From NCBI GenBank assembly GCA_030655315.1, contig JAURVT010000029.1, positions 1 through 64,000 of the forward strand: a stretch of DNA of 64,000 nucleotides. Reading direction: 5' to 3'. Position numbers and translations under genes: made by a program. The DNA is from Nocardioidaceae bacterium. GTDB taxonomy: Bacteria > Actinomycetota > Actinomycetes > Propionibacteriales > Nocardioidaceae. Position 1 is the first letter of the stretch. Each line of letters opens with the position of its first letter. The notes beneath the pieces are model-generated. The model saw nothing but the letters and a program-made list of their open reading frames with translations. It did not search any database and had not been told where the DNA came from. Shown here one piece after another: positions 1 to 64,000 of the stretch.

Positions 1-624
1 ACCACCGACATCGCCGGGACCCTGTCCAACGAGGACGCCCGCCGCCTCGAGCAGGCGTTGGACGACACCGCGTCCGAGATGGCCGACGTCGAGGGCGACA
101 CCCGACCCAAGGGTGTCCGCCGGGCCGAAGCACTCGGCCGGCTCGTCGTCCACCCCTGCCTCGCCCAGACCGTCCTGTACCTGCACTTCGAGCGGGTCTC
201 CGGCTCCTGGTCCGCCGACGGGATCGGCACCATCAGCGTCGACGAGGCCGAGGCGATCGTCGGTCACGGCAACATCACCATCAAGCCCGTGATCGACCTC
301 GCCGCCGAGATCAGCACCACCGGCTACGTCGCCCCACCCCGACTTCGCGAGCAGCTCAGGCTGGCGCAGCGGAACCTGTGCGCGTTCCCGTACTGCGACC
401 GCCGCGGCAGCATCAGGTTCGACGTCGACCACGTGACCCCACACGACGCCGGCGGCGCCACCACGACGAGCAACACCCACCTGCTCTGCCGCTACCACCA
501 CCGCGTCAAGACCCACAGCAGATGGAAAGCCACCAAGACCGCACCCGGCACCACCACTTGGACCAGCCCCACCGGCCAGGTCTTCGAGGTCGCCCACGGA
601 CTCACCACCAGGCTCAGGACCTAG
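1..624 (+). CDS. HNH endonuclease, DUF222/13E12-type (5' truncated by window)
   Basis: The reading frame is open from base 1, so the gene starts before the window and only its C-terminal 207 codons are seen. The end carries an HNH nuclease module: a pair of cysteines in the stretch CAFPYCDRRG, then DVDHV with the catalytic-type His, an Asn in the NTHLLC segment, and the closing CRYHH. This is the usual layout of the DUF222-HNH proteins (the 13E12 repeat family of mycobacteria), which are numerous in actinobacterial genomes and mostly uncharacterised. The DUF222 part is only partly present here. Function beyond probable DNA cleavage cannot be stated. Confidence 0.85.
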   Translation, partial: TTDIAGTLSNEDARRLEQALDDTASEMADVEGDTRPKGVRRAEALGRLVVHPCLAQTVLYLHFERVSGSWSADGIGTISVDEAEAIVGHGNITIKPVIDLAAEISTTGYVAPPRLREQLRLAQRNLCAFPYCDRRGSIRFDVDHVTPHDAGGATTTSNTHLLCRYHHRVKTHSRWKATKTAPGTTTWTSPTGQVFEVAHGLTTRLRT

Positions 625-642
625 CGGCTCCGTCCCACCCTG

Positions 643-1392
643 CTAGCCGCCCCAGCCCATCGGGAACACCTCGACGGCCGCACCGAACGTCACGCCGAGA
701 CGGCTGCCCGCTGCCCGCGCACCGCCCTCCAGGAACTCGGCGGGATCGAAGTCCTGCCAGCCGAGGCCGTCGATGTAGGCGCGGTGCGCCTCGAGGGAGG
801 CGACACCGGCGTCGAAGGTGTCGGTCGTGTCCACGCCGTGCGTGGCGTTCGGAGACCCCGCCGCCCAGACCTCGCGAACACCGCCCCACTTCTCCCGACC
901 ACCCGTGAGCTGCTCGGGGAACACCCAGCGGTTGTCGGCGTCGCGCACCGCGTCGAGCGTGGCCCGGCCGACGGCGATGTGGTCGGCCTGGTTGAGGTTG
1001 AGCCCGCCCCAGGTGTCGCGGAAGTTGTTGGTGATCACCATGTCGGGTCGGTGCTCGCGCACGGCCCCCGCGATGGCACGCCGCAGCTCGACGCCGTACT
1101 CGAGGACGCCGTCGGGCAGGCCGAGGAAGTCGCAGGTGTCGACGCCGACGACACGGCACGACTCGATCTGCTCGGCTTCGCGCACCCGCCGGCACTCGTC
1201 CGGCTCCATGGCGTCGATGCCGGCCTCGCCCGAGGTCACCATGCAGTAGACGACCCGCTTGCCCTGCCTGGTCCAGCGCGCGACGGCCGCGGCGAAGCCG
1301 AACTCCATGTCGTCCGGGTGCGCGACCACGCACAGCGCGGTCTGCCAGTCCTCGTGGACGTGCTCGAGCGAGGGAGGTGCGGTGTCGGTCAT
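643..1392 (-). CDS. PIG-L family deacetylase (LmbE-like)
   Basis: A 249-residue protein of the zinc-dependent PIG-L/LmbE N-acetylglucosaminyl deacetylase family. The hallmark metal-binding motif AHPDD lies near residue 24, and a second metal-ligand region with NQADHIAVG lies near residue 133. The size fits MshB/Mca/BshB relatives, which deacetylate GlcNAc-inositol or cleave mycothiol conjugates, but I cannot assign the substrate. It faces away from the tRNA at 1443 and ends 18 bases from the HNH gene, so it is a monocistronic host gene. It lies outside the integrated element. Confidence 0.85.
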   Translation of the reverse strand: MTDTAPPSLEHVHEDWQTALCVVAHPDDMEFGFAAAVARWTRQGKRVVYCMVTSGEAGIDAMEPDECRRVREAEQIESCRVVGVDTCDFLGLPDGVLEYGVELRRAIAGAVREHRPDMVITNNFRDTWGGLNLNQADHIAVGRATLDAVRDADNRWVFPEQLTGGREKWGGVREVWAAGSPNATHGVDTTDTFDAGVASLEAHRAYIDGLGWQDFDPAEFLEGGARAAGSRLGVTFGAAVEVFPMGWGG

Positions 1393-1442
1393 GTCGCCAC
1401 ACTAGGACCGGCGCGAACGGCCGTGAAAGACTCATCGCCAAC

Positions 1443-1516
1443 GTGGCGGTAGCTCAGCTGGTCAGAGCAGGGGACTCATAATCCCTGGGTCGTGGGTTCG
1501 AGCCCCACCCGCCGCA
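1443..1516 (+). tRNA. tRNA with anticodon CAU (elongator Met most likely)
   Basis: The cloverleaf folds fully. The acceptor stem GTGGCGG pairs with CCGCCGC (one U-G wobble), the D stem is GCTC/GAGC, and the anticodon stem GGGGA/TCCCT encloses the loop CTCATAA with anticodon CAT at 1477-1479. The T arm is GTGGG-TTCGAGC-CCCAC and A1516 is the discriminator. CAU could also be the lysidine-modified Ile2 tRNA; the GC-rich stem favours elongator Met but does not prove it. The 3' half from 1474 is the attL of the integrated element and is duplicated at 10766-10809. The tRNA is kept intact by the integration. Confidence 0.93.
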
Positions 1517-1517
1517 C
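1474..1517 (+). repeat. attL: 44-bp direct repeat copy 1
   Basis: This copy starts at the last base of the 5' anticodon stem strand and runs through the T arm and acceptor strand to one base past the discriminator. It is identical to 10766-10809. The two sequences diverge immediately on both sides (gggg before this copy, cgag before the other). It is the core and identity block of a tyrosine-recombinase attachment site in a tRNA gene. Confidence 0.93.
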
Positions 1518-1572
1518 GACCTGCGGAAACGCGAGTACTGAATCCCGTACAGAGGTTGCACAGAGGAGTATC

Positions 1573-2508
1573 TTGCCTCTCGTGACCCTCCGTCAACCCG
1601 AACGCGCAACCTCCGCACCCGACGACCTCCTCGTCCTGCTCGACGACTGGCAGGTCCACCTGCGGGCCAAGGGCCGCTCTCGGGCCACGATCAACTCCTA
1701 CGTCACCGTGGGCCGGGCGTTCATCGACCACGCGACCGAGCGGGGGATGCCCACCGCAGCGTCGTCGATCACCCGCGAGCACCTCGAGCTCTACCTCGCC
1801 GAGCTCCGCGACAGGGTGGCGCCGGCAACCTGCGCGAAGCACTACCGGTCGCTGCAGCAGCTGTTCAAGTGGCTGGCCGACGACGGGGAGATCACCCGCT
1901 CACCGATGGAGCGCATGACCGCGCCGACCGTGCCCGAGCAGCCGGTGCCGGTGCTCGCCGTCGAGCAGCTCGTCACGCTGCTCGACTCGTGCAAGGGCAA
2001 CACGTTCGAGAACCGGCGGGACATGGCGATCATCCGGCTCTTCGTGGACACCGGGATGAGGGCCGGGGAGCTCGCCGGGCTCTCGGTCGACGACCTGGAC
2101 CACGAGCACGCGCTCGCGCACGTGATGGGCAAGGGTGGCCGGGGTCGGGCGTGTCCGTACGGGGCCAAGACCGCCGACGCGCTGCGCCGCTACCTGCGCG
2201 CCAGACGCACCCACCCGCGTGCAGACCTGTCCTCGCTGTGGCTGGGCAAGAAGGGCCCGATGACCGACTCGGGCGTGCGTCAGATGCTCGAGCGCCGTTG
2301 CGAGGACGCCGGGCTGCCCCGGGTCCACCCGCACCAGTTCCGGCACACGTTCGCGCACATGTGGCTCTCCGAGGGTGGTCAGGAGCACGACCTGATGCGT
2401 CTGGCCGGGTGGCGTTCTCGGGAGATGGTCGGGCGCTATGCCGCGTCGGCCGCAGACGGTCGGGCCCGCGAGGCGCACCGCCGGATGGGCATCGGAGACA
2501 GCCTGTGA
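1573..2508 (+). CDS. Tyrosine recombinase/integrase 1
   Basis: A 311-residue site-specific recombinase. Residues about 18-115 form the N-terminal SAM-like DNA-binding domain. The catalytic domain shows Arg163 (GMRAGEL), a Lys in the GKGG turn near 187, His254-x-x-Arg257 (HQFRH), Trp280 in the usual His/Trp place, and nucleophile Tyr289 (GRYA). All catalytic positions are present, so the enzyme looks active. I chose TTG at 1573 because AGGAG ends five bases upstream; GTG at 1582 is the alternative. The open frame continues backwards into the tRNA, which is not coding. Being next to attL and read inward, it is the expected integrase of the element. It overlaps the next gene by 4 bases. Confidence 0.92.
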   Translation: MPLVTLRQPERATSAPDDLLVLLDDWQVHLRAKGRSRATINSYVTVGRAFIDHATERGMPTAASSITREHLELYLAELRDRVAPATCAKHYRSLQQLFKWLADDGEITRSPMERMTAPTVPEQPVPVLAVEQLVTLLDSCKGNTFENRRDMAIIRLFVDTGMRAGELAGLSVDDLDHEHALAHVMGKGGRGRACPYGAKTADALRRYLRARRTHPRADLSSLWLGKKGPMTDSGVRQMLERRCEDAGLPRVHPHQFRHTFAHMWLSEGGQEHDLMRLAGWRSREMVGRYAASAADGRAREAHRRMGIGDSL

Positions 2509-2957
2509 GCCGCACCAGGCGAGCGAAGGCCCACGCTCATCGCGTTCACCAGATCAACCCCGCGGTGGACCTCCTGTGCACCGAGGACGGTCACCTGCTG
2601 GGCAAGCTCACCCACGAGCCGCTCGGGGGACGACTCAAGCTGAGGGCGGTTGCCCGCGACGAACCCCCTCACGGAGTCCTCGCGTTCGTGCGCCGCCGCG
2701 AGCGTAAGTCTCAGACGACCGAGGACGACGCGGCCGAGTGGTCCATCGAGTGGGTCTGCTCTGCCTGCGTCCGTCAGGGGCGCCGCGGTGCAACCGCACC
2801 CCGGCGGATCCTGCTCGTCGTCCTGACGCCCCTCCTGACGTCCCTAGGGGGTCTCGAGGCAGGACGGTGCCAGGTCAGAGTCAGCCGATGGGCGATCGAA
2901 GCAGAGACTGCGCGCCGCGCCCAGACCGATCCCGTGGGCCAGCCGCACAAGGGATAG
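2505..2957 (+). CDS. Hypothetical protein in the integrase operon
   Basis: The GTG start overlaps the integrase stop as GTGA and gives a 150-residue basic protein. The N-terminal half has His- and Asp/Glu-rich stretches, and a VCSAC pair near residue 85 could be half of a metal site. A hydrophobic Leu/Val run follows around residues 100-112. I do not recognise the family. Tight coupling to the recombinase suggests a helper role such as recombination directionality or regulation, but that is inference. The C-terminal part has weaker coding character, so the true stop context deserves checking. Confidence 0.5.
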   Translation: MSRTRRAKAHAHRVHQINPAVDLLCTEDGHLLGKLTHEPLGGRLKLRAVARDEPPHGVLAFVRRRERKSQTTEDDAAEWSIEWVCSACVRQGRRGATAPRRILLVVLTPLLTSLGGLEAGRCQVRVSRWAIEAETARRAQTDPVGQPHKG

Positions 2958-3027
2958 CCTCCCAGTAGGTGTCCAGCCCGCGAGGGTGTGGTCCGCCCAT
3001 CGGCCAGGGCTAAACGGCCGGGAGCAC

Positions 3028-3073
3028 GACGTAGATGAGAGCCCCCACTGGGGCGCCTACGTCTGGTTCTCAT
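3028..3073 (+). promoter_or_regulatory. Stem-loop with a competing pairing in the leader of the early operon
   Basis: GACGTAG (3028-3034) pairs with CTACGTC (3057-3063) around an inner GCCCC/GGGGC stem. A second complementary pair, ATGAGA (3035-3040) with TCTCAT (3068-3073), crosses the first, so the two are mutually exclusive or form a pseudoknot. The structure ends six bases before the ribosome binding site of the gene at 3091. It could be an attenuator or leader switch, or a protein operator. Confidence 0.4.
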
Positions 3074-3090
3074 GCCCTGGAGCAACTCCG

Positions 3091-3372
3091 ATGCCAGACA
3101 CCCGCACCCCTGCGGACAAGACCCTCAGCGCCCAGATCGCCGCCAACACCCGCTGGGGCAACACCACCGACCGCTCGGCCGCTACGTCCGCCGCCCGGCG
3201 CGGCCTCCGCGCCAAGTTCGAGACGCAGGTCGACCCGGACGGCACGATGCACCCCGCTGAGCGGGAGCGCCGTGTCGAGTCGCTGATGAAGGCGCACATG
3301 CAGCGCATGACGCTGGCTGCGAAGAGGGCCCGTCAGCGCAAGTCCGGCGCCACCCGGACGGTCAACTCGTGA
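3091..3372 (+). CDS. Small basic hypothetical protein (first gene of early operon)
   Basis: A 93-residue Arg/Lys-rich protein. The start at 3091 is supported by GGAG eight bases upstream. The pattern AANTRW near residue 17, then AARRGLRAKFE, VDPDG and PAERERR, is one I associate with short proteins of actinobacterial phages and integrative elements; this is recollection, not a search result. The C-terminal half is probably helical and rich in Arg, so nucleic-acid binding is possible. It begins a chain of four genes joined by 4-base overlaps that ends in the RepA-type ATPase. Confidence 0.7.
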   Translation: MPDTRTPADKTLSAQIAANTRWGNTTDRSAATSAARRGLRAKFETQVDPDGTMHPAERERRVESLMKAHMQRMTLAAKRARQRKSGATRTVNS

Positions 3373-3740
3373 CCACGCGACACCACCCCAACCGCGGAGG
3401 CGGCTGGGGCGGCAGCAACGATCAGGTGTCCAGGCCGATCGACGACAGCCTAGCCGCCGGGTGCACCCGATCGGCGCGTACGCGCGTGACCAGCATCCGC
3501 GTGCCGACCGTGCCCGGACTCATGCCGACCGCGGACGTTCGGGCTGTCGAGCTTGCTCGCTCGGCGCCGTCGCCGGGCTCGAACGTGCGCCTGCAGCTGG
3601 GTGCGGCCAAGTGCGTCAACCTCACTGAGCTCGTGTCCTTCGTCCACTGGCTCGAGGCGGCCGGCGTGGTCGTCGTCGAGGGCAATGATGATGCCCTCGT
3701 CGCTGAGGTCGAGAGCGCACTCGGTCGGGGGCCGGCATGA
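3369..3740 (+). CDS. Hypothetical protein of the early operon
   Basis: A 123-residue protein starting at a GTG that overlaps the previous stop (GTGA) and ending in an ATGA overlap with the next gene. Residues 1-45 are polar and Gly/Arg-rich. From about residue 70 a compact domain appears, with the segment LVSFVHWLEAAGVVVVE suggesting a helix followed by a strand. No known motif is seen. Its position between two coupled genes makes it a real member of the operon. Confidence 0.6.
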   Translation: MTTRHHPNRGGGWGGSNDQVSRPIDDSLAAGCTRSARTRVTSIRVPTVPGLMPTADVRAVELARSAPSPGSNVRLQLGAAKCVNLTELVSFVHWLEAAGVVVVEGNDDALVAEVESALGRGPA

Positions 3741-3973
3741 GCGGCTCGCGCGCGTGGCTGCGCGTGGTCATCGTGCCCGAGAAGGGCCTTGCGTTCGTCC
3801 AAGGGCCCGGCGCCCGTGAGCTGATCGAGGAGGCCGGAGGTCGGGCGTTCTGGCTCGGCACAAAGCGTGCGTGGTCCACGAGCCCAGCGGTCGCCGGTGA
3901 CGTCCTGGCGCTCGCGCAGCTCGGCCGGCTCGCTGTCGCCTACGAGGGGCCCCGCGGGGGTGGGTCGGCATGA
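3737..3973 (+). CDS. Small hypothetical protein upstream of the RepA-type ATPase
   Basis: A 78-residue protein starting with ATG overlapping the previous stop and itself overlapping the ATPase start at 3970. The predicted pattern is strand (WLRVVIVP), a helix (ARELIEEAG), then strand and helix, so it could be a small folded alpha/beta protein. No motif is recognised. Translational coupling to the ATPase suggests a partner or regulator of replication, but nothing in the sequence proves this. Confidence 0.6.
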   Translation: MSGSRAWLRVVIVPEKGLAFVQGPGARELIEEAGGRAFWLGTKRAWSTSPAVAGDVLALAQLGRLAVAYEGPRGGGSA

Positions 3974-4977
3974 GCACCGACTACGACCTCGCGACTCAGA
4001 CCTCCACCGACAGGGAGTACTTGCGGCTCCGCGCCGCCGTCGTCGACGCACGGCACCTCGACCAGCTCCCGACACCGGCACCTCTCGTCGACGGTCTGCT
4101 CATGCTCGACTCGATCGCGTGGCTTCACGGCAAGCCCGGCCACGGGAAGTCGTTCCTCGCGCTCGACATCGCGTGCAGCGTCGCCTCCGGCCGGCCCTGG
4201 CGGGGTGAGCACACCACGTCGCCCGGTGTCGTCCTGTACGTCGTGGCTGAGGGCGCCGCCGGCATCCGGCAGCGGGTCGAGGCGTGGGAGACGTTCCACA
4301 GCACGCAGATCGCGGCCGGCCGGCTGAAGTTCCTGCCGGTCGCGGTGCAGCTGCTCGGTCCGTCTCTGGCCGCTCTGGTCGAGGTCGTCTCGGACTGGCA
4401 GCCGGCGCTCGTCGTGATCGATACGCAGGCCAGGGTCACGGTCGGCGCCGATGAGAACAGCAGCCTCGACATGGGCCGCTACGTCGACGCCGTGGAACGG
4501 CTGCGGGCAGCGAGCGGCGCGTGCGTCCTGACCGTCCACCACGAGTCCAGGGCCGGTGACACCCTCCGCGGGTCGACCGCGCTCGAGGGCGCCGCGACGA
4601 CCGTGCTGCGGGTCGTCAAGACCAGCTCGACGGTCCGGCTCGAGGTCACGAAGCAGAAGGAGGCACCGCCGCTGGAGCCCATGCAGGGCCGCCTCGCGGT
4701 CGTGGTGACCGACGGCAGATCGTCCGCGATCTGGTCCCACGACTGCTTGGGACCGCGAGGTGCAGCAGGGCAGAACGCCGACGCGATCCGGGACGCACTT
4801 CGGGACCACTTTGGGACCGACGGCGCGAGCACCAAGGAGCTCCGAGAGCACCTGGGGCTCGCCAAGTCGTCGTTCGACCGCGCGAAGGAATCGCTGCTAT
4901 CTCGGCGCGAAATTGTCAACCGCGGTGCCGACACAGTGCCCCGATGGTTCCTCGCCGGATCGGAGCTGCAGTCGTGA
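3970..4977 (+). CDS. RepA-type AAA_25 ATPase with C-terminal winged helix
   Basis: A 335-residue protein of the RepA/AAA_25 class (RecA-fold hexameric helicase relatives used by plasmids and satellites). Walker A GKPGHGKS is at residues 54-61 and Walker B LVVID at 147-151. A sensor-type His-His pair is at 190-191, and the GSTALEGAAT segment that follows is typical of the family. Residues about 283-328 look like a winged helix (STKELREHLGLAKSSFDRA). GGGACC/GGTCCC repeats lie inside its 3' coding end and directly after its stop, which is the arrangement expected if the protein binds its own iterons. It is the probable replication initiator of the element. Confidence 0.8.
   Translation: MSTDYDLATQTSTDREYLRLRAAVVDARHLDQLPTPAPLVDGLLMLDSIAWLHGKPGHGKSFLALDIACSVASGRPWRGEHTTSPGVVLYVVAEGAAGIRQRVEAWETFHSTQIAAGRLKFLPVAVQLLGPSLAALVEVVSDWQPALVVIDTQARVTVGADENSSLDMGRYVDAVERLRAASGACVLTVHHESRAGDTLRGSTALEGAATTVLRVVKTSSTVRLEVTKQKEAPPLEPMQGRLAVVVTDGRSSAIWSHDCLGPRGAAGQNADAIRDALRDHFGTDGASTKELREHLGLAKSSFDRAKESLLSRREIVNRGADTVPRWFLAGSELQS
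4732..4818. repeat. GGTCCC/GGGACC heptamers inside the RepA-type gene
   Basis: TGGTCCCA at 4732-4739 and TGGGACC at 4748-4754 form an inverted pair. Direct copies follow at 4789-4795 (CGGGACG, one mismatch), 4801-4807 and 4812-4818, spaced 12 and 11 bases, close to one helical turn. They fall in the linker before the winged helix and encode the repeated residues RD-x-L-RD-x-F. The same heptamers recur after the stop codon. Confidence 0.6.
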
Positions 4978-4978
4978 C

Positions 4979-5067
4979 GGTCCCAACGGTCCCAACCGGT
5001 CCCAGCGCCCACGCCACAAGCGGTCCCAGGTCCCACACCCCTATAGGGGGTGGGACCGCGTGGGACC
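4979..5067. repeat. Iteron-like array, candidate replication origin
   Basis: Five direct GGTCCCA copies (4979-4985, 4988-4994, 4998-5004, 5022-5028, 5029-5035) are followed by two inverted TGGGACC copies (5051-5057, 5061-5067). Between them sits the palindrome CCCCTATAGGGG (5038-5049), so 5029-5057 is one large hyphenated palindrome. Short regular spacing, position directly after a RepA-type gene and a central TATA step fit an iteron origin. An autoregulatory operator for the genes downstream is the alternative. Confidence 0.6.
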
Positions 5068-5089
5068 ACGGCCGAACGGGGGGTATCCG

Positions 5090-5461
5090 ATGAGCTTCAC
5101 GATCCTCACCACGTCGACGACCCGGCCGTGCGCGGACTGCGGCGCCGAGGTCCCACCGAGGTTCTCGCGGGTCGTCCAGGTCGGTGGCGGGTTCCGGCCC
5201 TGGTGCCCGCCCTGCCTCGCCGAGCGGGATCTCACCCGCTGGGACGCGATCCTCCAGCCCGTCGACGACCTCGTGCGCCTGCTCGGCGAGGAGCCGTACG
5301 AGCTCGCCGTCGTGGTACGTGACCTGGTCCACAGCAACCTCAGCCCACTGCACGTGCGCGCTGAGGCGGCCCGGCTGCTGAAGCGGCACCGCGGCGATGA
5401 GCGGGTGGCTGCGGCCCTCGCCCGGCTCGAGGCCGCGGTGCTCGCGAGGAGGCGGCGATGA
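5090..5461 (+). CDS. Small zinc-ribbon-like protein
   Basis: A 123-residue protein whose first 45 residues contain two Cys-x-x-Cys pairs (CADC and CPPC) about 22 residues apart, which can form a zinc ribbon. The remainder is helical and ends in Arg-rich ALARRRR. The start follows the iteron array, and a G-run just upstream serves as ribosome binding site. It overlaps the next gene by 4 bases. Nucleic-acid binding is plausible from the fold, but the family is not recognised. Confidence 0.65.
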   Translation: MSFTILTTSTTRPCADCGAEVPPRFSRVVQVGGGFRPWCPPCLAERDLTRWDAILQPVDDLVRLLGEEPYELAVVVRDLVHSNLSPLHVRAEAARLLKRHRGDERVAAALARLEAAVLARRRR

Positions 5462-5694
5462 CCGCCCGCCTGGTGCCGCTCGTGGTCGTCCGCCCCACGG
5501 CCGAGCGCCGGTCACGTCTGGCCGCGGCGGCGCCGGCGTGCTCCTGTCCGGTGCGCCGTCGCTGGCTCGACGGGTACGGGCGGCCCGCGCTGCTAGCGTC
5601 GGTCGCGCACCTGCCGGCGTGCTGGCCGCGCGCGCTCGAGGAGCCCCGCATGGTCATCGTGCGCGGCCTGCACAGCTCGGCGGACCTGTCGTGA
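5458..5694 (+). CDS. Small hypothetical protein
   Basis: A 78-residue Arg/Ala-rich protein with cysteines in ACSCP and PACWP, coupled by ATGA/GTGA overlaps to the genes on both sides. No domain is recognised. The tight overlaps are the main reason to accept it; the composition alone would not be convincing. Confidence 0.5.
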   Translation: MTARLVPLVVVRPTAERRSRLAAAAPACSCPVRRRWLDGYGRPALLASVAHLPACWPRALEEPRMVIVRGLHSSADLS

Positions 5695-6104
5695 CGCGCG
5701 ACCCGGTGACGGTCGCTCTCGAGGGCACCGACCACGACTCACGCCAGCGGCTCGCGAGGGTCCTCACGGTCGGGTCTCGTCAGGTGTCGACGAGCGGCGG
5801 CGCGGTCGACGTCGAGCTCGTCCGGCGGGTCGTCGCCGCACTGCTCGGGCCGTCGCCCGCCTTTCGCACGCGAAAGCAGATTGGACGGTCCGAGCCGGCA
5901 TGGCTCAGCGTTCGTCAGGTGACGGAGGAGCCGGGTGCCCCCTCATCGCAGACCGTGCGGAGCTGGGCTCGCTCAGCGCTCGCGGGAGGCGGTGAGGGGA
6001 CCCGGGTGCGACGCACAGCCGGCGGGGCATGGGAGCTCCGCGAGGACCACGTACGGGCCCGGATCGCCGGCCTCGAGCAGCAACGACAGGAGCAAACCGC
6101 ATGA
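5691..6104 (+). CDS. HTH protein, possible excisionase or small packaging protein
   Basis: A 137-residue protein beginning at a GTG overlapping the previous stop. Residues about 70-125 follow the pattern of MerR/excisionase-type helix-turn-helix proteins: WLSVRQVTEE, then SSQTVRSWAR, then a short wing RVRRTAGGAWEL. A recombination directionality factor or transcription regulator would fit this element. Because the capsid-like gene follows at once (overlap of 4), a small-terminase-like DNA-binding role is also possible. The HTH call is moderate; the role is inference. Confidence 0.55.
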   Translation: MTRDPVTVALEGTDHDSRQRLARVLTVGSRQVSTSGGAVDVELVRRVVAALLGPSPAFRTRKQIGRSEPAWLSVRQVTEEPGAPSSQTVRSWARSALAGGGEGTRVRRTAGGAWELREDHVRARIAGLEQQRQEQTA

Positions 6105-7123
6105 CCCAGACCCGCTTCCCCCTCGCTCAGCCGGTCAAGCACCCCGTGCCGGCGCTGGTGTCGCACCTGCGCGACCTTGCCAGCTCGTTCGGTCAGCCCG
6201 GGATCAGCTCGGCTGAGCGGGGCGCAAGGGCCCGTGAGGTCGCCGACGTGGCCCGCGACCTGCTCGACGCCGAGCGCGCCGTCGCAGGTGTCCTCCCGGC
6301 CCGAGCGCTGCCCGCCTTGCTCAACAGAGGGCTCGAGGACGCCGGGGTGCGCGACGCCCGCCGCGAGCTCGACGAGGTCCGAGCCGCGCTCGACTTCACC
6401 GGCCTCATGGGCACGGCCGTCGCCGCGGTGCCGGACGACCCGTTCGACGGCACGCCGCTGGTCGACCTCGCCACCCGAGTGACCGGCCATGCTGCGGGCC
6501 TCGTCGTGCCTGGCCTCGTCGACGTCGACGCCACGGGTGTCCTCAACCCGACCCTGCCGATCCCCGACGGCGAGACGTGGGTCGTGGATGACGTCGCGGC
6601 CGACAGCGACGCATGGCAGATCGCAGCCGCGCTCGTCTCGGTCTCACGCGAGGTCATCGACCACACCGATGACCGCGGCGCTGCGCTGCTCGACAGCGTC
6701 CTCCTGGCCCTCGTCGATCGCGCCGCTGAGGAGTACCTCGCCGGGCAGCTCGTCGAAGCCGCCACCGTCGCCGCAGCCGGCGCCAACCTGTCGACCGCGC
6801 TCGACACGGCCGAGGGCCTCGCCGGCGCCGCGCTCAACGGGGCCGCGGACCTCCTTGTCACGCACCCGGCCGACTGGCCCAGCGTCCGCCGAGCCGTCGC
6901 CGCGACCTGGCAGACCGACCCCCACCCCACCGCGGCCGTCTCCTGCGGGATGCCCCGCGGCACCGTCATTGTCACCGGACGCCGCGCACTCACCTTCCAG
7001 ACGACCGAGCCGCTCGCGATCTCCGAGGACAAGCCCCGCATGTGGAGCCGCGACCTGGCCTTCATGCGCGACGTGCTCGGCGTGGTCCGAGTCCCCGGCG
7101 CCGTGCACGCCGTCACCCTCTGA
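6101..7123 (+). CDS. HK97-fold major capsid-like protein
   Basis: A 340-residue protein with the domain layout of phage HK97-type capsids. Residues 1-100 are helical and charged, like a scaffold (delta) domain. Around 170-215 the segment SVSREVIDHTDD followed by a long helix matches the E-loop and spine-helix region. Residues 245-262 (NGAADLLVTHPADWP) match the A-domain helix start. The end has the typical order: GMPRGTVIVTGRRAL, an acidic stretch, then VVRVPGAVHAVTL. AGGAG lies eight bases before the ATG. The homology is by pattern, not alignment. No protease, portal or terminase accompanies it, which is unusual for a prophage and typical of satellites. Confidence 0.7.
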   Translation: MTQTRFPLAQPVKHPVPALVSHLRDLASSFGQPGISSAERGARAREVADVARDLLDAERAVAGVLPARALPALLNRGLEDAGVRDARRELDEVRAALDFTGLMGTAVAAVPDDPFDGTPLVDLATRVTGHAAGLVVPGLVDVDATGVLNPTLPIPDGETWVVDDVAADSDAWQIAAALVSVSREVIDHTDDRGAALLDSVLLALVDRAAEEYLAGQLVEAATVAAAGANLSTALDTAEGLAGAALNGAADLLVTHPADWPSVRRAVAATWQTDPHPTAAVSCGMPRGTVIVTGRRALTFQTTEPLAISEDKPRMWSRDLAFMRDVLGVVRVPGAVHAVTL

Positions 7124-7131
7124 GCCCCGCC

Positions 7132-7584
7132 GTGAACCCCGACCGCGCCGGCCACACGGGACACCTGCGAAGCGCCCCCGGCAACGAGCAGCTCGAGCGC
7201 GCTGACGTCATGTGGGGCGCCGTCGTCGACACCCTCGCCGGCGACGACGACCGCACCCGACGTCTGCTCAGGACGGCAGGCGCCGCCGTTGACACCGCCG
7301 ACCGCGCGCAGGTCGGAGCCGAGCTGCGCCACCTGCTCGGCACCATGCGTCACCTCGACGCCGACCGGTGCGAGCAGTTCATCAGCGGGTACGTCGTCCT
7401 CAAGCGCGACCCCCGCCCCGGCTGCCAGCTCCTCCGCTCAGCCGTCGTCGGCATCCTCCGCGAGCCCGCCGTCCAGCAACGCATGACCGCCCGCGTGCTC
7501 AACCACCACCGGGCCTACCTCATCCGGCACGGGCACACCCCCACCTCGAGCACCACCCCCACCCGGTCACGCCGCCGGCGCTGA
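7132..7584 (+). CDS. Hypothetical protein following the capsid-like gene
   Basis: A 150-residue protein; GTG at 7132 follows the capsid-like stop by eight bases (ATG at 7210 is a later candidate). The central part is helical, with regular heptads around residues 20-110, and the tail is Arg-rich (RSRRRR). No family is recognised. Being downstream of the capsid-like gene in the same operon, a structural or head-size role is conceivable, but the sequence does not show it. Confidence 0.5.
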   Translation: MNPDRAGHTGHLRSAPGNEQLERADVMWGAVVDTLAGDDDRTRRLLRTAGAAVDTADRAQVGAELRHLLGTMRHLDADRCEQFISGYVVLKRDPRPGCQLLRSAVVGILREPAVQQRMTARVLNHHRAYLIRHGHTPTSSTTPTRSRRRR

Positions 7585-7686
7585 CCGGACCTAAGTGCGT
7601 ACTGAGTCCTCGCATGCCCGGCACACAACGACGGGACTCACCGAGAACGAGAGACAGCAGGACCGTCGAATGAGACGATCCGCGCC

Positions 7687-8025
7687 ATGGGAGTTACCGA
7701 GGGTGCCAACCGCGCTGCCGCTGCCTACGGCTCGGTCCTCGCGGGCAAAGAGACCCAGAAGATCAGACAGATGATGGAGGCCGAGGCGGAGGCCCCCCAG
7801 CTCGCCGACGCACTCAAGCGCGCGAGATCAAGTGCCCAGCAGGTTCGCAACCAGCTCAACCTGGCCGAAGCGAAGATCGCCAAGCTGGAGAAGAAGTTGG
7901 CGAAGGCCCAGTCAGCTCTCGATGAACGAGACGCCAGCCTGGCCCAGCAGACCGAGCTCACGGATTACTGGAAGGGCCGGGCCTGGCACTTCGAAGTAGG
8001 CCCTGGAAGCCAGGCGCAGCAGTAA
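7687..8025 (+). CDS. Coiled-coil hypothetical protein
   Basis: A 112-residue protein, nearly all predicted helix. Residues about 25-95 carry heptad repeats rich in Ala, Leu, Lys and Glu (the LEKKLAKAQSALDERD stretch is clearest). It is set apart from the preceding gene by about 100 bases, so it may have its own promoter. Its Lys/Glu/Gln-rich composition is lower in GC than its neighbours. The family is not recognised; scaffold-like and toxin-antitoxin-like roles cannot be separated from sequence. Confidence 0.6.
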   Translation: MGVTEGANRAAAAYGSVLAGKETQKIRQMMEAEAEAPQLADALKRARSSAQQVRNQLNLAEAKIAKLEKKLAKAQSALDERDASLAQQTELTDYWKGRAWHFEVGPGSQAQQ

Positions 8026-8166
8026 CCGTTCGCAGAACACGTGGTTCTGTCGTCACGCGCTCGGCAAGCGCGGACCCCCGTTTTGGGTCACAGATCGCGC
8101 CGTCGGGGAGACCCCGCGCGTCTCCCTCTCTCTCTCTTGGCTCGAGCCAGAATTGCGACCGTCGCA

Positions 8167-8195
8167 GCCGATCAGCGCCAACAGGCGCGATCGGC
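8167..8195. terminator. Hairpin between convergent blocks of the element
   Basis: GCCGATC-A-GCGCC pairs with GGCGC-GATCGGC around the loop AACA, 12 base pairs with one bulge. It lies in the 290-base space (8026-8315) between the rightward gene ending at 8025 and the leftward gene ending at 8316, so it probably terminates both. Nearby are a CT-repeat tract (8123-8137) and the scattered complements CCAGAA/TTCTGG and ATTGCG/CGCAAT; no convincing gene is seen in this gap. Confidence 0.5.
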
Positions 8196-8315
8196 GGCGT
8201 TCTGGCGCAATGGGGCGCCGGACTGGTCACGGGCCCGCAGATCAGCGCACAGCGGCGCCGGACACTTCAGAATCACCCAACCCCCCAAGGCATCCGCAGT
8301 GATGAGGCCAGTTGC

Positions 8316-8981
8316 CTAGTCCACAGCTGGCGTCTCGGAAGCGTCGGGGTCCAGCGAGTAGCCGATGGCCTTGGCGAGGTCGAAGTCGTGCATCTCTATG
8401 ACGAGTTCCTCCTCGTCATCATCGCCGTCGTCCGGCCACGGAAGGGCTTCGAGGGCTCGCTCGAGCCTATCCAGATCTGCCTCGAGGTCGCGGATCGGAA
8501 GATAGCCAATGTGCGACAGCTTGAGCCCGTCAGGGAGTGCCAGCCAGTAACCAGTGGGCGGTCGGGTCCCGTACTTGTTGAACCGGCCTCCGGCTCGTGC
8601 GGCAGCCCAGGGATCAGGTCGATCCTCGTAGCTCACGGCACCCCACTCGTTGTGGTGCTCGATCAGGTCGCGCAGGTCTGTCACGAGCTTCTCGGTCGCC
8701 ATAGCGGGTAGGACCGCGCCGGCCTTGACGCAGCTTGCGCGCCACCGAAACAGAACGCGAGCGACCGAGATCAGAGACTCACCGAGGTCACTGACCTCGT
8801 CGGATAGCTCGTCGGCGCGCTCCCGTTCGGCGTCCGAGTCTCCCTTCGGACCAGCCTGCATCGACTCGAAAGCCGCCGCGAGCCGGCGCTGAGCCCGTCG
8901 CACCCTCTCGAGCGCTCCGAATGTCCGCAACAGCAGGTCACCCGGCAGCACGACCAGTACCGGTGGGTCCTCGGGCTCCAT
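8316..8981 (-). CDS. Hypothetical protein, last gene of the leftward operon
   Basis: A 221-residue acidic soluble protein. The N-terminal half is helical (residues about 20-110), and the C-terminal half holds aromatic-rich GTRPPTGYWLALPDG and an acidic DDGDDDEEELVIEMHD stretch. No motif is recognised. It lies 79 bases after the gene at 9061 in the same direction. In mobile elements this location, next to a recombinase and away from the replication block, often carries cargo such as anti-phage genes, but nothing in the protein demonstrates that. Confidence 0.6.
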   Translation of the reverse strand: MEPEDPPVLVVLPGDLLLRTFGALERVRRAQRRLAAAFESMQAGPKGDSDAERERADELSDEVSDLGESLISVARVLFRWRASCVKAGAVLPAMATEKLVTDLRDLIEHHNEWGAVSYEDRPDPWAAARAGGRFNKYGTRPPTGYWLALPDGLKLSHIGYLPIRDLEADLDRLERALEALPWPDDGDDDEEELVIEMHDFDLAKAIGYSLDPDASETPAVD

Positions 8982-9060
8982 CCGCCGAGGCTAAGGCGCC
9001 CGTCTCCGGTCTGTCAGCCACTCAATGCCGCCCGTCGCCCAGGCCGGACCACCTGCAGCC

Positions 9061-9522
9061 TTACGCGCGAGGCGTCGCTGATCGCTGCACCGGCACATCG
9101 ACGCCGTCAGGGTTCCCGTCCCACGTCACCCGCAGGGTCGCCGGGAACGATCCATCCCACGGCGTGAAGATCGTGAAGGACACCCGGTGGTCGGGCTCGA
9201 GGTCGACCCCGGTCGGCGCGCCCGCCACAATCTGGTCAGACGAGCCGCGCAGCGTCACGTTGGTGGCACGTCGGTGCCCGCGGTGGCGCAGCTCCCACTC
9301 GGACCCGGACAGCGGGTCGATCGTCCAACGCACCGCCTTGCGCTCCCGCTCGGCTGCGTCGCGCTCGGCTGCCTCCCGGTCGAGCCGCTCGTTGCGGTCG
9401 TTGGCGCGCTTCGCTTCATTCGCGGAGTCACGGGCCGCCTTCCGAGCGCTCACGGCGACCAGCGCCGACACCCCCGCGATGAGCCCGGAGAGGACACTTA
9501 CGACGAATGCGGCGACGGTCAT
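9061..9522 (-). CDS. Membrane-anchored coiled-coil protein with beta domain
   Basis: A 153-residue protein in three parts. Residues 4-26 are a transmembrane segment (FVVSVLSGLIAGVSALVAV). Residues about 28-65 are a charged helix with Arg/Glu heptads. Residues 66-150 look all-beta (WTIDPLSGSEWELRHRG, VTLRG, VSFTIFTPWDG). It has no signal-peptide cleavage site, so the beta domain is probably cytoplasmic or membrane-proximal. It starts nine bases after the DUF6907 gene in the leftward operon. The function is unknown; membrane tethering makes a sensor or exclusion role possible. Confidence 0.6.
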   Translation of the reverse strand: MTVAAFVVSVLSGLIAGVSALVAVSARKAARDSANEAKRANDRNERLDREAAERDAAERERKAVRWTIDPLSGSEWELRHRGHRRATNVTLRGSSDQIVAGAPTGVDLEPDHRVSFTIFTPWDGSFPATLRVTWDGNPDGVDVPVQRSATPRA

Positions 9523-9531
9523 CGCGTGAGG

Positions 9532-9813
9532 CTAGGCGACCGTCTGCGGCCCTGTCAGACGTTCGGCCAGGTCGACGGACGCCTCGAGCAGCCGGGCCAG
9601 CTCACGGGCCTCCTGCGGCTGCAGTTCCTCCACGGCGCTCCCGGTGACGATCCCCTCGAGCGCGACCGTCGTCATGCCGGTGAGCTCGTCGAGGCCGAGG
9701 TGCGTCGTGACGGGCTCCGGTAGGCCGAGGTCGGCGCTGAGGAGCGGCGCGCTGTGCAGGTCGGCGTCGAGCACGTCGTCGTGAGCCACGGCGCACCACG
9801 ACGGGCAGCTCAC
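9532..9813 (-). CDS. DUF6907-like small protein
   Basis: A 93-residue protein opening with CPSWCAVAH, the Cys-x-x-x-Cys-plus-His signature I associate with DUF6907, a family of short proteins common in actinobacterial mobile DNA. The GTG start overlaps the stop of recombinase 2 by 4 bases, so the two are translationally coupled. The C-terminal half is helical (QEARELARLLEASVDLAERL). The role is unknown; the Cys/His head could bind zinc. Confidence 0.65.
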   Translation of the reverse strand: MSCPSWCAVAHDDVLDADLHSAPLLSADLGLPEPVTTHLGLDELTGMTTVALEGIVTGSAVEELQPQEARELARLLEASVDLAERLTGPQTVA

Positions 9814-10667
9814 AGCCCCACCGCCGCAACCGCGGCACGCTTCGCGTCCTGCGGGACCGCCGTGTACCTCGCGGTCGTCTCAGGCTTGGAGTGCCCCATG
9901 AGCTCCTGCACCGCCCGCAGGTCCCGGGTCCCGGCGTACGCGGCCGTCGCGAGCCGGTGCCGCAACGTGTGCGCCGTCCAGTCCTCCCCGAGCGCCCGCG
10001 AGAGCTTGCGCGTGACGTCACCGGCCGACAGGTGCCCCCCGCGCTGGCCGGGGAACAGCCACCCGTCCGCGGTCACCCACTCGGCGTAGCGCCACCCCGT
10101 CCCGACCCTGCCGGCACGGCGCCGGGCGAGCTCGGCCTCGAGCGCCTCACCGAGCACCGGGTGCAGCGGCACCGTGCGCACCTTCCCGCCCTTCCCCGAG
10201 CGCACGACGAGCCGGTCAGGCTCCACGTCCCGGGTGTGCACCGCAGCGACCTCCATCGCCCTCAGACCCGCGAGCGCGGCCAGCATGAGCATCAGGGCGG
10301 TGCGGTCGTCCGCGGCCGTCAGAGCGTCCCTCAGGGCCCCGTCAGGGGCGGGCCGTGCGTACCCGTCAGGCACCCTCACCGCGTCGAGCGCGTCAGCCGG
10401 CGACGATGACAGCCGGCCCGTGCGGACCGCCCACCGGTAGAAGTGCCGCACCGACGTGCGAGCCGACTTCCGAGACTGCGGCGCCCACCCGTCGCGATCC
10501 ACGAACGCCGCGAGGTCGTCGCTCGTCACCGTCCACGGGTCAGGGCAGACCCGGGCGAGGTGGTGCAGGTAGTGCAGGTACAGCCGCAGCGTCGTCGGTG
10601 AGAGGTTCGCTGCGCGCTGCGCTGCTTCCCACCGTCTGATTGGGTCGTGCCAAGTGGTCTCGATCAT
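9810..10667 (-). CDS. Tyrosine recombinase/integrase 2
   Basis: A 285-residue site-specific recombinase. The catalytic set is complete: Arg136 (GLRAMEV), Lys159 (SGKGGKVR), His233-x-x-Arg236 (HTLRH), His259 (MGHS) and Tyr268 (ARYTA). Residues 10-95 form the core-binding domain. I start it at 10667 because AGGAG stands four bases upstream; the longer open frame has no such site. It sits 98 bases inside attR and reads inward, a mirror image of recombinase 1. The two recombinases differ in length and sequence and are not duplicates. It may be a second integrase, a resolvase-like partner, or the relic of another element. Confidence 0.9.
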   Translation of the reverse strand: MIETTWHDPIRRWEAAQRAANLSPTTLRLYLHYLHHLARVCPDPWTVTSDDLAAFVDRDGWAPQSRKSARTSVRHFYRWAVRTGRLSSSPADALDAVRVPDGYARPAPDGALRDALTAADDRTALMLMLAALAGLRAMEVAAVHTRDVEPDRLVVRSGKGGKVRTVPLHPVLGEALEAELARRRAGRVGTGWRYAEWVTADGWLFPGQRGGHLSAGDVTRKLSRALGEDWTAHTLRHRLATAAYAGTRDLRAVQELMGHSKPETTARYTAVPQDAKRAAVAAVGL

Positions 10668-10765
10668 GGTGCTCCTACAGGCGGGGACTGGACGTTTGAA
10701 GGTTCGTCGCAACCGCTGTAAACGCTGACGTCTCGGCATCCCGCACAAGGGTCAATAGGTCGAGC

Positions 10766-10809
10766 ACTCATAATCCCTGGGTCGTGGGTTCGAGCCCCAC
10801 CCGCCGCAC
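10766..10809 (+). repeat. attR: 44-bp direct repeat copy 2
   Basis: Exact copy of 1474-1517, the tRNA 3' half without its 5' half, so it cannot make a tRNA. Here the sequence after the discriminator reads CC followed by host DNA, which is the likely original 3' flank of the tRNA before integration. Confidence 0.93.
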
Positions 10810-10818
10810 CGCCGCGAC

Positions 10819-11064
10819 TCAGCCGACCCCTTCGGGCGTCTCGCCGTTCGCGACCGCCTCGACCCAGTCGACGCACTCGTCGGACAGGTAGACGCCGTCG
10901 GGGCCGCGGTGGCCCACCCACCACGGATCGGCCGAGACGGGGCCCGCGACTCGTGAGAGGTCGAGGACGGCCTCGTCGGAGAGGACCTCGCCGTTGTGCT
11001 CGACGAGCCATTCCCGCGTCTGCTGGGGGAGCCGGGGCCACCACCGGTCCGGTGACGAGGTCAT
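10819..11064 (-). CDS. Small hypothetical protein (host side of attR)
   Basis: An 81-residue Trp-rich acidic protein (WWPRLPQQTREWL near the N-terminus, DPWWVGHRGPDG in the middle). It ends nine bases outside attR, so it belongs to the chromosome rather than the element. Its ATG is two bases downstream of the next gene's stop, forming a two-gene unit with the DUF2945 protein. The family is not recognised. Confidence 0.65.
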   Translation of the reverse strand: MTSSPDRWWPRLPQQTREWLVEHNGEVLSDEAVLDLSRVAGPVSADPWWVGHRGPDGVYLSDECVDWVEAVANGETPEGVG

Positions 11065-11066
11065 GG

Positions 11067-11270
11067 TCAGCCCTGCTCGAGGGTGGACTCCTTGTGCGCA
11101 GCCTGGGCGCCGGTCTTGTCGGACTCGACGATCCAGAAGGGCTCGTCGTCGCTGGCCTTGAAGGTCTGCTTCTTGAGCTGGAACTCCTTGGTCTTCTTCT
11201 CCACCGCCTTGCCGTGGGTCTTGCCCTGCTCGGTGTTCCAGCTGACCGTGTCGCCCTGGGAGATCGCCAT
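11067..11270 (-). CDS. DUF2945 / HVA1-type small protein
   Basis: A 67-residue protein starting MAISQGDTVSWN and continuing with GKTHGKAVEKKTKEF, then FWIVESDKTGAQAAHK. This is the full pattern of the DUF2945 (hypervirulence-associated, Tudor-like) family of short bacterial proteins. The biochemical role of bacterial members is not established. It is transcribed away from the MFS gene at 11326. Confidence 0.8.
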   Translation of the reverse strand: MAISQGDTVSWNTEQGKTHGKAVEKKTKEFQLKKQTFKASDDEPFWIVESDKTGAQAAHKESTLEQG

Positions 11271-11325
11271 GTCCAGACGCTAGAACGCCGCCCCGCCCAG
11301 CGCCGATCACGCCTAGGTTCAGCAC

Positions 11326-12621
11326 GTGACCACGACCGCCCCACGCAGGCGCACCCGTCTCCACCCGGCCTGGGCCGTGGCGGCGGTGGCGTTCGTGGCG
11401 CTGCTGGGGGCGGCGGGGTTCCGGGCGGCGCCGGGCGTGCTGATCGTGCCGCTGCACGACGAGTTCGGGTGGTCGACGTCGCTGATGTCGACCGCGGTCG
11501 GGGTCAACCTGGTGCTGTACGGGCTGACGGCGCCGTTCGCGGCGGCGCTGATGGACCGGTTCGGAGTCAGGCGCGTGGCCGCGACCGCGCTGGTGCTCGT
11601 CGCGCTTGGCAGCGGGCTGACGCTGTGGATGACCGCGGCCTGGCAGCTGGTGCTGCTGTGGGGTGTGCTGATCGGGCTCGGCACCGGGTCGATGGCGCTG
11701 GTGTTCGCCGCGACGATCGCCAACCGGTGGTTCGTGCAGAAGCGCGGGCTCGTGATGGGCATCCTCACCGCGGCCGGTGCCACCGGCCAGTTGGTGTTCC
11801 TGCCGGTGATGGCCGTGCTCGCCGACACCGTCGGTTGGCGCGGGGCCTCGCTGACGGTGGCCGTCGCCGCGTTGGCGGTGGTCCCGCTCGTCCTGCTGGT
11901 GATGCGCGACCGCCCCCAGGACCTCGGCCTGCGCCCGTACGGCGCGGCGGACGACGTCCCCGACCCGCCGCCGCCCGACCCGTCGGGCGCCGCCAGACGG
12001 GCCGTCCGGGCGCTGCGCGAGGCGAGCCGGACCAAGACCTTCTGGGCGCTGGCGGTCGGGTTCGCCATCTGCGGGGCCACCACCAACGGCCTGGTCGGCA
12101 CGCACTTCATCCCCTCGGCCCACGACCACGGGATGCCCCAGACCACCGCCGCCGGTCTGCTGGCGGTGGTCGGGATCTTCGACATCGTCGGCACGATCGC
12201 GTCGGGCGCGCTCACCGACCGGATCGACCCGCGCTACCTGCTCGTCGGCTACTACGTGTTCCGCGGCGTCGGGCTCGCGGTGCTGCCGTTCCTGCTGTCG
12301 GACGTCATCCGTCCGAGCATCGTGGTCTTCGTCGTGATCTACGGGCTGGACTGGGTGGCCACCGTCCCGCCGACGGCCGCGCTGTGCCGCGAGGCGTTCG
12401 GGGAGTCCGGCACGCTCGTGTTCGGCTGGGTGTTCGCGTCGCACCAGGTGGGCGCCGCGATCGCGTCGGTCGTCGCCGGCGTCGTCCGCGACACCACGGG
12501 CGAGTACACCTTCGCCTGGTTCGGCGCGGCCGGGCTGTGCGCCGTCGCGGCCTTCGTGTCGCTGGCCGTGCGGCGGACGGGCACCGTCGTGGCGGTGCCG
12601 CAGGTCGAGCCGCCGCGATAG
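11326..12621 (+). CDS. MFS transporter
   Basis: A 431-residue membrane protein with about 12 hydrophobic segments. The MFS loop signature DRFGVRRV lies between helices 2 and 3, and a related DRIDPRY stretch lies in the second half. The GTG start is supported by the absence of a better start and by a short basic cytoplasmic N-terminus. It resembles the oxalate/formate-antiporter-like subgroup. It is 10 bases upstream of the GH31 glycosidase, so the substrate could be a sugar or glycoside, but that is inference from context. Confidence 0.88.
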   Translation: MTTTAPRRRTRLHPAWAVAAVAFVALLGAAGFRAAPGVLIVPLHDEFGWSTSLMSTAVGVNLVLYGLTAPFAAALMDRFGVRRVAATALVLVALGSGLTLWMTAAWQLVLLWGVLIGLGTGSMALVFAATIANRWFVQKRGLVMGILTAAGATGQLVFLPVMAVLADTVGWRGASLTVAVAALAVVPLVLLVMRDRPQDLGLRPYGAADDVPDPPPPDPSGAARRAVRALREASRTKTFWALAVGFAICGATTNGLVGTHFIPSAHDHGMPQTTAAGLLAVVGIFDIVGTIASGALTDRIDPRYLLVGYYVFRGVGLAVLPFLLSDVIRPSIVVFVVIYGLDWVATVPPTAALCREAFGESGTLVFGWVFASHQVGAAIASVVAGVVRDTTGEYTFAWFGAAGLCAVAAFVSLAVRRTGTVVAVPQVEPPR

Positions 12622-12631
12622 CGTCGGGGTC

Positions 12632-15028
12632 ATGCCGACGCCGCCCCCGCTGCCCACGCTCGACACCCGTCCCGTCGCCGCCGAGGGCGCGGTCGTCCAG
12701 GGTCCGGACTGGCGGATCACCGTGCTGACCGACGGCCTGGTGCGGCTCGAGCACGCCGCCGACGGAGTCTTCGAGGACCGCGCCTCGACCTTCGCGATCG
12801 TGCGCGACCTGCCCGTGCCCGACCTCACCGTGACGCGGGTCGGCCAGGGCGTCGAGGTGGTCACCGACCGGTTCCGGCTGTCCTACGACGGGCGGCCCTT
12901 CTCCACCAGCGGCCTGTCCCTGCAGGTGCGCGGCGACGTCAGCAGCTACCACTCGGTCTGGCGGCACGGCCAGCCCACCCAGGACCTGCGCGGCACCGCC
13001 CGCACCCTCGACGAGGCCGACGGCGCCATCCCCCTCGAGCCCGGGGTCGTCTCGCGGTACGGGTTCTCGGTGATCGACGACTCCGCGTCCATGGTGTTCG
13101 AGGACGACGGCTGGGTCGCGCCGCGCGACGGCAGCCGGGAGGACCTCTACGTCTTCGCCTACGGGCACGACCACCGCGGGGCGCTCGACGCGTTCCACGC
13201 CGTCTCGGGCCTGCCGCCGCTGCTGCCCCGGTACGCGCTCGGCAACTGGTGGAGCCGCTACCACGCCTACGACGAGCCCGAGTACCGCCGGCTGATCGAC
13301 CGGTTCGAGGCCGAGGGCGTCCCGTTCTCGGTCGCCGTGGTCGACATGGACTGGCACCTGGTCGACGTCGACCCCGTGCACGGCAGCGGCTGGACGGGCT
13401 ACACCTGGAACCGCGACCTCTTCCCCGACCCCGAGGAGTTCCTCGCGTTCCTGCACGAGCGCGGCCTGCGGGTGACGCTCAACGTGCACCCCGCCGACGG
13501 CGTCCGCTCCTACGAGGACGGCTACGCCGCGATGTGCGAGATGCTCGGACGGGACGCCGCGGCGGGCGACCCGATCGCGTTCGACGTCACCGACCGCGAC
13601 TTCCTGGCGGCCTACTTCGGCGTGCTGCACCGCCGGCTGGAGGACGAGGGCGTCGACTTCTGGTGGCTCGACTGGCAGTCCGGGCCGTACTCCAGGGTCG
13701 CGGGCATCGACCCCCTCTGGATGCTGAACCACTTCCACTTCCTCGACAGCGCGCGCGACGGACGCCGTCCGCTGACCTTCTCGCGCTACGCGGGCCCCGG
13801 CAGCCACCGCTACCCGGTCGGGTTCTCCGGCGACACGGTGGTGACGTGGGAGTCCCTCGCGTTCCAGCCTGAGTTCACCGCCACCGCCACCAACATCGGC
13901 TACGGCTGGTGGAGCCACGACATCGGTGGGCACTACCACGGCTACAAGGACGACGAGCTCGCCACCCGTTGGCTGCAGCTGGGCGTCTTCTCGCCGGTCC
14001 TGCGCCTGCACTCGGGGTCCAACCTGTTCAACTCCAAGGAGCCGTCGCGGTTCGGGCCGGTCGCGCGCGAGGTGATGACGTCCTTCCTGCGGCTGCGGCA
14101 CCGGCTGGTGCCCTACCTGCACTCGATGAACCACCGCGCCGCGTCGCAGGGCCGCGCGCTCGTCGAGCCGATGTACCACGCGTTCCCGGGCGAGGACGCG
14201 GCCTACGAGGTGCCGAACCAGTTCGTGTTCGGCACCCAGCTGATGGTCGCCCCGATCACCGAGAAGCACGACGCGCGCACCCAGACCGGGTCCGTGCGGG
14301 CGTGGCTGCCGCCGGGCACCTGGGTCGACGTCCTCGCCGGCCAGGTCTACGACGGTGACCGCGAGGTGGTGCTCCACCGCGGCCCGGAGTCGATCCCGGT
14401 GCTCGCCCCGGCCGGCGCCATCCTGCCGCTCGACGCCGACGAGGTGCCCGCGAACGGCGCCGCCAACCCCGACGGCCTCGAGGTGCTGGTGGTCGTCGGC
14501 GCCGACGGGGCGTTCGACCTCGTCGAGGACGACGGCGAGGGTGACGGCCTCGCCCCCGACCGTCACCTGGTGACGCCGATCCGGTACGACCAGGCGTCCG
14601 GCACCCTCGTCGTCGGCCCCGCCACCGGCGACACCGCGTGCGTCCCGTCCGAGCGCTCGTGGACCTTCACCTTCGGCCGGCTGCACCCGGGCGCCGAGCC
14701 GCTCGTCGAGGTCGATGCGCCCCAGGTGGACGCGCGGACGATCCGCGACGCCCGCGGCACCCAGGTGGTGGTGGGCACCGTGCCGGTCGGGTCGACGATC
14801 ACCGTCCGACTCGGCGGGTCGCCCTCCCTCGGCGCGGACGACGAGTCCGCCCGCCTGTTCGACCTGCTCGACCGCGCCCAGGTGGAGTACGACCTCAAGG
14901 AGCAGGTGCACGCGGTCGCCACCGCCGACCTCCCGCTCGCCACCCGGGTCGCCACCCTCTCGGCGATGGACCTCGGCCGTCCGCTCGAGACGGCCGTGCT
15001 CGAGGTGGTCACCGCGCGGACGCCGTGA
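12632..15028 (+). CDS. Glycoside hydrolase family 31 (alpha-glucosidase/xylosidase type)
   Basis: A 798-residue GH31 enzyme. The catalytic core shows the nucleophile Asp in WWLDWQS (about residue 349) and the acid/base Asp in GFSGDTVVTW (about residue 401). Downstream are the family motifs DIGGH and the Arg-His of SPVLRLHSG. An N-terminal beta-sandwich (1-200) and C-terminal beta domains flank the barrel. No signal peptide is seen, so it acts in the cytoplasm on imported alpha-glycosides. With the MFS transporter upstream and the sugar ABC importer nearby it forms an alpha-glucoside use region. The exact substrate cannot be read from sequence. Confidence 0.92.
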   Translation: MPTPPPLPTLDTRPVAAEGAVVQGPDWRITVLTDGLVRLEHAADGVFEDRASTFAIVRDLPVPDLTVTRVGQGVEVVTDRFRLSYDGRPFSTSGLSLQVRGDVSSYHSVWRHGQPTQDLRGTARTLDEADGAIPLEPGVVSRYGFSVIDDSASMVFEDDGWVAPRDGSREDLYVFAYGHDHRGALDAFHAVSGLPPLLPRYALGNWWSRYHAYDEPEYRRLIDRFEAEGVPFSVAVVDMDWHLVDVDPVHGSGWTGYTWNRDLFPDPEEFLAFLHERGLRVTLNVHPADGVRSYEDGYAAMCEMLGRDAAAGDPIAFDVTDRDFLAAYFGVLHRRLEDEGVDFWWLDWQSGPYSRVAGIDPLWMLNHFHFLDSARDGRRPLTFSRYAGPGSHRYPVGFSGDTVVTWESLAFQPEFTATATNIGYGWWSHDIGGHYHGYKDDELATRWLQLGVFSPVLRLHSGSNLFNSKEPSRFGPVAREVMTSFLRLRHRLVPYLHSMNHRAASQGRALVEPMYHAFPGEDAAYEVPNQFVFGTQLMVAPITEKHDARTQTGSVRAWLPPGTWVDVLAGQVYDGDREVVLHRGPESIPVLAPAGAILPLDADEVPANGAANPDGLEVLVVVGADGAFDLVEDDGEGDGLAPDRHLVTPIRYDQASGTLVVGPATGDTACVPSERSWTFTFGRLHPGAEPLVEVDAPQVDARTIRDARGTQVVVGTVPVGSTITVRLGGSPSLGADDESARLFDLLDRAQVEYDLKEQVHAVATADLPLATRVATLSAMDLGRPLETAVLEVVTARTP

Positions 15029-15064
15029 CCGTCGACGTGTGACGCCCGCCACTACAGTGGGGGG

Positions 15065-15751
15065 ATGGTCCGCGTGCTCGCCGTCGCCGACGAGGTCGTC
15101 GAGTCGTTCTGGCGCTCCAAGGCACGTGACCTCGCGCCCGACCTCGTCGTCGCCGCGGGCGACCTGCCCTGGGACTACGTGGAGTTCATCGCCTCGTCGG
15201 TCGACGTGCCGGTGGCCTTCGTCCCGGGCAACCACGACCCCGAGGTGCTCCGCAGCCGCGTCTCGCGCAGCGGCCTTCACACCGTCGCCGGACTGCCCTG
15301 CGACGCCCCGCGTCCGCACGGGGTGACGCACGTCGACGGCGACGTCATCGACCTCGCCGGCCTGCGGATCGCCGGCCTCGGCGGGTGCGTCCGCTACCGC
15401 CCGGGGCCGCACCAGTACAGCCAGCGGGAGTACGCGGGCAAGGTCCGCCGGCTGTCCAGGCGGCTGCGCCGGCTGGAGCGACGCGACCCCGGGGGGCTCG
15501 ACCTCCTCCTGACCCACGCCCCGCCCCTCGGGATGGGCGACGGCGACGACCGCCCCCACGTCGGGATCGCGGCCCTCGTCGGCTTCCTGGAGCAGGCGCA
15601 GCCCACCTGGCACCTGCACGGGCACGTGCACCCGCACGGCCACCGGCGGCCCGACCGCACGCTCGGGCGCACGACGCTGCGCAACGTCGTCCCGTGGCGG
15701 GTCCTCGAGGTCGAGCCGCTCCGCGCGGCGCCGCCCGTCCGGGTCGGCTGA
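15065..15751 (+). CDS. Metallophosphoesterase
   Basis: A 228-residue calcineurin-like phosphoesterase. It has the metal-binding motif GD in VVAAGDLPWD (about 31-40), then GNHD near 60, a conserved His in the LLTHAPP block and GHVHPHG near the C-terminus. The first Asp-x-His motif is altered to VADEV at residues 7-11, so one metal site may be changed. It starts 36 bases after the GH31 gene and is followed by the ParB-like gene. The substrate is unknown. Confidence 0.85.
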   Translation: MVRVLAVADEVVESFWRSKARDLAPDLVVAAGDLPWDYVEFIASSVDVPVAFVPGNHDPEVLRSRVSRSGLHTVAGLPCDAPRPHGVTHVDGDVIDLAGLRIAGLGGCVRYRPGPHQYSQREYAGKVRRLSRRLRRLERRDPGGLDLLLTHAPPLGMGDGDDRPHVGIAALVGFLEQAQPTWHLHGHVHPHGHRRPDRTLGRTTLRNVVPWRVLEVEPLRAAPPVRVG

Positions 15752-15762
15752 GGGGCGCCACC

Positions 15763-16608
15763 GTGGTCCGCGACTCCGGCTCCCCGCGCGCCGACGCCGA
15801 GAGCGACTTCCTGCGGGTGCGGCGCGGGCAGGTGATGTCGTCGCTCGCGGCCTGGCTCCGGCGCGACGACGACGAGGCCGTGCAGCCGTTGTCGTTCACC
15901 GACATCGTCGACGCCCTCGGCCCGCGTGGCTCGCGCTACCGCGGCCTCCAGGTGATCGCGATCGACAAGATCATCGGGTCGGTCGACAAGATGCGCGAGT
16001 TCGACCACCGGTTCCGGCCCACGTCAGGCCGGCACCGCCAGCGTTGGGAGCGGCTCGCGCTCGCGTCACGGCGGGGCGAGGCCTTCCCGCCGATCGAGGT
16101 CTACCAGGTGGGCTCGAGCTACTTCGTCCGCGACGGGCACCACCGCGTCTCGGTGGCCCGGGTGATGGGCCTGAACAGCATCGAGGCGCAGGTCACCGAG
16201 ATCGAGACCACCGTCGACCCGTCCGGCCTCGAGGGTCGCGGCGACATCGAGTCGACGCACTTCCGCCGGCTGCTGGGCCAGCGCGTGCCGCTGCCGCCCG
16301 AGGACCAGGCGGCGATCGTCTGCGGCGAGCCGATGCGCAGCGCGCTGCTCGCCGAGATGGTCGAGGCCTGGGGCTGCCGGCTGATGCACCGTGAGGCCGC
16401 CTACCTCGACCGGGAGGAGGTCGCGCGCCGGTGGTTCGACGAGGAGTTCCGGCCCACGATCGCGCTCATCCGCGACGCCGACCTGGTCGACCGTCGTGAG
16501 ACCGACGCCGACGCCTACATCCGGGTGGCGGGGGAGCGGTACCGGTTGATCCGGGCCCACGTGTGGAACGAGGAGGTCATCAGGCGGCTGCGCGAGCAGC
16601 GCCGATGA
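15763..16608 (+). CDS. ParB-like nuclease-domain protein
   Basis: A 281-residue protein starting at GTG, 11 bases after the phosphoesterase stop (ATG at 15832 is possible but later). The segment FPPIEVYQVG, SYFVRDGHHRVSVARVMG is the signature of the ParB N-terminal/sulfiredoxin-like fold, including the GHHR motif that binds CTP or nucleotide in ParB proteins. There is no HTH or dimer domain of true ParB, so a role in chromosome partition is unlikely. It is co-directional with the phosphoesterase and probably co-transcribed. Confidence 0.8.
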   Translation: MVRDSGSPRADAESDFLRVRRGQVMSSLAAWLRRDDDEAVQPLSFTDIVDALGPRGSRYRGLQVIAIDKIIGSVDKMREFDHRFRPTSGRHRQRWERLALASRRGEAFPPIEVYQVGSSYFVRDGHHRVSVARVMGLNSIEAQVTEIETTVDPSGLEGRGDIESTHFRRLLGQRVPLPPEDQAAIVCGEPMRSALLAEMVEAWGCRLMHREAAYLDREEVARRWFDEEFRPTIALIRDADLVDRRETDADAYIRVAGERYRLIRAHVWNEEVIRRLREQRR

Positions 16609-16644
16609 CCTCCCCGTCCCCGGGCGTGGCCCGTCAGGTCACGC

Positions 16645-17835
16645 TCAGACCGCCAGCTGCGCCCCCGCACCCAGGGTGAGGTTCTGCCCGGTCTCGGCGT
16701 CGAAGACGTGCAGCTTGGACGTGTCGTACCAGAGCGTCGCCGGCGAGCCGGACTGCACGCGGGCGCCGGCATCGAGGCGGGCGGTGATCTCCTCACCCAT
16801 CGCCGACATGTCCTGCCCGGCGTCGCGGGCGATCTCGTCCAGCTCGGCCGACTGCGCGCCCTTGCTGCCCTGGACGGAGAAGTACGCATAGATGTCCGAG
16901 CCCATCGACTCGACGATGTCGATCTGGGCGGTGAACGTGGCGCCGGGCTTGTCGCCCACGAGCCGCGCGTCCTCGAAGTGCTCGGGCCGCAGACCGAGGA
17001 TGACGCCGCTGCCGGAGGCCTGGCCGTGCACCGCCTGGCGCACGTGGTCGGGCATCGCGGCCTCGCCCAGCGCGCTGACCAGGTGGTCGCCCTTGATCTC
17101 GGCGGGCAGGAAGTTCATCGACGGGCTGCCGATGAACCCCGCGACGAACAGGTTGCGGGGGCTGTCGTACAGCTCGGTGGGCGAGCCCACCTGCTGCACG
17201 ATGCCACCGCGCATGACCACGACGCGGTCGCCGAGCGTCATGGCCTCGGTCTGGTCGTGCGTGACGTAGAGCGTGGTGGTGCCCAGCGTCTTCTGGATCC
17301 GCGAGACCTGCGTGCGCATCTGCACGCGCAGCTTGGCGTCGAGGTTGGACAGCGGCTCGTCCATCAGGAACGCCTTGGGGCTGCGGACGATCGCGCGACC
17401 CATCGCGACGCGCTGGCGCTGGCCGCCGGAGAGGTTGGCGGGCTTGCGGTCCAGGTGCTGGGTGAGCTCCAGCATCTCGGCCGCGTCGCCCACCTTCTTC
17501 TTGATGGTCGCCTTGTCGACGCCGGCGAGCATGAGCGGGAAGCCCATGTTGTCGCCGACGGTCATGTGCGGGTAGAGAGCGTAGGACTGGAACACCATCG
17601 CGATGTCGCGGTCCTTGGGCGCCTTGTCGTTGACGACCTTGCCGTCGATGATCAGCTCGCCCTCGGTGATGTCCTCGAGCCCGGCGACCATGTTGAGGGT
17701 GGTGGACTTCCCGCACCCGGACGGGCCCACGAGGATGATGAACTCCCCGTCGGCGATGTCCAGGTTGAGGTTGTCGACGGCGAGGGCGCCGTCGGGGTAG
17801 CGCTTGACGACGTTCCGCAGGTTGATCTCGGCCAC
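16645..17835 (-). CDS. Sugar ABC transporter ATP-binding protein (MalK/UgpC type)
   Basis: A 396-residue CUT1-family ATPase. Walker A GPSGCGKST is near residue 36, followed by the signature LSGGQRQRVAMGRA, Walker B FLMDEPLSNLDAK and the H-loop YVTHDQTEAMTL. Residues about 235-396 form the C-terminal OB-type regulatory domain (FIGSPSMNF then GLRPEHFE) typical of MalK and UgpC. It follows the two permease genes and the binding protein in the same orientation, 40 bases after the second permease, so it energises that importer. Confidence 0.93.
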   Translation of the reverse strand: MAEINLRNVVKRYPDGALAVDNLNLDIADGEFIILVGPSGCGKSTTLNMVAGLEDITEGELIIDGKVVNDKAPKDRDIAMVFQSYALYPHMTVGDNMGFPLMLAGVDKATIKKKVGDAAEMLELTQHLDRKPANLSGGQRQRVAMGRAIVRSPKAFLMDEPLSNLDAKLRVQMRTQVSRIQKTLGTTTLYVTHDQTEAMTLGDRVVVMRGGIVQQVGSPTELYDSPRNLFVAGFIGSPSMNFLPAEIKGDHLVSALGEAAMPDHVRQAVHGQASGSGVILGLRPEHFEDARLVGDKPGATFTAQIDIVESMGSDIYAYFSVQGSKGAQSAELDEIARDAGQDMSAMGEEITARLDAGARVQSGSPATLWYDTSKLHVFDAETGQNLTLGAGAQLAV

Positions 17836-17875
17836 GACTGCTCCTAGGTGGTGTGGAAGGTGGGGCGCGGGCCGG

Positions 17876-18715
17876 TCAGCCCTTGACGGCGCCGGAGGTG
17901 AGGCCGGCGACGATCCGGCGCTGGAAGAACAGGACGAAGATGACGATCGGCACCGTGATGACGACCGCCGCGGCGGCGATCGGCCCGGTGGGCACCTCGA
18001 ACGTCGTGGCTCCCTGGAAGTACGACAGCGCCGCCGGCACCGTCCGCGACCGTGAGGTCGAGGTGAGCGACAGCGCGAACAGGAAGTCGTTCCAGCACGC
18101 GATGAAGACGAGGATCGCGGTGGTGAACACCCCGGGCATCGCGAGGGGAGTGATGACCCGGCGGAAGGCCTGGAACGGCGTGGCGCCGTCCATCTTGGCC
18201 GCCTTCTCCAGCTCCCAGGGGATCTCCCGGAAGAACGCCGACAGCGTGTAGATCGCCAGCGGCAGCGCGAAGGTGATGTAGGGGATGATCAGGCCGAGCC
18301 AGGTGTCGAAGATGCCGATGGCGGTCTCGATCTTGAACAGCGGCGTCACGAGCGCGATCTGCGGGAACATCGCGATCAGCAGCGAGACGCCCACGATCAG
18401 GCGCTTGCCCGGGAACTCGAGCCGGGCGATCGCGTAGGCGGCCATCGTGCCGAAGACCAGGGCGCACACCGTGGCGATCGCGCAGATGCCGATCGAGTTG
18501 ACGAGCGCCCGCAGGAAGTCGGGGTTGTTGAAGATCTGGCTGTAGCTGTCCCGGGTGGGCGACGACGGCCAGAACTTGCCGTCGTTGAGCGTCCCGGTGT
18601 CCTTGAGGGACAGCGACACGATCCACAGCACGGGGATGAACGCGTAGACCAGCACGATCAGGTTCGCGCCGCTCCAGGCGAGCTTGCGCCTCGGTGTCTC
18701 CACGGCGGTGCTCAT
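17876..18715 (-). CDS. Sugar ABC transporter permease 2 (MalG type)
   Basis: A 279-residue permease with six transmembrane segments and the EAA loop ([19 protein letters not shown]) that docks to the ATPase. The ATG at 18715 overlaps the stop of the first permease by 4 bases. It is the MalG/SugB-like half of the translocation pore. Confidence 0.93.
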
Positions 18716-19650
18716 CGCTTCTCTCCCTCTCCCGGTGCGGCTGCTCCGAAGAGCTTGATGAAGATGAACGCGATGATCGCGATGCTGAGGAAGATCAGCA
18801 CCGAGATCGTCGACCCGATGCCGAGGTTGAGCCCGCCGATCAGGTTGTTGTAGCCGATCATCGAGACCGACGAGGTGTTGTTGGCCCCGCTCGTCAGCAC
18901 GAAGATGTTGTCGAAGACGCGGAACGCGTCGAGGGTGCGGAAGAGCAGCGCGACCAGGATCGCGGGCTTCATCAGCGGGATGGTGATCTTCCAGAACCGC
19001 TGCCAGGTCGAGGCGCCGTCCATCGAGGCCGCCTTGAGGAGGTCCTCGGGCACCAGGGCCAGGCCCGCCATCAGGAGCAGCGCCATGAAGGGCACCGTCT
19101 TCCAGACCTCGGCGAGCAGGATGATCCACAGCGACGACCACATGCCCGTCAGCGGGGCGTTGTCCCCGGCGAGCCAGCCGAGGTCCTGGGTCCAGGCGAA
19201 GCGCCAGGAGAACGCGGCCACGACGGTGACGATCGCGTAGGGCACGAGCGCCGAGGTACGGACCAGTCCGCGTCCGATGATCGTGCGGTGCATGACGATC
19301 GCCAGCACCATCCCGAGCACCAGCTCGAAGGCCGCACCCAGCACGGTGAGGAACATCGTCACGCCGAACGCCGTCCACCAGATCGGGCTGGACAGCACGG
19401 TCACGTAGTTGTCGAGGCCGATGAACTCGTTCGCGTCGGGCGTGCGCAGGTCGGCGCGGTTCAGCGACAGCCAGAACGCGTAGACGATGGGGTAGGCGGT
19501 GACCGCCAGCATGATGAAGACGGCCGGCGCGCACAGGAGCAGGCCCAGCCGGCGCTCGGCCTTCTGGCCGTCGCTGTGGCGCTGCCGCGCGATCCGCACG
19601 CCCTCGGGCTCGACCTCGGCGTCGCCGGGGGGCAGCGTCTGGGTGGTCAT
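18712..19650 (-). CDS. Sugar ABC transporter permease 1 (MalF type)
   Basis: A 312-residue permease with a polar N-terminal 37 residues, six transmembrane segments and an EAA loop ([20 protein letters not shown]). The ATG at 19650 overlaps the stop of the binding-protein gene and its own stop overlaps permease 2, so all are translated in a coupled chain. It corresponds to MalF/SugA in the CUT1 family. Confidence 0.93.
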
Positions 19651-20951
19651 GGCAGGATTCCCTTTCCTTCGAGCGCGTCCTGGATGGAGGACTTCAGCTG
19701 ACGGGCCGTCTGCTCGGGCTGGATCTGCGCCGGGGGAGACAGGGTCGTCGACACGATGGTCGAGATGTTCTGGTACAGCGGCGAGATCGGTCGCGACGAC
19801 GCGACCTGCAGCTCGGTGAGCATGTCCTGACCCTGCGGGTAGGCCTCGGTGAACTCGGGCTCGGTGTAGACGGCCTCGGCGACCGGCGGGTCGCCGGCCT
19901 CGAGCGCGGTCTGCAGCTGGTGCTCCGGCGTCCGCAGGCACATGGCCGCGTCGAGGGTCTCGCGCGGGTGCTTGCTGTAGGTGCTGATGCCGTAGTTCAT
20001 GCCGCCGAGCGTGACCTTGGGGGTCTCGCCCTCCACGACGGACGGGTAGGGCGCGTAGCCGAGGTCGTCGTAGACCTCCTGGCTCTTCGGGTCGCCCGAG
20101 CCGGCGTCGCGCATCGCGCTGAGCACGTAGGGCCAGTTGAGGATGAACGCCGCCCGGCCCTGCTGCATCTGGGCGAAGACCTCGGGCTCCTGGCTGTTGG
20201 ACAGCGACGCGCTGGCGACGCCGGAGGTGGCGAACTTCTTGATCAGCGCGAGGGCGTCGACGGTCTTGCCGTCGACCGTGGCCTGCGTGCTCTCGTCGTT
20301 GACGAGCGTGCCGCCGTAGGAGCTGAGGATGGTGTTGAACCCGACGACGTATCCCTCGTACTGCGAGCCGGTGAAGCCGATCTCGTAGGGCTTTCCGTCG
20401 GCCTTGAGCTGCTTGGCCATGTCGATCATCTCGTCCCACGTGGTGGGCGGCGTCGGGACGAGGGACTTGCGGTACCAGAGCAGCTGGACGTTGGTGTGCT
20501 TCGGGATGCCGTAGAGCTTGTCCTTCCACTCGGCCGTGGCGATCGTCGGCTCGAGGGTGCCCTCCTCGGCCGCCTCCTTGGCCGCGCCGGTGATCTCGCG
20601 GACCCAGCCCGCCTCGGCGAACTCCGCGGTCCAGACGACGTCCATGCCGATCAGGTCGAGGCCGTCGTCCTTGGCCGCGAGGCGGCGGACGAGCTGCTCG
20701 CGCTGGCCGTCGGCGTCGCTCGGGAGCAGGTTGCCGACGATGCGGTACGCACCGTCGGCCTGGGCGTTGCAGTCGGCGATGATCTTGTCGAAGCCGGCCG
20801 CGGCCGCGCCGCCGTAGAGGTTGACGACGGGGATGCCGTCGTCGCCGCCGCCGCAGGCGGCGAGCCCGCTGGCCGCGAGCACCACCGCGAGCCCGCGTGC
20901 GGCATATCGGGTGCGCCGCGTGCGGCGACTGGAAGCTGGTCGATCGGTCAT
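19647..20951 (-). CDS. Extracellular sugar-binding lipoprotein
   Basis: A 434-residue solute-binding protein. A basic N-terminus with a twin-arginine-like stretch is followed by a hydrophobic core and the lipobox LAAC (Cys about residue 33), so the mature protein is a membrane-anchored lipoprotein. The body has the CUT1 binding-protein pattern, resembling the LpqY/ThuE-like group. First gene of the four-gene importer; the order SBP-permease-permease-ATPase is standard. The ligand is probably an oligosaccharide or disaccharide, given the nearby GH31, but is not proven. Confidence 0.9.
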
Positions 20952-20993
20952 CTGCCTGCCTCATCTCCATCGCGCCCGAGCGCGGGTGCTGGT

Positions 20994-21007
20994 GTGACCT
21001 GAGTCAC
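20994..21007. promoter_or_regulatory. Palindrome upstream of the sugar importer operon
   Basis: GTGAC-CTGA-GTCAC lies 43 bases before the binding-protein start, in the space between that operon and the divergent acetyltransferase. It could be an operator for a regulator not present in the window. A 5-bp arm is weak evidence. Confidence 0.25.
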
Positions 21008-21104
21008 GCGTGAGGTGAACGTATGCCCACGGGGTCCGTGGCGACAAGACGTGTGGCGATTCGGCTCGAGGCGTGGTCGAGTCGCAGGCCTAGGCTGGGG
21101 TCCC

Positions 21105-21632
21105 GTGAGCGACGGCATCGTCCGGGCGGGCGAGGAGCGCGACCTCGCCGCACTGACCGGCATCTACAACGCGTACGTCCGCACCAGCCACGTCACCTTC
21201 GACGTGGTCGAGTCGAGCGTCGAGGAGCGACGCGCCTGGTTCGCGCACTACGCCCCGAGCGGCCGGCACCGGCTGCTCGTGCTCGATGTGGACGGCGAGG
21301 TGCGCGGCTACGCGACGAGCAGCACCTTCCGCGCCAAGGCCGCCTACGACACGTCCGTGGAGACCTCGGTCTACCTGCACCCGGGCGCCGTCGGCGTCGG
21401 TGCGGGCGGCCGTCTCTACACGGCGCTGCTCGCCGAGATGGACGCGGTGGGCGTGCACCGATGCTTCGCGGGCATCGCCCAGCCCAACGAGGCGTCGGTC
21501 CGCCTGCACCTGCGCCACGGGTTCGAGCACGTCGGCACCTTCGACGAGGCGGGCTTCAAGCACGGCGCCTACCGGGACGTGGCGTGGTACCGACGGAGGG
21601 GGCCCGCCGCGGCCCAGGCAAGCCTTCCCTGA
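21105..21632 (+). CDS. GNAT N-acetyltransferase, phosphinothricin-acetyltransferase-like
   Basis: A 175-residue GNAT enzyme starting VSDGIVRAGEERDL at GTG 21105. The pattern IYNAYVRTSHVTFDVVE near the N-terminus, then ETSVYLHPGAVGVGAGGRLY (acetyl-CoA pyrophosphate loop) and a late GFEHVGTFDEAGFKHG matches the PAT/Bar/MddA subgroup. That subgroup acetylates phosphinothricin, methionine sulfoximine or other amino-acid amines. The native substrate here is unknown. It is a single gene 41 bases before the molybdenum hydroxylase operon. Confidence 0.85.
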   Translation: MSDGIVRAGEERDLAALTGIYNAYVRTSHVTFDVVESSVEERRAWFAHYAPSGRHRLLVLDVDGEVRGYATSSTFRAKAAYDTSVETSVYLHPGAVGVGAGGRLYTALLAEMDAVGVHRCFAGIAQPNEASVRLHLRHGFEHVGTFDEAGFKHGAYRDVAWYRRRGPAAAQASLP

Positions 21633-21672
21633 CGACCGGCGCACCCGGTGGCCCCGACCTAGCGTCGATCCC

Positions 21673-22179
21673 ATGGAAGCCGACCTCACCTGGCGGGTCG
21701 ACGGGGTCGAGCACACGCTCGCCGTCGACACCCGCACCACCGTCCTCGACGCCCTCCGTGACCGTCTCGGCAACACCTCGCCGAAGAAGGGCTGCGACCA
21801 CGGCCAGTGCGGTGCGTGCACCGTCCTCGTCGACGGTCGTCGCCAGCTCTCGTGCCTCGGCCTCGCCGTCGCGCACGACGGCTCGGAGATCACCACCGCC
21901 GCCGGCCTCGTCGACGGCGACGAGCTGCACCCCGTCCAGCAGGCGTTCGTCGACCACGACGGGCTCCAGTGCGGCTACTGCACGCCCGGCCAGGTCTGCT
22001 CGGCCGTCGGGATGCTCGACGAGGTCAAGGCGGGGCACCCGAGCGCCGTCTCGGACGACCTCGAGGCCGACGTCGAGCTCGACGAGGACGAGATCCGCGA
22101 GCGCATGAGCGGCAACCTCTGCCGCTGCGGCGCCTACTCCAACATCGTCGCCGCCATCGAGGAGGCAGCCCGCGCATGA
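21673..22179 (+). CDS. Molybdenum hydroxylase, 2Fe-2S subunit
   Basis: A 168-residue protein with two iron-sulfur sites: a ferredoxin-type [14 protein letters not shown] (residues about 36-49) and the helical CGYC...CRC set near 105-150. This is the small subunit of xanthine dehydrogenase/aldehyde oxidase-type enzymes (PaoA/YagT group). It passes electrons from the molybdenum centre to FAD. The stop overlaps the FAD-subunit start by 4 bases. Confidence 0.93.
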
Positions 22180-23168
22180 AGCCCTTCGCCTACGACCGCG
22201 CCACCGACGCCGACGGCGCCGTGGCCACCGTGACCGCCGACCCCGACGCGATGTTCGTCGCCGGCGGCACCAACCTCGTCGACCACCTCAAGCTGGGGCT
22301 CGTCACGCCCGAGCACCTGGTGGACGTCTCGCGCCTGCCGCTCGACCAGGTCACCGAGCGCGAGGGCGGTGGCCTGCGCATCGGCGCCACCGTGCGCAAC
22401 GCCGACCTCGCCGCGCACCCGCTGGTGCGCCAGCTGTACCCCGTGCTGAGCCACGCGCTGCTCGCCGGCGCCTCGGGCCAGCTGCGCAACGTCGCCACGA
22501 CCGGCGGCAACCTCCTGCAGCGCACCCGCTGCGCGTACTTCCAGGACGTCACCGCCGCCTGCAACAAGCGTGATCCCGGCTCGGGCTGCGCCGCGCTGAG
22601 CGGCTGGACGCGGTACCACGCGATCCTGGGCACGTCGTCGGACTGCCTGGCCGCGCACCCGTCCGACATGGCGGTCGCGATGGTCGCGCTCGACGCCGAG
22701 GTCGTGGTCCTCGGGCCGGACGGCGAGCGCCGTGTCGCGCTGGAGCACTTCCACCGCCTGCCCGGGGACCGCCCCGACCTCGAGACCGTGCTGGAGCACG
22801 GCGAGCTGATCACCGCCGTCGAGATCCCGCCGCTGGCGATGGCCCGCCGCTCGGCCTACCGCAAGGTCCGCGACCGGGCGTCCTACGCCTTCGCGCTCGT
22901 GTCGGTCGCCGCCGCTCTCGACGTGCAGGACGGCGTCGTCCGCGACGTCCGGCTCGCCCTCGGGGGCGTGGGGACGCGACCGTGGCGCGCCCGCGTCGCC
23001 GAGGAGGCGCTCGTCGGCGGCCCGGCCACCGAGGCCGCGTTCGCCGAGGCCGCCCGGGCCGAGCTCGCCGCCGCGAGCCCGACCGACGACAACGCGTTCA
23101 AGATCCCGATGACCCGCAGCACCGTCGTCGCCGTGCTCAGCGGGCTCGCGGGGGAGGAGACCCGATGA
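22176..23168 (+). CDS. Molybdenum hydroxylase, FAD-binding subunit
   Basis: A 330-residue protein of the CO-dehydrogenase flavoprotein family. The FAD-binding signature [13 protein letters not shown] is near residues 25-37, and [12 protein letters not shown] near 110 is followed by a cysteine-rich stretch (CAYF, CNKR, GSGCAAL). That stretch resembles the extra 4Fe-4S insertion of the PaoB/YagS and 4-hydroxybenzoyl-CoA-reductase type subunits. Both ends overlap the neighbouring genes by 4 bases. Confidence 0.92.
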
Positions 23169-25255
23169 CCCAGCAGCTCGACACCACCGAGATCGGCGCC
23201 GCGCGCGGCCGGGTCGACGCGCGGGCGAAGGTCACCGGCACCGCCCCCTACGCGTACGAGCACCACGTCGACCAGGCCACGTACGGACACCTGGTGCTCA
23301 GCAGCATCGCCCGCGGTCGCGTCACCGCGATCGACGCCACCGAGGCGTTCGCGCAGGGCGGCGTCCACGCGGTCGTCACCCACGAGAACGCGCACCGCCT
23401 CGCCGACGTCTCCGACGGCGAGCTGGCCGTGCTGCAGTCCGACCGGGTCGGCTTTCGCGGCCAGATCGTCGCGATCGTGGTCGCAGAGGACCCCGAGACG
23501 GCCCGCGAGGCCGCCCGCCTCGTGCAGGTGACCTACGACGAGGAGCCGCACGAGTCCGTCCTCGACGCCGACTCGCCTGACCTCTACGCGCCCGACCAGG
23601 TGAACCCCGCGTTCGAGACCGACACGGACGAGGGCGACGTCGAGGCAGCGCTGGCCGAGGCCGCGTTCACGGTCGACGCCGTGTACGAGACCCCCGTGCA
23701 GCACAACAGCCCGATGGAGCCGCACCAGACGGTCGCGACGTGGGACCACCACGACGGACGCGACCGGCTCGTCCTGCTCGACTCGACCCAGGGCGTCCAC
23801 CCCGTTCGCCAGACCCTCGCCCCGCTGTTCGCGCTGGACCCCCAGCAGGTCACCGTCGAGGCCCCGTTCGTGGGCGGCGGGTTCGGTTCCAAGGGCATGC
23901 CGCACGCCAACGTCGTCGCCGCCGCGATCGCCGCCAAGCACTCCGGGGGCCGGCCGGTCAAGCTGCCGTTGACGCGTCAGCAGACGTTCACGCTCGGCGG
24001 CCACCGCACGCCGACCGTCCAGCGGGTGCGCCTCGGCGCCGACGCCGACGGCCGCCTCGACGCCACCTGGCACGAGGTGGTCGAGCACACGTCGCGCGTC
24101 AAGGAGTTCGCCGAGCAGACGGCCGTCGCCACCCGTCTGATGTACGACTCGCCGAACCGGCGCACGTCCCACCGCCTGCACGCCCTCGACGTGCCGGTGG
24201 CGTCGTGGATGCGGGCTCCGGGCGAGGCGCCCGGATCGTTCGCCCTGGAGGTCGCGATGGACGAGCTGGCCGTGGCGACCGGTGTCGACCCGGTCGAGCT
24301 GCGGGTGCGCAACGACCCCGCGAGCGATCCCGAGTCGGGCCACCCGTGGTCGCAGCGCCATCTCGTCGAGTGCCTCCGTGAGGGGGCCGAGCGCTTCGGG
24401 TGGCAGACCGGCGTGCCGCCGCGCTCGCGCCGCGAGGGTCGCTGGCTCGTCGGTCAGGGCGTCGCCAGCGCCACCTACCCGCTGAACGTGATGCCCGGCA
24501 ACGAGGCCGAGGTCGAGGCGCTGGACGGCGGTCGCTACGCGGTCCGCATCGGCGCGGTCGACATCGGCACCGGCGCCCGGACGATCCTCGGGCAGATCGC
24601 CGCCGACGCCCTCGGGTGCCCGGTCGGCGCGGTCGAGCTCAGCATCGGTGACACCTCGCTGCCGTTCGCCACCGTGGCCGGCGGGTCCGCGGGCACGACG
24701 TCCTGGGGATCGGCGATCGTCGCGGCGGCCCGCGCCCTCCGCGACGAGCACGGCGCCTCGCCGGCCGTCGGTGCCGTCGCCCGCGGGGTCCAGCCGGAGA
24801 ACCCCGACACCGAGCAGTACTCGATCCACTCCTTCGGCGCGCACTTCGTCGAGGCGCACGTCGACGCGCACACCGGTGAGGTCCGCGTGCCGCGCATGGT
24901 CAGCGTGTTCTCGGCCGGCCGGATCATCAACCCGACGACCGCCCGGTCGCAGCTGCTCGGCGGCATGGTCATGGGGCTGTCGGCGGCGCTGCACGAGGAG
25001 ACCGTGATCGACCCCAGCGGCCGGATGCCCAACCACGACCTCGCCCAGTACCACGTCGCGTCGCACGCCGACATCGGTCACCTCGAGGCGCACTGGCTCG
25101 ACGAGGTGGACGAGCACGCCAACCCGATGGGCTCCAAGGGCATCGGCGAGATCGGCATCGTGGGGGCGGCGGCCGCCGTCGCCAACGCGACCTTCGACGC
25201 CACCGGCGTCCGGGTACGGAGCCTGCCGCTGACCGCCGACAAGCTGGGTGGTTGA
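23165..25255 (+). CDS. Molybdenum hydroxylase, molybdopterin-binding subunit
   Basis: A 696-residue large subunit (PaoC/YagR or xanthine dehydrogenase type). It has the N-terminal hammerhead domain, then GGGFGSKG near residue 239, which binds the molybdenum cofactor, and [14 protein letters not shown] near the end, which carries the catalytic Glu. The operon order small-FAD-large is that of the PaoABC family of periplasmic or cytoplasmic aldehyde oxidoreductases. No twin-arginine signal is seen on the small subunit, so the complex is probably cytoplasmic. No cofactor-insertion chaperone follows; the operon ends at a strong hairpin. Confidence 0.92.
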
Positions 25256-25273
25256 GGTTCACACCGATCGGTT

Positions 25274-25305
25274 GCACCGGACCTGTTGACCGACAGGTCC
25301 GGTGC
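25274..25305 (+). terminator. Terminator of the molybdenum hydroxylase operon
   Basis: A perfect 13-bp stem, GCACCGGACCTGT with ACAGGTCCGGTGC, around the loop TGACCG, 18 bases after the operon stop. There is no T-tract, as is usual in high-GC actinobacteria. The stem and loop also contain TTGACC (25286-25291), a possible -35 for efeO. Confidence 0.8.
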
Positions 25306-25316
25306 GGTCCTACACT
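25286..25316 (+). promoter_or_regulatory. Candidate efeO promoter
   Basis: TTGACC (25286-25291) and TACACT (25311-25316) are separated by 19 bases, slightly long. The -10 abuts the IdeR-like box at 25319, so a bound repressor would block it. The -35 lies within the preceding terminator hairpin. Confidence 0.45.
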
Positions 25317-25318
25317 AA

Positions 25319-25337
25319 TGAGGTTTGCCTCACCTTC
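25319..25337 (+). promoter_or_regulatory. IdeR/DtxR-like iron box before efeO
   Basis: TGAGGTTTGCCTCACCTTC matches 14 of 19 positions of the IdeR/DtxR consensus TTAGGTTAGCCTAACCTAA, including all central GCCT and both AGGT/ACCT blocks. It lies just after the -10, about 40 bases before the efeO start, where an iron-loaded repressor would shut the operon. Confidence 0.65.
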
Positions 25338-25375
25338 ACAGGCGTCGCCGCCCGTGCCGAACCCCTAGGACCGTC

Positions 25376-26527
25376 ATGACCGCACCTCTGCGTGCCCTCG
25401 GCACCGGCGTCGCCGCCCTCGCCCTCCTGCCCGCGCTCGCCGCCTGCGCCACCGACCCCGAGCCCGCGGCGGGCGGCAGCGGCACCGGAGCGGTCGCGGT
25501 GTCGGCCACGGACGACGCCTGCGACGTCAGCACGACCTCCCTCGAGGCGGGCCCGTCGACCTTCACCGTGAAGAACGAGGGCGACAAGACCACCGAGTTC
25601 TACGTCTACGCGACCGGTGACCGGATCATGGGCGAGGTGGAGAACATCGGCCCCGGCCTGTCGCGCGACCTCGTCGTCGACCTCGACCGCGGCACCTACC
25701 AGGGCGCGTGCAAGCCCGGCATGGTCGGCGACGGCATCCGTCAGGAGATCAAGGTGACCGGCGAGGCCGCGACCAAGCTCTCGGACTCCGAGGAGCTCAA
25801 GGCCGCGGCGCGCAGCTACTCGCGTTACGTGCAGAGCCAGACCGGCGCCCTGGTGGAGGAGACCACCCAGTTCACCGACGCGGTCAAGGCCGGCCAGGTC
25901 GAGGAGGCCAAGACCCTCTTCCCGCAGGCCCGCACCTACTGGGAGCGCATCGAGCCGGTCGCGGAGATCTTCGGCGACCTCGACCCGATCACCGACGGTC
26001 GCGAGCCCGACGTCGAGCCCGGGCAGGACTTCACCGGCTGGCACCGCATCGAGAAGCAGCTCTGGGTGGAGGGCAACACCGACGGCATGGAGAAGTACGC
26101 CGACCAGCTGCTCGCCAACGTCAAGGAGGTCGTCAAGCGATCCAAGGAGCAGCCCCTCACGGCGCTCCAGCTCGCGCAGGGCTCCAAGGGCCTGCTCGAC
26201 GAGGTCGCCACCGGCAAGATCACCGGTGAGGAGGACGAGTTCAGCCACACCGACCTGTGGGACTTCAAGGCCAACATCGAGGGCTCGCAGGCCGCGATCT
26301 CCTCCCTGCGGCCGGTGCTCGAGGAGCAGGACCCTACGCTGGTCGAGCAGCTCGACGAGCGCTTCGCGGCGCTCGACACCGAGCTCAACCAGTACCAGTC
26401 CGAGGACGGCTCGTGGGTGTTCTACGACCAGCTGACCAAGGCCCAGGTCAAGGAGCTCTCCGACCGCGTGGCCGCCCTGAGCGAGCCCATCAGCAAGGTC
26501 GCGGGCGTCGTCGCAGCGAGCCAGTGA
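25376..26527 (+). CDS. efeO: EfeO, iron-uptake lipoprotein with imelysin (M75) domain
   Basis: A 383-residue lipoprotein. A signal peptide with lipobox LAAC places Cys at residue about 23. Residues about 45-130 are a cupredoxin-like domain (FTVKNEGDKTTEFYVY). Residues about 145-383 form the M75/EfeO helical domain with the metal motif GWHRIEKQLW (HxxE). In EfeUOB systems EfeO binds iron outside the membrane and passes it to EfeU. It is followed by efeB after 10 bases, and the IdeR-like box supports iron repression. Confidence 0.93.
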   Translation: MTAPLRALGTGVAALALLPALAACATDPEPAAGGSGTGAVAVSATDDACDVSTTSLEAGPSTFTVKNEGDKTTEFYVYATGDRIMGEVENIGPGLSRDLVVDLDRGTYQGACKPGMVGDGIRQEIKVTGEAATKLSDSEELKAAARSYSRYVQSQTGALVEETTQFTDAVKAGQVEEAKTLFPQARTYWERIEPVAEIFGDLDPITDGREPDVEPGQDFTGWHRIEKQLWVEGNTDGMEKYADQLLANVKEVVKRSKEQPLTALQLAQGSKGLLDEVATGKITGEEDEFSHTDLWDFKANIEGSQAAISSLRPVLEEQDPTLVEQLDERFAALDTELNQYQSEDGSWVFYDQLTKAQVKELSDRVAALSEPISKVAGVVAASQ

Positions 26528-26537
26528 CGGAGGAGTC

Positions 26538-27821
26538 GTGAATGAGCGTCGTCCCGGGCTGTCCCGTCGCGCCCTGCTGGGCGGGGCGGGCGTCGGCGTG
26601 CTCGCGGCCGGGGGCGGCCTCGGCTACGCGGCCCGCTCCACCACCGCCGAGGGCGCGAGCGCCACGGCCGACCCGGCCGCCCTGCCCGTCGACTTCGACG
26701 GCGCGCACCAGGCGGGCATCACCACGCCGGCCCAGGACCGTCTGCACCTGGCGGTCTTCGACGTCGTCACGACCGACAAGGCCGAGCTGGACGCGATGCT
26801 CCAGCAGTGGACCGCGGCCGCCCGCAAGATGTGCTCGGGCAACGACATCGGCGACTTCGGCTCCGTGGCCGGGCCCGTCGAGGTGCCGCCCGAGGACACC
26901 GGCGAGGCGCAGGGCCTGCCGCCGTCGGCGCTCACGCTGACGATCGGGTTCGGCCCCAGCCTGTTCGAGACCGCCGACGGCGAGGACCGCTTCGGCCTCG
27001 CGGACAAGCGTCCGGCCGCGCTGGTCGAGCTGCCGGCCTTCACCGGCGACCGCCTGCGTCCGCAGGTGAGCGGTGGCGACCTCGTCGTTCAGGCGTGCGC
27101 CAACGACCCGCAGGTCGCGGTGCACGCCATCCGCAACCTGGTGCGCATCGGGTTCGGCGTCGTCTCGATCCGGTACTCCCAGCTCGGCTTCGGCCGCACC
27201 TCGTCGACCTCCAAGGCGCAGGCCACGCCGCGCAACCTGTTCGGGTTCAAGGACGGCACGGCCAACATCAAGTCCGAGGACACCGAGGTCGTCGACCGGC
27301 ATGTCTGGGTGGGCGACGACGCCGACCAGGACTGGATGGTCGGCGGCAGCTACATGGTCAACCGCAAGATCATGATGCGCATCGAGACGTGGGACCGGGA
27401 GTCCCTCGTCGGCCAGGAGAACATCATCGGCCGCACCAAGGGCTCGGGCGGCCCGATGTCCGGCGGCGACGAGATGGACGCCCCCGACTTCGACGCCGTG
27501 GGCGACGACGGGGAGCCGGCGATCGCGCTGAAGTCCCACGTGCGGCTCGCGCACCCCGACGTCAACGGCGGCGCGCAGATCCTGCGGCGCGGCTACAACT
27601 TCGTCGAGGGCAACGACGACCTCGGCCAGCTCGCCGCGGGCCTGTTCTTCATCTGCTTTCAGGCCGACCCGGCCACCGGGTTCGTCCCGATCCAGACGTC
27701 GCTGGCCGGGCCGTCCAACGACCTGATGAACGAGTACCTCACCCACGTCGGGTCGGGCGTCTTCGCCTGCCCGGGTGGTCTGGCGCCGGGGGAGCACTGG
27801 GGCCAGGCGCTGCTCGCCTGA
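26538..27821 (+). CDS. efeB: EfeB, Tat-exported DyP-type peroxidase (deferrochelatase)
   Basis: A 427-residue heme peroxidase. The N-terminus has a twin-arginine signal (SRRALLGG then a hydrophobic stretch), so it is exported folded. The DyP hallmark GFKDGTANI (GxxDG) is near residue 236 and carries the catalytic Asp. Heme-ligand and Arg regions follow in the C-terminal half. In EfeUOB systems EfeB is thought to oxidise ferrous iron or take iron from heme. GTG is used as start, with GGAGG just upstream. Its stop overlaps the start of the VanZ gene by one base. Confidence 0.92.
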   Translation: MNERRPGLSRRALLGGAGVGVLAAGGGLGYAARSTTAEGASATADPAALPVDFDGAHQAGITTPAQDRLHLAVFDVVTTDKAELDAMLQQWTAAARKMCSGNDIGDFGSVAGPVEVPPEDTGEAQGLPPSALTLTIGFGPSLFETADGEDRFGLADKRPAALVELPAFTGDRLRPQVSGGDLVVQACANDPQVAVHAIRNLVRIGFGVVSIRYSQLGFGRTSSTSKAQATPRNLFGFKDGTANIKSEDTEVVDRHVWVGDDADQDWMVGGSYMVNRKIMMRIETWDRESLVGQENIIGRTKGSGGPMSGGDEMDAPDFDAVGDDGEPAIALKSHVRLAHPDVNGGAQILRRGYNFVEGNDDLGQLAAGLFFICFQADPATGFVPIQTSLAGPSNDLMNEYLTHVGSGVFACPGGLAPGEHWGQALLA

Positions 27822-28243
27822 TGGTCCGGTCCGTGCTGGCCGGCGCGGCGCTGGCGCTCTACCTGGTGGTGGTGGCGGTCATCGTGCTCGAGCCGTCCAA
27901 CGCGCTGCCGAGCACGAGCATCGTGCGGATCCTGGACGCCCTGCGCGCGCGGGGCGTGCCCGACGGCCTCGCGACGTTCGGCAGCGTCGAGGTGGTGACC
28001 AACGTGCTGCTCTTCGTGCCGGTCTCGTTCCTCGGCCTGGCCGCGGTGCCGCGGCTGCGCTGGTGGGGCTGGGTCGCGGCCGCGGCGGCGTTGAGCGTCA
28101 TGATCGAGCTCGTCCAGGGCGCGTTCCTGCCCGCACGCACGCCGTCGGTCTCCGACGTTGCGGCCAACCTGACCGGTGCGGTGGTCGGGGTGCTGGCGCT
28201 GGGCCTGCTCAGCCGCGCTGCTCGGCGGCTGCGACGGGGGTAG
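27821..28243 (+). CDS. VanZ-like membrane protein
   Basis: A 140-residue protein with four hydrophobic segments and the VanZ-family pattern: NVLLFVPVSFLGL in the second segment, an acidic residue in MIELVQGAFLPARTPSVSD, and a final helix. VanZ-like proteins are linked to teicoplanin resistance in VanZ itself, but most have no known role. Translation is coupled to efeB by a one-base overlap. Its 3' end overlaps the convergent efeU coding end by 35 bases. Confidence 0.8.
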   Translation: MVRSVLAGAALALYLVVVAVIVLEPSNALPSTSIVRILDALRARGVPDGLATFGSVEVVTNVLLFVPVSFLGLAAVPRLRWWGWVAAAAALSVMIELVQGAFLPARTPSVSDVAANLTGAVVGVLALGLLSRAARRLRRG

Positions 28244-29051
28244 CCGGCGCCGACTGCCGGGGTGCGCGCAGGAACAGGAACATCGTCGGCACGAGGTAGA
28301 CCACCCAGGCGATCGCCTGCAGGACCGTGGGGTCGGGCTGGAAGTTGATCGTGCCCTTGAGGATCGTGCCGAGCACCCCGGACGGGTCGATGGTGCCGCT
28401 GACGTCGAACGCCAGGTTGTTTAGACCGTGCAGGAACCGGGCCTCCTGCAGGTCGTGGACGCCGTAGGCGAGCACGCCGGCGGCGACCACGACGAGCAGC
28501 GCGCCGGTGGTGCGGAAGAAGATCGAGAGGTTGATCCGCAGCGCACCGCGGTAGAGCAGGTAGCCCAGGCCCACGGCGACGAGCAGGCCCAGCAGGGCAC
28601 CGAGCAGGGGAGTGGTGCCGTTGGTGGCGGTGTCGGACGCCGCCCACAGGATGAGCGCCGTCTCCAGGCCCTCCCGGCCGACGGCCAGGAACGCGACCGA
28701 CACGAGCGCGAGGGGTCCGAGGCGCAGGGCGTCGTCGAGCCGTCCCTGCAGCTCGGCCTTGATGCCGCGGGCCGCCCCACGCATCCAGAACACCATCCAC
28801 GTCACGAACGCGACCGCCACGATCGACAGCGTGCCGCCGAGCAGCTCCTGCTGCTCGAACGTCATGTCGCGCGAGGTGAACTCCAGCAGGGCGCCGGCCC
28901 CGACGCTCAGCGCCAGCGCCACCGCGACGCCGAGCCAGATGTACCGCAGCGCCGAACGCTGGCCGCTCTTGACGAGGTAGGCGACCAGGATGCTCACGAT
29001 GAGGCTGGCCTCGAGCCCCTCGCGCAGGCCGATCAGGAAGTTGCCGAGCAT
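28209..29051 (-). CDS. efeU: EfeU, FTR1-type iron permease
   Basis: A 280-residue permease with about seven transmembrane segments. The two REGLE iron-pathway motifs of the FTR1/EfeU family are present: REGLEA near residue 9 and REGLET in the fourth segment (about residue 124). It imports ferric iron supplied by EfeO/EfeB. Unlike the usual single operon, efeU is on the opposite strand, converging on efeOB-vanZ and overlapping vanZ by 35 bases. It has its own IdeR-like box upstream. Confidence 0.93.
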   Translation of the reverse strand: MLGNFLIGLREGLEASLIVSILVAYLVKSGQRSALRYIWLGVAVALALSVGAGALLEFTSRDMTFEQQELLGGTLSIVAVAFVTWMVFWMRGAARGIKAELQGRLDDALRLGPLALVSVAFLAVGREGLETALILWAASDTATNGTTPLLGALLGLLVAVGLGYLLYRGALRINLSIFFRTTGALLVVVAAGVLAYGVHDLQEARFLHGLNNLAFDVSGTIDPSGVLGTILKGTINFQPDPTVLQAIAWVVYLVPTMFLFLRAPRQSAPATPVAAAEQRG

Positions 29052-29095
29052 CGCAGGGTGCCTCTCGCCGGGAGCGGGAGAAGACCCGCCATGAC

Positions 29096-29114
29096 CCAGG
29101 CAAGCCTAGCCTGC
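29096..29114 (-). promoter_or_regulatory. IdeR/DtxR-like iron box before efeU
   Basis: CCAGGCAAGCCTAGCCTGC (shown on the plus strand) matches 12 of 19 positions of the IdeR/DtxR consensus, with the central AGCCTA intact. It is 45 bases upstream of the efeU start, so efeU and efeOB could be repressed by the same regulator. Confidence 0.55.
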
Positions 29115-29127
29115 CCGGGCGGGGGCG

Positions 29128-29436
29128 TCAGCCCAGCCCGAAGCGGGCGCGCTGGTCCTGCGGCACCAGGTCGAGGTGCTCGGGGTGGTCGCGGATCACC
29201 CGCGGGACGAACGGGCACAGGGGGAGCACGGAGCCGCCCTCGGCGGCGACGACGTCGAGCGCGCCCAGCACGAGGACGGCGCCGAGGCCGCGCCCGCCGA
29301 GGCGGGGATCGACCTCGGTGTGGTTCATCGACCACAGGTCGCCGTCACGGGTGTAGTCCAGGCGGCCGACCGGCTCGCCGTCCACGAGGAGGTCGAAGCG
29401 GGAGTCGTCGGGCACGTGGATCACGTCGGTCTGCAC
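29128..29436 (-). CDS. Small GNAT-like (YjdJ/GNAT_2-type) acetyltransferase
   Basis: A 102-residue protein of the short GNAT family. Strands DLLVDGEPVGRLDY and WSMNHTEVDPRLGGRGLG contain the acetyl-CoA loop (RGLG), followed by the helix VLVLGALDVVAAEG and the LCPFV motif with Cys typical of the YjdJ/Gcn5-related subfamily. Substrate unknown. It stands alone upstream of efeU. Confidence 0.8.
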   Translation of the reverse strand: MQTDVIHVPDDSRFDLLVDGEPVGRLDYTRDGDLWSMNHTEVDPRLGGRGLGAVLVLGALDVVAAEGGSVLPLCPFVPRVIRDHPEHLDLVPQDQRARFGLG

Positions 29437-29576
29437 CCCCCGATCCTGACACGCCGGGCGAACCTGGTCCGGATGACACCGGTGTGGTTATGATCTGACC
29501 ACGGGACCGGTGCCCGTGAGGTGCCCGAGGGGCCGAGGAACGCTGGGGAAGGCGACTCTCGATCCAGGAGGCACAG

Positions 29577-30077
29577 ATGAGCACCGCGACCCGGGGCGTC
29601 CTGTACGTCCACGCCGCCACGTCGGCACTGTGCCCTCACGTCGAGTGGGCAGTCGCCGGCGTGTTCGGCGCGCCCGCACACCTGCAGTGGACGCCGCAGC
29701 CCGCCGCGCACGGCACCTACCGCTGCGAGTTCTCCTGGCAGGCCTCGGTCGGCACGTCGTCCCAGCTGACGTCGGCCCTGCGCGGCTGGAGCCACCTGCG
29801 CTTCGAGGTCACCGAGGAGCCCACGGCGAGCTCGGAGGGCGCCCGGTACTCCTCCACGCCCGACCTCGGCGTCTTCCACGCCGTCACCGGCCTGCACGGC
29901 GACATCATGATCCCCGAGGACCGGCTCAAGGCCGCCATGGTCAAGGCCTCCCTCGGCGAGACCACCCTCGAGCTCGAGGTCGACAAGCTCCTCGGCGCCC
30001 CCTGGGACGCCGAGCTCGAGCCCTTCCGCCACGCGGGCGAGGGTGCTCCCGTCCGATGGCTCCACCAGGTCGTCTGA
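29577..30077 (+). CDS. DUF3145 family protein
   Basis: A 166-residue protein of the actinobacteria-specific DUF3145 family, recognisable from the start TRGVLYVHAATSALCPHVEW and the central SSTPDLGVFHAVTGLHGD. An AGGAGG-type site lies just before the ATG, and a TATGAT -10-like hexamer lies at 29489. In Streptomyces coelicolor a DUF3145 gene also sits beside the fabD-fabH-acpP-fabF operon (from memory), matching its place here 1 kb from that operon. Function unknown. Confidence 0.85.
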   Translation: MSTATRGVLYVHAATSALCPHVEWAVAGVFGAPAHLQWTPQPAAHGTYRCEFSWQASVGTSSQLTSALRGWSHLRFEVTEEPTASSEGARYSSTPDLGVFHAVTGLHGDIMIPEDRLKAAMVKASLGETTLELEVDKLLGAPWDAELEPFRHAGEGAPVRWLHQVV

Positions 30078-30220
30078 CGGACCCTGGCAGCCCGGCTGAC
30101 GGCGTTGCTGCCGGCTTCGGCGAACAACCCCAGTTCGCCTTCACCGGCGCGCCTGGTCATCCGGGCGCCAGCGCCCGTCAGATCCGCTGCTGGGCCCACG
30201 CAACCACCCCACCCGTCCCA

Positions 30221-30448
30221 GGATTCCCAGGTAGGCGCGGGAATCCGACCGGACCACGGAGAACTTCCCAGGTATTGGTCCAGAAAGCCGTGCTGAGTGG
30301 TGCACGAGGGGCTGCTGGGACCTGACGCGGGCGCGGCGACGCGGCTCGTCCCACCCGCCCCACCCGTCCCACCTGGCATGGAGATCTCGACCGATACCCG
30401 GGAAGTTCTCCGTGGTTCGGTCGGAAGACCGTGCCTACCTGGGAATCC
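30221..30448. repeat. Large imperfect inverted repeat in a 434-base gene-free gap
   Basis: Two 58-base arms, 30221-30278 and 30391-30448, are complementary at about 51 of 58 positions. They share GGATTCCCAGGTAGGC at the outer end and ACCACGGAGAACTTCCC further in. The 112-base spacer holds CCCACCCGTCCC tandem-like motifs also found just left of the first arm. The gap 30078-30511 has no credible gene. It could be a MITE, a palindromic intergenic repeat or a very long hairpin transcript. No target duplication was identified. Confidence 0.75.
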
Positions 30449-30511
30449 GACGGCGGGACCCGACCAGCACCGGGCGACGCCGCCCGGCGGGATGCCAGGC
30501 ACCGCCAGGCG

Positions 30512-31036
30512 TCAGCCGATGGTGACGGTGACGGGAGGGGTGGCGGTGCCGCCGGCGGCCTCGAGGCGGAACTGCTGCTCGCCGGTGCGGCTGGTGAGGA
30601 TGTAGGTGGAGAAGGTGCCGTCGTCGCGGGTGCGGGCGTCGACGGGGAAGTCGGTCCACTCGCCGCCCTCGCGGCGCTGGACCTGCAGGGTGGTGCCGCC
30701 GTCGAGGTCGGGGAAGGAGCCGGTGAAGGTGATCCGCTCGCCGGGGGAGGCGTCCTGCGGGGAGACCTCGATCTGGGGGGTCGGCTCGGGGGCGGGGGCC
30801 TCGGTCGTCGCGGCGGTGGTGGGAGCCGAGGTGGGCGCGGCGCTCGGGGTGGGGGACGCGGACGCTGCGGCGGTCGGCGTGGGCTCGGTGGCCCGGATGC
30901 CGACGGCGTCGAGCACCGTCGCGCTCACCATGCCCACGAAGATGCCGATGGCCGCGCCCACGACGACGAGGCCGACGACCACCTTGGCGAGCAGCTGGTT
31001 GCGACGTCCTGCCACCGTCCTGCTGCTGAGATCCAT
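30512..31036 (-). CDS. Membrane-anchored protein with Pro/Thr-rich linker and beta domain
   Basis: A 174-residue protein. Residues about 17-45 are a transmembrane anchor (LLAKVVVGLVVVGAAIGIFVG), residues 50-87 are a Pro/Thr/Ala/Ser-rich linker, and residues 88-174 form a beta-sandwich-like domain (ISVSP-type start EVSPQDASPGERITFTGSF, end TPPVTVTIG). The domain points outside the cell. The linker composition suggests glycosylation or wall spanning. It resembles Ig-like surface modules, but the function is unknown. Confidence 0.7.
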   Translation of the reverse strand: MDLSSRTVAGRRNQLLAKVVVGLVVVGAAIGIFVGMVSATVLDAVGIRATEPTPTAAASASPTPSAAPTSAPTTAATTEAPAPEPTPQIEVSPQDASPGERITFTGSFPDLDGGTTLQVQRREGGEWTDFPVDARTRDDGTFSTYILTSRTGEQQFRLEAAGGTATPPVTVTIG

Positions 31037-31102
31037 GCCGTTCCCTCCCCCAGGACCAGATGAGCCCCCATCATCGCAGCCCGGGCAAGCGGCTCCCGAC
31101 TC

Positions 31103-32533
31103 CTAGAGCGGGATGTTGCCGTGCTGGCCGCGTACGGGCGGGTAGGCGAGCTCGGCGGCGATCGACTCGGCGATGCGACGACGCGAGTGCGCAGGCTCCA
31201 CGATCTCGTCGACCACGCCGATCTCGACGGCCTTCTCGACGCCGCCCGCGATCTTCTCGTGCTCGGCGGCCAGCTCGGCCTCGACCTGGGGACGGATGTC
31301 GGGCTCGACCTCGGCGATCCGGCGGCGGTGCAGGATGCGCACCGCGGCGACCGCGCCCATGACGGCGACGACGGCGCCGGGCCACGCCAGGACGCGGGTG
31401 GCGCCGAGCGAGCGGCTGTTCATCGCGATGTAGGCGCCGCCGTAGGACTTGCGGGTCACCAGCGTCACGCGGGGCACGGTGGCCTCGCCGAACGCATGGA
31501 GCAGCTTCGCCCCGCGACGGACGACGCCGTCCCACTCCTGGCCCACGCCGGGCAGGTAGCCGGGGACGTCGACGACCACGACGAGCGGGACGCCGAACGC
31601 GTCGCACATCCGCACGAAGCGGGACGCCTTCTCGGCCGACAGCGAGTCCAGGCATCCGCCGAGGCGCAGCGGGTTGTTGGCGATGACGCCCACGGTGCGC
31701 CCGCCGAGCCGGCCGAGCGTCGTGGTGATGTTGGGGGCCCAGCGGGCGTGCAGCTCGACGACGTCGCCGTCGTCGAGGAGGTCGTCGACCAGGGGGTGCA
31801 CGTCGTACGCGCGGCGCACCGACTCCGGCAGCGAGCGGGCGAGGTCGATGTCCTCGACCTGGTCGAGGACCAGGGTGCCCTGGTTGCCGAGCAGCTGGGC
31901 GAGGGTGCGCGCCCGGCCGATCGCCTCGGCCTCGGACTCGGTGAGCACGTGCACGACGCCGGAGCGTCGCCCGTGCGGCTCGGGCCCGCCGAGGCGCAGC
32001 ATGTCGACGTCCTCGCCGGTGACCGAGCGGACGACGTCCGGGCCGGTGACGAAGATCCGGCCCTCGGGGCCGAGGATGACGATGTCGGTGAGCGCGGGGC
32101 CGTAGGCGGCGCCACCGGCGGCGGGGCCGAGGACCACCGAGATCTGCGGGATGCGGCCCGACGCCTTGGTCATGGCGTGGAAGATCTCTCCCACCGCGTG
32201 CAGCGAGAGCACCCCCTCGGCCAGACGCGCGCCGCCGGAGTGCCACAGGCCGATGATCGGCACCTGCTCGAGCATGGCGCGCTCGTACGCCGCGACCACG
32301 GCCTTGCAGCCGTCGTGCCCCATCGCTCCGCCCATGACGGTCGGGTCGGAGCAGAACGCCACGACCTTGGTGCCGCCCACGGTGCCGATGGCCGACAGCA
32401 TCCCCGAGAGGTCGTCCTCGGTGATGAGCTCGAGCGAGCCCTCGTCGAGCAGCGCCGCCAGGCGGTGGTGCGGGTTGCGGGGGTCCTCCTCGCGGGGGAG
32501 CTTGGCGGGCTTGGCAGTGGTCGCAGCAGTCAC
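31103..32533 (-). CDS. Acyl-CoA carboxylase carboxyltransferase (beta) subunit
   Basis: A 476-residue carboxyltransferase (AccD/PccB type) that transfers carboxyl from biotin to acetyl- or propionyl-CoA. It shows the N-terminal acyl-CoA oxyanion segment (WHSGGARLAEGV), GPAAGGAAYGPALTD, and in the second half the biotin site (VPGYLPGVGQEWDGVVRRGAKLL) and RKSYGGAYIAMNS. GTG 32533 is chosen because GAGG lies eight bases upstream and the fabF stop is 10 bases before. It is the last gene of the fasR-fab operon, so it likely supplies malonyl-CoA. No biotin carboxylase is in the window. Confidence 0.9.
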   Translation of the reverse strand: MTAATTAKPAKLPREEDPRNPHHRLAALLDEGSLELITEDDLSGMLSAIGTVGGTKVVAFCSDPTVMGGAMGHDGCKAVVAAYERAMLEQVPIIGLWHSGGARLAEGVLSLHAVGEIFHAMTKASGRIPQISVVLGPAAGGAAYGPALTDIVILGPEGRIFVTGPDVVRSVTGEDVDMLRLGGPEPHGRRSGVVHVLTESEAEAIGRARTLAQLLGNQGTLVLDQVEDIDLARSLPESVRRAYDVHPLVDDLLDDGDVVELHARWAPNITTTLGRLGGRTVGVIANNPLRLGGCLDSLSAEKASRFVRMCDAFGVPLVVVVDVPGYLPGVGQEWDGVVRRGAKLLHAFGEATVPRVTLVTRKSYGGAYIAMNSRSLGATRVLAWPGAVVAVMGAVAAVRILHRRRIAEVEPDIRPQVEAELAAEHEKIAGGVEKAVEIGVVDEIVEPAHSRRRIAESIAAELAYPPVRGQHGNIPL

Positions 32534-32543
32534 GGGGTACGCC

Positions 32544-33785
32544 TCACGCGTAGGTGGAGAAGGCGACGGCGACGTTGGCGCCACCGAAGCCGAAGGAGTT
32601 GTTGAGGGCCGCGAAGTCGCCCTGCGGCAGGTCGCGCACCTTGGTGGCGATGTCGAGGTCGACGCCGGGCTCGACGTCGTCGAGGTTGATCGTGGGCGGC
32701 ACCTGGCGGTGGTGGATCGCGAGGACGACGGCCAGCGACTCCAGCGCGCCGGCGCCACCGAGCAGGTGGCCCGTCATGCTCTTGGTGCTGGTCACGACGA
32801 CGTCGTCGACGGCCGAGCCGAGCGTGGCGTGCAGCATGATCGCCTCGGCGACGTCGCCCTTGGGCGTGGACGTCGCGTGGGCGTTGACGTGCTTGATGTC
32901 CTCGGGCGCGAGGCCGGACTCGAGCAGGGCGCGCTGGATCGCCCGGGCGCCGCCGCGACCCTCGGGGTCGGGCTGCGCGATGTCGTGGGAGTCGGCGGTG
33001 ATGCCGGCGCCGCGGACCTCGGCGTAGATGCGCGCGCCGCGGGCCCGGGCGTGCTCCTCGGACTCGATCACGAGCACCGCGGAGCCCTCGCCGAGCACGA
33101 AGCCGTCGCGGCCGGTGTCCCAGGGACGCGAGACGGCCGTCGGGTCGCCCTCGCGCTTGGAGAGCGCCATCATCTGGGCGAACGCGGCCATGGGCAACGG
33201 GTGGATCGCGGCCTCGGTGCCGCCGACGAGCACGACGTCGGCACGGCCCAGACGGATCTGGTCGATGCCGAGGGCGATGCCCTCGTTGCCCGACGCGCAC
33301 GCCGAGACCGGCGCCTGGACGCCGGCCTTGGCGCCGACGTAGAGGCCGACGTTGGCCGCCGGCGCGTTCGGCATCAGCATCGGGACCGACAGCGGCGAGA
33401 CGCGCCGCGGGCCCTTCTCCTTGAGCACGTCGTAGTTGGACAGCAGGGTCTGGACGCCGCCGATGCCCGAGGGCAGGCAGACGCCGAGCCGCTCGGGATC
33501 GACGCCGCCGTCGGCGAGGCCGGAGTCGGCCCACGCCTCCATCGCCGCCACGAGCGCGAACTGCGAGGACCGGTCGAGCCGGCGCGCCTTGACGCGCTCG
33601 AGCACCTCGGTGGGCTCGACCGCGACCTCGGCCGCGATCTTCACCGGCAGCTCCTGCGCCCAGTCCTGCTCCAGGGGCGCGACGCCGGAGCGCCCGGCGA
33701 GGAGCGCCTCCCAGGTGCTGGCGACGTCACCGCCGACGGGGGAGGTGGTCCCCAGTCCGGTGACCACGATGCGGGTCTGACTCAT
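32544..33785 (-). CDS. fabF: FabF, beta-ketoacyl-ACP synthase II
   Basis: A 413-residue condensing enzyme. It opens VVTGLGTTSPVG. The catalytic Cys lies in SACASGNEGI, the two active-site His in NAHATSTPKGD and NNSFGFGG (here Asn-Ser replaces the usual His-Asn block: the motif reads LNNSFGFGGANV), and Lys in TKSMTGHLLGG. It elongates acyl-ACP in FAS-II. It lies 51 bases after acpP. The change at the second His position should be checked by alignment. Confidence 0.92.
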   Translation of the reverse strand: MSQTRIVVTGLGTTSPVGGDVASTWEALLAGRSGVAPLEQDWAQELPVKIAAEVAVEPTEVLERVKARRLDRSSQFALVAAMEAWADSGLADGGVDPERLGVCLPSGIGGVQTLLSNYDVLKEKGPRRVSPLSVPMLMPNAPAANVGLYVGAKAGVQAPVSACASGNEGIALGIDQIRLGRADVVLVGGTEAAIHPLPMAAFAQMMALSKREGDPTAVSRPWDTGRDGFVLGEGSAVLVIESEEHARARGARIYAEVRGAGITADSHDIAQPDPEGRGGARAIQRALLESGLAPEDIKHVNAHATSTPKGDVAEAIMLHATLGSAVDDVVVTSTKSMTGHLLGGAGALESLAVVLAIHHRQVPPTINLDDVEPGVDLDIATKVRDLPQGDFAALNNSFGFGGANVAVAFSTYA

Positions 33786-33836
33786 CGATCGATCCTCTTC
33801 GCGTTCTCGGGTGTGGCGGCGACGGACGGAGGCGGC

Positions 33837-34082
33837 TCAGGCCTGGGCGCGCTCGATGAACGCGACGGCGTCGCCGACGGTCTTCAGGTTCTTGACCTCG
33901 TCGTCGGGGATCTTGACGTCGAACTTCTCCTCGCAGGCCACGACGACCTCGACCATGGAGAGCGAGTCGACGTCGAGGTCGTCGGTGAACGACTTGTCGA
34001 GCTGCACGTCGTCGGCGGGGATGCCGGCGACCTCGTTGACGATCTCGGCGAGGTCGGAGCGGATCTCTTCGGTGGTGGCCAT
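33837..34082 (-). CDS. acpP: Acyl carrier protein
   Basis: An 81-residue acidic carrier protein with the phosphopantetheine Ser in DVDSLSMVE (about residue 40). The ATG at 34082 is preferred over an upstream in-frame start because the protein then has the standard ACP length. It carries growing acyl chains for FabH and FabF. It lies between fabH and fabF, the conserved actinobacterial order. Confidence 0.95.
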   Translation of the reverse strand: MATTEEIRSDLAEIVNEVAGIPADDVQLDKSFTDDLDVDSLSMVEVVVACEEKFDVKIPDDEVKNLKTVGDAVAFIERAQA

Positions 34083-34163
34083 CAGGCGCGTCCTCTCAGG
34101 TGTCCCTGGGTGGGGAGTCGGTGGTGGTGCCGGCACGGGAAGGTCCCCGTGCCGAGGTGCAGG

Positions 34164-35174
34164 TCAGGGAAGCGTGACGACCTGCGCGGCGTAGGCGAGG
34201 CCTGCGCCGAAGGCGATGAGCAGGGCGGTGTCGCCGCTGCGGGCCTGGCCGTCGGCGAGCATGCGCTCCATGGCCAGGGGGACCGAGGCCGCCGAGGTGT
34301 TGCCCGCGTCGATGATGTCGCGGGCGACCGCGACCGTCGAGGGCAGGCCCAGGGCCTTGATCATGGTGTCGGTGATGCGGTTGTTGGCCTGGTGCGGGAT
34401 GAACGCGTCGAGGTCCTCGGGCGTGATCCCGGCGGTCTCGATCGCCTCACGGGCGACCTTGGCCATCTCGTAGGAGGCCCAGCGGAACACCGCGTTGCCC
34501 TGCATGGTCAGCGTGGGCCAGGTGCGCGCGTCCTCGGCGTCCTCCCACACGGTGTCCCAGCCGGCCGTCATCGTGATGAGGTCGTGCTTGGAACCGTCCG
34601 AGCCCCACACCGTGGGGCCGATGCCGGCCACGTCGGACGCGCTGACGACGATGGCGCCCGCGCCGTCGGCGAAGATGAACGCCGAGCCGCGGTCGTGCGG
34701 ATCGGTGATGTCGGAGAGCTTCTCGACGCCCACGACCAGGACGTGGTCGGCGGTGCGGGCGCGCACCATGTCGGACGCGAGGCCGACGCCGTGGCAGAAC
34801 CCGGCGCACGCGGCCGAGATGTCGAACGCGGCGGCCGGGGTGCAGCCCAGCTCGTCGGCGATCATCGTGGCCACGGCGGGGGTCTGCATCAGGTGCGACA
34901 CGGTCGCGACGATCACGCAGCCGATGTCGGACGGGTCGAGGTCGGCCTGCTTGAGCGCCTGCTGGGCGGCCGCAACGGACATCGACTGCACCGTCTCGTC
35001 GTCGTCCGCGAAGCGGCGGGTCTCGATGCCCGAGCGGGTGCGGATCCACTCGTCGCTCGAGTCGATCTTGTCGACGATCTCGGCGTTGGGCACCAGGCGG
35101 CGCGGACGGTAGGCGCCGACGCCGCTGACCCGGCTGAACCGGTCGGCGGGACGGGGCCGCAGGACCGCGCTCAC
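34164..35174 (-). CDS. fabH: FabH, beta-ketoacyl-ACP synthase III
   Basis: A 336-residue initiating condensing enzyme. Catalytic Cys lies in DISAACAGFCHG, His in IPHQANNRI and Asn in AGNTSAAS; the WIRTRSGI segment binds CoA. It starts fatty-acid chains from acyl-CoA and malonyl-ACP. The GTG start overlaps the FabD stop by 4 bases. Confidence 0.95.
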   Translation of the reverse strand: MSAVLRPRPADRFSRVSGVGAYRPRRLVPNAEIVDKIDSSDEWIRTRSGIETRRFADDDETVQSMSVAAAQQALKQADLDPSDIGCVIVATVSHLMQTPAVATMIADELGCTPAAAFDISAACAGFCHGVGLASDMVRARTADHVLVVGVEKLSDITDPHDRGSAFIFADGAGAIVVSASDVAGIGPTVWGSDGSKHDLITMTAGWDTVWEDAEDARTWPTLTMQGNAVFRWASYEMAKVAREAIETAGITPEDLDAFIPHQANNRITDTMIKALGLPSTVAVARDIIDAGNTSAASVPLAMERMLADGQARSGDTALLIAFGAGLAYAAQVVTLP

Positions 35175-36358
35175 TGGACGGCCTCGGGGTGGAGGCGGAC
35201 CAGGGGCATGCCGGGCGCGACCGGGTCGCCGTCCTCGACGAGCAGCTCGACGACGGTGCCGCCGTGCGGCGCGCTGACCGGGATCTCGTCGCGCAGGCTG
35301 GTGACCACGCCGACCTGCTGGCCGGCCGGCAGCACCGCGCCGGAGGTCAGGGACGGGTCGAGGGTGAAGGTGCCCTTCGCCGGCGAGACGAGCAGCCGCC
35401 AGGTGGGGCTCGCGTCCATCTCGGACGAGCCCTCGGCGTGCTTGGCGACGAACGCGCGGGCGTCGTCGAGCAGGTCGGGCGTCTTGAGCGCGAACGTCTC
35501 GACGCCCTTGAGCGCGCGCTTGGCGATCCCGGTGAGCGTGCCGGCCGGGGGCACCTCGAGGATGCCGGTGACGCCGAGCTCGCGCATGGTCTCCATGCAC
35601 AGGTCCCAGCGGACGGGGTGGGCCACCTGGGTGACGATGCGCCGCAGGACGTCGTCGCCGTCGTGCACGACGTGCCCGTCGCGGTTGGAGATGAGCTTGG
35701 TGCGGGGGTCGTGCGTCGAGACCGACTGCGCGAGCCGTCCGAGGTGCTTCACGGCGGGAGCCATGTGCTCGGTGTGGAAGGCGCCGGCCACGCTCAGCGG
35801 GATCAGTCGCGCCTTGGCCGGGGCGTCGTCGCCGAAGGCCTCGAGCTGCTCGACCGTGCCGGCCGCGACGACCTGCCCGGGGCCGTTGTCGTTGGCCGGG
35901 GTGAGGCCGTGGCGCTCCAGGCTCGCGAGCACCTCGTCGCGGTCGCCGCCGAGCACGGCGGTCATCGACGTGGGCGTGCGGGCCGAGGCCTCGGCCATCG
36001 CCTTGCCGCGCTCGCGGACCAGCACCATCGCCTGCTCGGCGGTGATGACGCGCAGGCCGGCGGCCGCGGTGATCTCGCCGACGCTGTGCCCGGCGGCGGC
36101 GCCGACGGACTGGAACGCGTCGCCGGGGTGCGGGAACAGCGCCAGGGCGGACAGCATGCCGGTGGCCACGAGGAGCGGCTGGGCTACGGCGGTGTCGCGG
36201 ATGGTGTCCGCGTCGGCCTGGGTGCCGTAGTGGGCCAGGTCGAGGCCGGTGACGACGGACAGCCACTCGAGACGGCCGGCGAACGACGGGTCTTCGAGCC
36301 ACGGGGTGAGGAAGCCGGGTGTCTGGGCACCTTGGCCGGGGGCGACGATCACGAGCAC
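35171..36358 (-). CDS. fabD: FabD, malonyl-CoA:ACP transacylase with fused biotinyl-like domain
   Basis: A 395-residue protein; the family norm is about 300-320. The transacylase part has GQGAQTPG at residues 8-15, the nucleophile Ser92 in GHSVGE and the active-site His in AFHTEHM. The GTG at 36358 gives the standard start VLVIVAPGQGAQ. Residues about 335-395 add a beta-rich domain (VGVVTSLRDEIPVSAPHGGTV, then VEDGDPVAPGMPLVRL) with the biotinyl/lipoyl fold pattern. The AMKM motif is replaced by SLRD, so the lysine needed for biotinylation is missing. The fusion could tether FabD to the carboxylase encoded in the same operon; that is inference. Confidence 0.92.
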   Translation of the reverse strand: MLVIVAPGQGAQTPGFLTPWLEDPSFAGRLEWLSVVTGLDLAHYGTQADADTIRDTAVAQPLLVATGMLSALALFPHPGDAFQSVGAAAGHSVGEITAAAGLRVITAEQAMVLVRERGKAMAEASARTPTSMTAVLGGDRDEVLASLERHGLTPANDNGPGQVVAAGTVEQLEAFGDDAPAKARLIPLSVAGAFHTEHMAPAVKHLGRLAQSVSTHDPRTKLISNRDGHVVHDGDDVLRRIVTQVAHPVRWDLCMETMRELGVTGILEVPPAGTLTGIAKRALKGVETFALKTPDLLDDARAFVAKHAEGSSEMDASPTWRLLVSPAKGTFTLDPSLTSGAVLPAGQQVGVVTSLRDEIPVSAPHGGTVVELLVEDGDPVAPGMPLVRLHPEAVQ

Positions 36359-36437
36359 AGGTCCCACCCTGGCGGTTACGCACCGGTTCGCGCGCACGAC
36401 GACCCGACGAAATCCATCGGTCGACGTTGTCGGGTTC

Positions 36438-37631
36438 CTACAACTCGGTGCCGTCGCCCCCGTCGGGGCGGAGCAACGGGCCGAGCGTCAGCGCGACGCG
36501 CAGCGTGTAGCCCTCGCGTGGGTGGGCGGGCCGCAGCCCCGTCACGTCGGCGACCTTGCGCAGGCGGTAGCGGACGGTGTTGGGGTGCACGTAGAGGGCT
36601 CGGGCCGTCGCCTCGATGGAGGTGCCGGAGTCGAAGAACGATCGCACGGTGTCGACGAGAGGTGCATCACCTCGGGTCAGGGGGAGGTAGACCTCCTGGG
36701 CCAGGGCGCGACGCGCGTGCCCGTCGCCGGCCAGCGACCGCTCGACGAGCAGCTCGTCGGCCTGGACGGGCCGCGGTGCCCCCGCCCAGGCGGATGCCGA
36801 GCGCCAGGCCGCGGTGGCCGAGCGGGCCGAGCGGTAGGCGGTGCGCAGGTCGTCGGCGCGGGGGCCGACCACCACCGGGCCCGGGCCGAAGCTGTCGACG
36901 ACGCTCCTCCCGGCTTTGTCGATGTCGTCCACATCACCGAGGATCACGACCAGGCGGTCGCCCTGCACCGACGAGAGCGCCTCCAGGCCCGCCAGACGGG
37001 CCGCCCGGTGCACCGACTCGACGACGCCGCCCGTCCCGCCGTCGGTGGCGCCGGTGGGCGGCGCGTCGCCGATGACGACCGTGACGGCGCCGCGGGACGA
37101 CCACCCGACGGCCGCCGCGCGGGACGCGATGGTCTCGTCGGTCTCGCCGCGCAGCACCGAGTCGACCACGAGCGCCTCGAGCCGCGCGTCCCAGGCTCCC
37201 CGGGCCTCGGCGGCTCGGGCGTAGACGTCGGCGGCCGCGAAGGCGATCTCACGGGCGTAGAGCGCGATCTCGAGCCGGATCGCGGCGTGGTCGGCCGGGT
37301 CGAACAGGCGCTCCACCTGCGACTCGACGAGGTCGATCGTGGTGCGCACCATCGACACCGCCTGCTGCAGCGTCACGACGCGGGCGAGCGCCCGGGGGGC
37401 GGCCCCGAACGGGTCGACGGGGGTCTCGGCGCCGGGGTCGGGGGCCCGCAGCCAGCCGATCATCCCCGAGATGCCGCCGTGCGCGATCGAGCCGATCCAC
37501 GAGCGGTGCTGCGCGTCGAGCTGGGCGAACCAGGGAAGGGTCGCGTCCATCCGGGCGAGGGCGGACGTGGTGAGCTCGCCGAGCGCGCCCTCGAGCACCT
37601 CGGCCCACCGCTGCCGCGTCTCCTGCACCAC
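36438..37631 (-). CDS. fasR: FasR, PucR-type activator of the FAS-II operon
   Basis: A 397-residue regulator. The N-terminal and central parts match the PucR/CdaR-type sensory layout (VVIGDAPPTG region), and the C-terminus has the PucR HTH SIEATARALYVHPNTVRYRLRKV (residues about 345-367). In Streptomyces coelicolor FasR is encoded directly upstream of fabD-fabH-acpP-fabF and activates it; the same order and strand are seen here, with a 79-base gap to fabD that should contain its binding site. Confidence 0.88.
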   Translation of the reverse strand: MVQETRQRWAEVLEGALGELTTSALARMDATLPWFAQLDAQHRSWIGSIAHGGISGMIGWLRAPDPGAETPVDPFGAAPRALARVVTLQQAVSMVRTTIDLVESQVERLFDPADHAAIRLEIALYAREIAFAAADVYARAAEARGAWDARLEALVVDSVLRGETDETIASRAAAVGWSSRGAVTVVIGDAPPTGATDGGTGGVVESVHRAARLAGLEALSSVQGDRLVVILGDVDDIDKAGRSVVDSFGPGPVVVGPRADDLRTAYRSARSATAAWRSASAWAGAPRPVQADELLVERSLAGDGHARRALAQEVYLPLTRGDAPLVDTVRSFFDSGTSIEATARALYVHPNTVRYRLRKVADVTGLRPAHPREGYTLRVALTLGPLLRPDGGDGTEL

Positions 37632-37754
37632 GTCCCCAACCTAGCCCGCGCCCGGCCGAGACGACCGTGAGGCTGCCAGGAGGTGGACGGACGGTTACCC
37701 TGGCAGGACCGACCGTCTGCATGGCGTAGGCGTGTGGACCTCTCGGAGGACCCG

Positions 37755-38717
37755 ATGGCCGTCGCCACCCGTACCGACGATCCCTGTCCGCTGCAGGAGG
37801 TCGTGGTCCACGGCCACCGTCGCGCGTACCGGATGACGGGCGAGGGACCGGTCTTGCTCCTGCTGCACGGTCTCGGCTGCGACTCCAGCACCTGGCTGCC
37901 CGTGATCCCCGAGCTGGCGAGGCACTTCACGGTGCTGGCGCCCGACCTGCTGGGCCACGGCGCGTCCGACAAGCCGCAGGGCGACTACTCGATCGCGGGC
38001 TACGCCAACGGCATGCGCGACCTGCTGACGGTGCTCGGCATCGACCGCGTCACCGTGGTGGGCCACAGCTTCGGCGGGGGCGTCGCCATGCAGTTCGGCT
38101 ACCAGTTCCCCGAGCGCACCGAGCGCATCTGCCTGGTGGCCCCGGGCGGGCTCGGCGCCGAGGTGTCCCCGATCATCCGCGCGCTCACCATCCCCGGCGC
38201 GGGCGCGGTGTGCGCCGCCGCGGCCGCTGCGCCGCTGCGCCCCCTGGTCCGCGGCGCCCTCCACGCCCTCGCGGCGACGGGGTCGTCCTACACCCGAGAC
38301 CTCGACGAGGTCGCCGGCGTGTACACCGCGATGTGCGACCCGGGCGGACGTCGGGCGATCCGCCAGGTCACCAGCCACGTCGTCGACTGGCGCGGGCAGA
38401 TCCTGTCGATGACCGACCGCGCCTACCTCGCGCAGCTGGTGCCCCTGTGCGTCGTGTGGGGCGAGCAGGACCACGTGATCCCGGCCCGTCACGCCTTCAC
38501 GGCCGCCACGCACGTCGCCGACTCCGAGGTGCACGTGTTCGCCGACTCGGGCCACTTCCCGCACAAGGACCACCCCGAGCGGTTCGCCAGCACCCTCGTC
38601 GACTTCGTCGAGGGCCACGCGCCGGCCCGGTACCACCGGGGACGTTGGCGCCAGATGCTCAAGCGCGGCGACCGCGCCCAGCTCTCCGCCGTCGCGGCGC
38701 AGACCGTCACCGCCTGA
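37755..38717 (+). CDS. Alpha/beta-hydrolase
   Basis: A 320-residue alpha/beta-hydrolase. LLLHGLGCDSSTW forms the oxyanion region, the nucleophile Ser lies in VVGHSFGGGVA (about residue 98), Asp in WGEQDHVIP, and His in DSGHFPHKDHPE. The ATG at 37755 has GGAGGA four bases upstream; the open frame extends further back without a site. A C-terminal basic tail (RGRWRQMLKRGDRAQ) is unusual and could bind membrane or nucleic acid. It resembles lipase/esterase-type members. Substrate unknown. Confidence 0.87.
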   Translation: MAVATRTDDPCPLQEVVVHGHRRAYRMTGEGPVLLLLHGLGCDSSTWLPVIPELARHFTVLAPDLLGHGASDKPQGDYSIAGYANGMRDLLTVLGIDRVTVVGHSFGGGVAMQFGYQFPERTERICLVAPGGLGAEVSPIIRALTIPGAGAVCAAAAAAPLRPLVRGALHALAATGSSYTRDLDEVAGVYTAMCDPGGRRAIRQVTSHVVDWRGQILSMTDRAYLAQLVPLCVVWGEQDHVIPARHAFTAATHVADSEVHVFADSGHFPHKDHPERFASTLVDFVEGHAPARYHRGRWRQMLKRGDRAQLSAVAAQTVTA

Positions 38718-38720
38718 GGC

Positions 38721-39806
38721 TCAGGCCTCCTGCAGCGCCGCCTCGCGCTTGCGGTTGCGCGCGGACACCGCGGAGTTCCCGGTGACCAGGGCGCCGATGT
38801 AGACCGAGAGCCAGCCGATGAACATCCCGGCGATGTCGTCGGCGATGAAGTGCCAGCCGAAGTAGAGCGTCGCGGTGATGGTGAGGGCGAAGTAGACCCA
38901 CGCGAACCAGCGCACGTAGCGGTGGATGCCCACGCGCACCAGGAACAGGCAGACCATGAAGACGACCGACGTGTGCAGCGAGGCGAACCCGGCGATGCCG
39001 TGGATCTTCTCGGTGCCCCACGGGTCCTCGAGGACGTCGATCCGAGCGGTGAACAGGCTGCTCTGCAGGTTGGTCACCGAGGTCTCGGCAAGGTCGGCGT
39101 AGCGCTGCGGCTCGGAGAAGGCCGGGCCGAGCGAGGGGAAGATGTAGTAGCTGCAGACGCCCAGGATCCAGTTCAGGCACAGCGCCGTGGAGTACCAGGC
39201 GCCGCGCGAGAGGTCGCGGTTCCAGACGAGCATCGCCGCGAGCGAGGCGGGCACGACGATCAGGTAGCTGACGTACACGAACGCGAGCACGTGCGCGGCG
39301 TAGTCGGTGCCCAGCAGCCCGTGCAGGATCCGCTCGGGCGGGTGGTTGAACATCAGGAAGTAGTCGACCCGGAACAGCCAGTGGTCGTCGATCGTGTCGG
39401 ACCGGACGAACGGCAGGAAGCTCTTGAGGTTCCGGTAGCAGACGTAGCAGATGTAGAAGATGATCAGGCCGGTCGCGATGTACGCGAGGCGGCGCCAGGT
39501 CCACTCGTACTTGACGATGGCGACGGCCTCGGGCCAGACGCGCCACGACCGGGCCCGCCACAGGGCCTGCAGGAAGATGCCGCCGGCGATGAACGAGATG
39601 CCCATGACGGGCAGCCGGACGTACGCGGGGCCGAGGAATCCCTCGGGGTCGCGCAGCGGGAGGTTCAGGTACTGCGCCGAGCCCAGGGTGACGACCAGGA
39701 CGACGGCCGACAGCACCACCGCGAAGGTGTAGGGCCAGGCACGCACGGCAGCCAGACGACCGGTCCCCACAGGACGGTCCACGGACGTGTCTTCCCGGGT
39801 CACCAC
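38721..39806 (-). CDS. PAP2-superfamily integral membrane protein (inositol phosphotransferase-like)
   Basis: A 361-residue membrane protein with about eight hydrophobic segments. The C-terminal half shows the PAP2 lipid-phosphatase motifs in the Aur1/Ipt1-like arrangement: FASLHTSVVF carrying the first His, and GWHFIADD carrying the second His. The N-terminal segments are specific to this subgroup, which includes actinobacterial enzymes of membrane phospholipid or lipoarabinomannan metabolism. It lies downstream of the aceE terminator with its own start. Confidence 0.85.
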   Translation of the reverse strand: MVTREDTSVDRPVGTGRLAAVRAWPYTFAVVLSAVVLVVTLGSAQYLNLPLRDPEGFLGPAYVRLPVMGISFIAGGIFLQALWRARSWRVWPEAVAIVKYEWTWRRLAYIATGLIIFYICYVCYRNLKSFLPFVRSDTIDDHWLFRVDYFLMFNHPPERILHGLLGTDYAAHVLAFVYVSYLIVVPASLAAMLVWNRDLSRGAWYSTALCLNWILGVCSYYIFPSLGPAFSEPQRYADLAETSVTNLQSSLFTARIDVLEDPWGTEKIHGIAGFASLHTSVVFMVCLFLVRVGIHRYVRWFAWVYFALTITATLYFGWHFIADDIAGMFIGWLSVYIGALVTGNSAVSARNRKREAALQEA

Positions 39807-39811
39807 CCGGA

Positions 39812-39851
39812 CATCCTAGCGGCGCGACGCAACCCGTCGCGCCGCCGGATG
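39812..39851 (-). terminator. Terminator of aceE
   Basis: The perfect stem CGGCGCGACG/CGTCGCGCCG (39820-39829 with 39835-39844, loop CAACC) is flanked by the outer pair CATCC/GGATG. It lies 24 bases downstream of the aceE stop on the minus strand and just before the PAP2 gene. Confidence 0.75.
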
Positions 39852-39874
39852 CTCACCTGTCCGTCACCTGGACG

Positions 39875-42637
39875 TCACGCGTCCCCACCCTCCTGGGGGA
39901 CGCCCGCGACCGCGGTGGGGTCGCCGAGCGAGAAGCGCTCGTAGGCCTCGGTCACCGTCGACGTCTTGACGTCGCCCTCGGCGGCCAGCGTCTGCAGCGC
40001 GCTGACCACGATCGAGGCCGCGTCGACCTGGAAGAACCGTCGGGCCGCCGCGCGGGTGTCGGCGAAGCCGAACCCGTCGGTGCCGAGGGACTGCCAGCGC
40101 TGGGGGACCCAGCGCGAGATCTGGTCGGGGACGGCGCGCATGTAGTCGCTCACCGCGAGGACCGGCCCGGGCGCGTCGCCCAGCAGCGACGTCACGTAAG
40201 GCACGCGGGCCTCGGCGTCGGGGTGGTTGAGGTTCCACTTCTCGGCCGCGACGGCGTCACGGTTGAGCTCGTTCCAGGACGTCACCGACCAGACGTCGGC
40301 GGCGACGCCGTAGTCGTCGGCCAGGATCTGCTGGGCCTCGAGCGCCCACGGCACCGAGACGCCGGACGCCATCAGCTGCACGCGGGGGGCGTGCTCGTCC
40401 TGCAGCTGGGCCCGACGGAACACGTAGGCGCCGCGCAGGATGCCCTCGACGTCGATGCCGTCGGCCTGGGCCGGCTGCACGACGGGCTCGTTGTAGACCG
40501 TGAGGTAGAAGATCACGTCCTCGCCCTGCGGGTGCTCCTCGGTGGAGCCGTACATCCGGGCCAGGCCCGACTGCACGATGTGGCTGACCTCGTAGCCCCA
40601 GGCCGGGTCGTAGTGCACGACGGCCGGGTTGGACGAGGCGAGCAGCGGCGAGTGGCCGTCGGCGTGCTGCAGGCCCTCACCGGTGAGCGTCGTGCGGCCG
40701 GCGGTGGCGCCGACGAGGAAGCCGCGGGACAGCTGGTCGGCCATCGCCCAGATCGAGTCGCCGGTGCGCTGGAACCCGAACATCGAGTAGAAGATGTAGA
40801 ACGGGATCATCGCCTCGCCGTGGGTCGAGTACGACCCGCCGGCGGCGATCGCCGAGCCCATGGCGCCGGCCTCGCTGATGCCCTCGTGGAGCAGCTGGCC
40901 CTTCTCGGACTCCTTGTACGCCAGCAGCATCTTGCCGTCGACGGACTCGTAGGTCTGTCCGTGCGGGCTGTAGACCTTGGCGGTCGGGAACATCGAGTCC
41001 ATGCCGAACGTGCGGTACTCGTCGGGCGCGATCGGGACGATGCGCTGGCCGATCTCCTTGTCCTTCATCAGGTCGCGGAGGAGTCGGACGAAGGCCATCG
41101 TCGTGGCGATCTGCTGCTTGCCCGAGCCGCCCTTGAGCTCGGCGTACATCTCGTCGCCGGGCAGCACGAGCTGCTTGGAGCGGTTGACCCGCTTGGGCAC
41201 CGAGCCACCGAGCTGCTTGCGGCGGTCGAGCATGTACTGGATGTGCTCGTGGTCGCGACCGGGGTGGAAGAAGGGCGCGACGTCGGCGTCGTCGATCTCG
41301 GCGTCCGTGATCGGCAGGTAGAGCCGGTCGCGGAACTTCTTGAGGTCGGCCTTGGTCAGCTTCTTCATCTGGTGGGTGGCGTTCTTGCCCTCCAGCGAGT
41401 CGATCGTCCAGCCCTTGACGGTGTGGGCGAGGATCACGGTCGGCTGGCCGACGTGCTCGGTGGCCGCCTTGAAGGCCGCGTAGACCTTGCGGTAGTCGTG
41501 ACCGCCGCGGGGGAGCTTCTCGATCTGCTCGTCGCTCAGGTGCTCGACCATCTTCGCCAGGCGCGGGTCGGCGCCGAAGAAGGTGTCGCGGACGTGGGCG
41601 CCGTCGGCGATCGACAGCGTCTGGAACTGGCCGTCGGGCGTGCGGTTCATCTGGTTGACCAGGGCACCGTCGACGTCGCGGGCGAGGAGGTCGTCCCACT
41701 CACGGCCCCAGACGACCTTGATGACGTTCCAGCCGGCGCCGCGGAACGTCGACTCCAGCTCCTGGATGATCTTGCCGTTGCCGCGGACGGGTCCGTCGAG
41801 CTGCTGCAGGTTGCAGTTGATGACGAACGTGAGGTTGTCGAGCTCCTCGCGGGCCGCGACGCCGATGGCGCCGAGCGACTCGGGCTCGGCCATCTCGCCG
41901 TCGCCCAGGAACGCCCAGACGTGCTGCTGGCTGGTGTCCTTGATGCCGCGGTGCTGCAGGTAGCGGTTGAAGCGCGCCTGGTAGATCGAGTGGATCGCGG
42001 TGAGCCCCATCGAGACGGTGGGGAACTCCCAGAAGTCGCTCATCAGGCGGGGGTGCGGGTAGGACGACAGGCCCTTGCCGACGCCCTGCGAGACCTCCTG
42101 GCGGAACCGGTCGAGCTGGTCCTCGTCGAGGCGGCCCTCCAGGTAGGCGCGGGCGTAGACACCGGGGGAGGCGTGGCCCTGGATGTAGATCTGGTCGCCG
42201 CCGCCGGGGTGCTCCTTGCCCTTGAAGAAGTGGTTGAAGCCCACCTCGTACAGGCTGGCCGCCGACTGGTAGGTGGCGATGTGCCCGCCGACGCCGAGGC
42301 CGGGACGGTTGGCGCGCGACACCATCACCGCCGCGTTCCAGCGGATGTAGGCGCGGATGCGGCGCTCGATGTCCTCGTTGCCGGGGAACCAGGGCTCGCG
42401 CTCGGGCGGGATGGTGTTGATGTAGTCGGTGCTGCGCAGGGCGGGCACGCCCACGTTGCGCTCGCGCGCGCGCTCGAGGAGCCGCAGCATCACGTACCGG
42501 GCACGGTCGCGACCGCGCTCGCTGATCATCGACTCGAGGGAGTCCACCCACTCGGTGGTCTCGTCGGGGTCGATGTCGGGGAGCTGGGTGGGGAGTCCCT
42601 CGTGAATGACGGGGGGTCGCTCCGGTGAAGAGGCCAC
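39875..42637 (-). CDS. aceE: AceE, pyruvate dehydrogenase E1 component (homodimeric)
   Basis: A 920-residue thiamine-dependent E1 enzyme of the homodimeric type, the usual size for actinobacteria. The thiamine-diphosphate motif is [10 protein letters not shown] followed about 27 residues later by NCN (near residues 265-300). It decarboxylates pyruvate and passes acetyl groups to the lipoyl E2, feeding acetyl-CoA to the nearby FAS-II genes. GTG 42637 is chosen because AAGGA lies six bases upstream; the longer open frame is less likely. Confidence 0.95.
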
Positions 42638-42896
42638 GGTCGTCCTTCCGGTGCTGCTGTGGAGGCGAGCCTGGTGGGCCCGCTCGGGGTCGTGGAGGTG
42701 CAGGGTGCGCACCACTCCCCATCCTGTCACTGCCCGCCGCGGCATTCATCCCTACCGGCTGGTAGCCCACGCACGGGGGCGAATCTGGGGCGAAGGGGGC
42801 CCGCCGTCACGAGGTGGCGCTAGTGTGAGCCGCCAGAGCCGCCCGGCCGGGTGGTGGACGTGGCGACCTCCGAGTCGTCTGGCGAAGGAGGCAGAG

Positions 42897-43325
42897 GTGA
42901 GCGCGACCGCGCGCGACGCGGACGGACCTCAGCTCGCACAGCACCTGGGCTTTCAGCCCGGCACCGTGGTGCAGGAGCTGGGGTGGGACGAGGACGTCGA
43001 CGACGACCTCCGTCTGGCGATCGAGGACCTGACCGGCAACGAGCTGGTCGACGGTGAGTACGGGGACGTCGTGAGCGGTGTCCTGTTCTGGTGGCGCGAC
43101 GGCGACGGCGACCTGGTCGACGCGCTCGTGGACTCCCTGCGCGACCTGGACGAGGGGGGCGGCGTCTGGCTGCTCACCCCCAAGGTGGGCCGTGACGGCT
43201 ACGTCGACAACGCCGACATCGCCGAGGCCGCCCCCGTGGCCGGCCTGGTGACCACCACGACCTCGTCGGCCGGTGCCGACTGGGCGGCGACCCGACTCGC
43301 GGCACCCAAGGGGCAGCGCGGCTGA
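42897..43325 (+). CDS. DUF3052 family protein
   Basis: A 142-residue acidic protein of the actinobacterial DUF3052 family, recognised from LGFQPGTVVQELGWDEDVDDDLR and the downstream WRDGDGDLVDALVDSL. The GTG start has GAAGGAGG six bases upstream, a strong site. Function unknown; family members often lie beside aceE, as here, where it is divergent from aceE. Confidence 0.85.
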   Translation: MSATARDADGPQLAQHLGFQPGTVVQELGWDEDVDDDLRLAIEDLTGNELVDGEYGDVVSGVLFWWRDGDGDLVDALVDSLRDLDEGGGVWLLTPKVGRDGYVDNADIAEAAPVAGLVTTTTSSAGADWAATRLAAPKGQRG

Positions 43326-43350
43326 CCCGACGGGTGTGACCGGCGACCCG

Positions 43351-43380
43351 TTGTCGCGGAACCGCCTGCCCACCTATGGT
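43351..43380 (+). promoter_or_regulatory. Candidate promoter of the acyl-CoA synthetase gene
   Basis: TTGTCG (43351-43356) and TATGGT (43375-43380) are 18 bases apart, a fair vegetative-sigma promoter 53 bases before the start codon. Confidence 0.45.
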
Positions 43381-43399
43381 GTAACTCCCGTTTACTTTC

Positions 43400-43415
43400 G
43401 CGACCGCGCGGTCGC
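43400..43415. promoter_or_regulatory. 16-bp perfect palindrome in the acyl-CoA synthetase leader
   Basis: GCGACCGCGCGGTCGC is fully self-complementary and lies about 15-20 bases after the predicted transcription start, a common operator position for TetR-type lipid regulators. No such regulator is encoded in the window. Confidence 0.4.
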
Positions 43416-43432
43416 CTCATGCTGGGAGCGCC

Positions 43433-45058
43433 ATGACCCACGAGCTCATCGGGCCCGGACGCACCAGGTCAGGGGCCGCCCTGTCCAGCCTGTCCGCCCT
43501 GGCGGCGACGGGGATCGTGCGCCCCTACGGCCCCCGCGCGCTGGTGGGCCTCGGCACCTCGCTGGTCCGCTGGGGCACCGGCCCGGCCGGGGGCTTCGCG
43601 TCCCTCGCCGCGCGGATGCCTCGCGCCGTGGCCGTGGAGGACGAGGCGGGCTCCCTGACGTTCGGCGAGCTCCACGCGCAGGCCAACGCGCTCGCCCGCG
43701 TGCTCGCCGACCACGGGGTGGGCGAGGGTGACGGGGTGGCGCTCCTCGCGCGCAACCACCGCTGGTTCGTGCTCGCCACCGTGGCGGTCTCCCGGCTCGG
43801 CGGCCGGATCCTGTACCTCAACACCGCCTTCTCCGGACCGCAGACCGCCGAGCTGCTCGAGCGCGAGAAGCCCACAGTCGTGCTCCACGACCAAGAGTTC
43901 GCCGCCGTCGTCGAGGCGGTGCCCGCGCACCTGCCGCGTCTGCTCACCTGGCGCGACGACCCGGCCTCGACGTCGGTCGCCTTCGTCGGCGACCTCGTCA
44001 CGGGCGTCGCGACGGACGACCTCCACCCACCGTCGCAGGAGGGTCGCAGCGTCATCCTCACGTCGGGCACCACGGGCACGCCCAAGGGGGCGAACCGCGC
44101 GTCGGGCTCGCTGAGCGCGGCCGGCGCGCTCGTCTCGCGGATCCCGCTGCGCCACCAGGCGCGGATGCTGGTGGCCGCCCCGATGTTCCACACCTGGGGC
44201 TGGGCGCACCTCAACCTCGCGATGCTGCTCGGGGCCACGCTCGTGCTGCGCCGCCGCTTCGACCCCGAGGACTTCCTGGCGACCGTCGAGCGCGAGCGGT
44301 GCGAGGTCGCCGTGGTCATCCCGGTGATGCTCTCGCGCGTCCTCGAGCTGCCCGAGGAGGTGCGCCGACGCTACGACACCGGCTCCCTCGCGGTCGTCAC
44401 CGCCAGCGGCTCGGCGCTCCCGGGCGACCTCGCCACGCGCTGGATGGACGCGTTCGGCGAGAACCTCTACAACACCTACGGCTCCACCGAGTGCGCGTGG
44501 GCCACGATCGCGCAGCCCGGCGAGATGCGGGCCCGGCCGGGCACCGCGGGTCGCCCGCCGATCGGCACCGTCGTGGCGCTCTACGACGACGACGGCCGGC
44601 CCGTGCCCGACGGTGGCACCGGCCGCGTGTTCGTCTCCAACGGCGCCCAGTTCGAGGGCTACACCAACGGCGACACCAAGCCCGTGATCGACGGCCGGAT
44701 GGCCACCGGTGACCTCGGGCGCTTCGACGACGGGCTGCTGTTCGTCGAGGGTCGGGACGACGAGATGATCGTGTCGGGCGGGGAGAACGTCTACCCGCAG
44801 GAGATCGAGGACTGCATCAGCCGCCACCCGGACGTCTCGGACTGCGCGGTCGTCGCGGTCGACGACGCCGAGTGGGGCCAGCGGCTGGCCGCCTACGTGG
44901 TCACCGAGCCCGGGCGCCGGCCCACCGAGGACTCGGTCCGCGACCACGTCAAGACCCACCTGGCGCGGTACAAGGTGCCGCGCGACGTACTCTTCCTGGA
45001 CGAGCTGCCCCGCAACGAGACCGGCAAGGTCCTCAAGCGCGAGCTCGCCAGGGACTAG
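43433..45058 (+). CDS. AMP-dependent acyl-CoA synthetase (FadD-like)
   Basis: A 541-residue adenylate-forming enzyme. The AMP-binding signature TSGTTGTPKGANR is near residue 215, NTYGSTECAWAT near 345, and GRDDEMIVSGGENVYPQE plus the catalytic Lys of NETGKVLKRE near the end. It activates a fatty or other carboxylic acid to its CoA ester. About 60 extra residues precede the catalytic core. The stop is 17 bases before the peroxiredoxin gene. Substrate chain length is not predictable. Confidence 0.92.
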   Translation: MTHELIGPGRTRSGAALSSLSALAATGIVRPYGPRALVGLGTSLVRWGTGPAGGFASLAARMPRAVAVEDEAGSLTFGELHAQANALARVLADHGVGEGDGVALLARNHRWFVLATVAVSRLGGRILYLNTAFSGPQTAELLEREKPTVVLHDQEFAAVVEAVPAHLPRLLTWRDDPASTSVAFVGDLVTGVATDDLHPPSQEGRSVILTSGTTGTPKGANRASGSLSAAGALVSRIPLRHQARMLVAAPMFHTWGWAHLNLAMLLGATLVLRRRFDPEDFLATVERERCEVAVVIPVMLSRVLELPEEVRRRYDTGSLAVVTASGSALPGDLATRWMDAFGENLYNTYGSTECAWATIAQPGEMRARPGTAGRPPIGTVVALYDDDGRPVPDGGTGRVFVSNGAQFEGYTNGDTKPVIDGRMATGDLGRFDDGLLFVEGRDDEMIVSGGENVYPQEIEDCISRHPDVSDCAVVAVDDAEWGQRLAAYVVTEPGRRPTEDSVRDHVKTHLARYKVPRDVLFLDELPRNETGKVLKRELARD

Positions 45059-45075
45059 TCGGGAAGGCGGGTCAG

Positions 45076-45537
45076 GTGGTCGAGGTCGGCGACGTGGCAC
45101 CGGACTTCGACCTCACCGACCAGCACGGACGCCAGGTGCGGCTGTCGTCGAGACGCGGACGGTCGCGCGTGGTCGTGCTGTTCTACCCGTTCGCCTTCAC
45201 GCCGGTCTGCTCCTCCGAGCTGCGCGCCGTGCGCGACGACGTCGGCGGGCTCGGCGCCGCCGACGTCGAGGTGCTCGCGATCTCGTGCGACTCCAGGTTC
45301 ACGCTGCGCCACTTCTCCGACGAGCTCGGCTCGTCACACCCCCTGCTGAGCGACTTCTGGCCGCACGGGGAGGTCGCGCGGCGCTACGGGGTCTTCGACG
45401 AGGAGCGGGGCTGCGCCACCCGCGGGACCTTCGTCCTCGACCTCGACGGCGTCGTCCGCTGGAAGATCGAGAACGGTCTGCCCGACGCGCGCGACCAGGA
45501 CGCGTATCTGCGTGCTCTGAGCGATATCGGCGGCTGA
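45076..45537 (+). CDS. Peroxiredoxin (AhpE-like)
   Basis: A 153-residue thioredoxin-fold peroxidase. The peroxidatic Cys lies in FAFTPVCSSEL (about residue 44) with the preceding Pro-x-x-x-Thr and a conserved Arg later (RGTFVLD). A further Cys at GCATRG could act as resolving Cys. The GTG start gives the standard N-terminus GDVAPDFDLTDQHG. It reduces hydrogen or organic peroxides. It probably shares a transcript with the acyl-CoA synthetase and ends at the hairpin at 45595. Confidence 0.9.
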   Translation: MVEVGDVAPDFDLTDQHGRQVRLSSRRGRSRVVVLFYPFAFTPVCSSELRAVRDDVGGLGAADVEVLAISCDSRFTLRHFSDELGSSHPLLSDFWPHGEVARRYGVFDEERGCATRGTFVLDLDGVVRWKIENGLPDARDQDAYLRALSDIGG

Positions 45538-45594
45538 GCCGATTTGCTCGGATTTGCCCTCGCGTCGCCGTGCGAGGTGTGTCACCATTGACAC

Positions 45595-45628
45595 GTGGCC
45601 GCTGGTGACCCGAGACGCCAGCGGCCAC
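45595..45628 (+). terminator. Terminator after the peroxiredoxin gene
   Basis: A perfect 11-bp stem, GTGGCCGCTGG with CCAGCGGCCAC, with a 12-base loop, 57 bases after the stop. A smaller stem GTGTCA/TGACAC lies just before it. Confidence 0.65.
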
Positions 45629-45696
45629 ACCTATGCCTGCAGCACCTCCTCAGCCGCTAGGGTGACGCCGCGCCCGCGCGACAGCCGTGGCGCCCG

Positions 45697-45768
45697 GGGC
45701 GTATAGCTCAGCGGTAGAGCTCCTGCCTTACAAGCAGGCGGTCGGGGGTTCGATCCCCTCTGCGCCCA
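45697..45768 (+). tRNA. tRNA-Val (UAC)
   Basis: Acceptor stem GGGCGTA with TGCGCCC, D arm GCTC/GAGC, anticodon stem CCTGC/GCAGG around CTTACAA giving anticodon TAC, and T arm GGGGG-TTCGATC-CCCTC (one mismatch at its end). CC but not a full CCA follows the discriminator A. No attachment-site duplication is seen here. Confidence 0.95.
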
Positions 45769-45774
45769 CCCGGT

Positions 45775-46641
45775 TCACCGTCGCAGGTGGGCGCGGACGA
45801 GCGGCACGAGCAGGTCGGGACGCTCCTCGACCATGAAGTGGCCGGCATCCACCGCTGTGCCCTCCGCGCGCGGGAACCACCGGCGCCAGAGCGTCAGCGG
45901 GTCCTCCTGCGCCCCGACGACCCCCCGCTCGCCCCACACGACCGTCGTGTCGACGTCGAGGGTGCGGCCGACGTCCGCCAGGTCCAGGTCGCGGTCCTCG
46001 TGCGCGGCCGCGCGGTAGTCGGCGCACCACGCGTGCACGACGTCGGGGTCGCGGGCCGCGTGCTCGTAGGCGGCGAGGGCGCGGGGGTCGAACACCTCGA
46101 GCCCGGCACCCAGGGCCGCGAGGGCCTGATGCAGGTAGCCGACGGGGTCGGAGCCGACGAGCCGCTCGGGGAGCCCGCCGGGCTGGGCGAGGAACGTCCA
46201 GTGGTAGTAGCGCAGGGCCAGCCAGGCGTCCATCAGCCGCCAGACGTCGAGCGTCGGGAGGACGTCGAGCAGCATCACCGACGCGACCCGGTCGGGGTGG
46301 TCCAGCGCGAGCCGGTGCGCGGTCCGGGCTCCACGGTCGTGGCCGACCACGTGGAAGCGCTCGTGCCCCAGGTGGTCCATCAGGGCCACGACGTCGGCGG
46401 CCATCGCCCGGAACGACCGGTCGTCGCTGGTGGTGCGTGACGCCCCGTAGCCGCGGAGGTCCGCGGCGACGACGGCGTGGTCGGGGGCCAGGTCCGCGGC
46501 GACGGCGTGCCACATCGCGTGCGTCTGCGGGTACCCGTGCAGGAGGAGGACGGGGTGCGCGCCGGCGCCGTGCCGGGCGTGCACGACGGCGTGGCCGAGG
46601 TCGAGGTCGAGGCGGTCCAGCGCGGGGAACAGGTCGGCCAT
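45775..46641 (-). CDS. Haloacetate/fluoroacetate dehalogenase-like alpha/beta-hydrolase
   Basis: A 288-residue alpha/beta-hydrolase. It has LLLHGYPQTHAMW, then VVGHDRGARTAHRLALDHPDR with Asp as nucleophile followed by Arg, the arrangement of fluoroacetate dehalogenases (and some epoxide hydrolases) rather than Ser hydrolases. The late His lies in VDAGHFMVEERPD. It could remove halogen from small haloacids or open epoxides. It lies between tRNA-Val and the ferritin-like gene, with a terminator upstream, so it is a separate unit. Confidence 0.85.
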   Translation of the reverse strand: MADLFPALDRLDLDLGHAVVHARHGAGAHPVLLLHGYPQTHAMWHAVAADLAPDHAVVAADLRGYGASRTTSDDRSFRAMAADVVALMDHLGHERFHVVGHDRGARTAHRLALDHPDRVASVMLLDVLPTLDVWRLMDAWLALRYYHWTFLAQPGGLPERLVGSDPVGYLHQALAALGAGLEVFDPRALAAYEHAARDPDVVHAWCADYRAAAHEDRDLDLADVGRTLDVDTTVVWGERGVVGAQEDPLTLWRRWFPRAEGTAVDAGHFMVEERPDLLVPLVRAHLRR

Positions 46642-46669
46642 GGCCGCGACGCTACGCCCGGGGACGCGA

Positions 46670-46702
46670 CGACGCCCCGGCCGTGGTGCGGCCGGGGCGT
46701 CG
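46670..46702 (-). terminator. Terminator of the ferritin-like gene
   Basis: A perfect 14-bp stem, CGACGCCCCGGCCG with CGGCCGGGGCGTCG, loop TGGTG, 19 bases downstream of the ferritin-like stop on the minus strand. Confidence 0.8.
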
Positions 46703-46720
46703 TGGTGGTGCGGGGGTGTG

Positions 46721-47638
46721 TCAGGCGGACTTGGTCACGTCGCCGTTGACGCCCTTGGGGAAGAACCCGCCCTTGCTGACGCTGGCCGGGTTCAGGTACA
46801 CGATGTTGAGGACCTGGCCGGGGCTGCGGCTGTAGGCGATGCCGTTCTTGTCCGTGGGGACGAGGTTGGCCTCGTTCTTGCGGTAGATGCCCTGGTCGAG
46901 GCTCTTCTTGCCGTCCAGGCTGTCGCGTGCGTCGCTGATCTTGCGGGCGGCGCTGAACAGGCCCTTCTCGTACAGGGCCTCGCGGATGATGCCCGCATGG
47001 TACGCCTCGACCGCGAGGATGCCGGCGGCGGCCTCGAGGTAGCCCTTGTTCGAGATCAGGGGAGCGGCGCCCTTGTAGGCCGTGACGCCCACGTCCTCGA
47101 AGATGTACGCGCCGAGCAGGAACGAGTCCTCGTCGGCGAAGGGGTTGAACTTCTGCCCCTTCTTGATGACGCCCGCGGCGATGGCGGCGTTGGTGAAGCT
47201 GGTGCGCAGGTCGATGCGGGGACGCGAGACCTTGGCGCCGCCCAGCGCGGTGCGCAGGAAGCGCACGTGGTCGAGCTCGTCGCCGGCGATCTCGGCGGCG
47301 TAGCGCTTGATGTTCTTGGACTTGAACGGCACCTTGGCGCCACCGACGACGCCGCCGCGGGCGCCCTTGCCGGTGGTGAGGCGCGAGTTCAGGCCACGGC
47401 CGTGCACGGCGTAGGAGTAGAACTCGGCCTCGAGGTACTCGAGGTTCAGGGCGAAGTTGAGGACGGCGCCGTCACTGGGGGCGGCGGCGTTGGCGGCCGA
47501 GATGGCCTGGGTGCCGATGAGGCCCGCACCGACGGTGCCGAGACCGGCGACGCCGGCCGCCCGCAGGAACTTGCGGCGGTCGGCGGGGTTCTCTGCACTG
47601 CGGTCGATCATGTCGACCACGGTCTTGTTTCCGAACAT
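46721..47638 (-). CDS. Ferritin-like domain protein with Tat-type signal
   Basis: A 305-residue protein of the ferritin_2/desiccation-related (PCC13-62-like) family. Residues about 20-48 form an export signal (DRRKFLRAAGVAGLGTVGAG), which looks twin-arginine-like except that the pair is Arg-Arg-Lys. The helical bundle has the metal-type Glu/His positions LNLEYLEAEFYSY, DELDHVRFLR and AVEAYHAGIIREALY. These proteins are exported and may store or oxidise metal or protect against drying. The ATG at 47638 is preferred to an upstream start because the signal then stands near the N-terminus. Confidence 0.85.
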   Translation of the reverse strand: MFGNKTVVDMIDRSAENPADRRKFLRAAGVAGLGTVGAGLIGTQAISAANAAAPSDGAVLNFALNLEYLEAEFYSYAVHGRGLNSRLTTGKGARGGVVGGAKVPFKSKNIKRYAAEIAGDELDHVRFLRTALGGAKVSRPRIDLRTSFTNAAIAAGVIKKGQKFNPFADEDSFLLGAYIFEDVGVTAYKGAAPLISNKGYLEAAAGILAVEAYHAGIIREALYEKGLFSAARKISDARDSLDGKKSLDQGIYRKNEANLVPTDKNGIAYSRSPGQVLNIVYLNPASVSKGGFFPKGVNGDVTKSA

Positions 47639-47823
47639 GTCTCTCCTGGTGGTGGTGCGAAACGATGTCGGTCGCGACCGATCCGAGGCGCGTGCCTGGG
47701 GCCGGAGGGTCCGATGGACCCCAGTCTTTGGGGTACCGGGTGTGGTTCGTGCCACACACGCTCAAGGATTGGGACGATCTTGAGAAAGTTCCCGACCGCG
47801 ACGACCGGCCCCGGCGCGCCCGG

Positions 47824-48855
47824 TCAGAACAGGCCGGGCTGCAGCACCACCGGCCGGGACGGCGGGGCGGCAGGAGCCGGGCCGCGCACGCCGTCGCCGG
47901 CGAGCCCGTGCCGCTCGAGCAGCGGACGGACGCGCGAGGCGAGCCGGCCGGTGTACCAGGAGGCCGCGTACGGGCCGCGGTCGTAGAGCGCCTCGTAGCG
48001 GTCGAGCAGGTCGGGACGCTGCAGCCGCACCCACCGCATGAACCAGTCGCGGACCCCCGGCTCGAGGTGCAGGGCCATCGCGCTGACGGTGGTCGCGCCC
48101 GCCTCGGCGATGCGCTCGACCAGGGCCGCCAGGGTTGCGGTGTCGTCGGTGAGCCAGGGCAGCACGGGCGCGAGCATGACGTGGCAGGGGAGCCCGGCGT
48201 CGGTGACCGCACGGACCATCTCGAGCCGCGCCCGGGGCGACGGCGTGCCGGGCTCGACGCTCTCGTGCAGGGCGTGGTCGCCCACGGCGATCGAGACGCC
48301 CACCGACACCGGCACCCGGTGCGAGGCGTCCACGAGCAGGGGCAGGTCTCGGCGCAGCAGCGTGCCCTTGGTGAGGATCGACATCGGCGTCCCCGACGCC
48401 GCGAGGGCGGCGATGATCCCCGGCATCAGCCGGTAGCGGCCCTCGGCGCGTTGGTAGGGGTCGGTGTTGGTGCCCAGCGCGACCGTCTCGTGCGTCCACG
48501 ACCGGCGTGCCAGCTCGCGCCCGAGCACCTCGGCGACGTTGGTCTTGACCACGATCTCGGTGTCGAAGCCGGTGCCGGTGTCGAGCTCGAGCCAGGAGTG
48601 GGTGCCGCGGGCGAAGCAGTAGACGCAGGCATGGGTGCAGCCCCGGTAGGGGTTGACCGTCCACGAGAACGGCAGCCGTCCCTCGCCGCCGGGCGGTTGC
48701 CGCACGTGGTTCAGCGCCGAGCGGGCCCGCACCTCGTGGAAGGTGACGCCGGCGAACTCGGGCGTCGTCACCGAGCGCACCAGGCCCGTGGCCGAGGTGA
48801 GCCCGGGCAGAGCGCCGTCCTCCTCGACGTCGGTCCGCTGGCTGCTCCATCGCAC
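47824..48855 (-). CDS. Radical SAM protein, Rv2578c family
   Basis: A 343-residue radical SAM protein. The 4Fe-4S cluster motif CTHACVYC (Cys-x3-Cys-x2-Cys) is preceded by the NPYRGC stretch that is typical of the Rv2578c/SplB-like group, and later has ALGTNTDPYQ and SILTKGT. The group is conserved in actinobacteria; its substrate is not established. It stands alone between the ferritin-like gene and the divergent NIF3 gene. Confidence 0.88.
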   Translation of the reverse strand: MRWSSQRTDVEEDGALPGLTSATGLVRSVTTPEFAGVTFHEVRARSALNHVRQPPGGEGRLPFSWTVNPYRGCTHACVYCFARGTHSWLELDTGTGFDTEIVVKTNVAEVLGRELARRSWTHETVALGTNTDPYQRAEGRYRLMPGIIAALAASGTPMSILTKGTLLRRDLPLLVDASHRVPVSVGVSIAVGDHALHESVEPGTPSPRARLEMVRAVTDAGLPCHVMLAPVLPWLTDDTATLAALVERIAEAGATTVSAMALHLEPGVRDWFMRWVRLQRPDLLDRYEALYDRGPYAASWYTGRLASRVRPLLERHGLAGDGVRGPAPAAPPSRPVVLQPGLF

Positions 48856-48973
48856 GCCTCAGTCGAACACGTGTTCGATCACCGGGTCAAGTGGGGTGGG
48901 CCCGGACGCACCCGGCCGGTCCGCCCCGGTGCGTCCCCCCGCCTGCCGTGGCCGCCGCGCATAGGTTGTCGCC

Positions 48974-50170
48974 GTGACCGACGCGACCGAGCCCGCCCCG
49001 CCCTCCTTGCGCGACGTCGTCAGCGTCCTCGACGCGCAGTGGGACCCCGCGTGGGCCGACGACTGGGACGCGGTCGGGACGAGCGTCGGCGACCTCGACG
49101 CCCCCGTCCGCAAGGTGCTGCTCGCCGTCGACCCGACCCTCGCCGTGGTCGACGAGGCGATCGCGTGGGGCGCCGACCTCCTGCTCACCCACCACCCGCT
49201 CCTGCTCAAGGGCGTGCACGGCGTGGCGACCGACACCCCCAAGGGACGGATCGTGCACCGCCTCGTCGCGGGGGGCGTCGCGCTCCACACCTGCCACACC
49301 AACGCCGACTCGCCGCCCGGAGGTGTCTCGGCCTCGATGGCCGACGCACTCGGGCTCGTCGACGTCCGCCCGCTCGACCCCGACCCCGACGAGCCGCTCG
49401 ACAAGTGGGTGCTGCTCGTGCCCAGCGACGACGCCGACCGCGTCGCCGACGCGATGCTCGACGCGGGAGCGGGGCACATCGGCGACTACGACCGTTGCAC
49501 GTTCGTCACCGCCGGCATCGGCTCGTTCCGGCCTCTGGAGGGGGCCGATCCCACGATCGGCACGGTGGGCGAGCAGGAGCACGTGGCCGAGGACCGCGTC
49601 GAGATGGTCGCGCGGCCCGGGCTGCGCGCGGAGCTGCTGCGGGTGCTGCGCGAGGTGCACCCCTACGAGGAGCCGGCGTTCGACGTGCTCGAGATGGCTC
49701 CGCGGCCCGGGGCGCGGGGGAGCGGCCGCATCGGCACCCTGCTGGAGCCCACCACGCTCGCGGCCTTCGCCGCCGACGTGGTGGCCGGCCTGCCCGCCAC
49801 CTCGAGCGTGGCGCGCGTCGCCGGCGACCCCGACCGCGAGGTCCGCACGGTCGCGCTGTGCGGCGGCTCGGGCGACTTCCTGCTCGACCACGCCCGCCGT
49901 GCGGGAGCCGACGTCTACGTGACCTCGGACATGCGCCACCACCCCGTCTCGGAGGCCCGGGAGCTGGACGACGCGCCCGCGATCGTCGACGTGCCGCACT
50001 GGGCCGCTGAGTGGACCTGGCTGCCGAGCGCCGAGCGGCTGCTGTCCGAGGCGCTGGCGGCCGCCGGGTCTAGGGTGGAGACCCGCGTGTCCCGGATCGT
50101 CACCGACCCGTGGACCGCCCACGTCGCCTGGCCCTCCGGGGCCACCACCCCGAGGAGACACGCCCCGTGA
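48974..50170 (+). CDS. NIF3-like dinuclear metal centre protein
   Basis: A 398-residue protein of the Nif3/DUF34 family (often annotated GTP cyclohydrolase 1 type 2). The metal ligands lie in LLTHHPLLLKG near residue 70 and HTCHTNADSPPGG near 108, with Glu/His residues in DMRHHPVSEA near 320. A central PII-like insertion (residues about 140-240) explains the length. It is co-transcribed with the zinc-ribbon and RNase H genes by a GTGA overlap, a common actinobacterial order. Confidence 0.9.
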   Translation: MTDATEPAPPSLRDVVSVLDAQWDPAWADDWDAVGTSVGDLDAPVRKVLLAVDPTLAVVDEAIAWGADLLLTHHPLLLKGVHGVATDTPKGRIVHRLVAGGVALHTCHTNADSPPGGVSASMADALGLVDVRPLDPDPDEPLDKWVLLVPSDDADRVADAMLDAGAGHIGDYDRCTFVTAGIGSFRPLEGADPTIGTVGEQEHVAEDRVEMVARPGLRAELLRVLREVHPYEEPAFDVLEMAPRPGARGSGRIGTLLEPTTLAAFAADVVAGLPATSSVARVAGDPDREVRTVALCGGSGDFLLDHARRAGADVYVTSDMRHHPVSEARELDDAPAIVDVPHWAAEWTWLPSAERLLSEALAAAGSRVETRVSRIVTDPWTAHVAWPSGATTPRRHAP

Positions 50171-50910
50171 AGGCCGACCCGCTCAGCCAGCAGACGTTGC
50201 TCGAGCTGCAGCAGCACGACTCCGTGCTCGCCCAGCTCGCGCACCGCAAGAAGACGCTGCCCGAGCACGACCGCCTCGCCGAGATCGAGGCCGGTCGACG
50301 CGAGCTCGACGGTCGTCGCATCGAGGCCGAGACGCTCGTGTCCGACCTCACCCGCGACTCCGGGCGGGCCGAGGCCGAGGTCGAGCAGGTGCGGTCGCGC
50401 CGGACCAACAATCAGCGTCGGATGGACGCCGGGCAGATCACCGCCGCCAAGGACCTCGAGAACATGCAGCACGAGATCGTCGCGCTCGACCGTCGCATCG
50501 GCACCCTCGAGGACGCCGAGCTCGAGGTGATGGAGGCGCTCGAGCAGGCCCAGGCGCAGCTGCAGGACGTCCAGGTCGACGTCGGTGCCGCCGACGCCGA
50601 GGAGGCGTCGCTCGTCGCGTCGCGGGACGAGGCCGTCGAGCGTCTCGACGCCGAGGCCGCCGGTCACGTCGACGACCGGGCCGCCGCGGCCGCCCGGGTG
50701 CCGGACGACCTGCTGGCGCTGTACGAGAAGGTCCGCGCCCACCACGGCGGGCTGGGTGCCGCCGCCCTGCGCCAGCGCCGCTGCGAGGGCTGCCGGCTCG
50801 AGCTCAACGGCGCCGACCTCCGCGAGCTCAAGCCGCTCCCGGCCGACGAGGTGCTGCGCTGCCCCGAGTGCGACCGGATCCTGGTCCGCACGCCCGAGTC
50901 CGGGCTCTGA
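50167..50910 (+). CDS. Coiled-coil protein with C4-type zinc ribbon
   Basis: A 247-residue protein. Residues about 10-180 form a long coiled coil. The C-terminus has a zinc ribbon with CEGC and CPEC pairs about 25 residues apart. This is the CT398/zf-RING_7 family found next to NIF3 and RNase H in many bacteria. Its role is unproven; a link to nucleic acid or flagellar-type trafficking has been suggested for other members. Confidence 0.9.
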   Translation: MKADPLSQQTLLELQQHDSVLAQLAHRKKTLPEHDRLAEIEAGRRELDGRRIEAETLVSDLTRDSGRAEAEVEQVRSRRTNNQRRMDAGQITAAKDLENMQHEIVALDRRIGTLEDAELEVMEALEQAQAQLQDVQVDVGAADAEEASLVASRDEAVERLDAEAAGHVDDRAAAAARVPDDLLALYEKVRAHHGGLGAAALRQRRCEGCRLELNGADLRELKPLPADEVLRCPECDRILVRTPESGL

Positions 50911-52058
50911 TGGCCGGGTACCGCCGCGTCGTCGTCGAGGCCGACGGCGGCTCCCGGGGCAACCCCGGGCCCGCGGCCTTCGGCGCGCTGATCCGCGACG
51001 CCGACACCGGCGCGGTGATCGCCGAGAGCGCCGAGGCGTTCGGCACCGCGACGAACAACGTCGCTGAGTACAAGGGCCTGATCGCGGGTCTGGAGCTGGT
51101 GCGCGAGCACGCCCCCGACGCCGAGGTCGAGGTCCGGATGGACTCCAAGCTCGTCATCGAGCAGATGGCCGGCCGTTGGCGGGTCAAGCACCCGGACATG
51201 AAGCCGCTGGCGATGGCCGCCCAGCGGATCGCCCCGTTCGGCGTCGAGTGGACCTGGGTGCCGCGCGAGCAGAACAAGGCCGCCGACGCGATCCTGAACG
51301 AGGTGCTCGACGTCGCGCAGGGCAAGACGCCGAAGAAGCGCCGGGAGCCCGCGCCCGAGCAGGAGCACGTCGGGTCCGAGACCGGCACCCGCAACCCGAT
51401 GGCCGGCTGGCGCGACCCGCTCCTCGACCCGCCCACCACGATCCTGCTGCTGCGCCACGGCGTCACCGACAGCACCGTCAACAAGCTCTTCTGCGGCACC
51501 GGCGGAGCCGACCCCGGCCTGAACGACCAGGGACGCGACCAGGCCGCCCGCGCCGCCGCGTGGATCGCCGCCCACGGCGGGGCCGACGCCGTGGTCTCGT
51601 CGCCGCTCGCCCGCACCCGCGAGACCGCGGCCGCCGTCGGCCGGGCCCTCGACCTCGAGGTCGGCACCGACGACGACCTCGCCGAGGCGTCCTTCGGTGA
51701 GTGGGACGGCATGTCCTTCGCCCAGGTGCAGGAGCGCTTCCCCGCCGAGCTGGACGCGTGGCTCGGCTCGACCGCCGTGCCGCCCCCGGGTGGCGAGGCC
51801 TACGACTCCGTCTTCACCCGCGCGCGACGTGCGCGCAACCGGCTGGTGAGAGACCACGGCGGCCGCACGGTCGTGGTCGTCAGCCACGTGACGCCGATCA
51901 AGATGATGGCGCGCCTCGCGCTCGACGTCCCGATGCCGGTGATCCACCGGCTCGAGCTCGAGCCCGCGTCGATCAGCACCGTCCGCGTGTGGCCCGACGG
52001 GCTCTCCACGCTCCGCGGCTGGTCCTTCGTCCCCGAGAGCCCCGCTACGTCTCGGTGA
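50910..52058 (+). CDS. Bifunctional RNase H1/phosphoglycerate-mutase-like phosphatase
   Basis: A 382-residue fusion. Residues 1-140 are an RNase HI domain (DGGSRGNPGPAAFG, then ELVREHAPDAEVEVRMDSKLV, NKAADAIL) with the acidic catalytic set. Residues about 175-382 are a histidine phosphatase domain (LLRHGVTDSTVN, later VVVVSHVTPIK). This matches the Rv2228c-type bifunctional protein of actinobacteria (RNase H with an acid phosphatase/CobC-like part). The start overlaps the zinc-ribbon stop by one base. The last 14 bases overlap the convergent yaaA end. Confidence 0.93.
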   Translation: MAGYRRVVVEADGGSRGNPGPAAFGALIRDADTGAVIAESAEAFGTATNNVAEYKGLIAGLELVREHAPDAEVEVRMDSKLVIEQMAGRWRVKHPDMKPLAMAAQRIAPFGVEWTWVPREQNKAADAILNEVLDVAQGKTPKKRREPAPEQEHVGSETGTRNPMAGWRDPLLDPPTTILLLRHGVTDSTVNKLFCGTGGADPGLNDQGRDQAARAAAWIAAHGGADAVVSSPLARTRETAAAVGRALDLEVGTDDDLAEASFGEWDGMSFAQVQERFPAELDAWLGSTAVPPPGGEAYDSVFTRARRARNRLVRDHGGRTVVVVSHVTPIKMMARLALDVPMPVIHRLELEPASISTVRVWPDGLSTLRGWSFVPESPATSR

Positions 52059-52809
52059 CCACGACGTCGAGCCGGGTGCCCTCCTGCTCGACGGTCCAGC
52101 CGAGGTCGCGCAGCGCGTCGGCGAGCGCGTCCACCCGACGGACGTCGACGTCCTCGACCAGCAGGGCACGGGCGATCGCGCCCTTCGTGGCCTTGTTGAA
52201 GTGGCTGACGATGCTGCGCCGGCCGTCCTTCTCCTGGAGCACGCGGACGGTGGCGGTGCGCGGCGCGAGGTCCCGTCCGGGGCGGAACAGGGCGGCATAG
52301 GTGGACGAGCGCAGGTCGACCAGCAGCCCGGAGCCCACGAGCGCGGGCACCTCGGCGGCCAGCGGCGCGCGCCAGGCCGCCGCCACCGGACCCACCCCGG
52401 GCAGGGACGTGCCGCCGCTCAGACGGTAGGCGGGGATCCGGTCGCCGGGACGCACGACGCCGAACAGGGCACTCGCGACGGCCAGCCTCGACGTCGCGCG
52501 CCGCCGCGCCGACCCCTCGAGCGAGGCGAGGTCGAGCGCCGCGAAGAGCACCCCGGAGTAGACCCGGTCGGCGCGGGCGGTGGGGAGGTCCCACAGCCGG
52601 GCGTCGCGGGCCACGGCGTCGGCCTGGGTGGGCCCGAGGCCGAGCACCTCGGCGGCCTTCGTCGGGTCCTGCGACGCGAGGTCGACCAGCGCGTCCACGA
52701 GGGTCCGACGGGTGTCGGTGAGCGACGGGCTCGCGAGCGCGTCGAGGTCGAGCGACCTGCCGCGGACGGGGAGGGTCTTGCCCTCCGAGGGCGGCAGCCA
52801 GATCAGCAC
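52045..52809 (-). CDS. yaaA: YaaA family peroxide-stress protein
   Basis: A 254-residue protein of the UPF0246/YaaA family, recognised by the start LIWLPPSEGKT and the late SHFNKATKGAIARAL. In E. coli YaaA lowers free iron and DNA damage during peroxide stress. The gene converges on the RNase H/phosphatase gene with a 14-base overlap. Confidence 0.9.
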   Translation of the reverse strand: MLIWLPPSEGKTLPVRGRSLDLDALASPSLTDTRRTLVDALVDLASQDPTKAAEVLGLGPTQADAVARDARLWDLPTARADRVYSGVLFAALDLASLEGSARRRATSRLAVASALFGVVRPGDRIPAYRLSGGTSLPGVGPVAAAWRAPLAAEVPALVGSGLLVDLRSSTYAALFRPGRDLAPRTATVRVLQEKDGRRSIVSHFNKATKGAIARALLVEDVDVRRVDALADALRDLGWTVEQEGTRLDVVVTET

Positions 52810-52828
52810 CGGGTCAGGCTAGGCGGTG

Positions 52829-54031
52829 TCACCAGAGCCAGGCCGTCCAGGCCGACAGCACGGCCGCGCACAGGACCACCAGCACCGGTGTCGTCAGGCC
52901 CAGCAGGTGGAACGTCCGGGCCGACGGCGCCGCGTCCTGCGCCCGCAGGCCCGAGCGCCACAGCAGGTTGGCCAGCGAGCCGGCGTAGGTGAGGTTGGCG
53001 CCGACGTTGACGCCGACGAGCAGCGCGAGCAGCGCGGCCGGGCCGAGCGGCGTGACGAGCGGCAGCAGCACGAGCGTCGCGGGCAGGTTGTTGACCACCC
53101 CGGCCAGCACCATCGCCAGCAGGGCGACGCCGACCAGCCCGACCAGGTCACCGCCCCCGGGCAGGACCCGGCCGACCAGGTCGTCGACGCCGGCGTGGCC
53201 CACGGCGATCACCACCACAGCCCAGCACATGACGAAGTAGGCGAACGGGACGTTGGCCGCCGCCCCCACGTCGGGCATCGTCAGCACCCCGCGGCGACGC
53301 GCGTGAAGCACCAGGACGACGGCGCCCGCCGCGGCCGGCCAGAACGGCGCGACGTCGAACGGCGACCCGGCGGCGAAGCCGACGAGCACCGCCACGACGG
53401 CGCCGAGCGCGAAGCGGGGGACGGGCGGCGGGTCCTCGGTCCGGACGGCGTCGGGCGGCGCCGCGAGGTCGCGGCTGAAGGCGAGCCTCAGCACCAGGTA
53501 CTCGGCGACGACCGCCACGACCCAGACCGGGGCCATCGCCGCGGCGAAGCCGAGGAACGTCAGGCCCGTCGAGGCGAACACCAGCAGGTTGGTGAGGTTC
53601 GAGATCGGCAGCAGCGTGGACGCCGAGTTCGACAGCCGCACGGTGGCGTAGGAGACCGGACGCGGGGAGCGTCCGACGGTGCGTGCGGCCACCACCAGCA
53701 CCGGGGTGAGGAGCACCGCGGTCGCGTCGAGGCTGAGCGCGGCGGTGACGACGGCGGCCACCCCGAACGACAGGGCCAGGAACCGCGGCCCGGACCTGCG
53801 CCCGGCGGCGGCGACGCGGGCGCCCAGGGCCGCGAACAGCCCCTCGGCCGCGCACGCCTGGGCGAGCACCATGATCGCCACCAGGAACGCGATGACGGGC
53901 AGCAGCTCACCGGCCTCGTCGATCGCGTCGGGCACCGAGATCGCGCCGGTCAGCAGCGCGACGGCGACGCCCACCGTGCCGACGGCCACCTCCCACCGCA
54001 CGCGGGGTCTGCTCCCGCCGGGCGTCGTCAC
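52829..54031 (-). CDS. ArsB/SLC13-like ion transporter
   Basis: A 400-residue membrane protein with about eleven hydrophobic segments. Conserved patterns of the ArsB/NhaD (IT superfamily) group are seen: SLDATAVLLTPVLV in the first half, SNSASTLLPISNLTNLL, and NNLPATLVLLPL plus NVGANLTYAGSLANLL in the second half. It could export arsenite or move sodium, or a dicarboxylate. No arsenic-resistance genes are nearby, so the substrate is open. The GTG start is 50 bases from the divergent RNB gene. Confidence 0.85.
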   Translation of the reverse strand: MTTPGGSRPRVRWEVAVGTVGVAVALLTGAISVPDAIDEAGELLPVIAFLVAIMVLAQACAAEGLFAALGARVAAAGRRSGPRFLALSFGVAAVVTAALSLDATAVLLTPVLVVAARTVGRSPRPVSYATVRLSNSASTLLPISNLTNLLVFASTGLTFLGFAAAMAPVWVVAVVAEYLVLRLAFSRDLAAPPDAVRTEDPPPVPRFALGAVVAVLVGFAAGSPFDVAPFWPAAAGAVVLVLHARRRGVLTMPDVGAAANVPFAYFVMCWAVVVIAVGHAGVDDLVGRVLPGGGDLVGLVGVALLAMVLAGVVNNLPATLVLLPLVTPLGPAALLALLVGVNVGANLTYAGSLANLLWRSGLRAQDAAPSARTFHLLGLTTPVLVVLCAAVLSAWTAWLW

Positions 54032-54080
54032 GGTGCACAGCGTAGGGACGGGCGTCGTCCCTTCGCTCTAGGGTGTCGTC

Positions 54081-55514
54081 ATGCCCCGCCGCCCCCTGAC
54101 CGTCGCGCCGGACTCCGCCGCGGCCGTCGCCGCCCAGCTGGACGCCCTCGAGGCCGAGCTGGAGGTGACCGCGGAGTTCCCGCCCGACGTGCTGGCCGAG
54201 GCGCAGGAGTCCGCGGCCTCCCCGCAGCTGCCCGAGCGCGACCTCACCGACCTCCCGTTCGTGACGATCGACCCGCCCGGCGCCCGTGACCTCGACCAGG
54301 CGATGCACCTCGAGCGCGCGGGTGACGGCTACCGCGTCTACTACGCGATCGCCGACGTCGGCTCGTTCGTGCGCCCCGGCGGCCTGGTGGACGCCGAGGC
54401 CCACCGGCGCGGCCAGACGCTCTACGGGCCGTCGCGACGCATCCCGCTGCACCCGCCGGTGCTCAGCGAGGACGCCGCCAGCCTGCTCGCCGACCAGGAG
54501 CGGCCCGCCCTGGTGTGGCAGGTCGACCTGAGCCCCACCGGCGAGGGTCGCGGTGCCGAGGTCTTCCGTGCCCGGGTGCGCAGCCGGGCTCAGCACGACT
54601 ACGCCTCGGTGCAGGCCGCCGTCGACGCCGGCACCGCCGACCCCGTGTTCGCGCTGCTGCAGGAGATCGGCGAGCTGCGCCAGCGGTACGAGCGGGTGCG
54701 GGGCGGGGTGAGCCTCCCGCTGCCCGACCAGGAGATCGTCGCCGACGACGGCCGGCTCCGGGTCGAGTACCGCACCAACCTCCCGGTCGAGGGCTGGAAC
54801 GAGCAGATCTCGCTGCTGGTCGGGATGGCCGCGGCCCACCTGATGCTCTACGCCCAGGTCGGCCTGCTGCGCACGCTGCCGCCCGCCGAGCCGCGCGCGG
54901 TCTCGCGCCTGCACCGCACCGCCGACGCCCTCGGCATCGCCTGGCCCGCCGAGATGGCCTACCCCGAATTCGTCCGCACGCTCGACCCCGACTCCCCGCG
55001 CGACGTCGCGATGCTCGACGCGTGCACCTCGCTGCTGCGCGGGGCCGGCTACGTCGCGTTCGTCGACGCCGTGCCCGACCAGCCCGAGCACGCGGCGATC
55101 GCGTCGGAGTACGCGCACGCCACGGCTCCGCTGCGGCGGCTGGCCGACCGCTACGTCGGCGAGACGTGCCTGGCGATCTGCGCCGGCACCCCGGTGCCCG
55201 CCTGGGTGCGCGACGCCCTCGACGGGCTCCCGGCGACCATGCAGGCCTCGGAGCGGCTCGCCCACCGCTACGAGCGCGAGGTCGTCGACCTCGTCGAGGC
55301 GGGGATGCTCGCCGGCCGGGTCGGCGAGGATTTCGACGCCGTCGTGGTCGAGGCCGACGCCAAGCAGCCGATGCGCGGCACCGCGATGATCCTCGACCCG
55401 GCCGTGGAGGCCGCCGTCTCGTCCGAGCACGACCTGCCCGTCGGCACCCGCGTCCGGGTGCGCCTCACCGAGGCCGACGTCGACGCGCGGCGGGTGCGGT
55501 TCTCGCTCGTCTGA
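54081..55514 (+). CDS. RNB-domain exoribonuclease (RNase II/R-like)
   Basis: A 477-residue 3'-5' exoribonuclease. The catalytic RNB signature is FVTIDPPGARDLDQAMHLE, with the metal-binding Asp cluster near residue 70-75. Later are YAIADVGSFV and SEYAHATAPLRRLADRY. No separate cold-shock domains precede the RNB part, and the C-terminal S1-like portion is short, so it is a compact actinobacterial form. It degrades structured or plain RNA. Confidence 0.9.
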   Translation: MPRRPLTVAPDSAAAVAAQLDALEAELEVTAEFPPDVLAEAQESAASPQLPERDLTDLPFVTIDPPGARDLDQAMHLERAGDGYRVYYAIADVGSFVRPGGLVDAEAHRRGQTLYGPSRRIPLHPPVLSEDAASLLADQERPALVWQVDLSPTGEGRGAEVFRARVRSRAQHDYASVQAAVDAGTADPVFALLQEIGELRQRYERVRGGVSLPLPDQEIVADDGRLRVEYRTNLPVEGWNEQISLLVGMAAAHLMLYAQVGLLRTLPPAEPRAVSRLHRTADALGIAWPAEMAYPEFVRTLDPDSPRDVAMLDACTSLLRGAGYVAFVDAVPDQPEHAAIASEYAHATAPLRRLADRYVGETCLAICAGTPVPAWVRDALDGLPATMQASERLAHRYEREVVDLVEAGMLAGRVGEDFDAVVVEADAKQPMRGTAMILDPAVEAAVSSEHDLPVGTRVRVRLTEADVDARRVRFSLV

Positions 55515-55520
55515 GGCGCC

Positions 55521-56111
55521 TCAGAGCCAGCCGGCGCCCTCGGCGACGAGCAGCACGCCGAAGACGAGGAACGCGGCGGTCGCGCCGTACCGGATGACCC
55601 GCTCGGGCAGGTGCCGGCCGAGCACCGCGCCGACGACGATGGCCAGCGCGTCGGCGACCACCATGCCGAGGGTGCTGCCGAGCCAGACGCCGGCGATCGC
55701 GACCCAGTCGCTCTCGCGGGTGGCCAGGGTGATGGTGGCGAGCATCGTCTTGTCGCCGAGCTCGGCCAGGAAGAAGGCGACGGCGACGGCGAGGAACGCG
55801 GCGCCGCCGGCGGCCTTGGCCTTGGACGCCTCCTCGTCGCTGAGGGTGTCTCCGCGCAGCGTCCACGCGGCGAAGCCGAGGAAGGCGATGCCGGCGACGA
55901 TCGAGATCGCGTCCTGGCTGTCGGCGAACGCGTCGCCGATCAGGAAGCCGATCCCGACCGATGCCAAGTGCACGACCGCGGTGGCGGCGGTGATGCCCAG
56001 CAGCACCTCGCGGACCCGGAAGCGGGTGGCGAACGTCATCGCCATCAGCTGGCTCTTGTCACCCAGCTCGGCCACGAAGATGACGGCGGTGCTGATCAGG
56101 AAAGCGTTCAT
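55521..56111 (-). CDS. GDT1/TMEM165 (UPF0016) family transporter
   Basis: A 196-residue membrane protein with two repeats of three transmembrane segments. Each repeat begins with the family motif E-x-G-D-(K/R): VAELGDKSQLMAM near residue 15 and LAELGDKTMLATI near residue 115. GDT1-family proteins exchange manganese or calcium for protons; bacterial MneA exports manganese. I looked for a yybP-ykoY manganese riboswitch upstream and did not find one. Confidence 0.88.
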   Translation of the reverse strand: MNAFLISTAVIFVAELGDKSQLMAMTFATRFRVREVLLGITAATAVVHLASVGIGFLIGDAFADSQDAISIVAGIAFLGFAAWTLRGDTLSDEEASKAKAAGGAAFLAVAVAFFLAELGDKTMLATITLATRESDWVAIAGVWLGSTLGMVVADALAIVVGAVLGRHLPERVIRYGATAAFLVFGVLLVAEGAGWL

Positions 56112-56260
56112 CGGGGTCGATCCTGACGGCCCGCAGGCCGCCCGGACAAGCAAAAGTGACGGCCCTGGCAAGTCATGCGGGACTGGCCGGACGGGTTGGC
56201 CACGGCGAACACGAGGACGCGTCGCGGCTGCGGCTCGGGCGGCGGTAGGATGGACCCACG

Positions 56261-56667
56261 GACGAGTCGGTCGGACGGTCGCGTGAGGTGGTCCGCCACC
56301 TCCCGAGGAAGGTCCGGACTCCGAAGAGCAGGGTGGTGGGCAACGCCCACCCACGGTGACGTGCGGGACAGTGCCACAGAGAACAGACCGCCAGCGGCCC
56401 TGGCGCCCACGGGCGGCAGGGTGCGGGCAAGGCTGAAACGGTGGTGTAAGAGACCACCAGCGCCCCGGGTGACCGGGACGGCTAGGTAAACCCCACCCGG
56501 AGCAAGACCAAGAGGCCCCCGTCACGGCGGGGGCTGCGCCGGTGCCCGAGGACTGCTCGTCCGAGCCGGCGGGTAGGTCGCCAGAGCCCACCGGCAACGG
56601 TGGGCCTAGACAGATGGCCGTCCGGGGCTCGCGCCCCGACAGAATCCGGCCTACAGACCGGCTCGTC
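56261..56667 (+). ncRNA. rnpB: RNase P RNA (class A)
   Basis: The ends pair as helix P1: GACGAGTCGGTC (56261-56272) with GACCGGCTCGTC (56656-56667). Just inside are the conserved CR-I block (GAGGAAGGTCCGGACT) and near the 3' end ACAGAATCCGGCCTACAGA, the universal core of bacterial RNase P RNA. AGAGCAGGGTGGTGGGCAAC and the GGTAAACCCC block are also as expected. It cleaves tRNA 5' leaders. Length 407. Confidence 0.95.
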
Positions 56668-56682
56668 CGCCCTCCTGACCGC

Positions 56683-56701
56683 GGCCCTGCACGTCAGGGC
56701 C
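56683..56701 (+). terminator. Terminator of rnpB
   Basis: GGCCCTG pairs with CAGGGCC around CACGT, 16 bases after the P1 strand ends. Confidence 0.6.
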
Positions 56702-56809
56702 TGACCTGCGGAAGCGGGACACCCGGACGCCGCCAATCCGCACACGGTCCGCAAGGGTGGCGCGTAGGGGCGACACAGAGATCCTCCGGGTGCCGGCTGC
56801 GAGCACCGG

Positions 56810-57112
56810 TCAGAGCATCCAGATCGCCGCGACCATCGCGGGGCACAGGGAGGCCGCCAGCCAGAGTGGGGACAGTGCGTTCCGCTGGATGATCGTGCGG
56901 ATCAGGACGGTGACGACCAGGCTGATGGTCCCCGCGACGACGAGCAGCCAGATCGCGTCGCCGCGTCGACCCTCGGCGAGAACGACGTGCACCCCGCCCA
57001 GCAGGCCGATGCTCGCGAACAGCGTGATGGCGAACAGGCCCAGGGCTCCTACCCGACGGCGGACCCGGTCGATCGAGGTCTGGGCGGCGTACGCGCTGGT
57101 GAGGTCGGGCAT
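56810..57112 (-). CDS. Small membrane protein
   Basis: A 100-residue protein with three hydrophobic segments (about 26-45, 55-75 and 80-98) after a polar, Arg-containing N-terminus. The ATG at 57112 has GGAG six bases upstream; a longer open frame upstream has no ribosome site. No family is recognised. It is transcribed away from the DUF4389 gene at the edge of the stress cluster. Confidence 0.6.
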   Translation of the reverse strand: MPDLTSAYAAQTSIDRVRRRVGALGLFAITLFASIGLLGGVHVVLAEGRRGDAIWLLVVAGTISLVVTVLIRTIIQRNALSPLWLAASLCPAMVAAIWML

Positions 57113-57277
57113 CTGGTCTCCTGGACCCGCGGTCGGCTCAGTGGGTGGCAGACGAGGGACCCCCGCGGACCACGGACTCCCAGAGAGTCCTCCCGGCCGC
57201 GGCGTACGCGACCAGGCCCCCGGGTCCCCGTGGATCACTCGTCCGTCCACCAGTCAACGTCACGCAGCTCCGCGAGG

Positions 57278-57297
57278 ACAGGGACCCAGGCCCCATC
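57278..57297 (+). promoter_or_regulatory. Weak DosR-like box before the DUF4389 gene
   Basis: ACAGGGACCCAGGCCCCATC keeps the GGGAC half of the DosR consensus (TTSGGGACTWWAGTCCCSAA) and four of five bases of the GTCCC half. It is about 80 bases before the gene at 57376. The match is partial. Confidence 0.3.
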
Positions 57298-57375
57298 CGC
57301 GCGGGACCTCTGGCGCTGCCGACCGCATCGCGAAAGGCGCAGTCTCGGACCCTGACTACGTGAAGGTGACCAGAC

Positions 57376-58089
57376 ATGACCGCGACGAGCTACCCCATCC
57401 GCATCGACGCCCATCTCGACCCGCCGCTGAGCCGATGGCTGTGGCTGGTGAAGTGGCTGCTGGCCATCCCGCACTACGTCGTGCTCTGGTTCCTGTGGGC
57501 GGCGTTCGCGCTGCTCAGCGTCGGCGCGTTCTTCGCGATCGTCTTCACCGGTCGGTATCCGCGCTGGATCTTCGAGTTCAACGTCGGGGTCCTGCGGTGG
57601 AGCTGGCGGGTCTCGTTCTACGCCTACGGCGCGCTCGGAACCGACCGCTACCCACCCTTCACGCTCACCGAGGTCCCGGACTACCCGGCGCACCTGTTCG
57701 TCGACTACCCCGAGCACCTGTCGCGCGGACTCGTGTGGGTCAAGTGGTGGCTGCTCGCGCTGCCGCACTACCTGGTGCTGGCCCTGCTCGTCGGCGGCGC
57801 CGCCACCACCACCGACAACGGGGCGCTCGCGGCGTCGGGCATCGTCTGGGGGCAGGGCCTCATCGGGCTGCTGGTGCTCATCGCAGCCGTCATCCTGCTG
57901 TTCACGACCCGGTACCCGCAGTCGGTCTTCGACCTCGTGGTCGGTCTGCACCGCTGGGTGTACCGCGTGATCGCTTACGCCGCGCTGATGACCGACCAGT
58001 ACCCGCCGTTCCGTCTCGACCAGGGTGGCGAGGGGGTGCCTTCACCGCCGGTGGCGCCACCGGCTCCTGCTCCCGTCGCGGCCGGGTAG
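57376..58089 (+). CDS. DUF4389 membrane protein
   Basis: A 237-residue protein made of two related halves, each with two long hydrophobic segments and the family motif GRYPR(W/S)(I/V)F: FTGRYPRWIFEF near residue 57 and FTTRYPQSVFDL near 176. A Pro-rich tail ends the protein. DUF4389 proteins occur often in actinobacteria; the function is unknown. It stands at the left edge of a cluster of stress genes. Confidence 0.8.
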   Translation: MTATSYPIRIDAHLDPPLSRWLWLVKWLLAIPHYVVLWFLWAAFALLSVGAFFAIVFTGRYPRWIFEFNVGVLRWSWRVSFYAYGALGTDRYPPFTLTEVPDYPAHLFVDYPEHLSRGLVWVKWWLLALPHYLVLALLVGGAATTTDNGALAASGIVWGQGLIGLLVLIAAVILLFTTRYPQSVFDLVVGLHRWVYRVIAYAALMTDQYPPFRLDQGGEGVPSPPVAPPAPAPVAAG

Positions 58090-58103
58090 GACCGCGCCAC
58101 CCG

Positions 58104-58835
58104 TCAGCCGACCGCCGTGCCGAACAGCCGACCGATCGCATAGGTGAGGGCGAGACCCGCGGCCCCACCGACCACGACGCGGGCGACGGCGAGCCGGGTG
58201 CTGCTCCGGCCCAGGGTCGAGCTCACCCACCCGGTGATCGCCAGGGCGATCAGCACCGACATCACCGTGACCGGCACGCGCCAGGCCTCGGGCGGGAGCA
58301 GGATCGCGACGAGGGGGAGCGCGGCGCCCACGACGAACGAGACAGCGGAGGCGAACGCGGCCTGGGTCGGGCTGGTGAGCGAGTCGGGGTCGAGGTGGAG
58401 CTCGGCCTCGGCGTGCGCGGCGAGGGCGTCGTGGGCCGTCAGCTCGACGGCGACTCGCTCGGCGGTCTCGACGGACAGACCCTTCGCCCGGTAGATCCCC
58501 GCCAGCTCCTCCAGCTCGGCGTCCGGATCGTCGACCAGCTCCCGTCGCTCCAGGGCGAGCTGGGCGGACTCGCTGTCGCGCTGGCTGCTGACGGAGATGT
58601 ACTCGCCCAAGGCCATCGAGACGGCGCCGGCGACGAGCCCGGCCAGGCCTGCGGTGAAGATGGCCGCGCGCGAGCTGGTCGCCCCGGCGACCCCGACCAC
58701 CAGGCCCGCCGTCGACACGATGCCGTCGTTGGCCCCCAGCACACCGGCGCGAAGCCAGTTGAGCCGTCCGGCCGTGCCCGGCTCGTGGGCCTCGCCCGGG
58801 TGTGGTCGCGCTGATCGGGGTCGCGGGTCGTCCAT
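58104..58835 (-). CDS. VIT1/CCC1-type transporter
   Basis: A 243-residue membrane protein of the VIT/CCC1 family of ferrous iron or manganese transporters. The first segment has LGANDGIVSTAGLVVGVAG and the second AGLVAGAVSMALGEYISVSSQRD, the standard signature. A middle cytoplasmic helical metal-binding domain (LERRELVDDPDAELEELAGIY) follows, then three segments. It removes cytosolic iron or manganese. No IdeR box was noted before it. Confidence 0.9.
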   Translation of the reverse strand: MDDPRPRSARPHPGEAHEPGTAGRLNWLRAGVLGANDGIVSTAGLVVGVAGATSSRAAIFTAGLAGLVAGAVSMALGEYISVSSQRDSESAQLALERRELVDDPDAELEELAGIYRAKGLSVETAERVAVELTAHDALAAHAEAELHLDPDSLTSPTQAAFASAVSFVVGAALPLVAILLPPEAWRVPVTVMSVLIALAITGWVSSTLGRSSTRLAVARVVVGGAAGLALTYAIGRLFGTAVG

Positions 58836-58947
58836 GTGGCAGCTCGATCTCAGACGAGGAACGAGCGCCACGGACGTCGCGGCGTGGCCACCGACGGCTC
58901 GCCGCGCTCGAGGACCGGGGCGGCGATGACCCGCACCGGGTCGGACC

Positions 58948-59796
58948 TCATAGGGCGACGGGCGTGCTCGGCACGACGACGAGCGGGCACCAGGTTCGGG
59001 CGAGGAGCCGCTTGGTCGTCGATCCGACCCAGGGCCGCTCGTGATCAACGGGGTGCGGGCGGCCGACCACGACGAGGTCAGCATCCTGCGACCACGTCCC
59101 GCCGAGGCCGGCGGCGGTCCCGAACCCGGTCTCGACGCGGGCCTCGACCGTGGGGTAGTCCGCGCGGAATCCGCTGACGATCTCGGCGACCTCGCGCCCG
59201 ACGTCGCGGCGACCGTCGTCGGACGGGCCCGTCGACGTGGCGTGCAGGACCACGAGGTCGGCTCGCCGCCAGTCGGCCTCGGCGTAGGCGACGTCGAGGA
59301 CGGCGCGGGACGTGTCGTCCACGTCGACGACCGCCACGACGCGCCCGTGTCCGCCCTGGCGGGGCCTCCATCGGTCGGGAACCGAGATGATGGGGCACGT
59401 CGAAGCCTTGATCACACCGGTCGAGGTCTCGCCGTCCCAGAGCCGCTCGGCCCAGTGCGCGTGACGGCCGACCACGACGCAGAGGGCGTCCCCGGACAGC
59501 GTCGACAGCAGGTGGATCGGGTCGTCGAGCTCGAGCACGGTCCGAACCGTCATGTCCACGGGCAGGCTCAGCTCGGACAGGACGTCGGCGACGACCTTGG
59601 CCCCGTGGTCGTGGGCAGCTCGGACATCGGCCTTCGTCGCGATGTCCACGAACAAGGGATTGGCCCACCCGTGGGCCACGACGAGCGGTGCACCCTGGCG
59701 TGCGGCGGTGTCGGCGGCGAACCGAGCGGCACGGCCCGCCTGCGCAGAAGTGTCCACGCCGACGACGACGGCGTTGGCGGCGATGCTGGCGTCCAT
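58948..59796 (-). CDS. Universal stress protein, two UspA domains
   Basis: A 282-residue tandem UspA protein. Domain 1 begins VVVGVDTSAQAGRAA, domain 2 begins RVVAVVDVDDTSRAV; each has a late V(V/I)VGR-type nucleotide loop (VVVGRHAHW and VVVGRPHPV). Tandem UspA proteins with ATP-binding loops are common DosR-regulon members in mycobacteria. The gene lies between the VIT1 gene and devR-like gene, in the same direction as the two-component genes. Confidence 0.9.
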   Translation of the reverse strand: MDASIAANAVVVGVDTSAQAGRAARFAADTAARQGAPLVVAHGWANPLFVDIATKADVRAAHDHGAKVVADVLSELSLPVDMTVRTVLELDDPIHLLSTLSGDALCVVVGRHAHWAERLWDGETSTGVIKASTCPIISVPDRWRPRQGGHGRVVAVVDVDDTSRAVLDVAYAEADWRRADLVVLHATSTGPSDDGRRDVGREVAEIVSGFRADYPTVEARVETGFGTAAGLGGTWSQDADLVVVGRPHPVDHERPWVGSTTKRLLARTWCPLVVVPSTPVAL

Positions 59797-59856
59797 GGGG
59801 TCTCCTCTCGACCTCCTCCAGCGTGTGCGGCGAGGCGCCTCACTCGACAGGGGCGA

Positions 59857-59872
59857 ACGTCCCGCGGGACGT
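59857..59872. promoter_or_regulatory. 16-bp perfect palindrome between the USP and devR-like genes
   Basis: ACGTCCCGCGGGACGT, with a flanking GGGC/GCCC pair, lies 10 bases after the devR-like stop and 61 bases before the USP start. It may terminate the kinase-regulator transcript or be a stress-regulator operator; the GTCCC/GGGAC halves resemble DosR half-sites but in inverted orientation. Confidence 0.45.
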
Positions 59873-59881
59873 GCCCGTACG

Positions 59882-62331
<2,450 letters not shown>

Positions 62332-62553
62332 TCAGCAGGTCCGCGTCAGCCATGCCTCGGAACGGCTCAGCAGCACCGTCGGGGAGTCCCTGGCGTCGTC
62401 GGCCCGCAGATCGGCGGCGCACACCAGGACCGAACGGACCACCGCCCCCGCGCTCCTCTGCGCACGGTTGCGCATCAGCGCCGACTCGATGACCTGGCCG
62501 ACCATCCGCCGCCGGCCGGCGGCAGCATGGCGGGTCCGGACTGCCGTGGTCAT
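62332..62553 (-). CDS. Small Arg-rich hypothetical protein
   Basis: A 73-residue basic protein coupled to the upstream pyridoxamine-oxidase-like gene by an ATGA overlap. It has a short helical stretch (GQVIESALMRNRAQRSAG) and two Cys. Not recognised; the overlap is the main support. Confidence 0.5.
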   Translation of the reverse strand: MTTAVRTRHAAAGRRRMVGQVIESALMRNRAQRSAGAVVRSVLVCAADLRADDARDSPTVLLSRSEAWLTRTC

Positions 62554-62987
62554 CGCTGGTGGACCGAGCGCCCGGAGACCCGCTCGACGGAGATCCCGAT
62601 CCAGAGGTTGCGCACCCCGTCGGCCCAGGGGAGCGGGGGCGACGGCGTCCACAGCCGGGCGAGAAGCTCGGGGTCGGTCACGCGACGGGCAGTCCCCGTC
62701 AGCAGCACCGACCAACCGGACCGTTCGTCGGCGTGCACGTCGTCGACCTCGAACGACGCGGCTTGTCCCTCGGCGTTTCGCGCGATCAGCCCGAAGGCCG
62801 AGGTGCGGAAGTAGATGTCGTCGTCGAGGCGGGTGAACGCGACGGGCAGGACCTGGATGGCCTCGTCGACCATGAGTGCGACCCGACCGACCTGCTGACC
62901 GTCGACCAGCGACCAGCACTGGGTGGGGTCGAGATCCTCCTGGTGCCCGCGCGGCGGCGAGGTCGAGATGCTGTCTGGGTGCGGCAT
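62550..62987 (-). CDS. Pyridoxamine 5'-phosphate oxidase-like FMN-binding protein
   Basis: A 145-residue split-barrel protein. It reads CWSLVDGQQVGRVALMVDEAIQVLPVAF, then IYFRTSAFGLIA and WSVLLTGTARRVTD, the pattern of the PNPOx-like/nitroreductase-type family that binds FMN or F420. Such proteins (Rv3131/Rv2003-like neighbours aside) are frequent in dormancy regulons. It is divergent from the gene at 63159 and shares with it an upstream space that holds a DosR-like box. Confidence 0.85.
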   Translation of the reverse strand: MPHPDSISTSPPRGHQEDLDPTQCWSLVDGQQVGRVALMVDEAIQVLPVAFTRLDDDIYFRTSAFGLIARNAEGQAASFEVDDVHADERSGWSVLLTGTARRVTDPELLARLWTPSPPLPWADGVRNLWIGISVERVSGRSVHQR

Positions 62988-63064
62988 GGGGTCTCCGTTC
63001 GGGTGGACGCCCTCAGCCTGACCGACCGTGGGACCTGCTGACCACGGTCGTGGGCCCCCCGGCT

Positions 63065-63084
63065 TGCGGGACCTTGGTCCCCGC
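63065..63084. promoter_or_regulatory. DosR-type box between divergent stress genes
   Basis: TGCGGGACCTTGGTCCCCGC matches 15 of 20 positions of the mycobacterial DosR consensus TTSGGGACTWWAGTCCCSAA, including both complete GGGAC and GTCCC halves at the right spacing. It lies 78 bases upstream of the FMN-protein gene and 75 bases upstream of the gene at 63159, so it could serve both. Confidence 0.65.
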
Positions 63085-63158
63085 CGTGGTGGCCGTTGGC
63101 CGGTGGGGCCACGACTGGTCGCCGAGCCAGGCTGAGGGTTCACGACCTGGAGGTCACG

Positions 63159-63449
63159 ATGTCCCTCACGCCCACGCCGCCGACTGACTCCTACGTCGGC
63201 CCGCGTCCGTCGCATCGTCCTCTCGACGTCTGTCTGACGGTCGCGGTCGACGACTCCGCCTCCTCGGTCGACGTGCTCGTGCGCGAGATGGGACGAGCAC
63301 AACGGATGGACGCCGAGCTGCGGGTCGTGCCCGTCCACCCGCTCGCCGGGATGACCGACGCGGCGATGGCACGGATGGTCGCCGTGGCGCTCTCGCGCGT
63401 CGCCGTCCCCCCGCGCGTCTCCTGCCCGTCGATCGAGGTCGCGCCGTGA
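63159..63449 (+). CDS. Small hypothetical protein upstream of a universal stress protein
   Basis: A 96-residue protein starting at ATG 63159 with GGAGG five bases upstream. Residues 25-95 have an alpha/beta pattern (LDVCLTVAVDDSASSVDVLVREM, then ELRVVPVHPL) that resembles part of a UspA-like fold without the ATP loop. Coupled to the UspA gene by a GTGA overlap. The link to the DosR-type box suggests stress control. Confidence 0.6.
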   Translation: MSLTPTPPTDSYVGPRPSHRPLDVCLTVAVDDSASSVDVLVREMGRAQRMDAELRVVPVHPLAGMTDAAMARMVAVALSRVAVPPRVSCPSIEVAP

Positions 63450-63949
63450 GCAGCCCCGGCGTGGTCGTCGGCGTCGACGGGACGGTTGCCTCGCGCAACG
63501 CCCTGGCCTGGGCGGTCGAGCACGCGACCGCGACCGGCTCGCGGCTGACCGCGGTGACCGCCTACTGGGCGGGTCCGGTACTGGACGAGGCGCGCGGGAG
63601 CGTCCTGGCGGCGCGGCGGTCCAATGCCCTGCACGTGCAGATGCGGGCGATCGCCCAGCTGGGCTCGGCGACCAGCGACCGGTGCGAGATCGAGAGCCGC
63701 GTGGTCCACGGTGCGCCGGCCGAGGTCCTGCTGGAGGCATCCGAGGGCGAGCGGCTGCTGGTCGTCGGCACCGATCACGAACGTGGCTGGCGGCGGATGG
63801 TCGACGGCTCGGTGAGCCACGACTGCCTCCGCGACGCATCGACACCGGTGGTCGTCGTGCCGGTCGAGGACGCGGCACCGGTGGACCTGGACCTGGACGC
63901 CGAGGTGCTCCGGGGCTCGGGGTCCGAACCGGCGGAGATCGGGGCCTAG
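63446..63949 (+). CDS. Universal stress protein (UspA domain)
   Basis: A 167-residue single-domain UspA protein. It begins GVVVGVDGTVASRNALAWAVEHA and ends with the nucleotide-binding stretch LLVVGTDHERGWRRMVDGSVSHDCLRDASTPVVVVP, then an acidic tail of about 25 residues. Typical of small ATP-binding stress proteins in the DosR regulon. Confidence 0.88.
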   Translation: MSSPGVVVGVDGTVASRNALAWAVEHATATGSRLTAVTAYWAGPVLDEARGSVLAARRSNALHVQMRAIAQLGSATSDRCEIESRVVHGAPAEVLLEASEGERLLVVGTDHERGWRRMVDGSVSHDCLRDASTPVVVVPVEDAAPVDLDLDAEVLRGSGSEPAEIGA

Positions 63950-64000
63950 GCAGCTGGACTCAGGCTGGGCCCAGCAGCTGGCGAGCGCCGTCGCTCGTCG

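Follow-up and report, generated by a model that had tools for sequence, protein, structure and literature searches.

An integrated element of 9,292 bp was identified in the 64,000-nucleotide stretch of Nocardioidaceae DNA analyzed here (the window). Its relatives are, like it, stand-alone elements of ∼9.3 kb, and with a probability of roughly 0.7 it is a capsid-carrying phage satellite that depends on a helper phage. The near-constant length of the family members and the conservation of a capsid operon in diverged relatives argue for a maintained family of helper-dependent satellites and against the independent decay of prophages. A preliminary description of this DNA had named decay as the main alternative, an explanation that both observations weaken and that now appears less apt.

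An element integrated at a tRNA-Met gene

The element is bounded by exact 44-bp direct repeats, which occur only twice in the 64 kb and for which 100 shuffles produced no match (Table 1). Because the left repeat forms the 3′ end of a tRNA-Met gene and the repeats are exact and unique, the 9,292 bp from repeat to repeat is organized like an integrated, tRNA-targeted element. The features by which integrated elements are recognized, a site-specific recombinase and direct repeats of a tRNA 3′ end on both sides, are present together. A search for the empty site did not recover it at base level: the order of the PIG-L and tRNA-Met genes is kept in relatives, where the right flank is not adjacent. 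The remainder of the window has the look of ordinary chromosome in a quick gene list.

The genes at both ends of the element encode tyrosine recombinases (Phage_integrase), and int2 is homologous to the second recombinase of two related elements, L015 (E 4e-57) and L006 (E 4e-18). The ATPase in the left half of the element matched PHROG primase/helicase families, the best at 1e-46. Directly after its gene lies the densest 7-mer cluster anywhere in the window, with seven copies of GGTCCCA/TGGGACC in 110 bp, compared with 0.02 expected. Repeat arrays within or after the presumed initiator genes were also observed in L005, L006, and L015. The exact att repeats, the two recombinases, the RepA-type ATPase with its iteron-like array, and the HTH protein had all been proposed in the preliminary description, and each of them was recovered in the present searches. 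Among the smaller genes, the one encoding the protein with Cys pairs has a zinc-finger gene (PF24623) at a similar position in L015, and the DUF6907-type protein of L005 is related to its L006 counterpart (E 2e-34).

Table 1. Features of the window element, with positions counted from the first nucleotide of the window
Feature	Position	Strand	Evidence and remarks
tRNA-Met (CAT) gene	1443..1517	+	Integration target, left side intact; ARAGORN, Rfam
attL	1474..1517	+	44-bp exact repeat, identical with the 3′ end of the tRNA gene
int1, tyrosine recombinase	1582..2508	+	PF00589 E 2e-28; PHROG integrase; frame open from GTG 1492
Small protein, PHROG 2842 (unknown function)	3091..3372	+	E 3e-5
Hypothetical protein	3369..3740	+	4-bp overlap with each neighbor; no Pfam/PHROG family
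Small protein	3737..3973	+	Homologue in sister element L007, E 9e-15
RepA-type AAA_25 replication ATPase/helicase	3970..4977	+	PF13481 E 8e-36; phrog_906 E 1e-46
Iteron array, 7 × GGTCCCA in both orientations	4961..5070	.	Presumed replication origin; 7-mer clustering, TRF
Small protein with Cys pairs, zinc-finger-like	5090..5461	+	DUF7563 E 0.0055 only
Hypothetical protein	5458..5694	+	No Pfam/PHROG family match
Helical and HTH protein	5691..6104	+	ATGA: stop overlaps capsid start by 4 bp; arrangement common to six loci
Probable HK97-type major capsid protein	6101..7123	+	Homologues; profile match to actinophage capsids E 4.6e-6
Post-capsid protein, Arg-rich tail	7210..7584	+	Probably corresponds to the S78 protease protein (L006, L027) in its C-terminal part, weak
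Coiled-coil protein	7687..8025	+	Pfam/PHROG matches of coiled-coil type only
Accessory protein, function unknown	8316..8981	-	Nothing informative in Pfam, PHROGs, PADLOC
Accessory protein, N-terminal hydrophobic segment and coiled-coil-like part	9061..9522	-	Nothing informative in Pfam, PHROGs, PADLOC
DUF6907 protein	9532..9813	-	PF21848 E 4e-7; L005 homologue E 2e-4
int2, second tyrosine recombinase	9810..10667	-	PF00589 E 7e-24
attR	10766..10809	+	44-bp exact repeat

When the gene-like ORFs of the element were compared with Pfam and PHROGs, no match to a terminase, portal, protease, or tail protein was obtained, and no TraB/FtsK-type translocase, relaxase, or other conjugation gene was found, in agreement with the absences reported earlier for this element. 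A small terminase and a packaging signal were likewise not recognized in it, and the set of a complete prophage, with terminase, portal, and tail genes inside the same att sites, was not found. A tyrosine integrase targeted to a tRNA gene and accompanied by a replication gene would also fit an actinomycete integrative and conjugative element (AICE), or a mobilizable relative of one, that has acquired a phage gene. Such an origin is very improbable, as the window element has neither the translocase nor the relaxase and the conserved part of its family is the capsid operon.

The capsid operon

As a single query, the 340-residue product of the intact gene at 6101–7123 had no match in Pfam, PHROGs, PDB sequences, INPHARED phages, or GTDB contigs; the capsid label, a guess in the preliminary description, was therefore not taken over as given. 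A profile of six homologues, on the other hand, matched capsid-protease fusion proteins of small actinophages in their C-terminal, capsid half (hhalign E 4.6e-6, probability 86.5), the match covering residues 160–340 and leaving the N-terminal half unmatched. In control comparisons, 40 column shuffles gave probabilities of ≤0.4 and the reversed profile gave 0.1, and on removal of the window sequence from the profile the match dropped to E 9e-4. The capsid member of L015, from Haloactinopolyspora alba, matched PHROG 2263 ("major head protein") at E 3e-4, and the other end of this family is matched by the neighboring proteases of L006 and L027. The profile had no match among PDB sequences, and scans of IMG/VR with capsid alignments found nothing. 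AlphaFold models of the window and L015 proteins (mean pLDDT 37 and 39, respectively) were too poor for use; a Foldseek search with the poor L015 model placed phage capsid or prohead chains in all of the first eight ranks among PDB entries, each at E 0.3 or worse and none significant. The profile comparisons support the identification of the product as a probable HK97-type major capsid protein. Of the fold check proposed earlier, the part that depends on profiles was positive and the part that depends on models gave nothing usable. A capsid-family match, without which the satellite proposal was to be abandoned, does exist at the level of sequence profiles, and the label is backed by the homologues together and not by the protein alone.

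The gene upstream encodes an HTH protein related to the HTH proteins at the equivalent place in the sister elements, and its 4-bp overlap with the capsid start (ATGA/GTGA) is found in all six capsid loci. Downstream, the arrangement varies. An S78 prohead protease gene directly follows the capsid gene in L006 (Pfam E 1e-22) and L027 (PHROG 1.5e-15). L005, L015, L007, and the window element instead have a shorter post-capsid protein ending in a similar Arg-rich tail, the link being weak for the window protein. The latter scored 28 against the S78 protease protein in hhalign, compared with ≤17 in 60 shuffles, a weak similarity, and had no profile match to phage proteases.

Relatives of similar length

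Whole-genome searches located capsid homologues in five other actinobacterial genomes. Three are in other genomes of the host's family, at 27%–37% identity and with Nocardioides caeni as one of them; the others are in Haloactinopolyspora alba and one further actinobacterium. Five of the loci, the window element included, are complete, att-delimited elements from two actinobacterial families, and they occupy three tRNA sites: tRNA-Met (window element, 9,292 bp), tRNA-Val (L005, 9,512 bp; L006, 9,488 bp; L007, 9,065 bp), and tRNA-Thr (L015, 9,127 bp). Their lengths of 9,065–9,512 bp have a mean of 9,297 bp and an s.d. of 182; L027 runs into a contig end and lies outside this set. The att repeats are intact in all five, and none of the five is inside a prophage. 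The earlier proposal of a capsid-encoding integrative element is thus borne out, with relatives that stand alone and are not pieces of complete prophages; homologues lying always inside complete prophages had been named as grounds for rejecting it.

The size is equal despite differing gene contents. L005 and L006 have tape-measure genes of 2.6–3.4 kb (PHROG E 1e-33 and 8e-24), which the window element does not have, and that of L005 has relatives in the small actino-siphophage group and in other actinophages. L015 has a small terminase gene inside the element (PF23931, E 2e-18), with no large terminase and no portal; of the terminase and portal genes whose presence beside homologous loci would have spoken for a prophage, only this one was found. 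Upstream of it, an HNH gene is reduced to its C-terminal half, and some erosion within the family is therefore evident. The capsid gene is thus sometimes joined in these elements by a protease, tape-measure, or small terminase gene. No large terminase, portal, or connector was found in the five complete elements among gene-like ORFs compared with Pfam and PHROGs, which for the relatives refers to the best 25 of 39 and best 25 of 31 families listed and to single scans.

A gene set of this kind could be a decayed prophage remnant, in which packaging, portal, and tail genes were lost and integrases, replication genes, and a capsid gene were left by chance. The capsid, S78 protease, and tape-measure genes are clearly of tailed-phage origin, the truncated HNH fragment of L015 lies beside the small terminase, and many cryptic prophages are present in actinobacterial genomes (PMC10023795). 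However, decay would not be expected to stop repeatedly and independently at 9.07–9.51 kb, nor to leave att repeats intact in every complete element. Moreover, the six loci have kept the same operon with its HTH-capsid overlap. Because the same length and gene order recur several times, and the capsid frame is open in all six loci at ∼27%–55% identity, decay is considered unlikely and less likely than a satellite.

The absence of portal, large terminase, and most tail genes, together with an S78 protease in only two of the six loci, would also be compatible with a helper-independent element whose capsid protein has a use other than transfer, such as blocking head assembly of an infecting phage as a defense, or forming a compartment. 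Excision and replication genes and an equal length would be needless for a pure defense gene, and the accessory genes of the window element gave no PADLOC match except of a generic coiled-coil type. In addition, the tape-measure genes of two relatives and the small terminase of a third point to particle formation. A use other than transfer therefore appears improbable.

Proposed cycle and comparison with known satellites

As a helper-dependent satellite, the element would respond to the entry of a suitable phage or to induction of a prophage. Excision at the att sites would be carried out by int1, int2, or both, and the RepA-type ATPase would replicate the element from the iterons. The HTH-capsid-(protease) operon would yield an HK97-type shell of the element's own, and the helper phage would supply the portal, large terminase, and tail for transfer. 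The near-constant 9.07–9.51 kb would then represent a packaging limit: a small shell would hold a single copy, or a shell of the helper's size would hold an integral number of them. In the hosts of the window element, L005, and L007, neither of the two portal families tested was found and matches to TerL profiles were only weak and partial, so that a helper of the window element would come from outside. The matches to phrog_2 (TerL) in the window host lie in long ORFs and have the look of generic ATPases. The hosts of L006 and L015 have portal genes elsewhere in the genome. Their resident prophages were considered as helpers and set aside: apart from a shared HNH fragment, the similarity to them was weak and limited to protease, tape-measure, and integrase sequences.

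A more specific proposal is that these elements constitute an undescribed actinobacterial satellite family, size-locked at ∼9.3 kb, that swaps only the shell, borrows portal and motor, and encloses a single genome in each very small capsid (below T=3). This is put forward tentatively and is rather doubtful in its full form. With portal and motor borrowed, foreign portals would have to dock on satellite shells, and tailed-phage shells below T=3 are a size class that has been predicted and rarely seen (PMC7762592). The near-fixed genome length allows a direct test of capsid size.

Satellites with a capsid gene are already known. In Mycobacterium, candidate PICIs, including phiRv1 and phiRv2, are defined as regions with an integrase and a major capsid gene that are not a full phage; members with a tyrosine integrase lie in tRNA genes, some have helicases, and a terminase or scaffold is present in some (PMC10654092). 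In gene content, the window element fits that working definition. The earlier suggestion of a distinct satellite type from the combination of RepA and capsid alone is not supported as it stood, since elements with integrase and capsid, some with helicases, are already described in Mycobacterium (PMC10654092). Differences from these candidates are a capsid with no database relative by single-sequence search and, as far as the available descriptions go, the uniform 9.3-kb size and the two recombinases. The size-uniform variant therefore looks new.

In a published summary, cf-PICIs are described as having genes for the capsid, protease, portal, connectors, and both terminase subunits, so that tails are all they take (PMC10690885). 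The present elements resemble them in having their own capsid gene and probably in depending on a helper, but differ in that the five complete ones yielded no match to a portal, large terminase, or connector. The Streptomyces satellites MulchRoom and MiniFlayer encode their own capsid, large terminase, portal, scaffold, and adaptor and have no obvious replicase (PMC10690885). They too are actinobacterial with their own capsid gene, yet the window element is their opposite, with replication genes present and the packaging set absent. A mark of classical PICIs is a small terminase or a capsid-redirecting protein that acts on the helper; a small terminase gene is present in L015 only, and none was recognized in the window element. 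If the satellite reading is true, these elements bring the shell but not the portal or motor and take a middle position, as classical PICIs have no capsid gene and cf-PICIs have the full set of head and packaging genes. The capsid-protease fusions matched by the capsid profile are those of small actino-siphophages (14–18 kb) such as Emperor, RRH1, and Decurro, complete phages that have a portal, a terminase, and a tail. In contrast to these fusions, the present elements have the protease, where there is one, in a gene of its own that follows the capsid gene.

Small elements of actinobacteria, below 15 kb in size, were previously suspected to be satellites (PMC10023795). The present family would add Nocardioidaceae and Jiangellaceae, in which searches with single sequences miss such elements, to Mycobacterium and Streptomyces as hosts of satellites with a capsid gene. 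The elements are rare, being found in 4 of 342 genomes of the host's family (one weak match discounted) and as single finds only among several hundred other actinobacterial genomes. Weak profile matches in three further genomes (G143, G434, and G629), at E 1e-3 to 7e-8, were discarded, as the corresponding loci L016–L018 are ordinary chromosome with no evident phage genes. Partial matches to the capsid profile near E 1e-3 were also observed in G724, G884, and G1194.

Recombinase and repeat arrays

Besides int1, the first tyrosine recombinase of the window element, a second is conserved, which may act in multimer resolution or excision. A DUF6907-type gene adjoins it in the window element and in L006, a related element at tRNA-Val. 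The repeat arrays at the presumed initiator genes of L005 (also at tRNA-Val), L006 and L015 (Haloactinopolyspora alba) differ in sequence from element to element and are reminiscent of the iterons within phage O-type initiator genes.

Features of the window element and its relatives
Feature	Location	Strand	Remark
Second tyrosine recombinase	window 9810-10667; L006:4753-5598; L015:12137-13297		conserved
Repeat arrays	L005:6880-7060; L006:10979-11475; L015:11723-11833		inside or 3' of presumed initiator gene
Small terminase (PF23931) with HNH fragment	L015:7274-8060	minus	terminase intact; after C-terminal half of HNH endonuclease
Tape-measure protein gene	L005:9728-13150; L006:5657-8218		within capsid-bearing element
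Sister element	L007:5480-14568

Packaging, tail and cargo genes

The genome of L015 also holds a prophage with an HNH fragment (L064:6735-6844), to which that of L015 is 77% identical over 112 bp. Together with the small terminase, the L015 fragment is a possible packaging-site region. The tape-measure genes of L005 and L006 fill ~2.6-3.4 kb of a 9.5-kb element; no other tail genes were seen in these two, an unusual combination. The sister element L007, also at tRNA-Val, has a GC content of 0.646 versus 0.722 in its flanks; it encodes DUF2742 and a RusA-like resolvase, along with cargo of membrane/coiled-coil type.

RNA genes

In a related genome, 34 bp of the tRNA-Met gene recur ~1.2 kb away from it (L045:472-505), a possible sign of a further small insertion at this site. 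In the window, ARAGORN calls a tRNA-Arg at 47810-47894 that Rfam does not support at its gathering score and that is possibly spurious; 56263-56669 is an ordinary class A RNase P RNA (Rfam, 259 bits).

Follow-up and report, generated by a model that had tools for sequence, protein, structure and literature searches.

A heptamer array around a short hairpin directly behind a RepA-type helicase gene, a probable replication origin of an integrated actinobacterial element

What is the function of a dense group of short repeats lying immediately behind a RepA-type gene? In a 64,000-nucleotide stretch of Nocardioidaceae DNA (the whole stretch that was analysed, here called the window) an earlier note had described seven heptamers, five direct and two inverted, around a 12-bp palindrome with TATA symmetry straight after such a gene, and had proposed a replication origin or an initiator operator. 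This layout was reproduced. The heptamer GGTCCCA starts at 4979, 4988, 4998, 5022 and 5029 on the plus strand and its inverse, TGGGACC, at 5051 and 5061; all seven are exact, and the start-to-start spacings are 9, 10, 24, 7, 22 and 10, among them the 9, 10 and 7 originally listed. The first heptamer begins 2 bases past the repA stop codon, which ends at 4977, and the innermost iterons are inverted around a C4-TATA-G4 centre. An origin or initiator operator beside RepA is also the reading that comparison with relatives supports best, and the array is most likely the origin of an integrated mobile element, at which RepA would bind the iterons via a winged helix and load itself. The role of heptamer copies inside the gene, a conserved CTWTAG-type hairpin and the integrated element around the array are subjects that go beyond the earlier note. 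The features of the array and its surroundings are as follows.

4979 to 5067, plus strand: iteron array, proposed origin core, placed by exact-match positions; its pair clusters are unique in the genome.
5038 to 5049, no strand: central palindrome CCCCTATAGGGG with CTWTAG-type centre, perfect, of a class enriched in the arrays of relatives.
5022 to 5067, plus strand: nested hairpin in the single-strand DNA fold, two direct iterons pairing with two inverted ones around the palindrome.
4733 to 4754, no strand: gene-internal convergent heptamer pair (4733 plus, 4748 minus).
4812 to 4818, minus strand: third gene-internal heptamer, an exact match inside repA.
5149 to 5155, plus strand: lone extra heptamer in the next gene, an exact match that may be a chance occurrence.

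The idea that the heptamer is confined to this element held for clusters but not for single copies. The pair GGTCCCA-N0-6-GGTCCCA has 4 matches in the 4.18-Mb genome, all of them in this array, against 0 for the reversed control, whereas single copies are spread over the genome without enrichment (521, compared with 656 for the reversed control). The whole window contains 19 heptamers where 12.6 +/- 3.4 are expected. The region near the stop codon has 8 copies of one 7-mer per 300 bp, as compared with 2-3 in five dinucleotide shuffles. When positions 5020-5070 are folded as single-stranded DNA they form one nested hairpin of -20.3 kcal/mol (z -5.3), a stability equalled by 0 of 200 shuffles. 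The highest A+T content in 40 bp near the array is 0.45, outside the array centre, and no A/T-rich melting region other than the TATA was seen near the array.

The gene in front of the array encodes a protein of 335 aa, in which two parts can be distinguished.

3970 to 4977, plus strand: repA, RecA-fold (AAA_25) helicase of the RSF1010-RepA type with a C-terminal winged helix, from PF13481, the model and a fold match.
4762 to 4953 (codons of residues 265-328), plus strand: predicted winged helix, proposed iteron-binding domain, from model secondary structure and a conserved block in alignment A1.

RepA matches PF13481 (AAA_25) with an E-value of 7.6e-36, and the best fold match of its AlphaFold model (13 sequences, mean pLDDT 84) is RSF1010 RepA (1g8y; VIA Z 24.3, rmsd 2.3, 216 aligned). 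The VIA matches span mostly model residues 1-264 and therefore speak for the motor, not for the winged helix, which is predicted to comprise three helices and two strands. RepA is accordingly read as a RecA-fold helicase of the RSF1010-RepA type, presumably hexameric, that carries the predicted winged helix at its C-terminus, and the array begins where the coding part for this domain ends.

The array sits in a 9.3-kb insertion flanked by 44-bp tRNA-Met repeats, with two different tyrosine recombinases just inside the two repeats.

1474 to 1517, plus strand: left 44-bp direct repeat, the 3' part of tRNA-Met (1443-1517), proposed attachment site, from the repeat and tRNA finding.
10766 to 10809, plus strand: right copy of the 44-bp repeat, identical to the left copy.
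1492 to 2508, plus strand: tyrosine recombinase 1 (PF00589, E 2.6e-28).
9810 to 10748, minus strand: tyrosine recombinase 2 (PF00589, E 7.4e-24).

The remaining content of the element is small ORFs, mostly without a known family. No primase was recognised among the element ORFs scanned against Pfam, PHROGs and NCBIfam, several of which gave no match of any kind, and a PADLOC scan returned only weak coiled-coil matches. For a 340-aa protein of no known family (6101-7123), a search of the other 390 genomes of the order found relatives in 3; a capsid-like identity was considered for it and dropped, its fold model having a mean pLDDT of only 36. Recombinase 1 and the small ORF at 2986 also accompany RepA in L355, L327 and L308, and in L470-L472 relatives of recombinase 2, with weak E-values, are found close to those of the 6101 protein. 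As judged from its genes the element may be composite in origin. An empty insertion site was not found among the relatives' stretches compared, which keep the left flank while the right flank has no match; some relatives that keep the left flank have a tRNA-Met nearby. In L451 (275-308, 1501-1573), from a relative genome, a tRNA-Met lies at the same neighbour gene and its 3' end is partly repeated 1.2 kb off, as if another insertion had used the site.

Since the element is integrated, has no recognised primase and consists mostly of ORFs of no known family, it might have decayed, in which case the array would be the former origin of an element that no longer replicates. This is unlikely: the reading frames of repA and of the two recombinases remain open, the left and right 44-bp repeats match exactly and all seven heptamers are exact. 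It would in any case be compatible with an origin function for the array, as it concerns present activity only.

Relatives of RepA are uncommon. At E <= 1e-20 they were found in 6 of 294 family, 5 of 391 order and 14 of 394 class genomes sampled, counts in which the genome itself is included and the three sets overlap. The GGTCCCA cluster is absent from all 20 relative loci L006-L025, each of which has 0-2 scattered copies. Another repeated word (at least four copies per 250 bp, judged by eye) stands beside repA in 16 of the 20, for example CGTCTCA, ACTGCCA, CGTCCCA, GTTCCCA or CTGTCCC; none was seen in L010, L022, L023 and L024. The expectation that the array would be conserved along with RepA was thus upheld as regards its place and not as regards its word, which differs per lineage, so that the literal heptamer is not conserved. 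The words of the closest relatives have the form NGTC[CT]CA(C), which includes GGTCCCA; mycobacteria have TGTCCAC, Geodermatophilus TGTCCGC and several Proteobacteria GACAATC, while the repeat unit is conserved at ~7-8 bp. In L014, L016 and L019, actinobacterial loci with larger RepA proteins, CTCCCCC arrays lie partly inside the coding tail.

A scan of viral contigs with the window RepA alone gave no relative, but alignment A1 did find relatives there (458, 80 kept), as it did in genome contigs (94, 80 kept). In 153 of the resulting 160 loci the repA end is complete and followed by at least 200 bp; dereplication at 70% identity left 99. An array, defined as one 7-mer occurring at least five times in 300 bp within a 600-bp region around the repA stop, is present in 60 of the 99, whereas other regions of the same loci reach this in 46 of 1876 cases and shuffled sequences in 2 of 1980. 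With the stricter threshold of at least six copies the numbers are 43/99, 19/1876 and 0/1980. The other 39 dereplicated loci are below five copies, the mycobacteriophage contig L382 among them. L382 and L383 are large mycobacteriophage contigs whose RepA relative is 37-38% identical and has no array beside the gene; part of the RepA family may therefore use another origin.

Further comparisons were made with 64 arrays, those of the window and 63 dereplicated loci. In 19 of the 64 the repeated word has a copy 120-300 bp ahead of the stop, compared with 3 and 4 for two control intervals farther upstream. The gene-internal copies of the window are at -245, -230 and -166 relative to the stop, and L301, L311, L315 and L345 each have a similar layout, with a convergent pair ~14 bp apart and a further copy. 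Across 63 of the 64 array loci, the more alike the winged helices are, the more alike the words tend to be (rho 0.184, a value reached in 0 of 1000 permutations). In partial correlations with the word, the winged helix given the ATPase has 0.164 and the ATPase given the winged helix 0.099. This coupling is small and weak, and is in the expected direction.

The centre of the palindrome recurs even where the word has changed. The motif CCT[AT]{0,4}AGG is found in 31 of the 64 arrays as compared with 27 of 1814 equal-length far segments, while four control motifs are found in 3, 8, 5 and 7 of the 64, near their far rates or somewhat higher. A strict hairpin, defined as a CT[AT]{1,4}AG centre flanked by four Watson-Crick pairs and located between -10 and +140 of the stop, occurs in 25 of 100 loci against 0.26 predicted from the far density; five other centres under the same test gave 1, 1, 0, 5 and 0. 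In many actinobacterial loci the hairpin centre is 57-63 bp past the stop. The centre is also asymmetric on the repA strand, with CTTTAG in 11 cases and CTAAAG in 3, CTTAG in 3 and CTAAG in 0, and CTATAAG in 4 and its complement in 0; this suggests that one strand is read, albeit from small numbers and related loci.

In many loci the stems hold the innermost inverted iterons and change along with them. A search for the longest palindrome discriminated weakly (arm of at least 6 in 28/64 arrays and in 271/1124 far segments). When hairpin arms were swapped between 34 loci picked by the centre and three inner pairs, pairing at distances 4-10 fell from 0.471 to 0.313 (shuffle maximum 0.387, n=500). 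This drop arises partly because the innermost iterons are inverted, and hence does not independently prove that the strand folds.

The same arrangement is seen in extrachromosomal molecules. From 29 matching plasmid records 6 were examined, small circular ones being picked. All five circular plasmids with a non-IncQ AAA_25 RepA have an array at the repA stop, with 6, 12, 8, 6 and 5 copies compared with no more than 3-4 in other parts of each locus; an array beside repA is absent in the one IncQ2 plasmid examined. The Methylobacterium currus plasmid has the strict hairpin AACCCTATAGGGTT between inverted iterons, and similar hairpins were seen by eye in two other plasmids. Several of the plasmids carry phage genes and are therefore likely phage-plasmids. 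In one of four circular plasmids the GC-skew minimum is 961 bp away from the array; in the other three the distance is 2.5-13.8 kb.

Alternatively, the heptamers could be an operator for repA or for the gene starting at 5090, bound by RepA or another regulator, with replication starting elsewhere. The array does lie between two genes, inverted repeats suit dimeric regulators, and iteron initiators often autoregulate. The position of the array nevertheless makes this improbable, as it is found downstream of repA and not before it, in relatives too; furthermore, 5-12 copies are many for an operator and the central hairpin recurs. No sigma-70-like promoter was found at 3500-5600 by a scan of a kind that misses actinobacterial promoters.

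The heptamer itself was rejected as a conserved signature, since L006-L025 are without clusters and triple direct heptamers are not enriched in viral contigs (62 loci, compared with 61 for the reversed word). Among these loci L187, L193 and L203, viewed in context, consist of repeats with a 9-bp period within ORFs. Of the viral searches, only those for inverted copies were informative: at least two opposite copies within 300 bp occur in 6 of the 62 loci and in 1 of the 61. Convergent arrays, in which two direct heptamers are followed 60-90 bases on by an inverted one, were found at 15 loci in viral contigs against 7 for a control word. Ten of the 15 lie at the 3' end of a helicase gene (VapE 7, DUF927 2, DUF5906 1), as compared with one of the 7 control loci (VapE). 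The remaining five (L187, L207, L277, L279 and L280) have no helicase gene end close by, and four of these arrays are inside an ORF. L191, a further locus from the triple-heptamer search, is another DUF927 case. Phage contigs with convergent GGTCCCA arrays at helicase gene 3' ends are accordingly L054, L085, L122, L191, L211, L212, L275, L276, L278, L281 and L282, with VapE, DUF927 and DUF5906 across the set, and these arrays are probably origins built alike but served by other motors. The helicase genes beside 10 of the 15 arrays indicate that arrays of this type go with replicative helicases whose motor families are unrelated, with words being reused. Two control words also hit arrays beside helicase genes (L283, VapE; L215, DUF5906/D5), which fits a free choice of words and makes the controls conservative. 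In class genomes most triple-heptamer matches look like regular tandem repeats. Repeats of the GGTCCCATAACTGGCAA type occur at several places of some genomes (L165, L171, L172), and are possibly transposon ends unrelated to RepA.

Short repeated sites in both orientations are also found at centromere-like sites, so that the array might instead serve partition or packaging (as a centromere-like or satellite pac site); this is very improbable, as the scanned ORFs of the window include no recognisable ParA/ParB-like gene and the array follows helicase genes across unrelated elements. That the palindrome is a mere transcription terminator of repA and the repeats incidental would suit a G+C-rich stem just past a stop codon, but is just as hard to credit given that there is no T tract, that no terminator-like site was found, and that terminators have neither inverted iterons in their stem nor a conserved CTWTAG-type centre in the loop region.

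Classical iteron plasmids have a Rep_3-type initiator and iterons of ~17-22 bp, whereas RepA here has no Rep_3-type Pfam match and the unit is ~7-8 bp. The closest precedent is provided by the SaPI Rep and SCCmec Cch2 helicases, which bind repeats directly downstream of their own genes via a C-terminal domain (PMC7581432), and by PICI origins, in which two iteron sets surround an A/T-rich region (PMC6092414). In common with these, the iterons here directly follow the helicase gene, as they do in relatives; the candidate counterpart of the C-terminal binding domain would be the predicted winged helix. The motor, however, is a RecA-fold AAA_25 protein where theirs is DUF927 or D5-type, and the centre is C4-TATA-G4 with a CTWTAG-type hairpin where theirs is A/T-rich. 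As two defining features differ, the locus was not assigned to the SaPI/PICI group; the best reading is a one-gene design like that of these replicons, in which however the motor has a RecA fold and the hairpin is conserved.

In RSF1010, RepC acts on the iterons, RepA is the helicase that exposes short stem-loops, and RepB' primes at these (PMC4234260). The window resembles this system in the modelled helicase fold and in combining iterons with a short stem-loop. Iteron binding there belongs to a separate RepC, of which no match was found among the ORFs scanned, whereas here the candidate binding domain is fused to the helicase; similarly, no counterpart of the RepB' primase was recognised among those ORFs. 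Plasmid pRN1 likewise has a stem-loop downstream of its replication gene, which it needs for replication, and the product of that gene has a C-terminal winged helix (PMC4234260), but that stem-loop is of 100 nt, much longer than the hairpin at 5022-5067, and is without iterons, and the protein is a primase-SF3 helicase rather than a 335-aa protein with AAA_25 only. The PrimQH primase-helicases of mobile elements include proteins in which a primase is joined to a motor of the RepA, VirE or DUF927 type and to a C-terminal winged helix, which Kazlauskas et al. suggested recognises the origin (PMC5862659); the window RepA lacks the primase domain, and in the main text of that paper 'iteron' occurs 0 times, the passages on these proteins describing neither arrays nor the hairpin. 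For extrachromosomal mycobacterial prophages with another RepA type, the authors saw no repeats (PMC7157519). Titles and abstract openings, in literature that leaves subscription journals mostly outside, contain no report of the GGTCCCA heptamer or of iterons beside an AAA_25 RepA, and CCCTATAGGG was likewise absent from the papers screened for it.

The case for an origin is made by the position and uniqueness of the array, the arrays of relatives, the hairpin, the plasmids, the fold, the heptamer search, the coupling of word and winged helix and the SaPI/Cch2 precedent; the 39 of 99 loci below five copies, the missing A/T-rich region, the weakness of that coupling and the lack of a recognised primase weigh against it. 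From this we infer a mechanism of binding, melting, loading and priming, leading to replication of an excised circle. The winged helix of RepA would bind the GGTCCCA iterons downstream of and inside its own gene. With the innermost iterons inverted around C4-TATA-G4, RepA would assemble to the left and right of the hairpin, open the A/T centre and load onto the exposed strands; the hairpin strand possibly guides loading or priming.

More broadly, it can be proposed tentatively, at somewhat less than even likelihood, that AAA_25/RepA helicases to which a winged helix is fused mark a class of origins that is widespread, present across phyla in phages, phage-plasmids and integrated elements, with its own word per lineage, a common strand-specific hairpin signal and exchangeable word and motor modules. 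The kept centre would be CTTTAG, CTATAG or CTTAG, preferentially on the repA strand, for loading or priming. As the same words occur with unrelated motors (VapE, DUF927, DUF5906), the word-reading part and the motor would each be replaceable.

For mobile elements whose mode of replication is not known, a simple guide to the origin would be a 7-mer repeated about a CTWTAG-type hairpin immediately behind a helicase gene, and genes annotated as 'AAA family ATPase' or hypothetical would become candidate self-loading initiators with named target sites. How the DNA-binding domain of an initiator changes its word while the origin geometry stays is then a testable question, a change of word being what one would predict where relatives have to escape incompatibility. 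For actinobacteria, a compact replicon with a single gene would also be a useful vector part. Two RepA loci of one genome, L008 and L011 of G007, have the common word ACTGCCA, and the two may therefore compete for one initiator.
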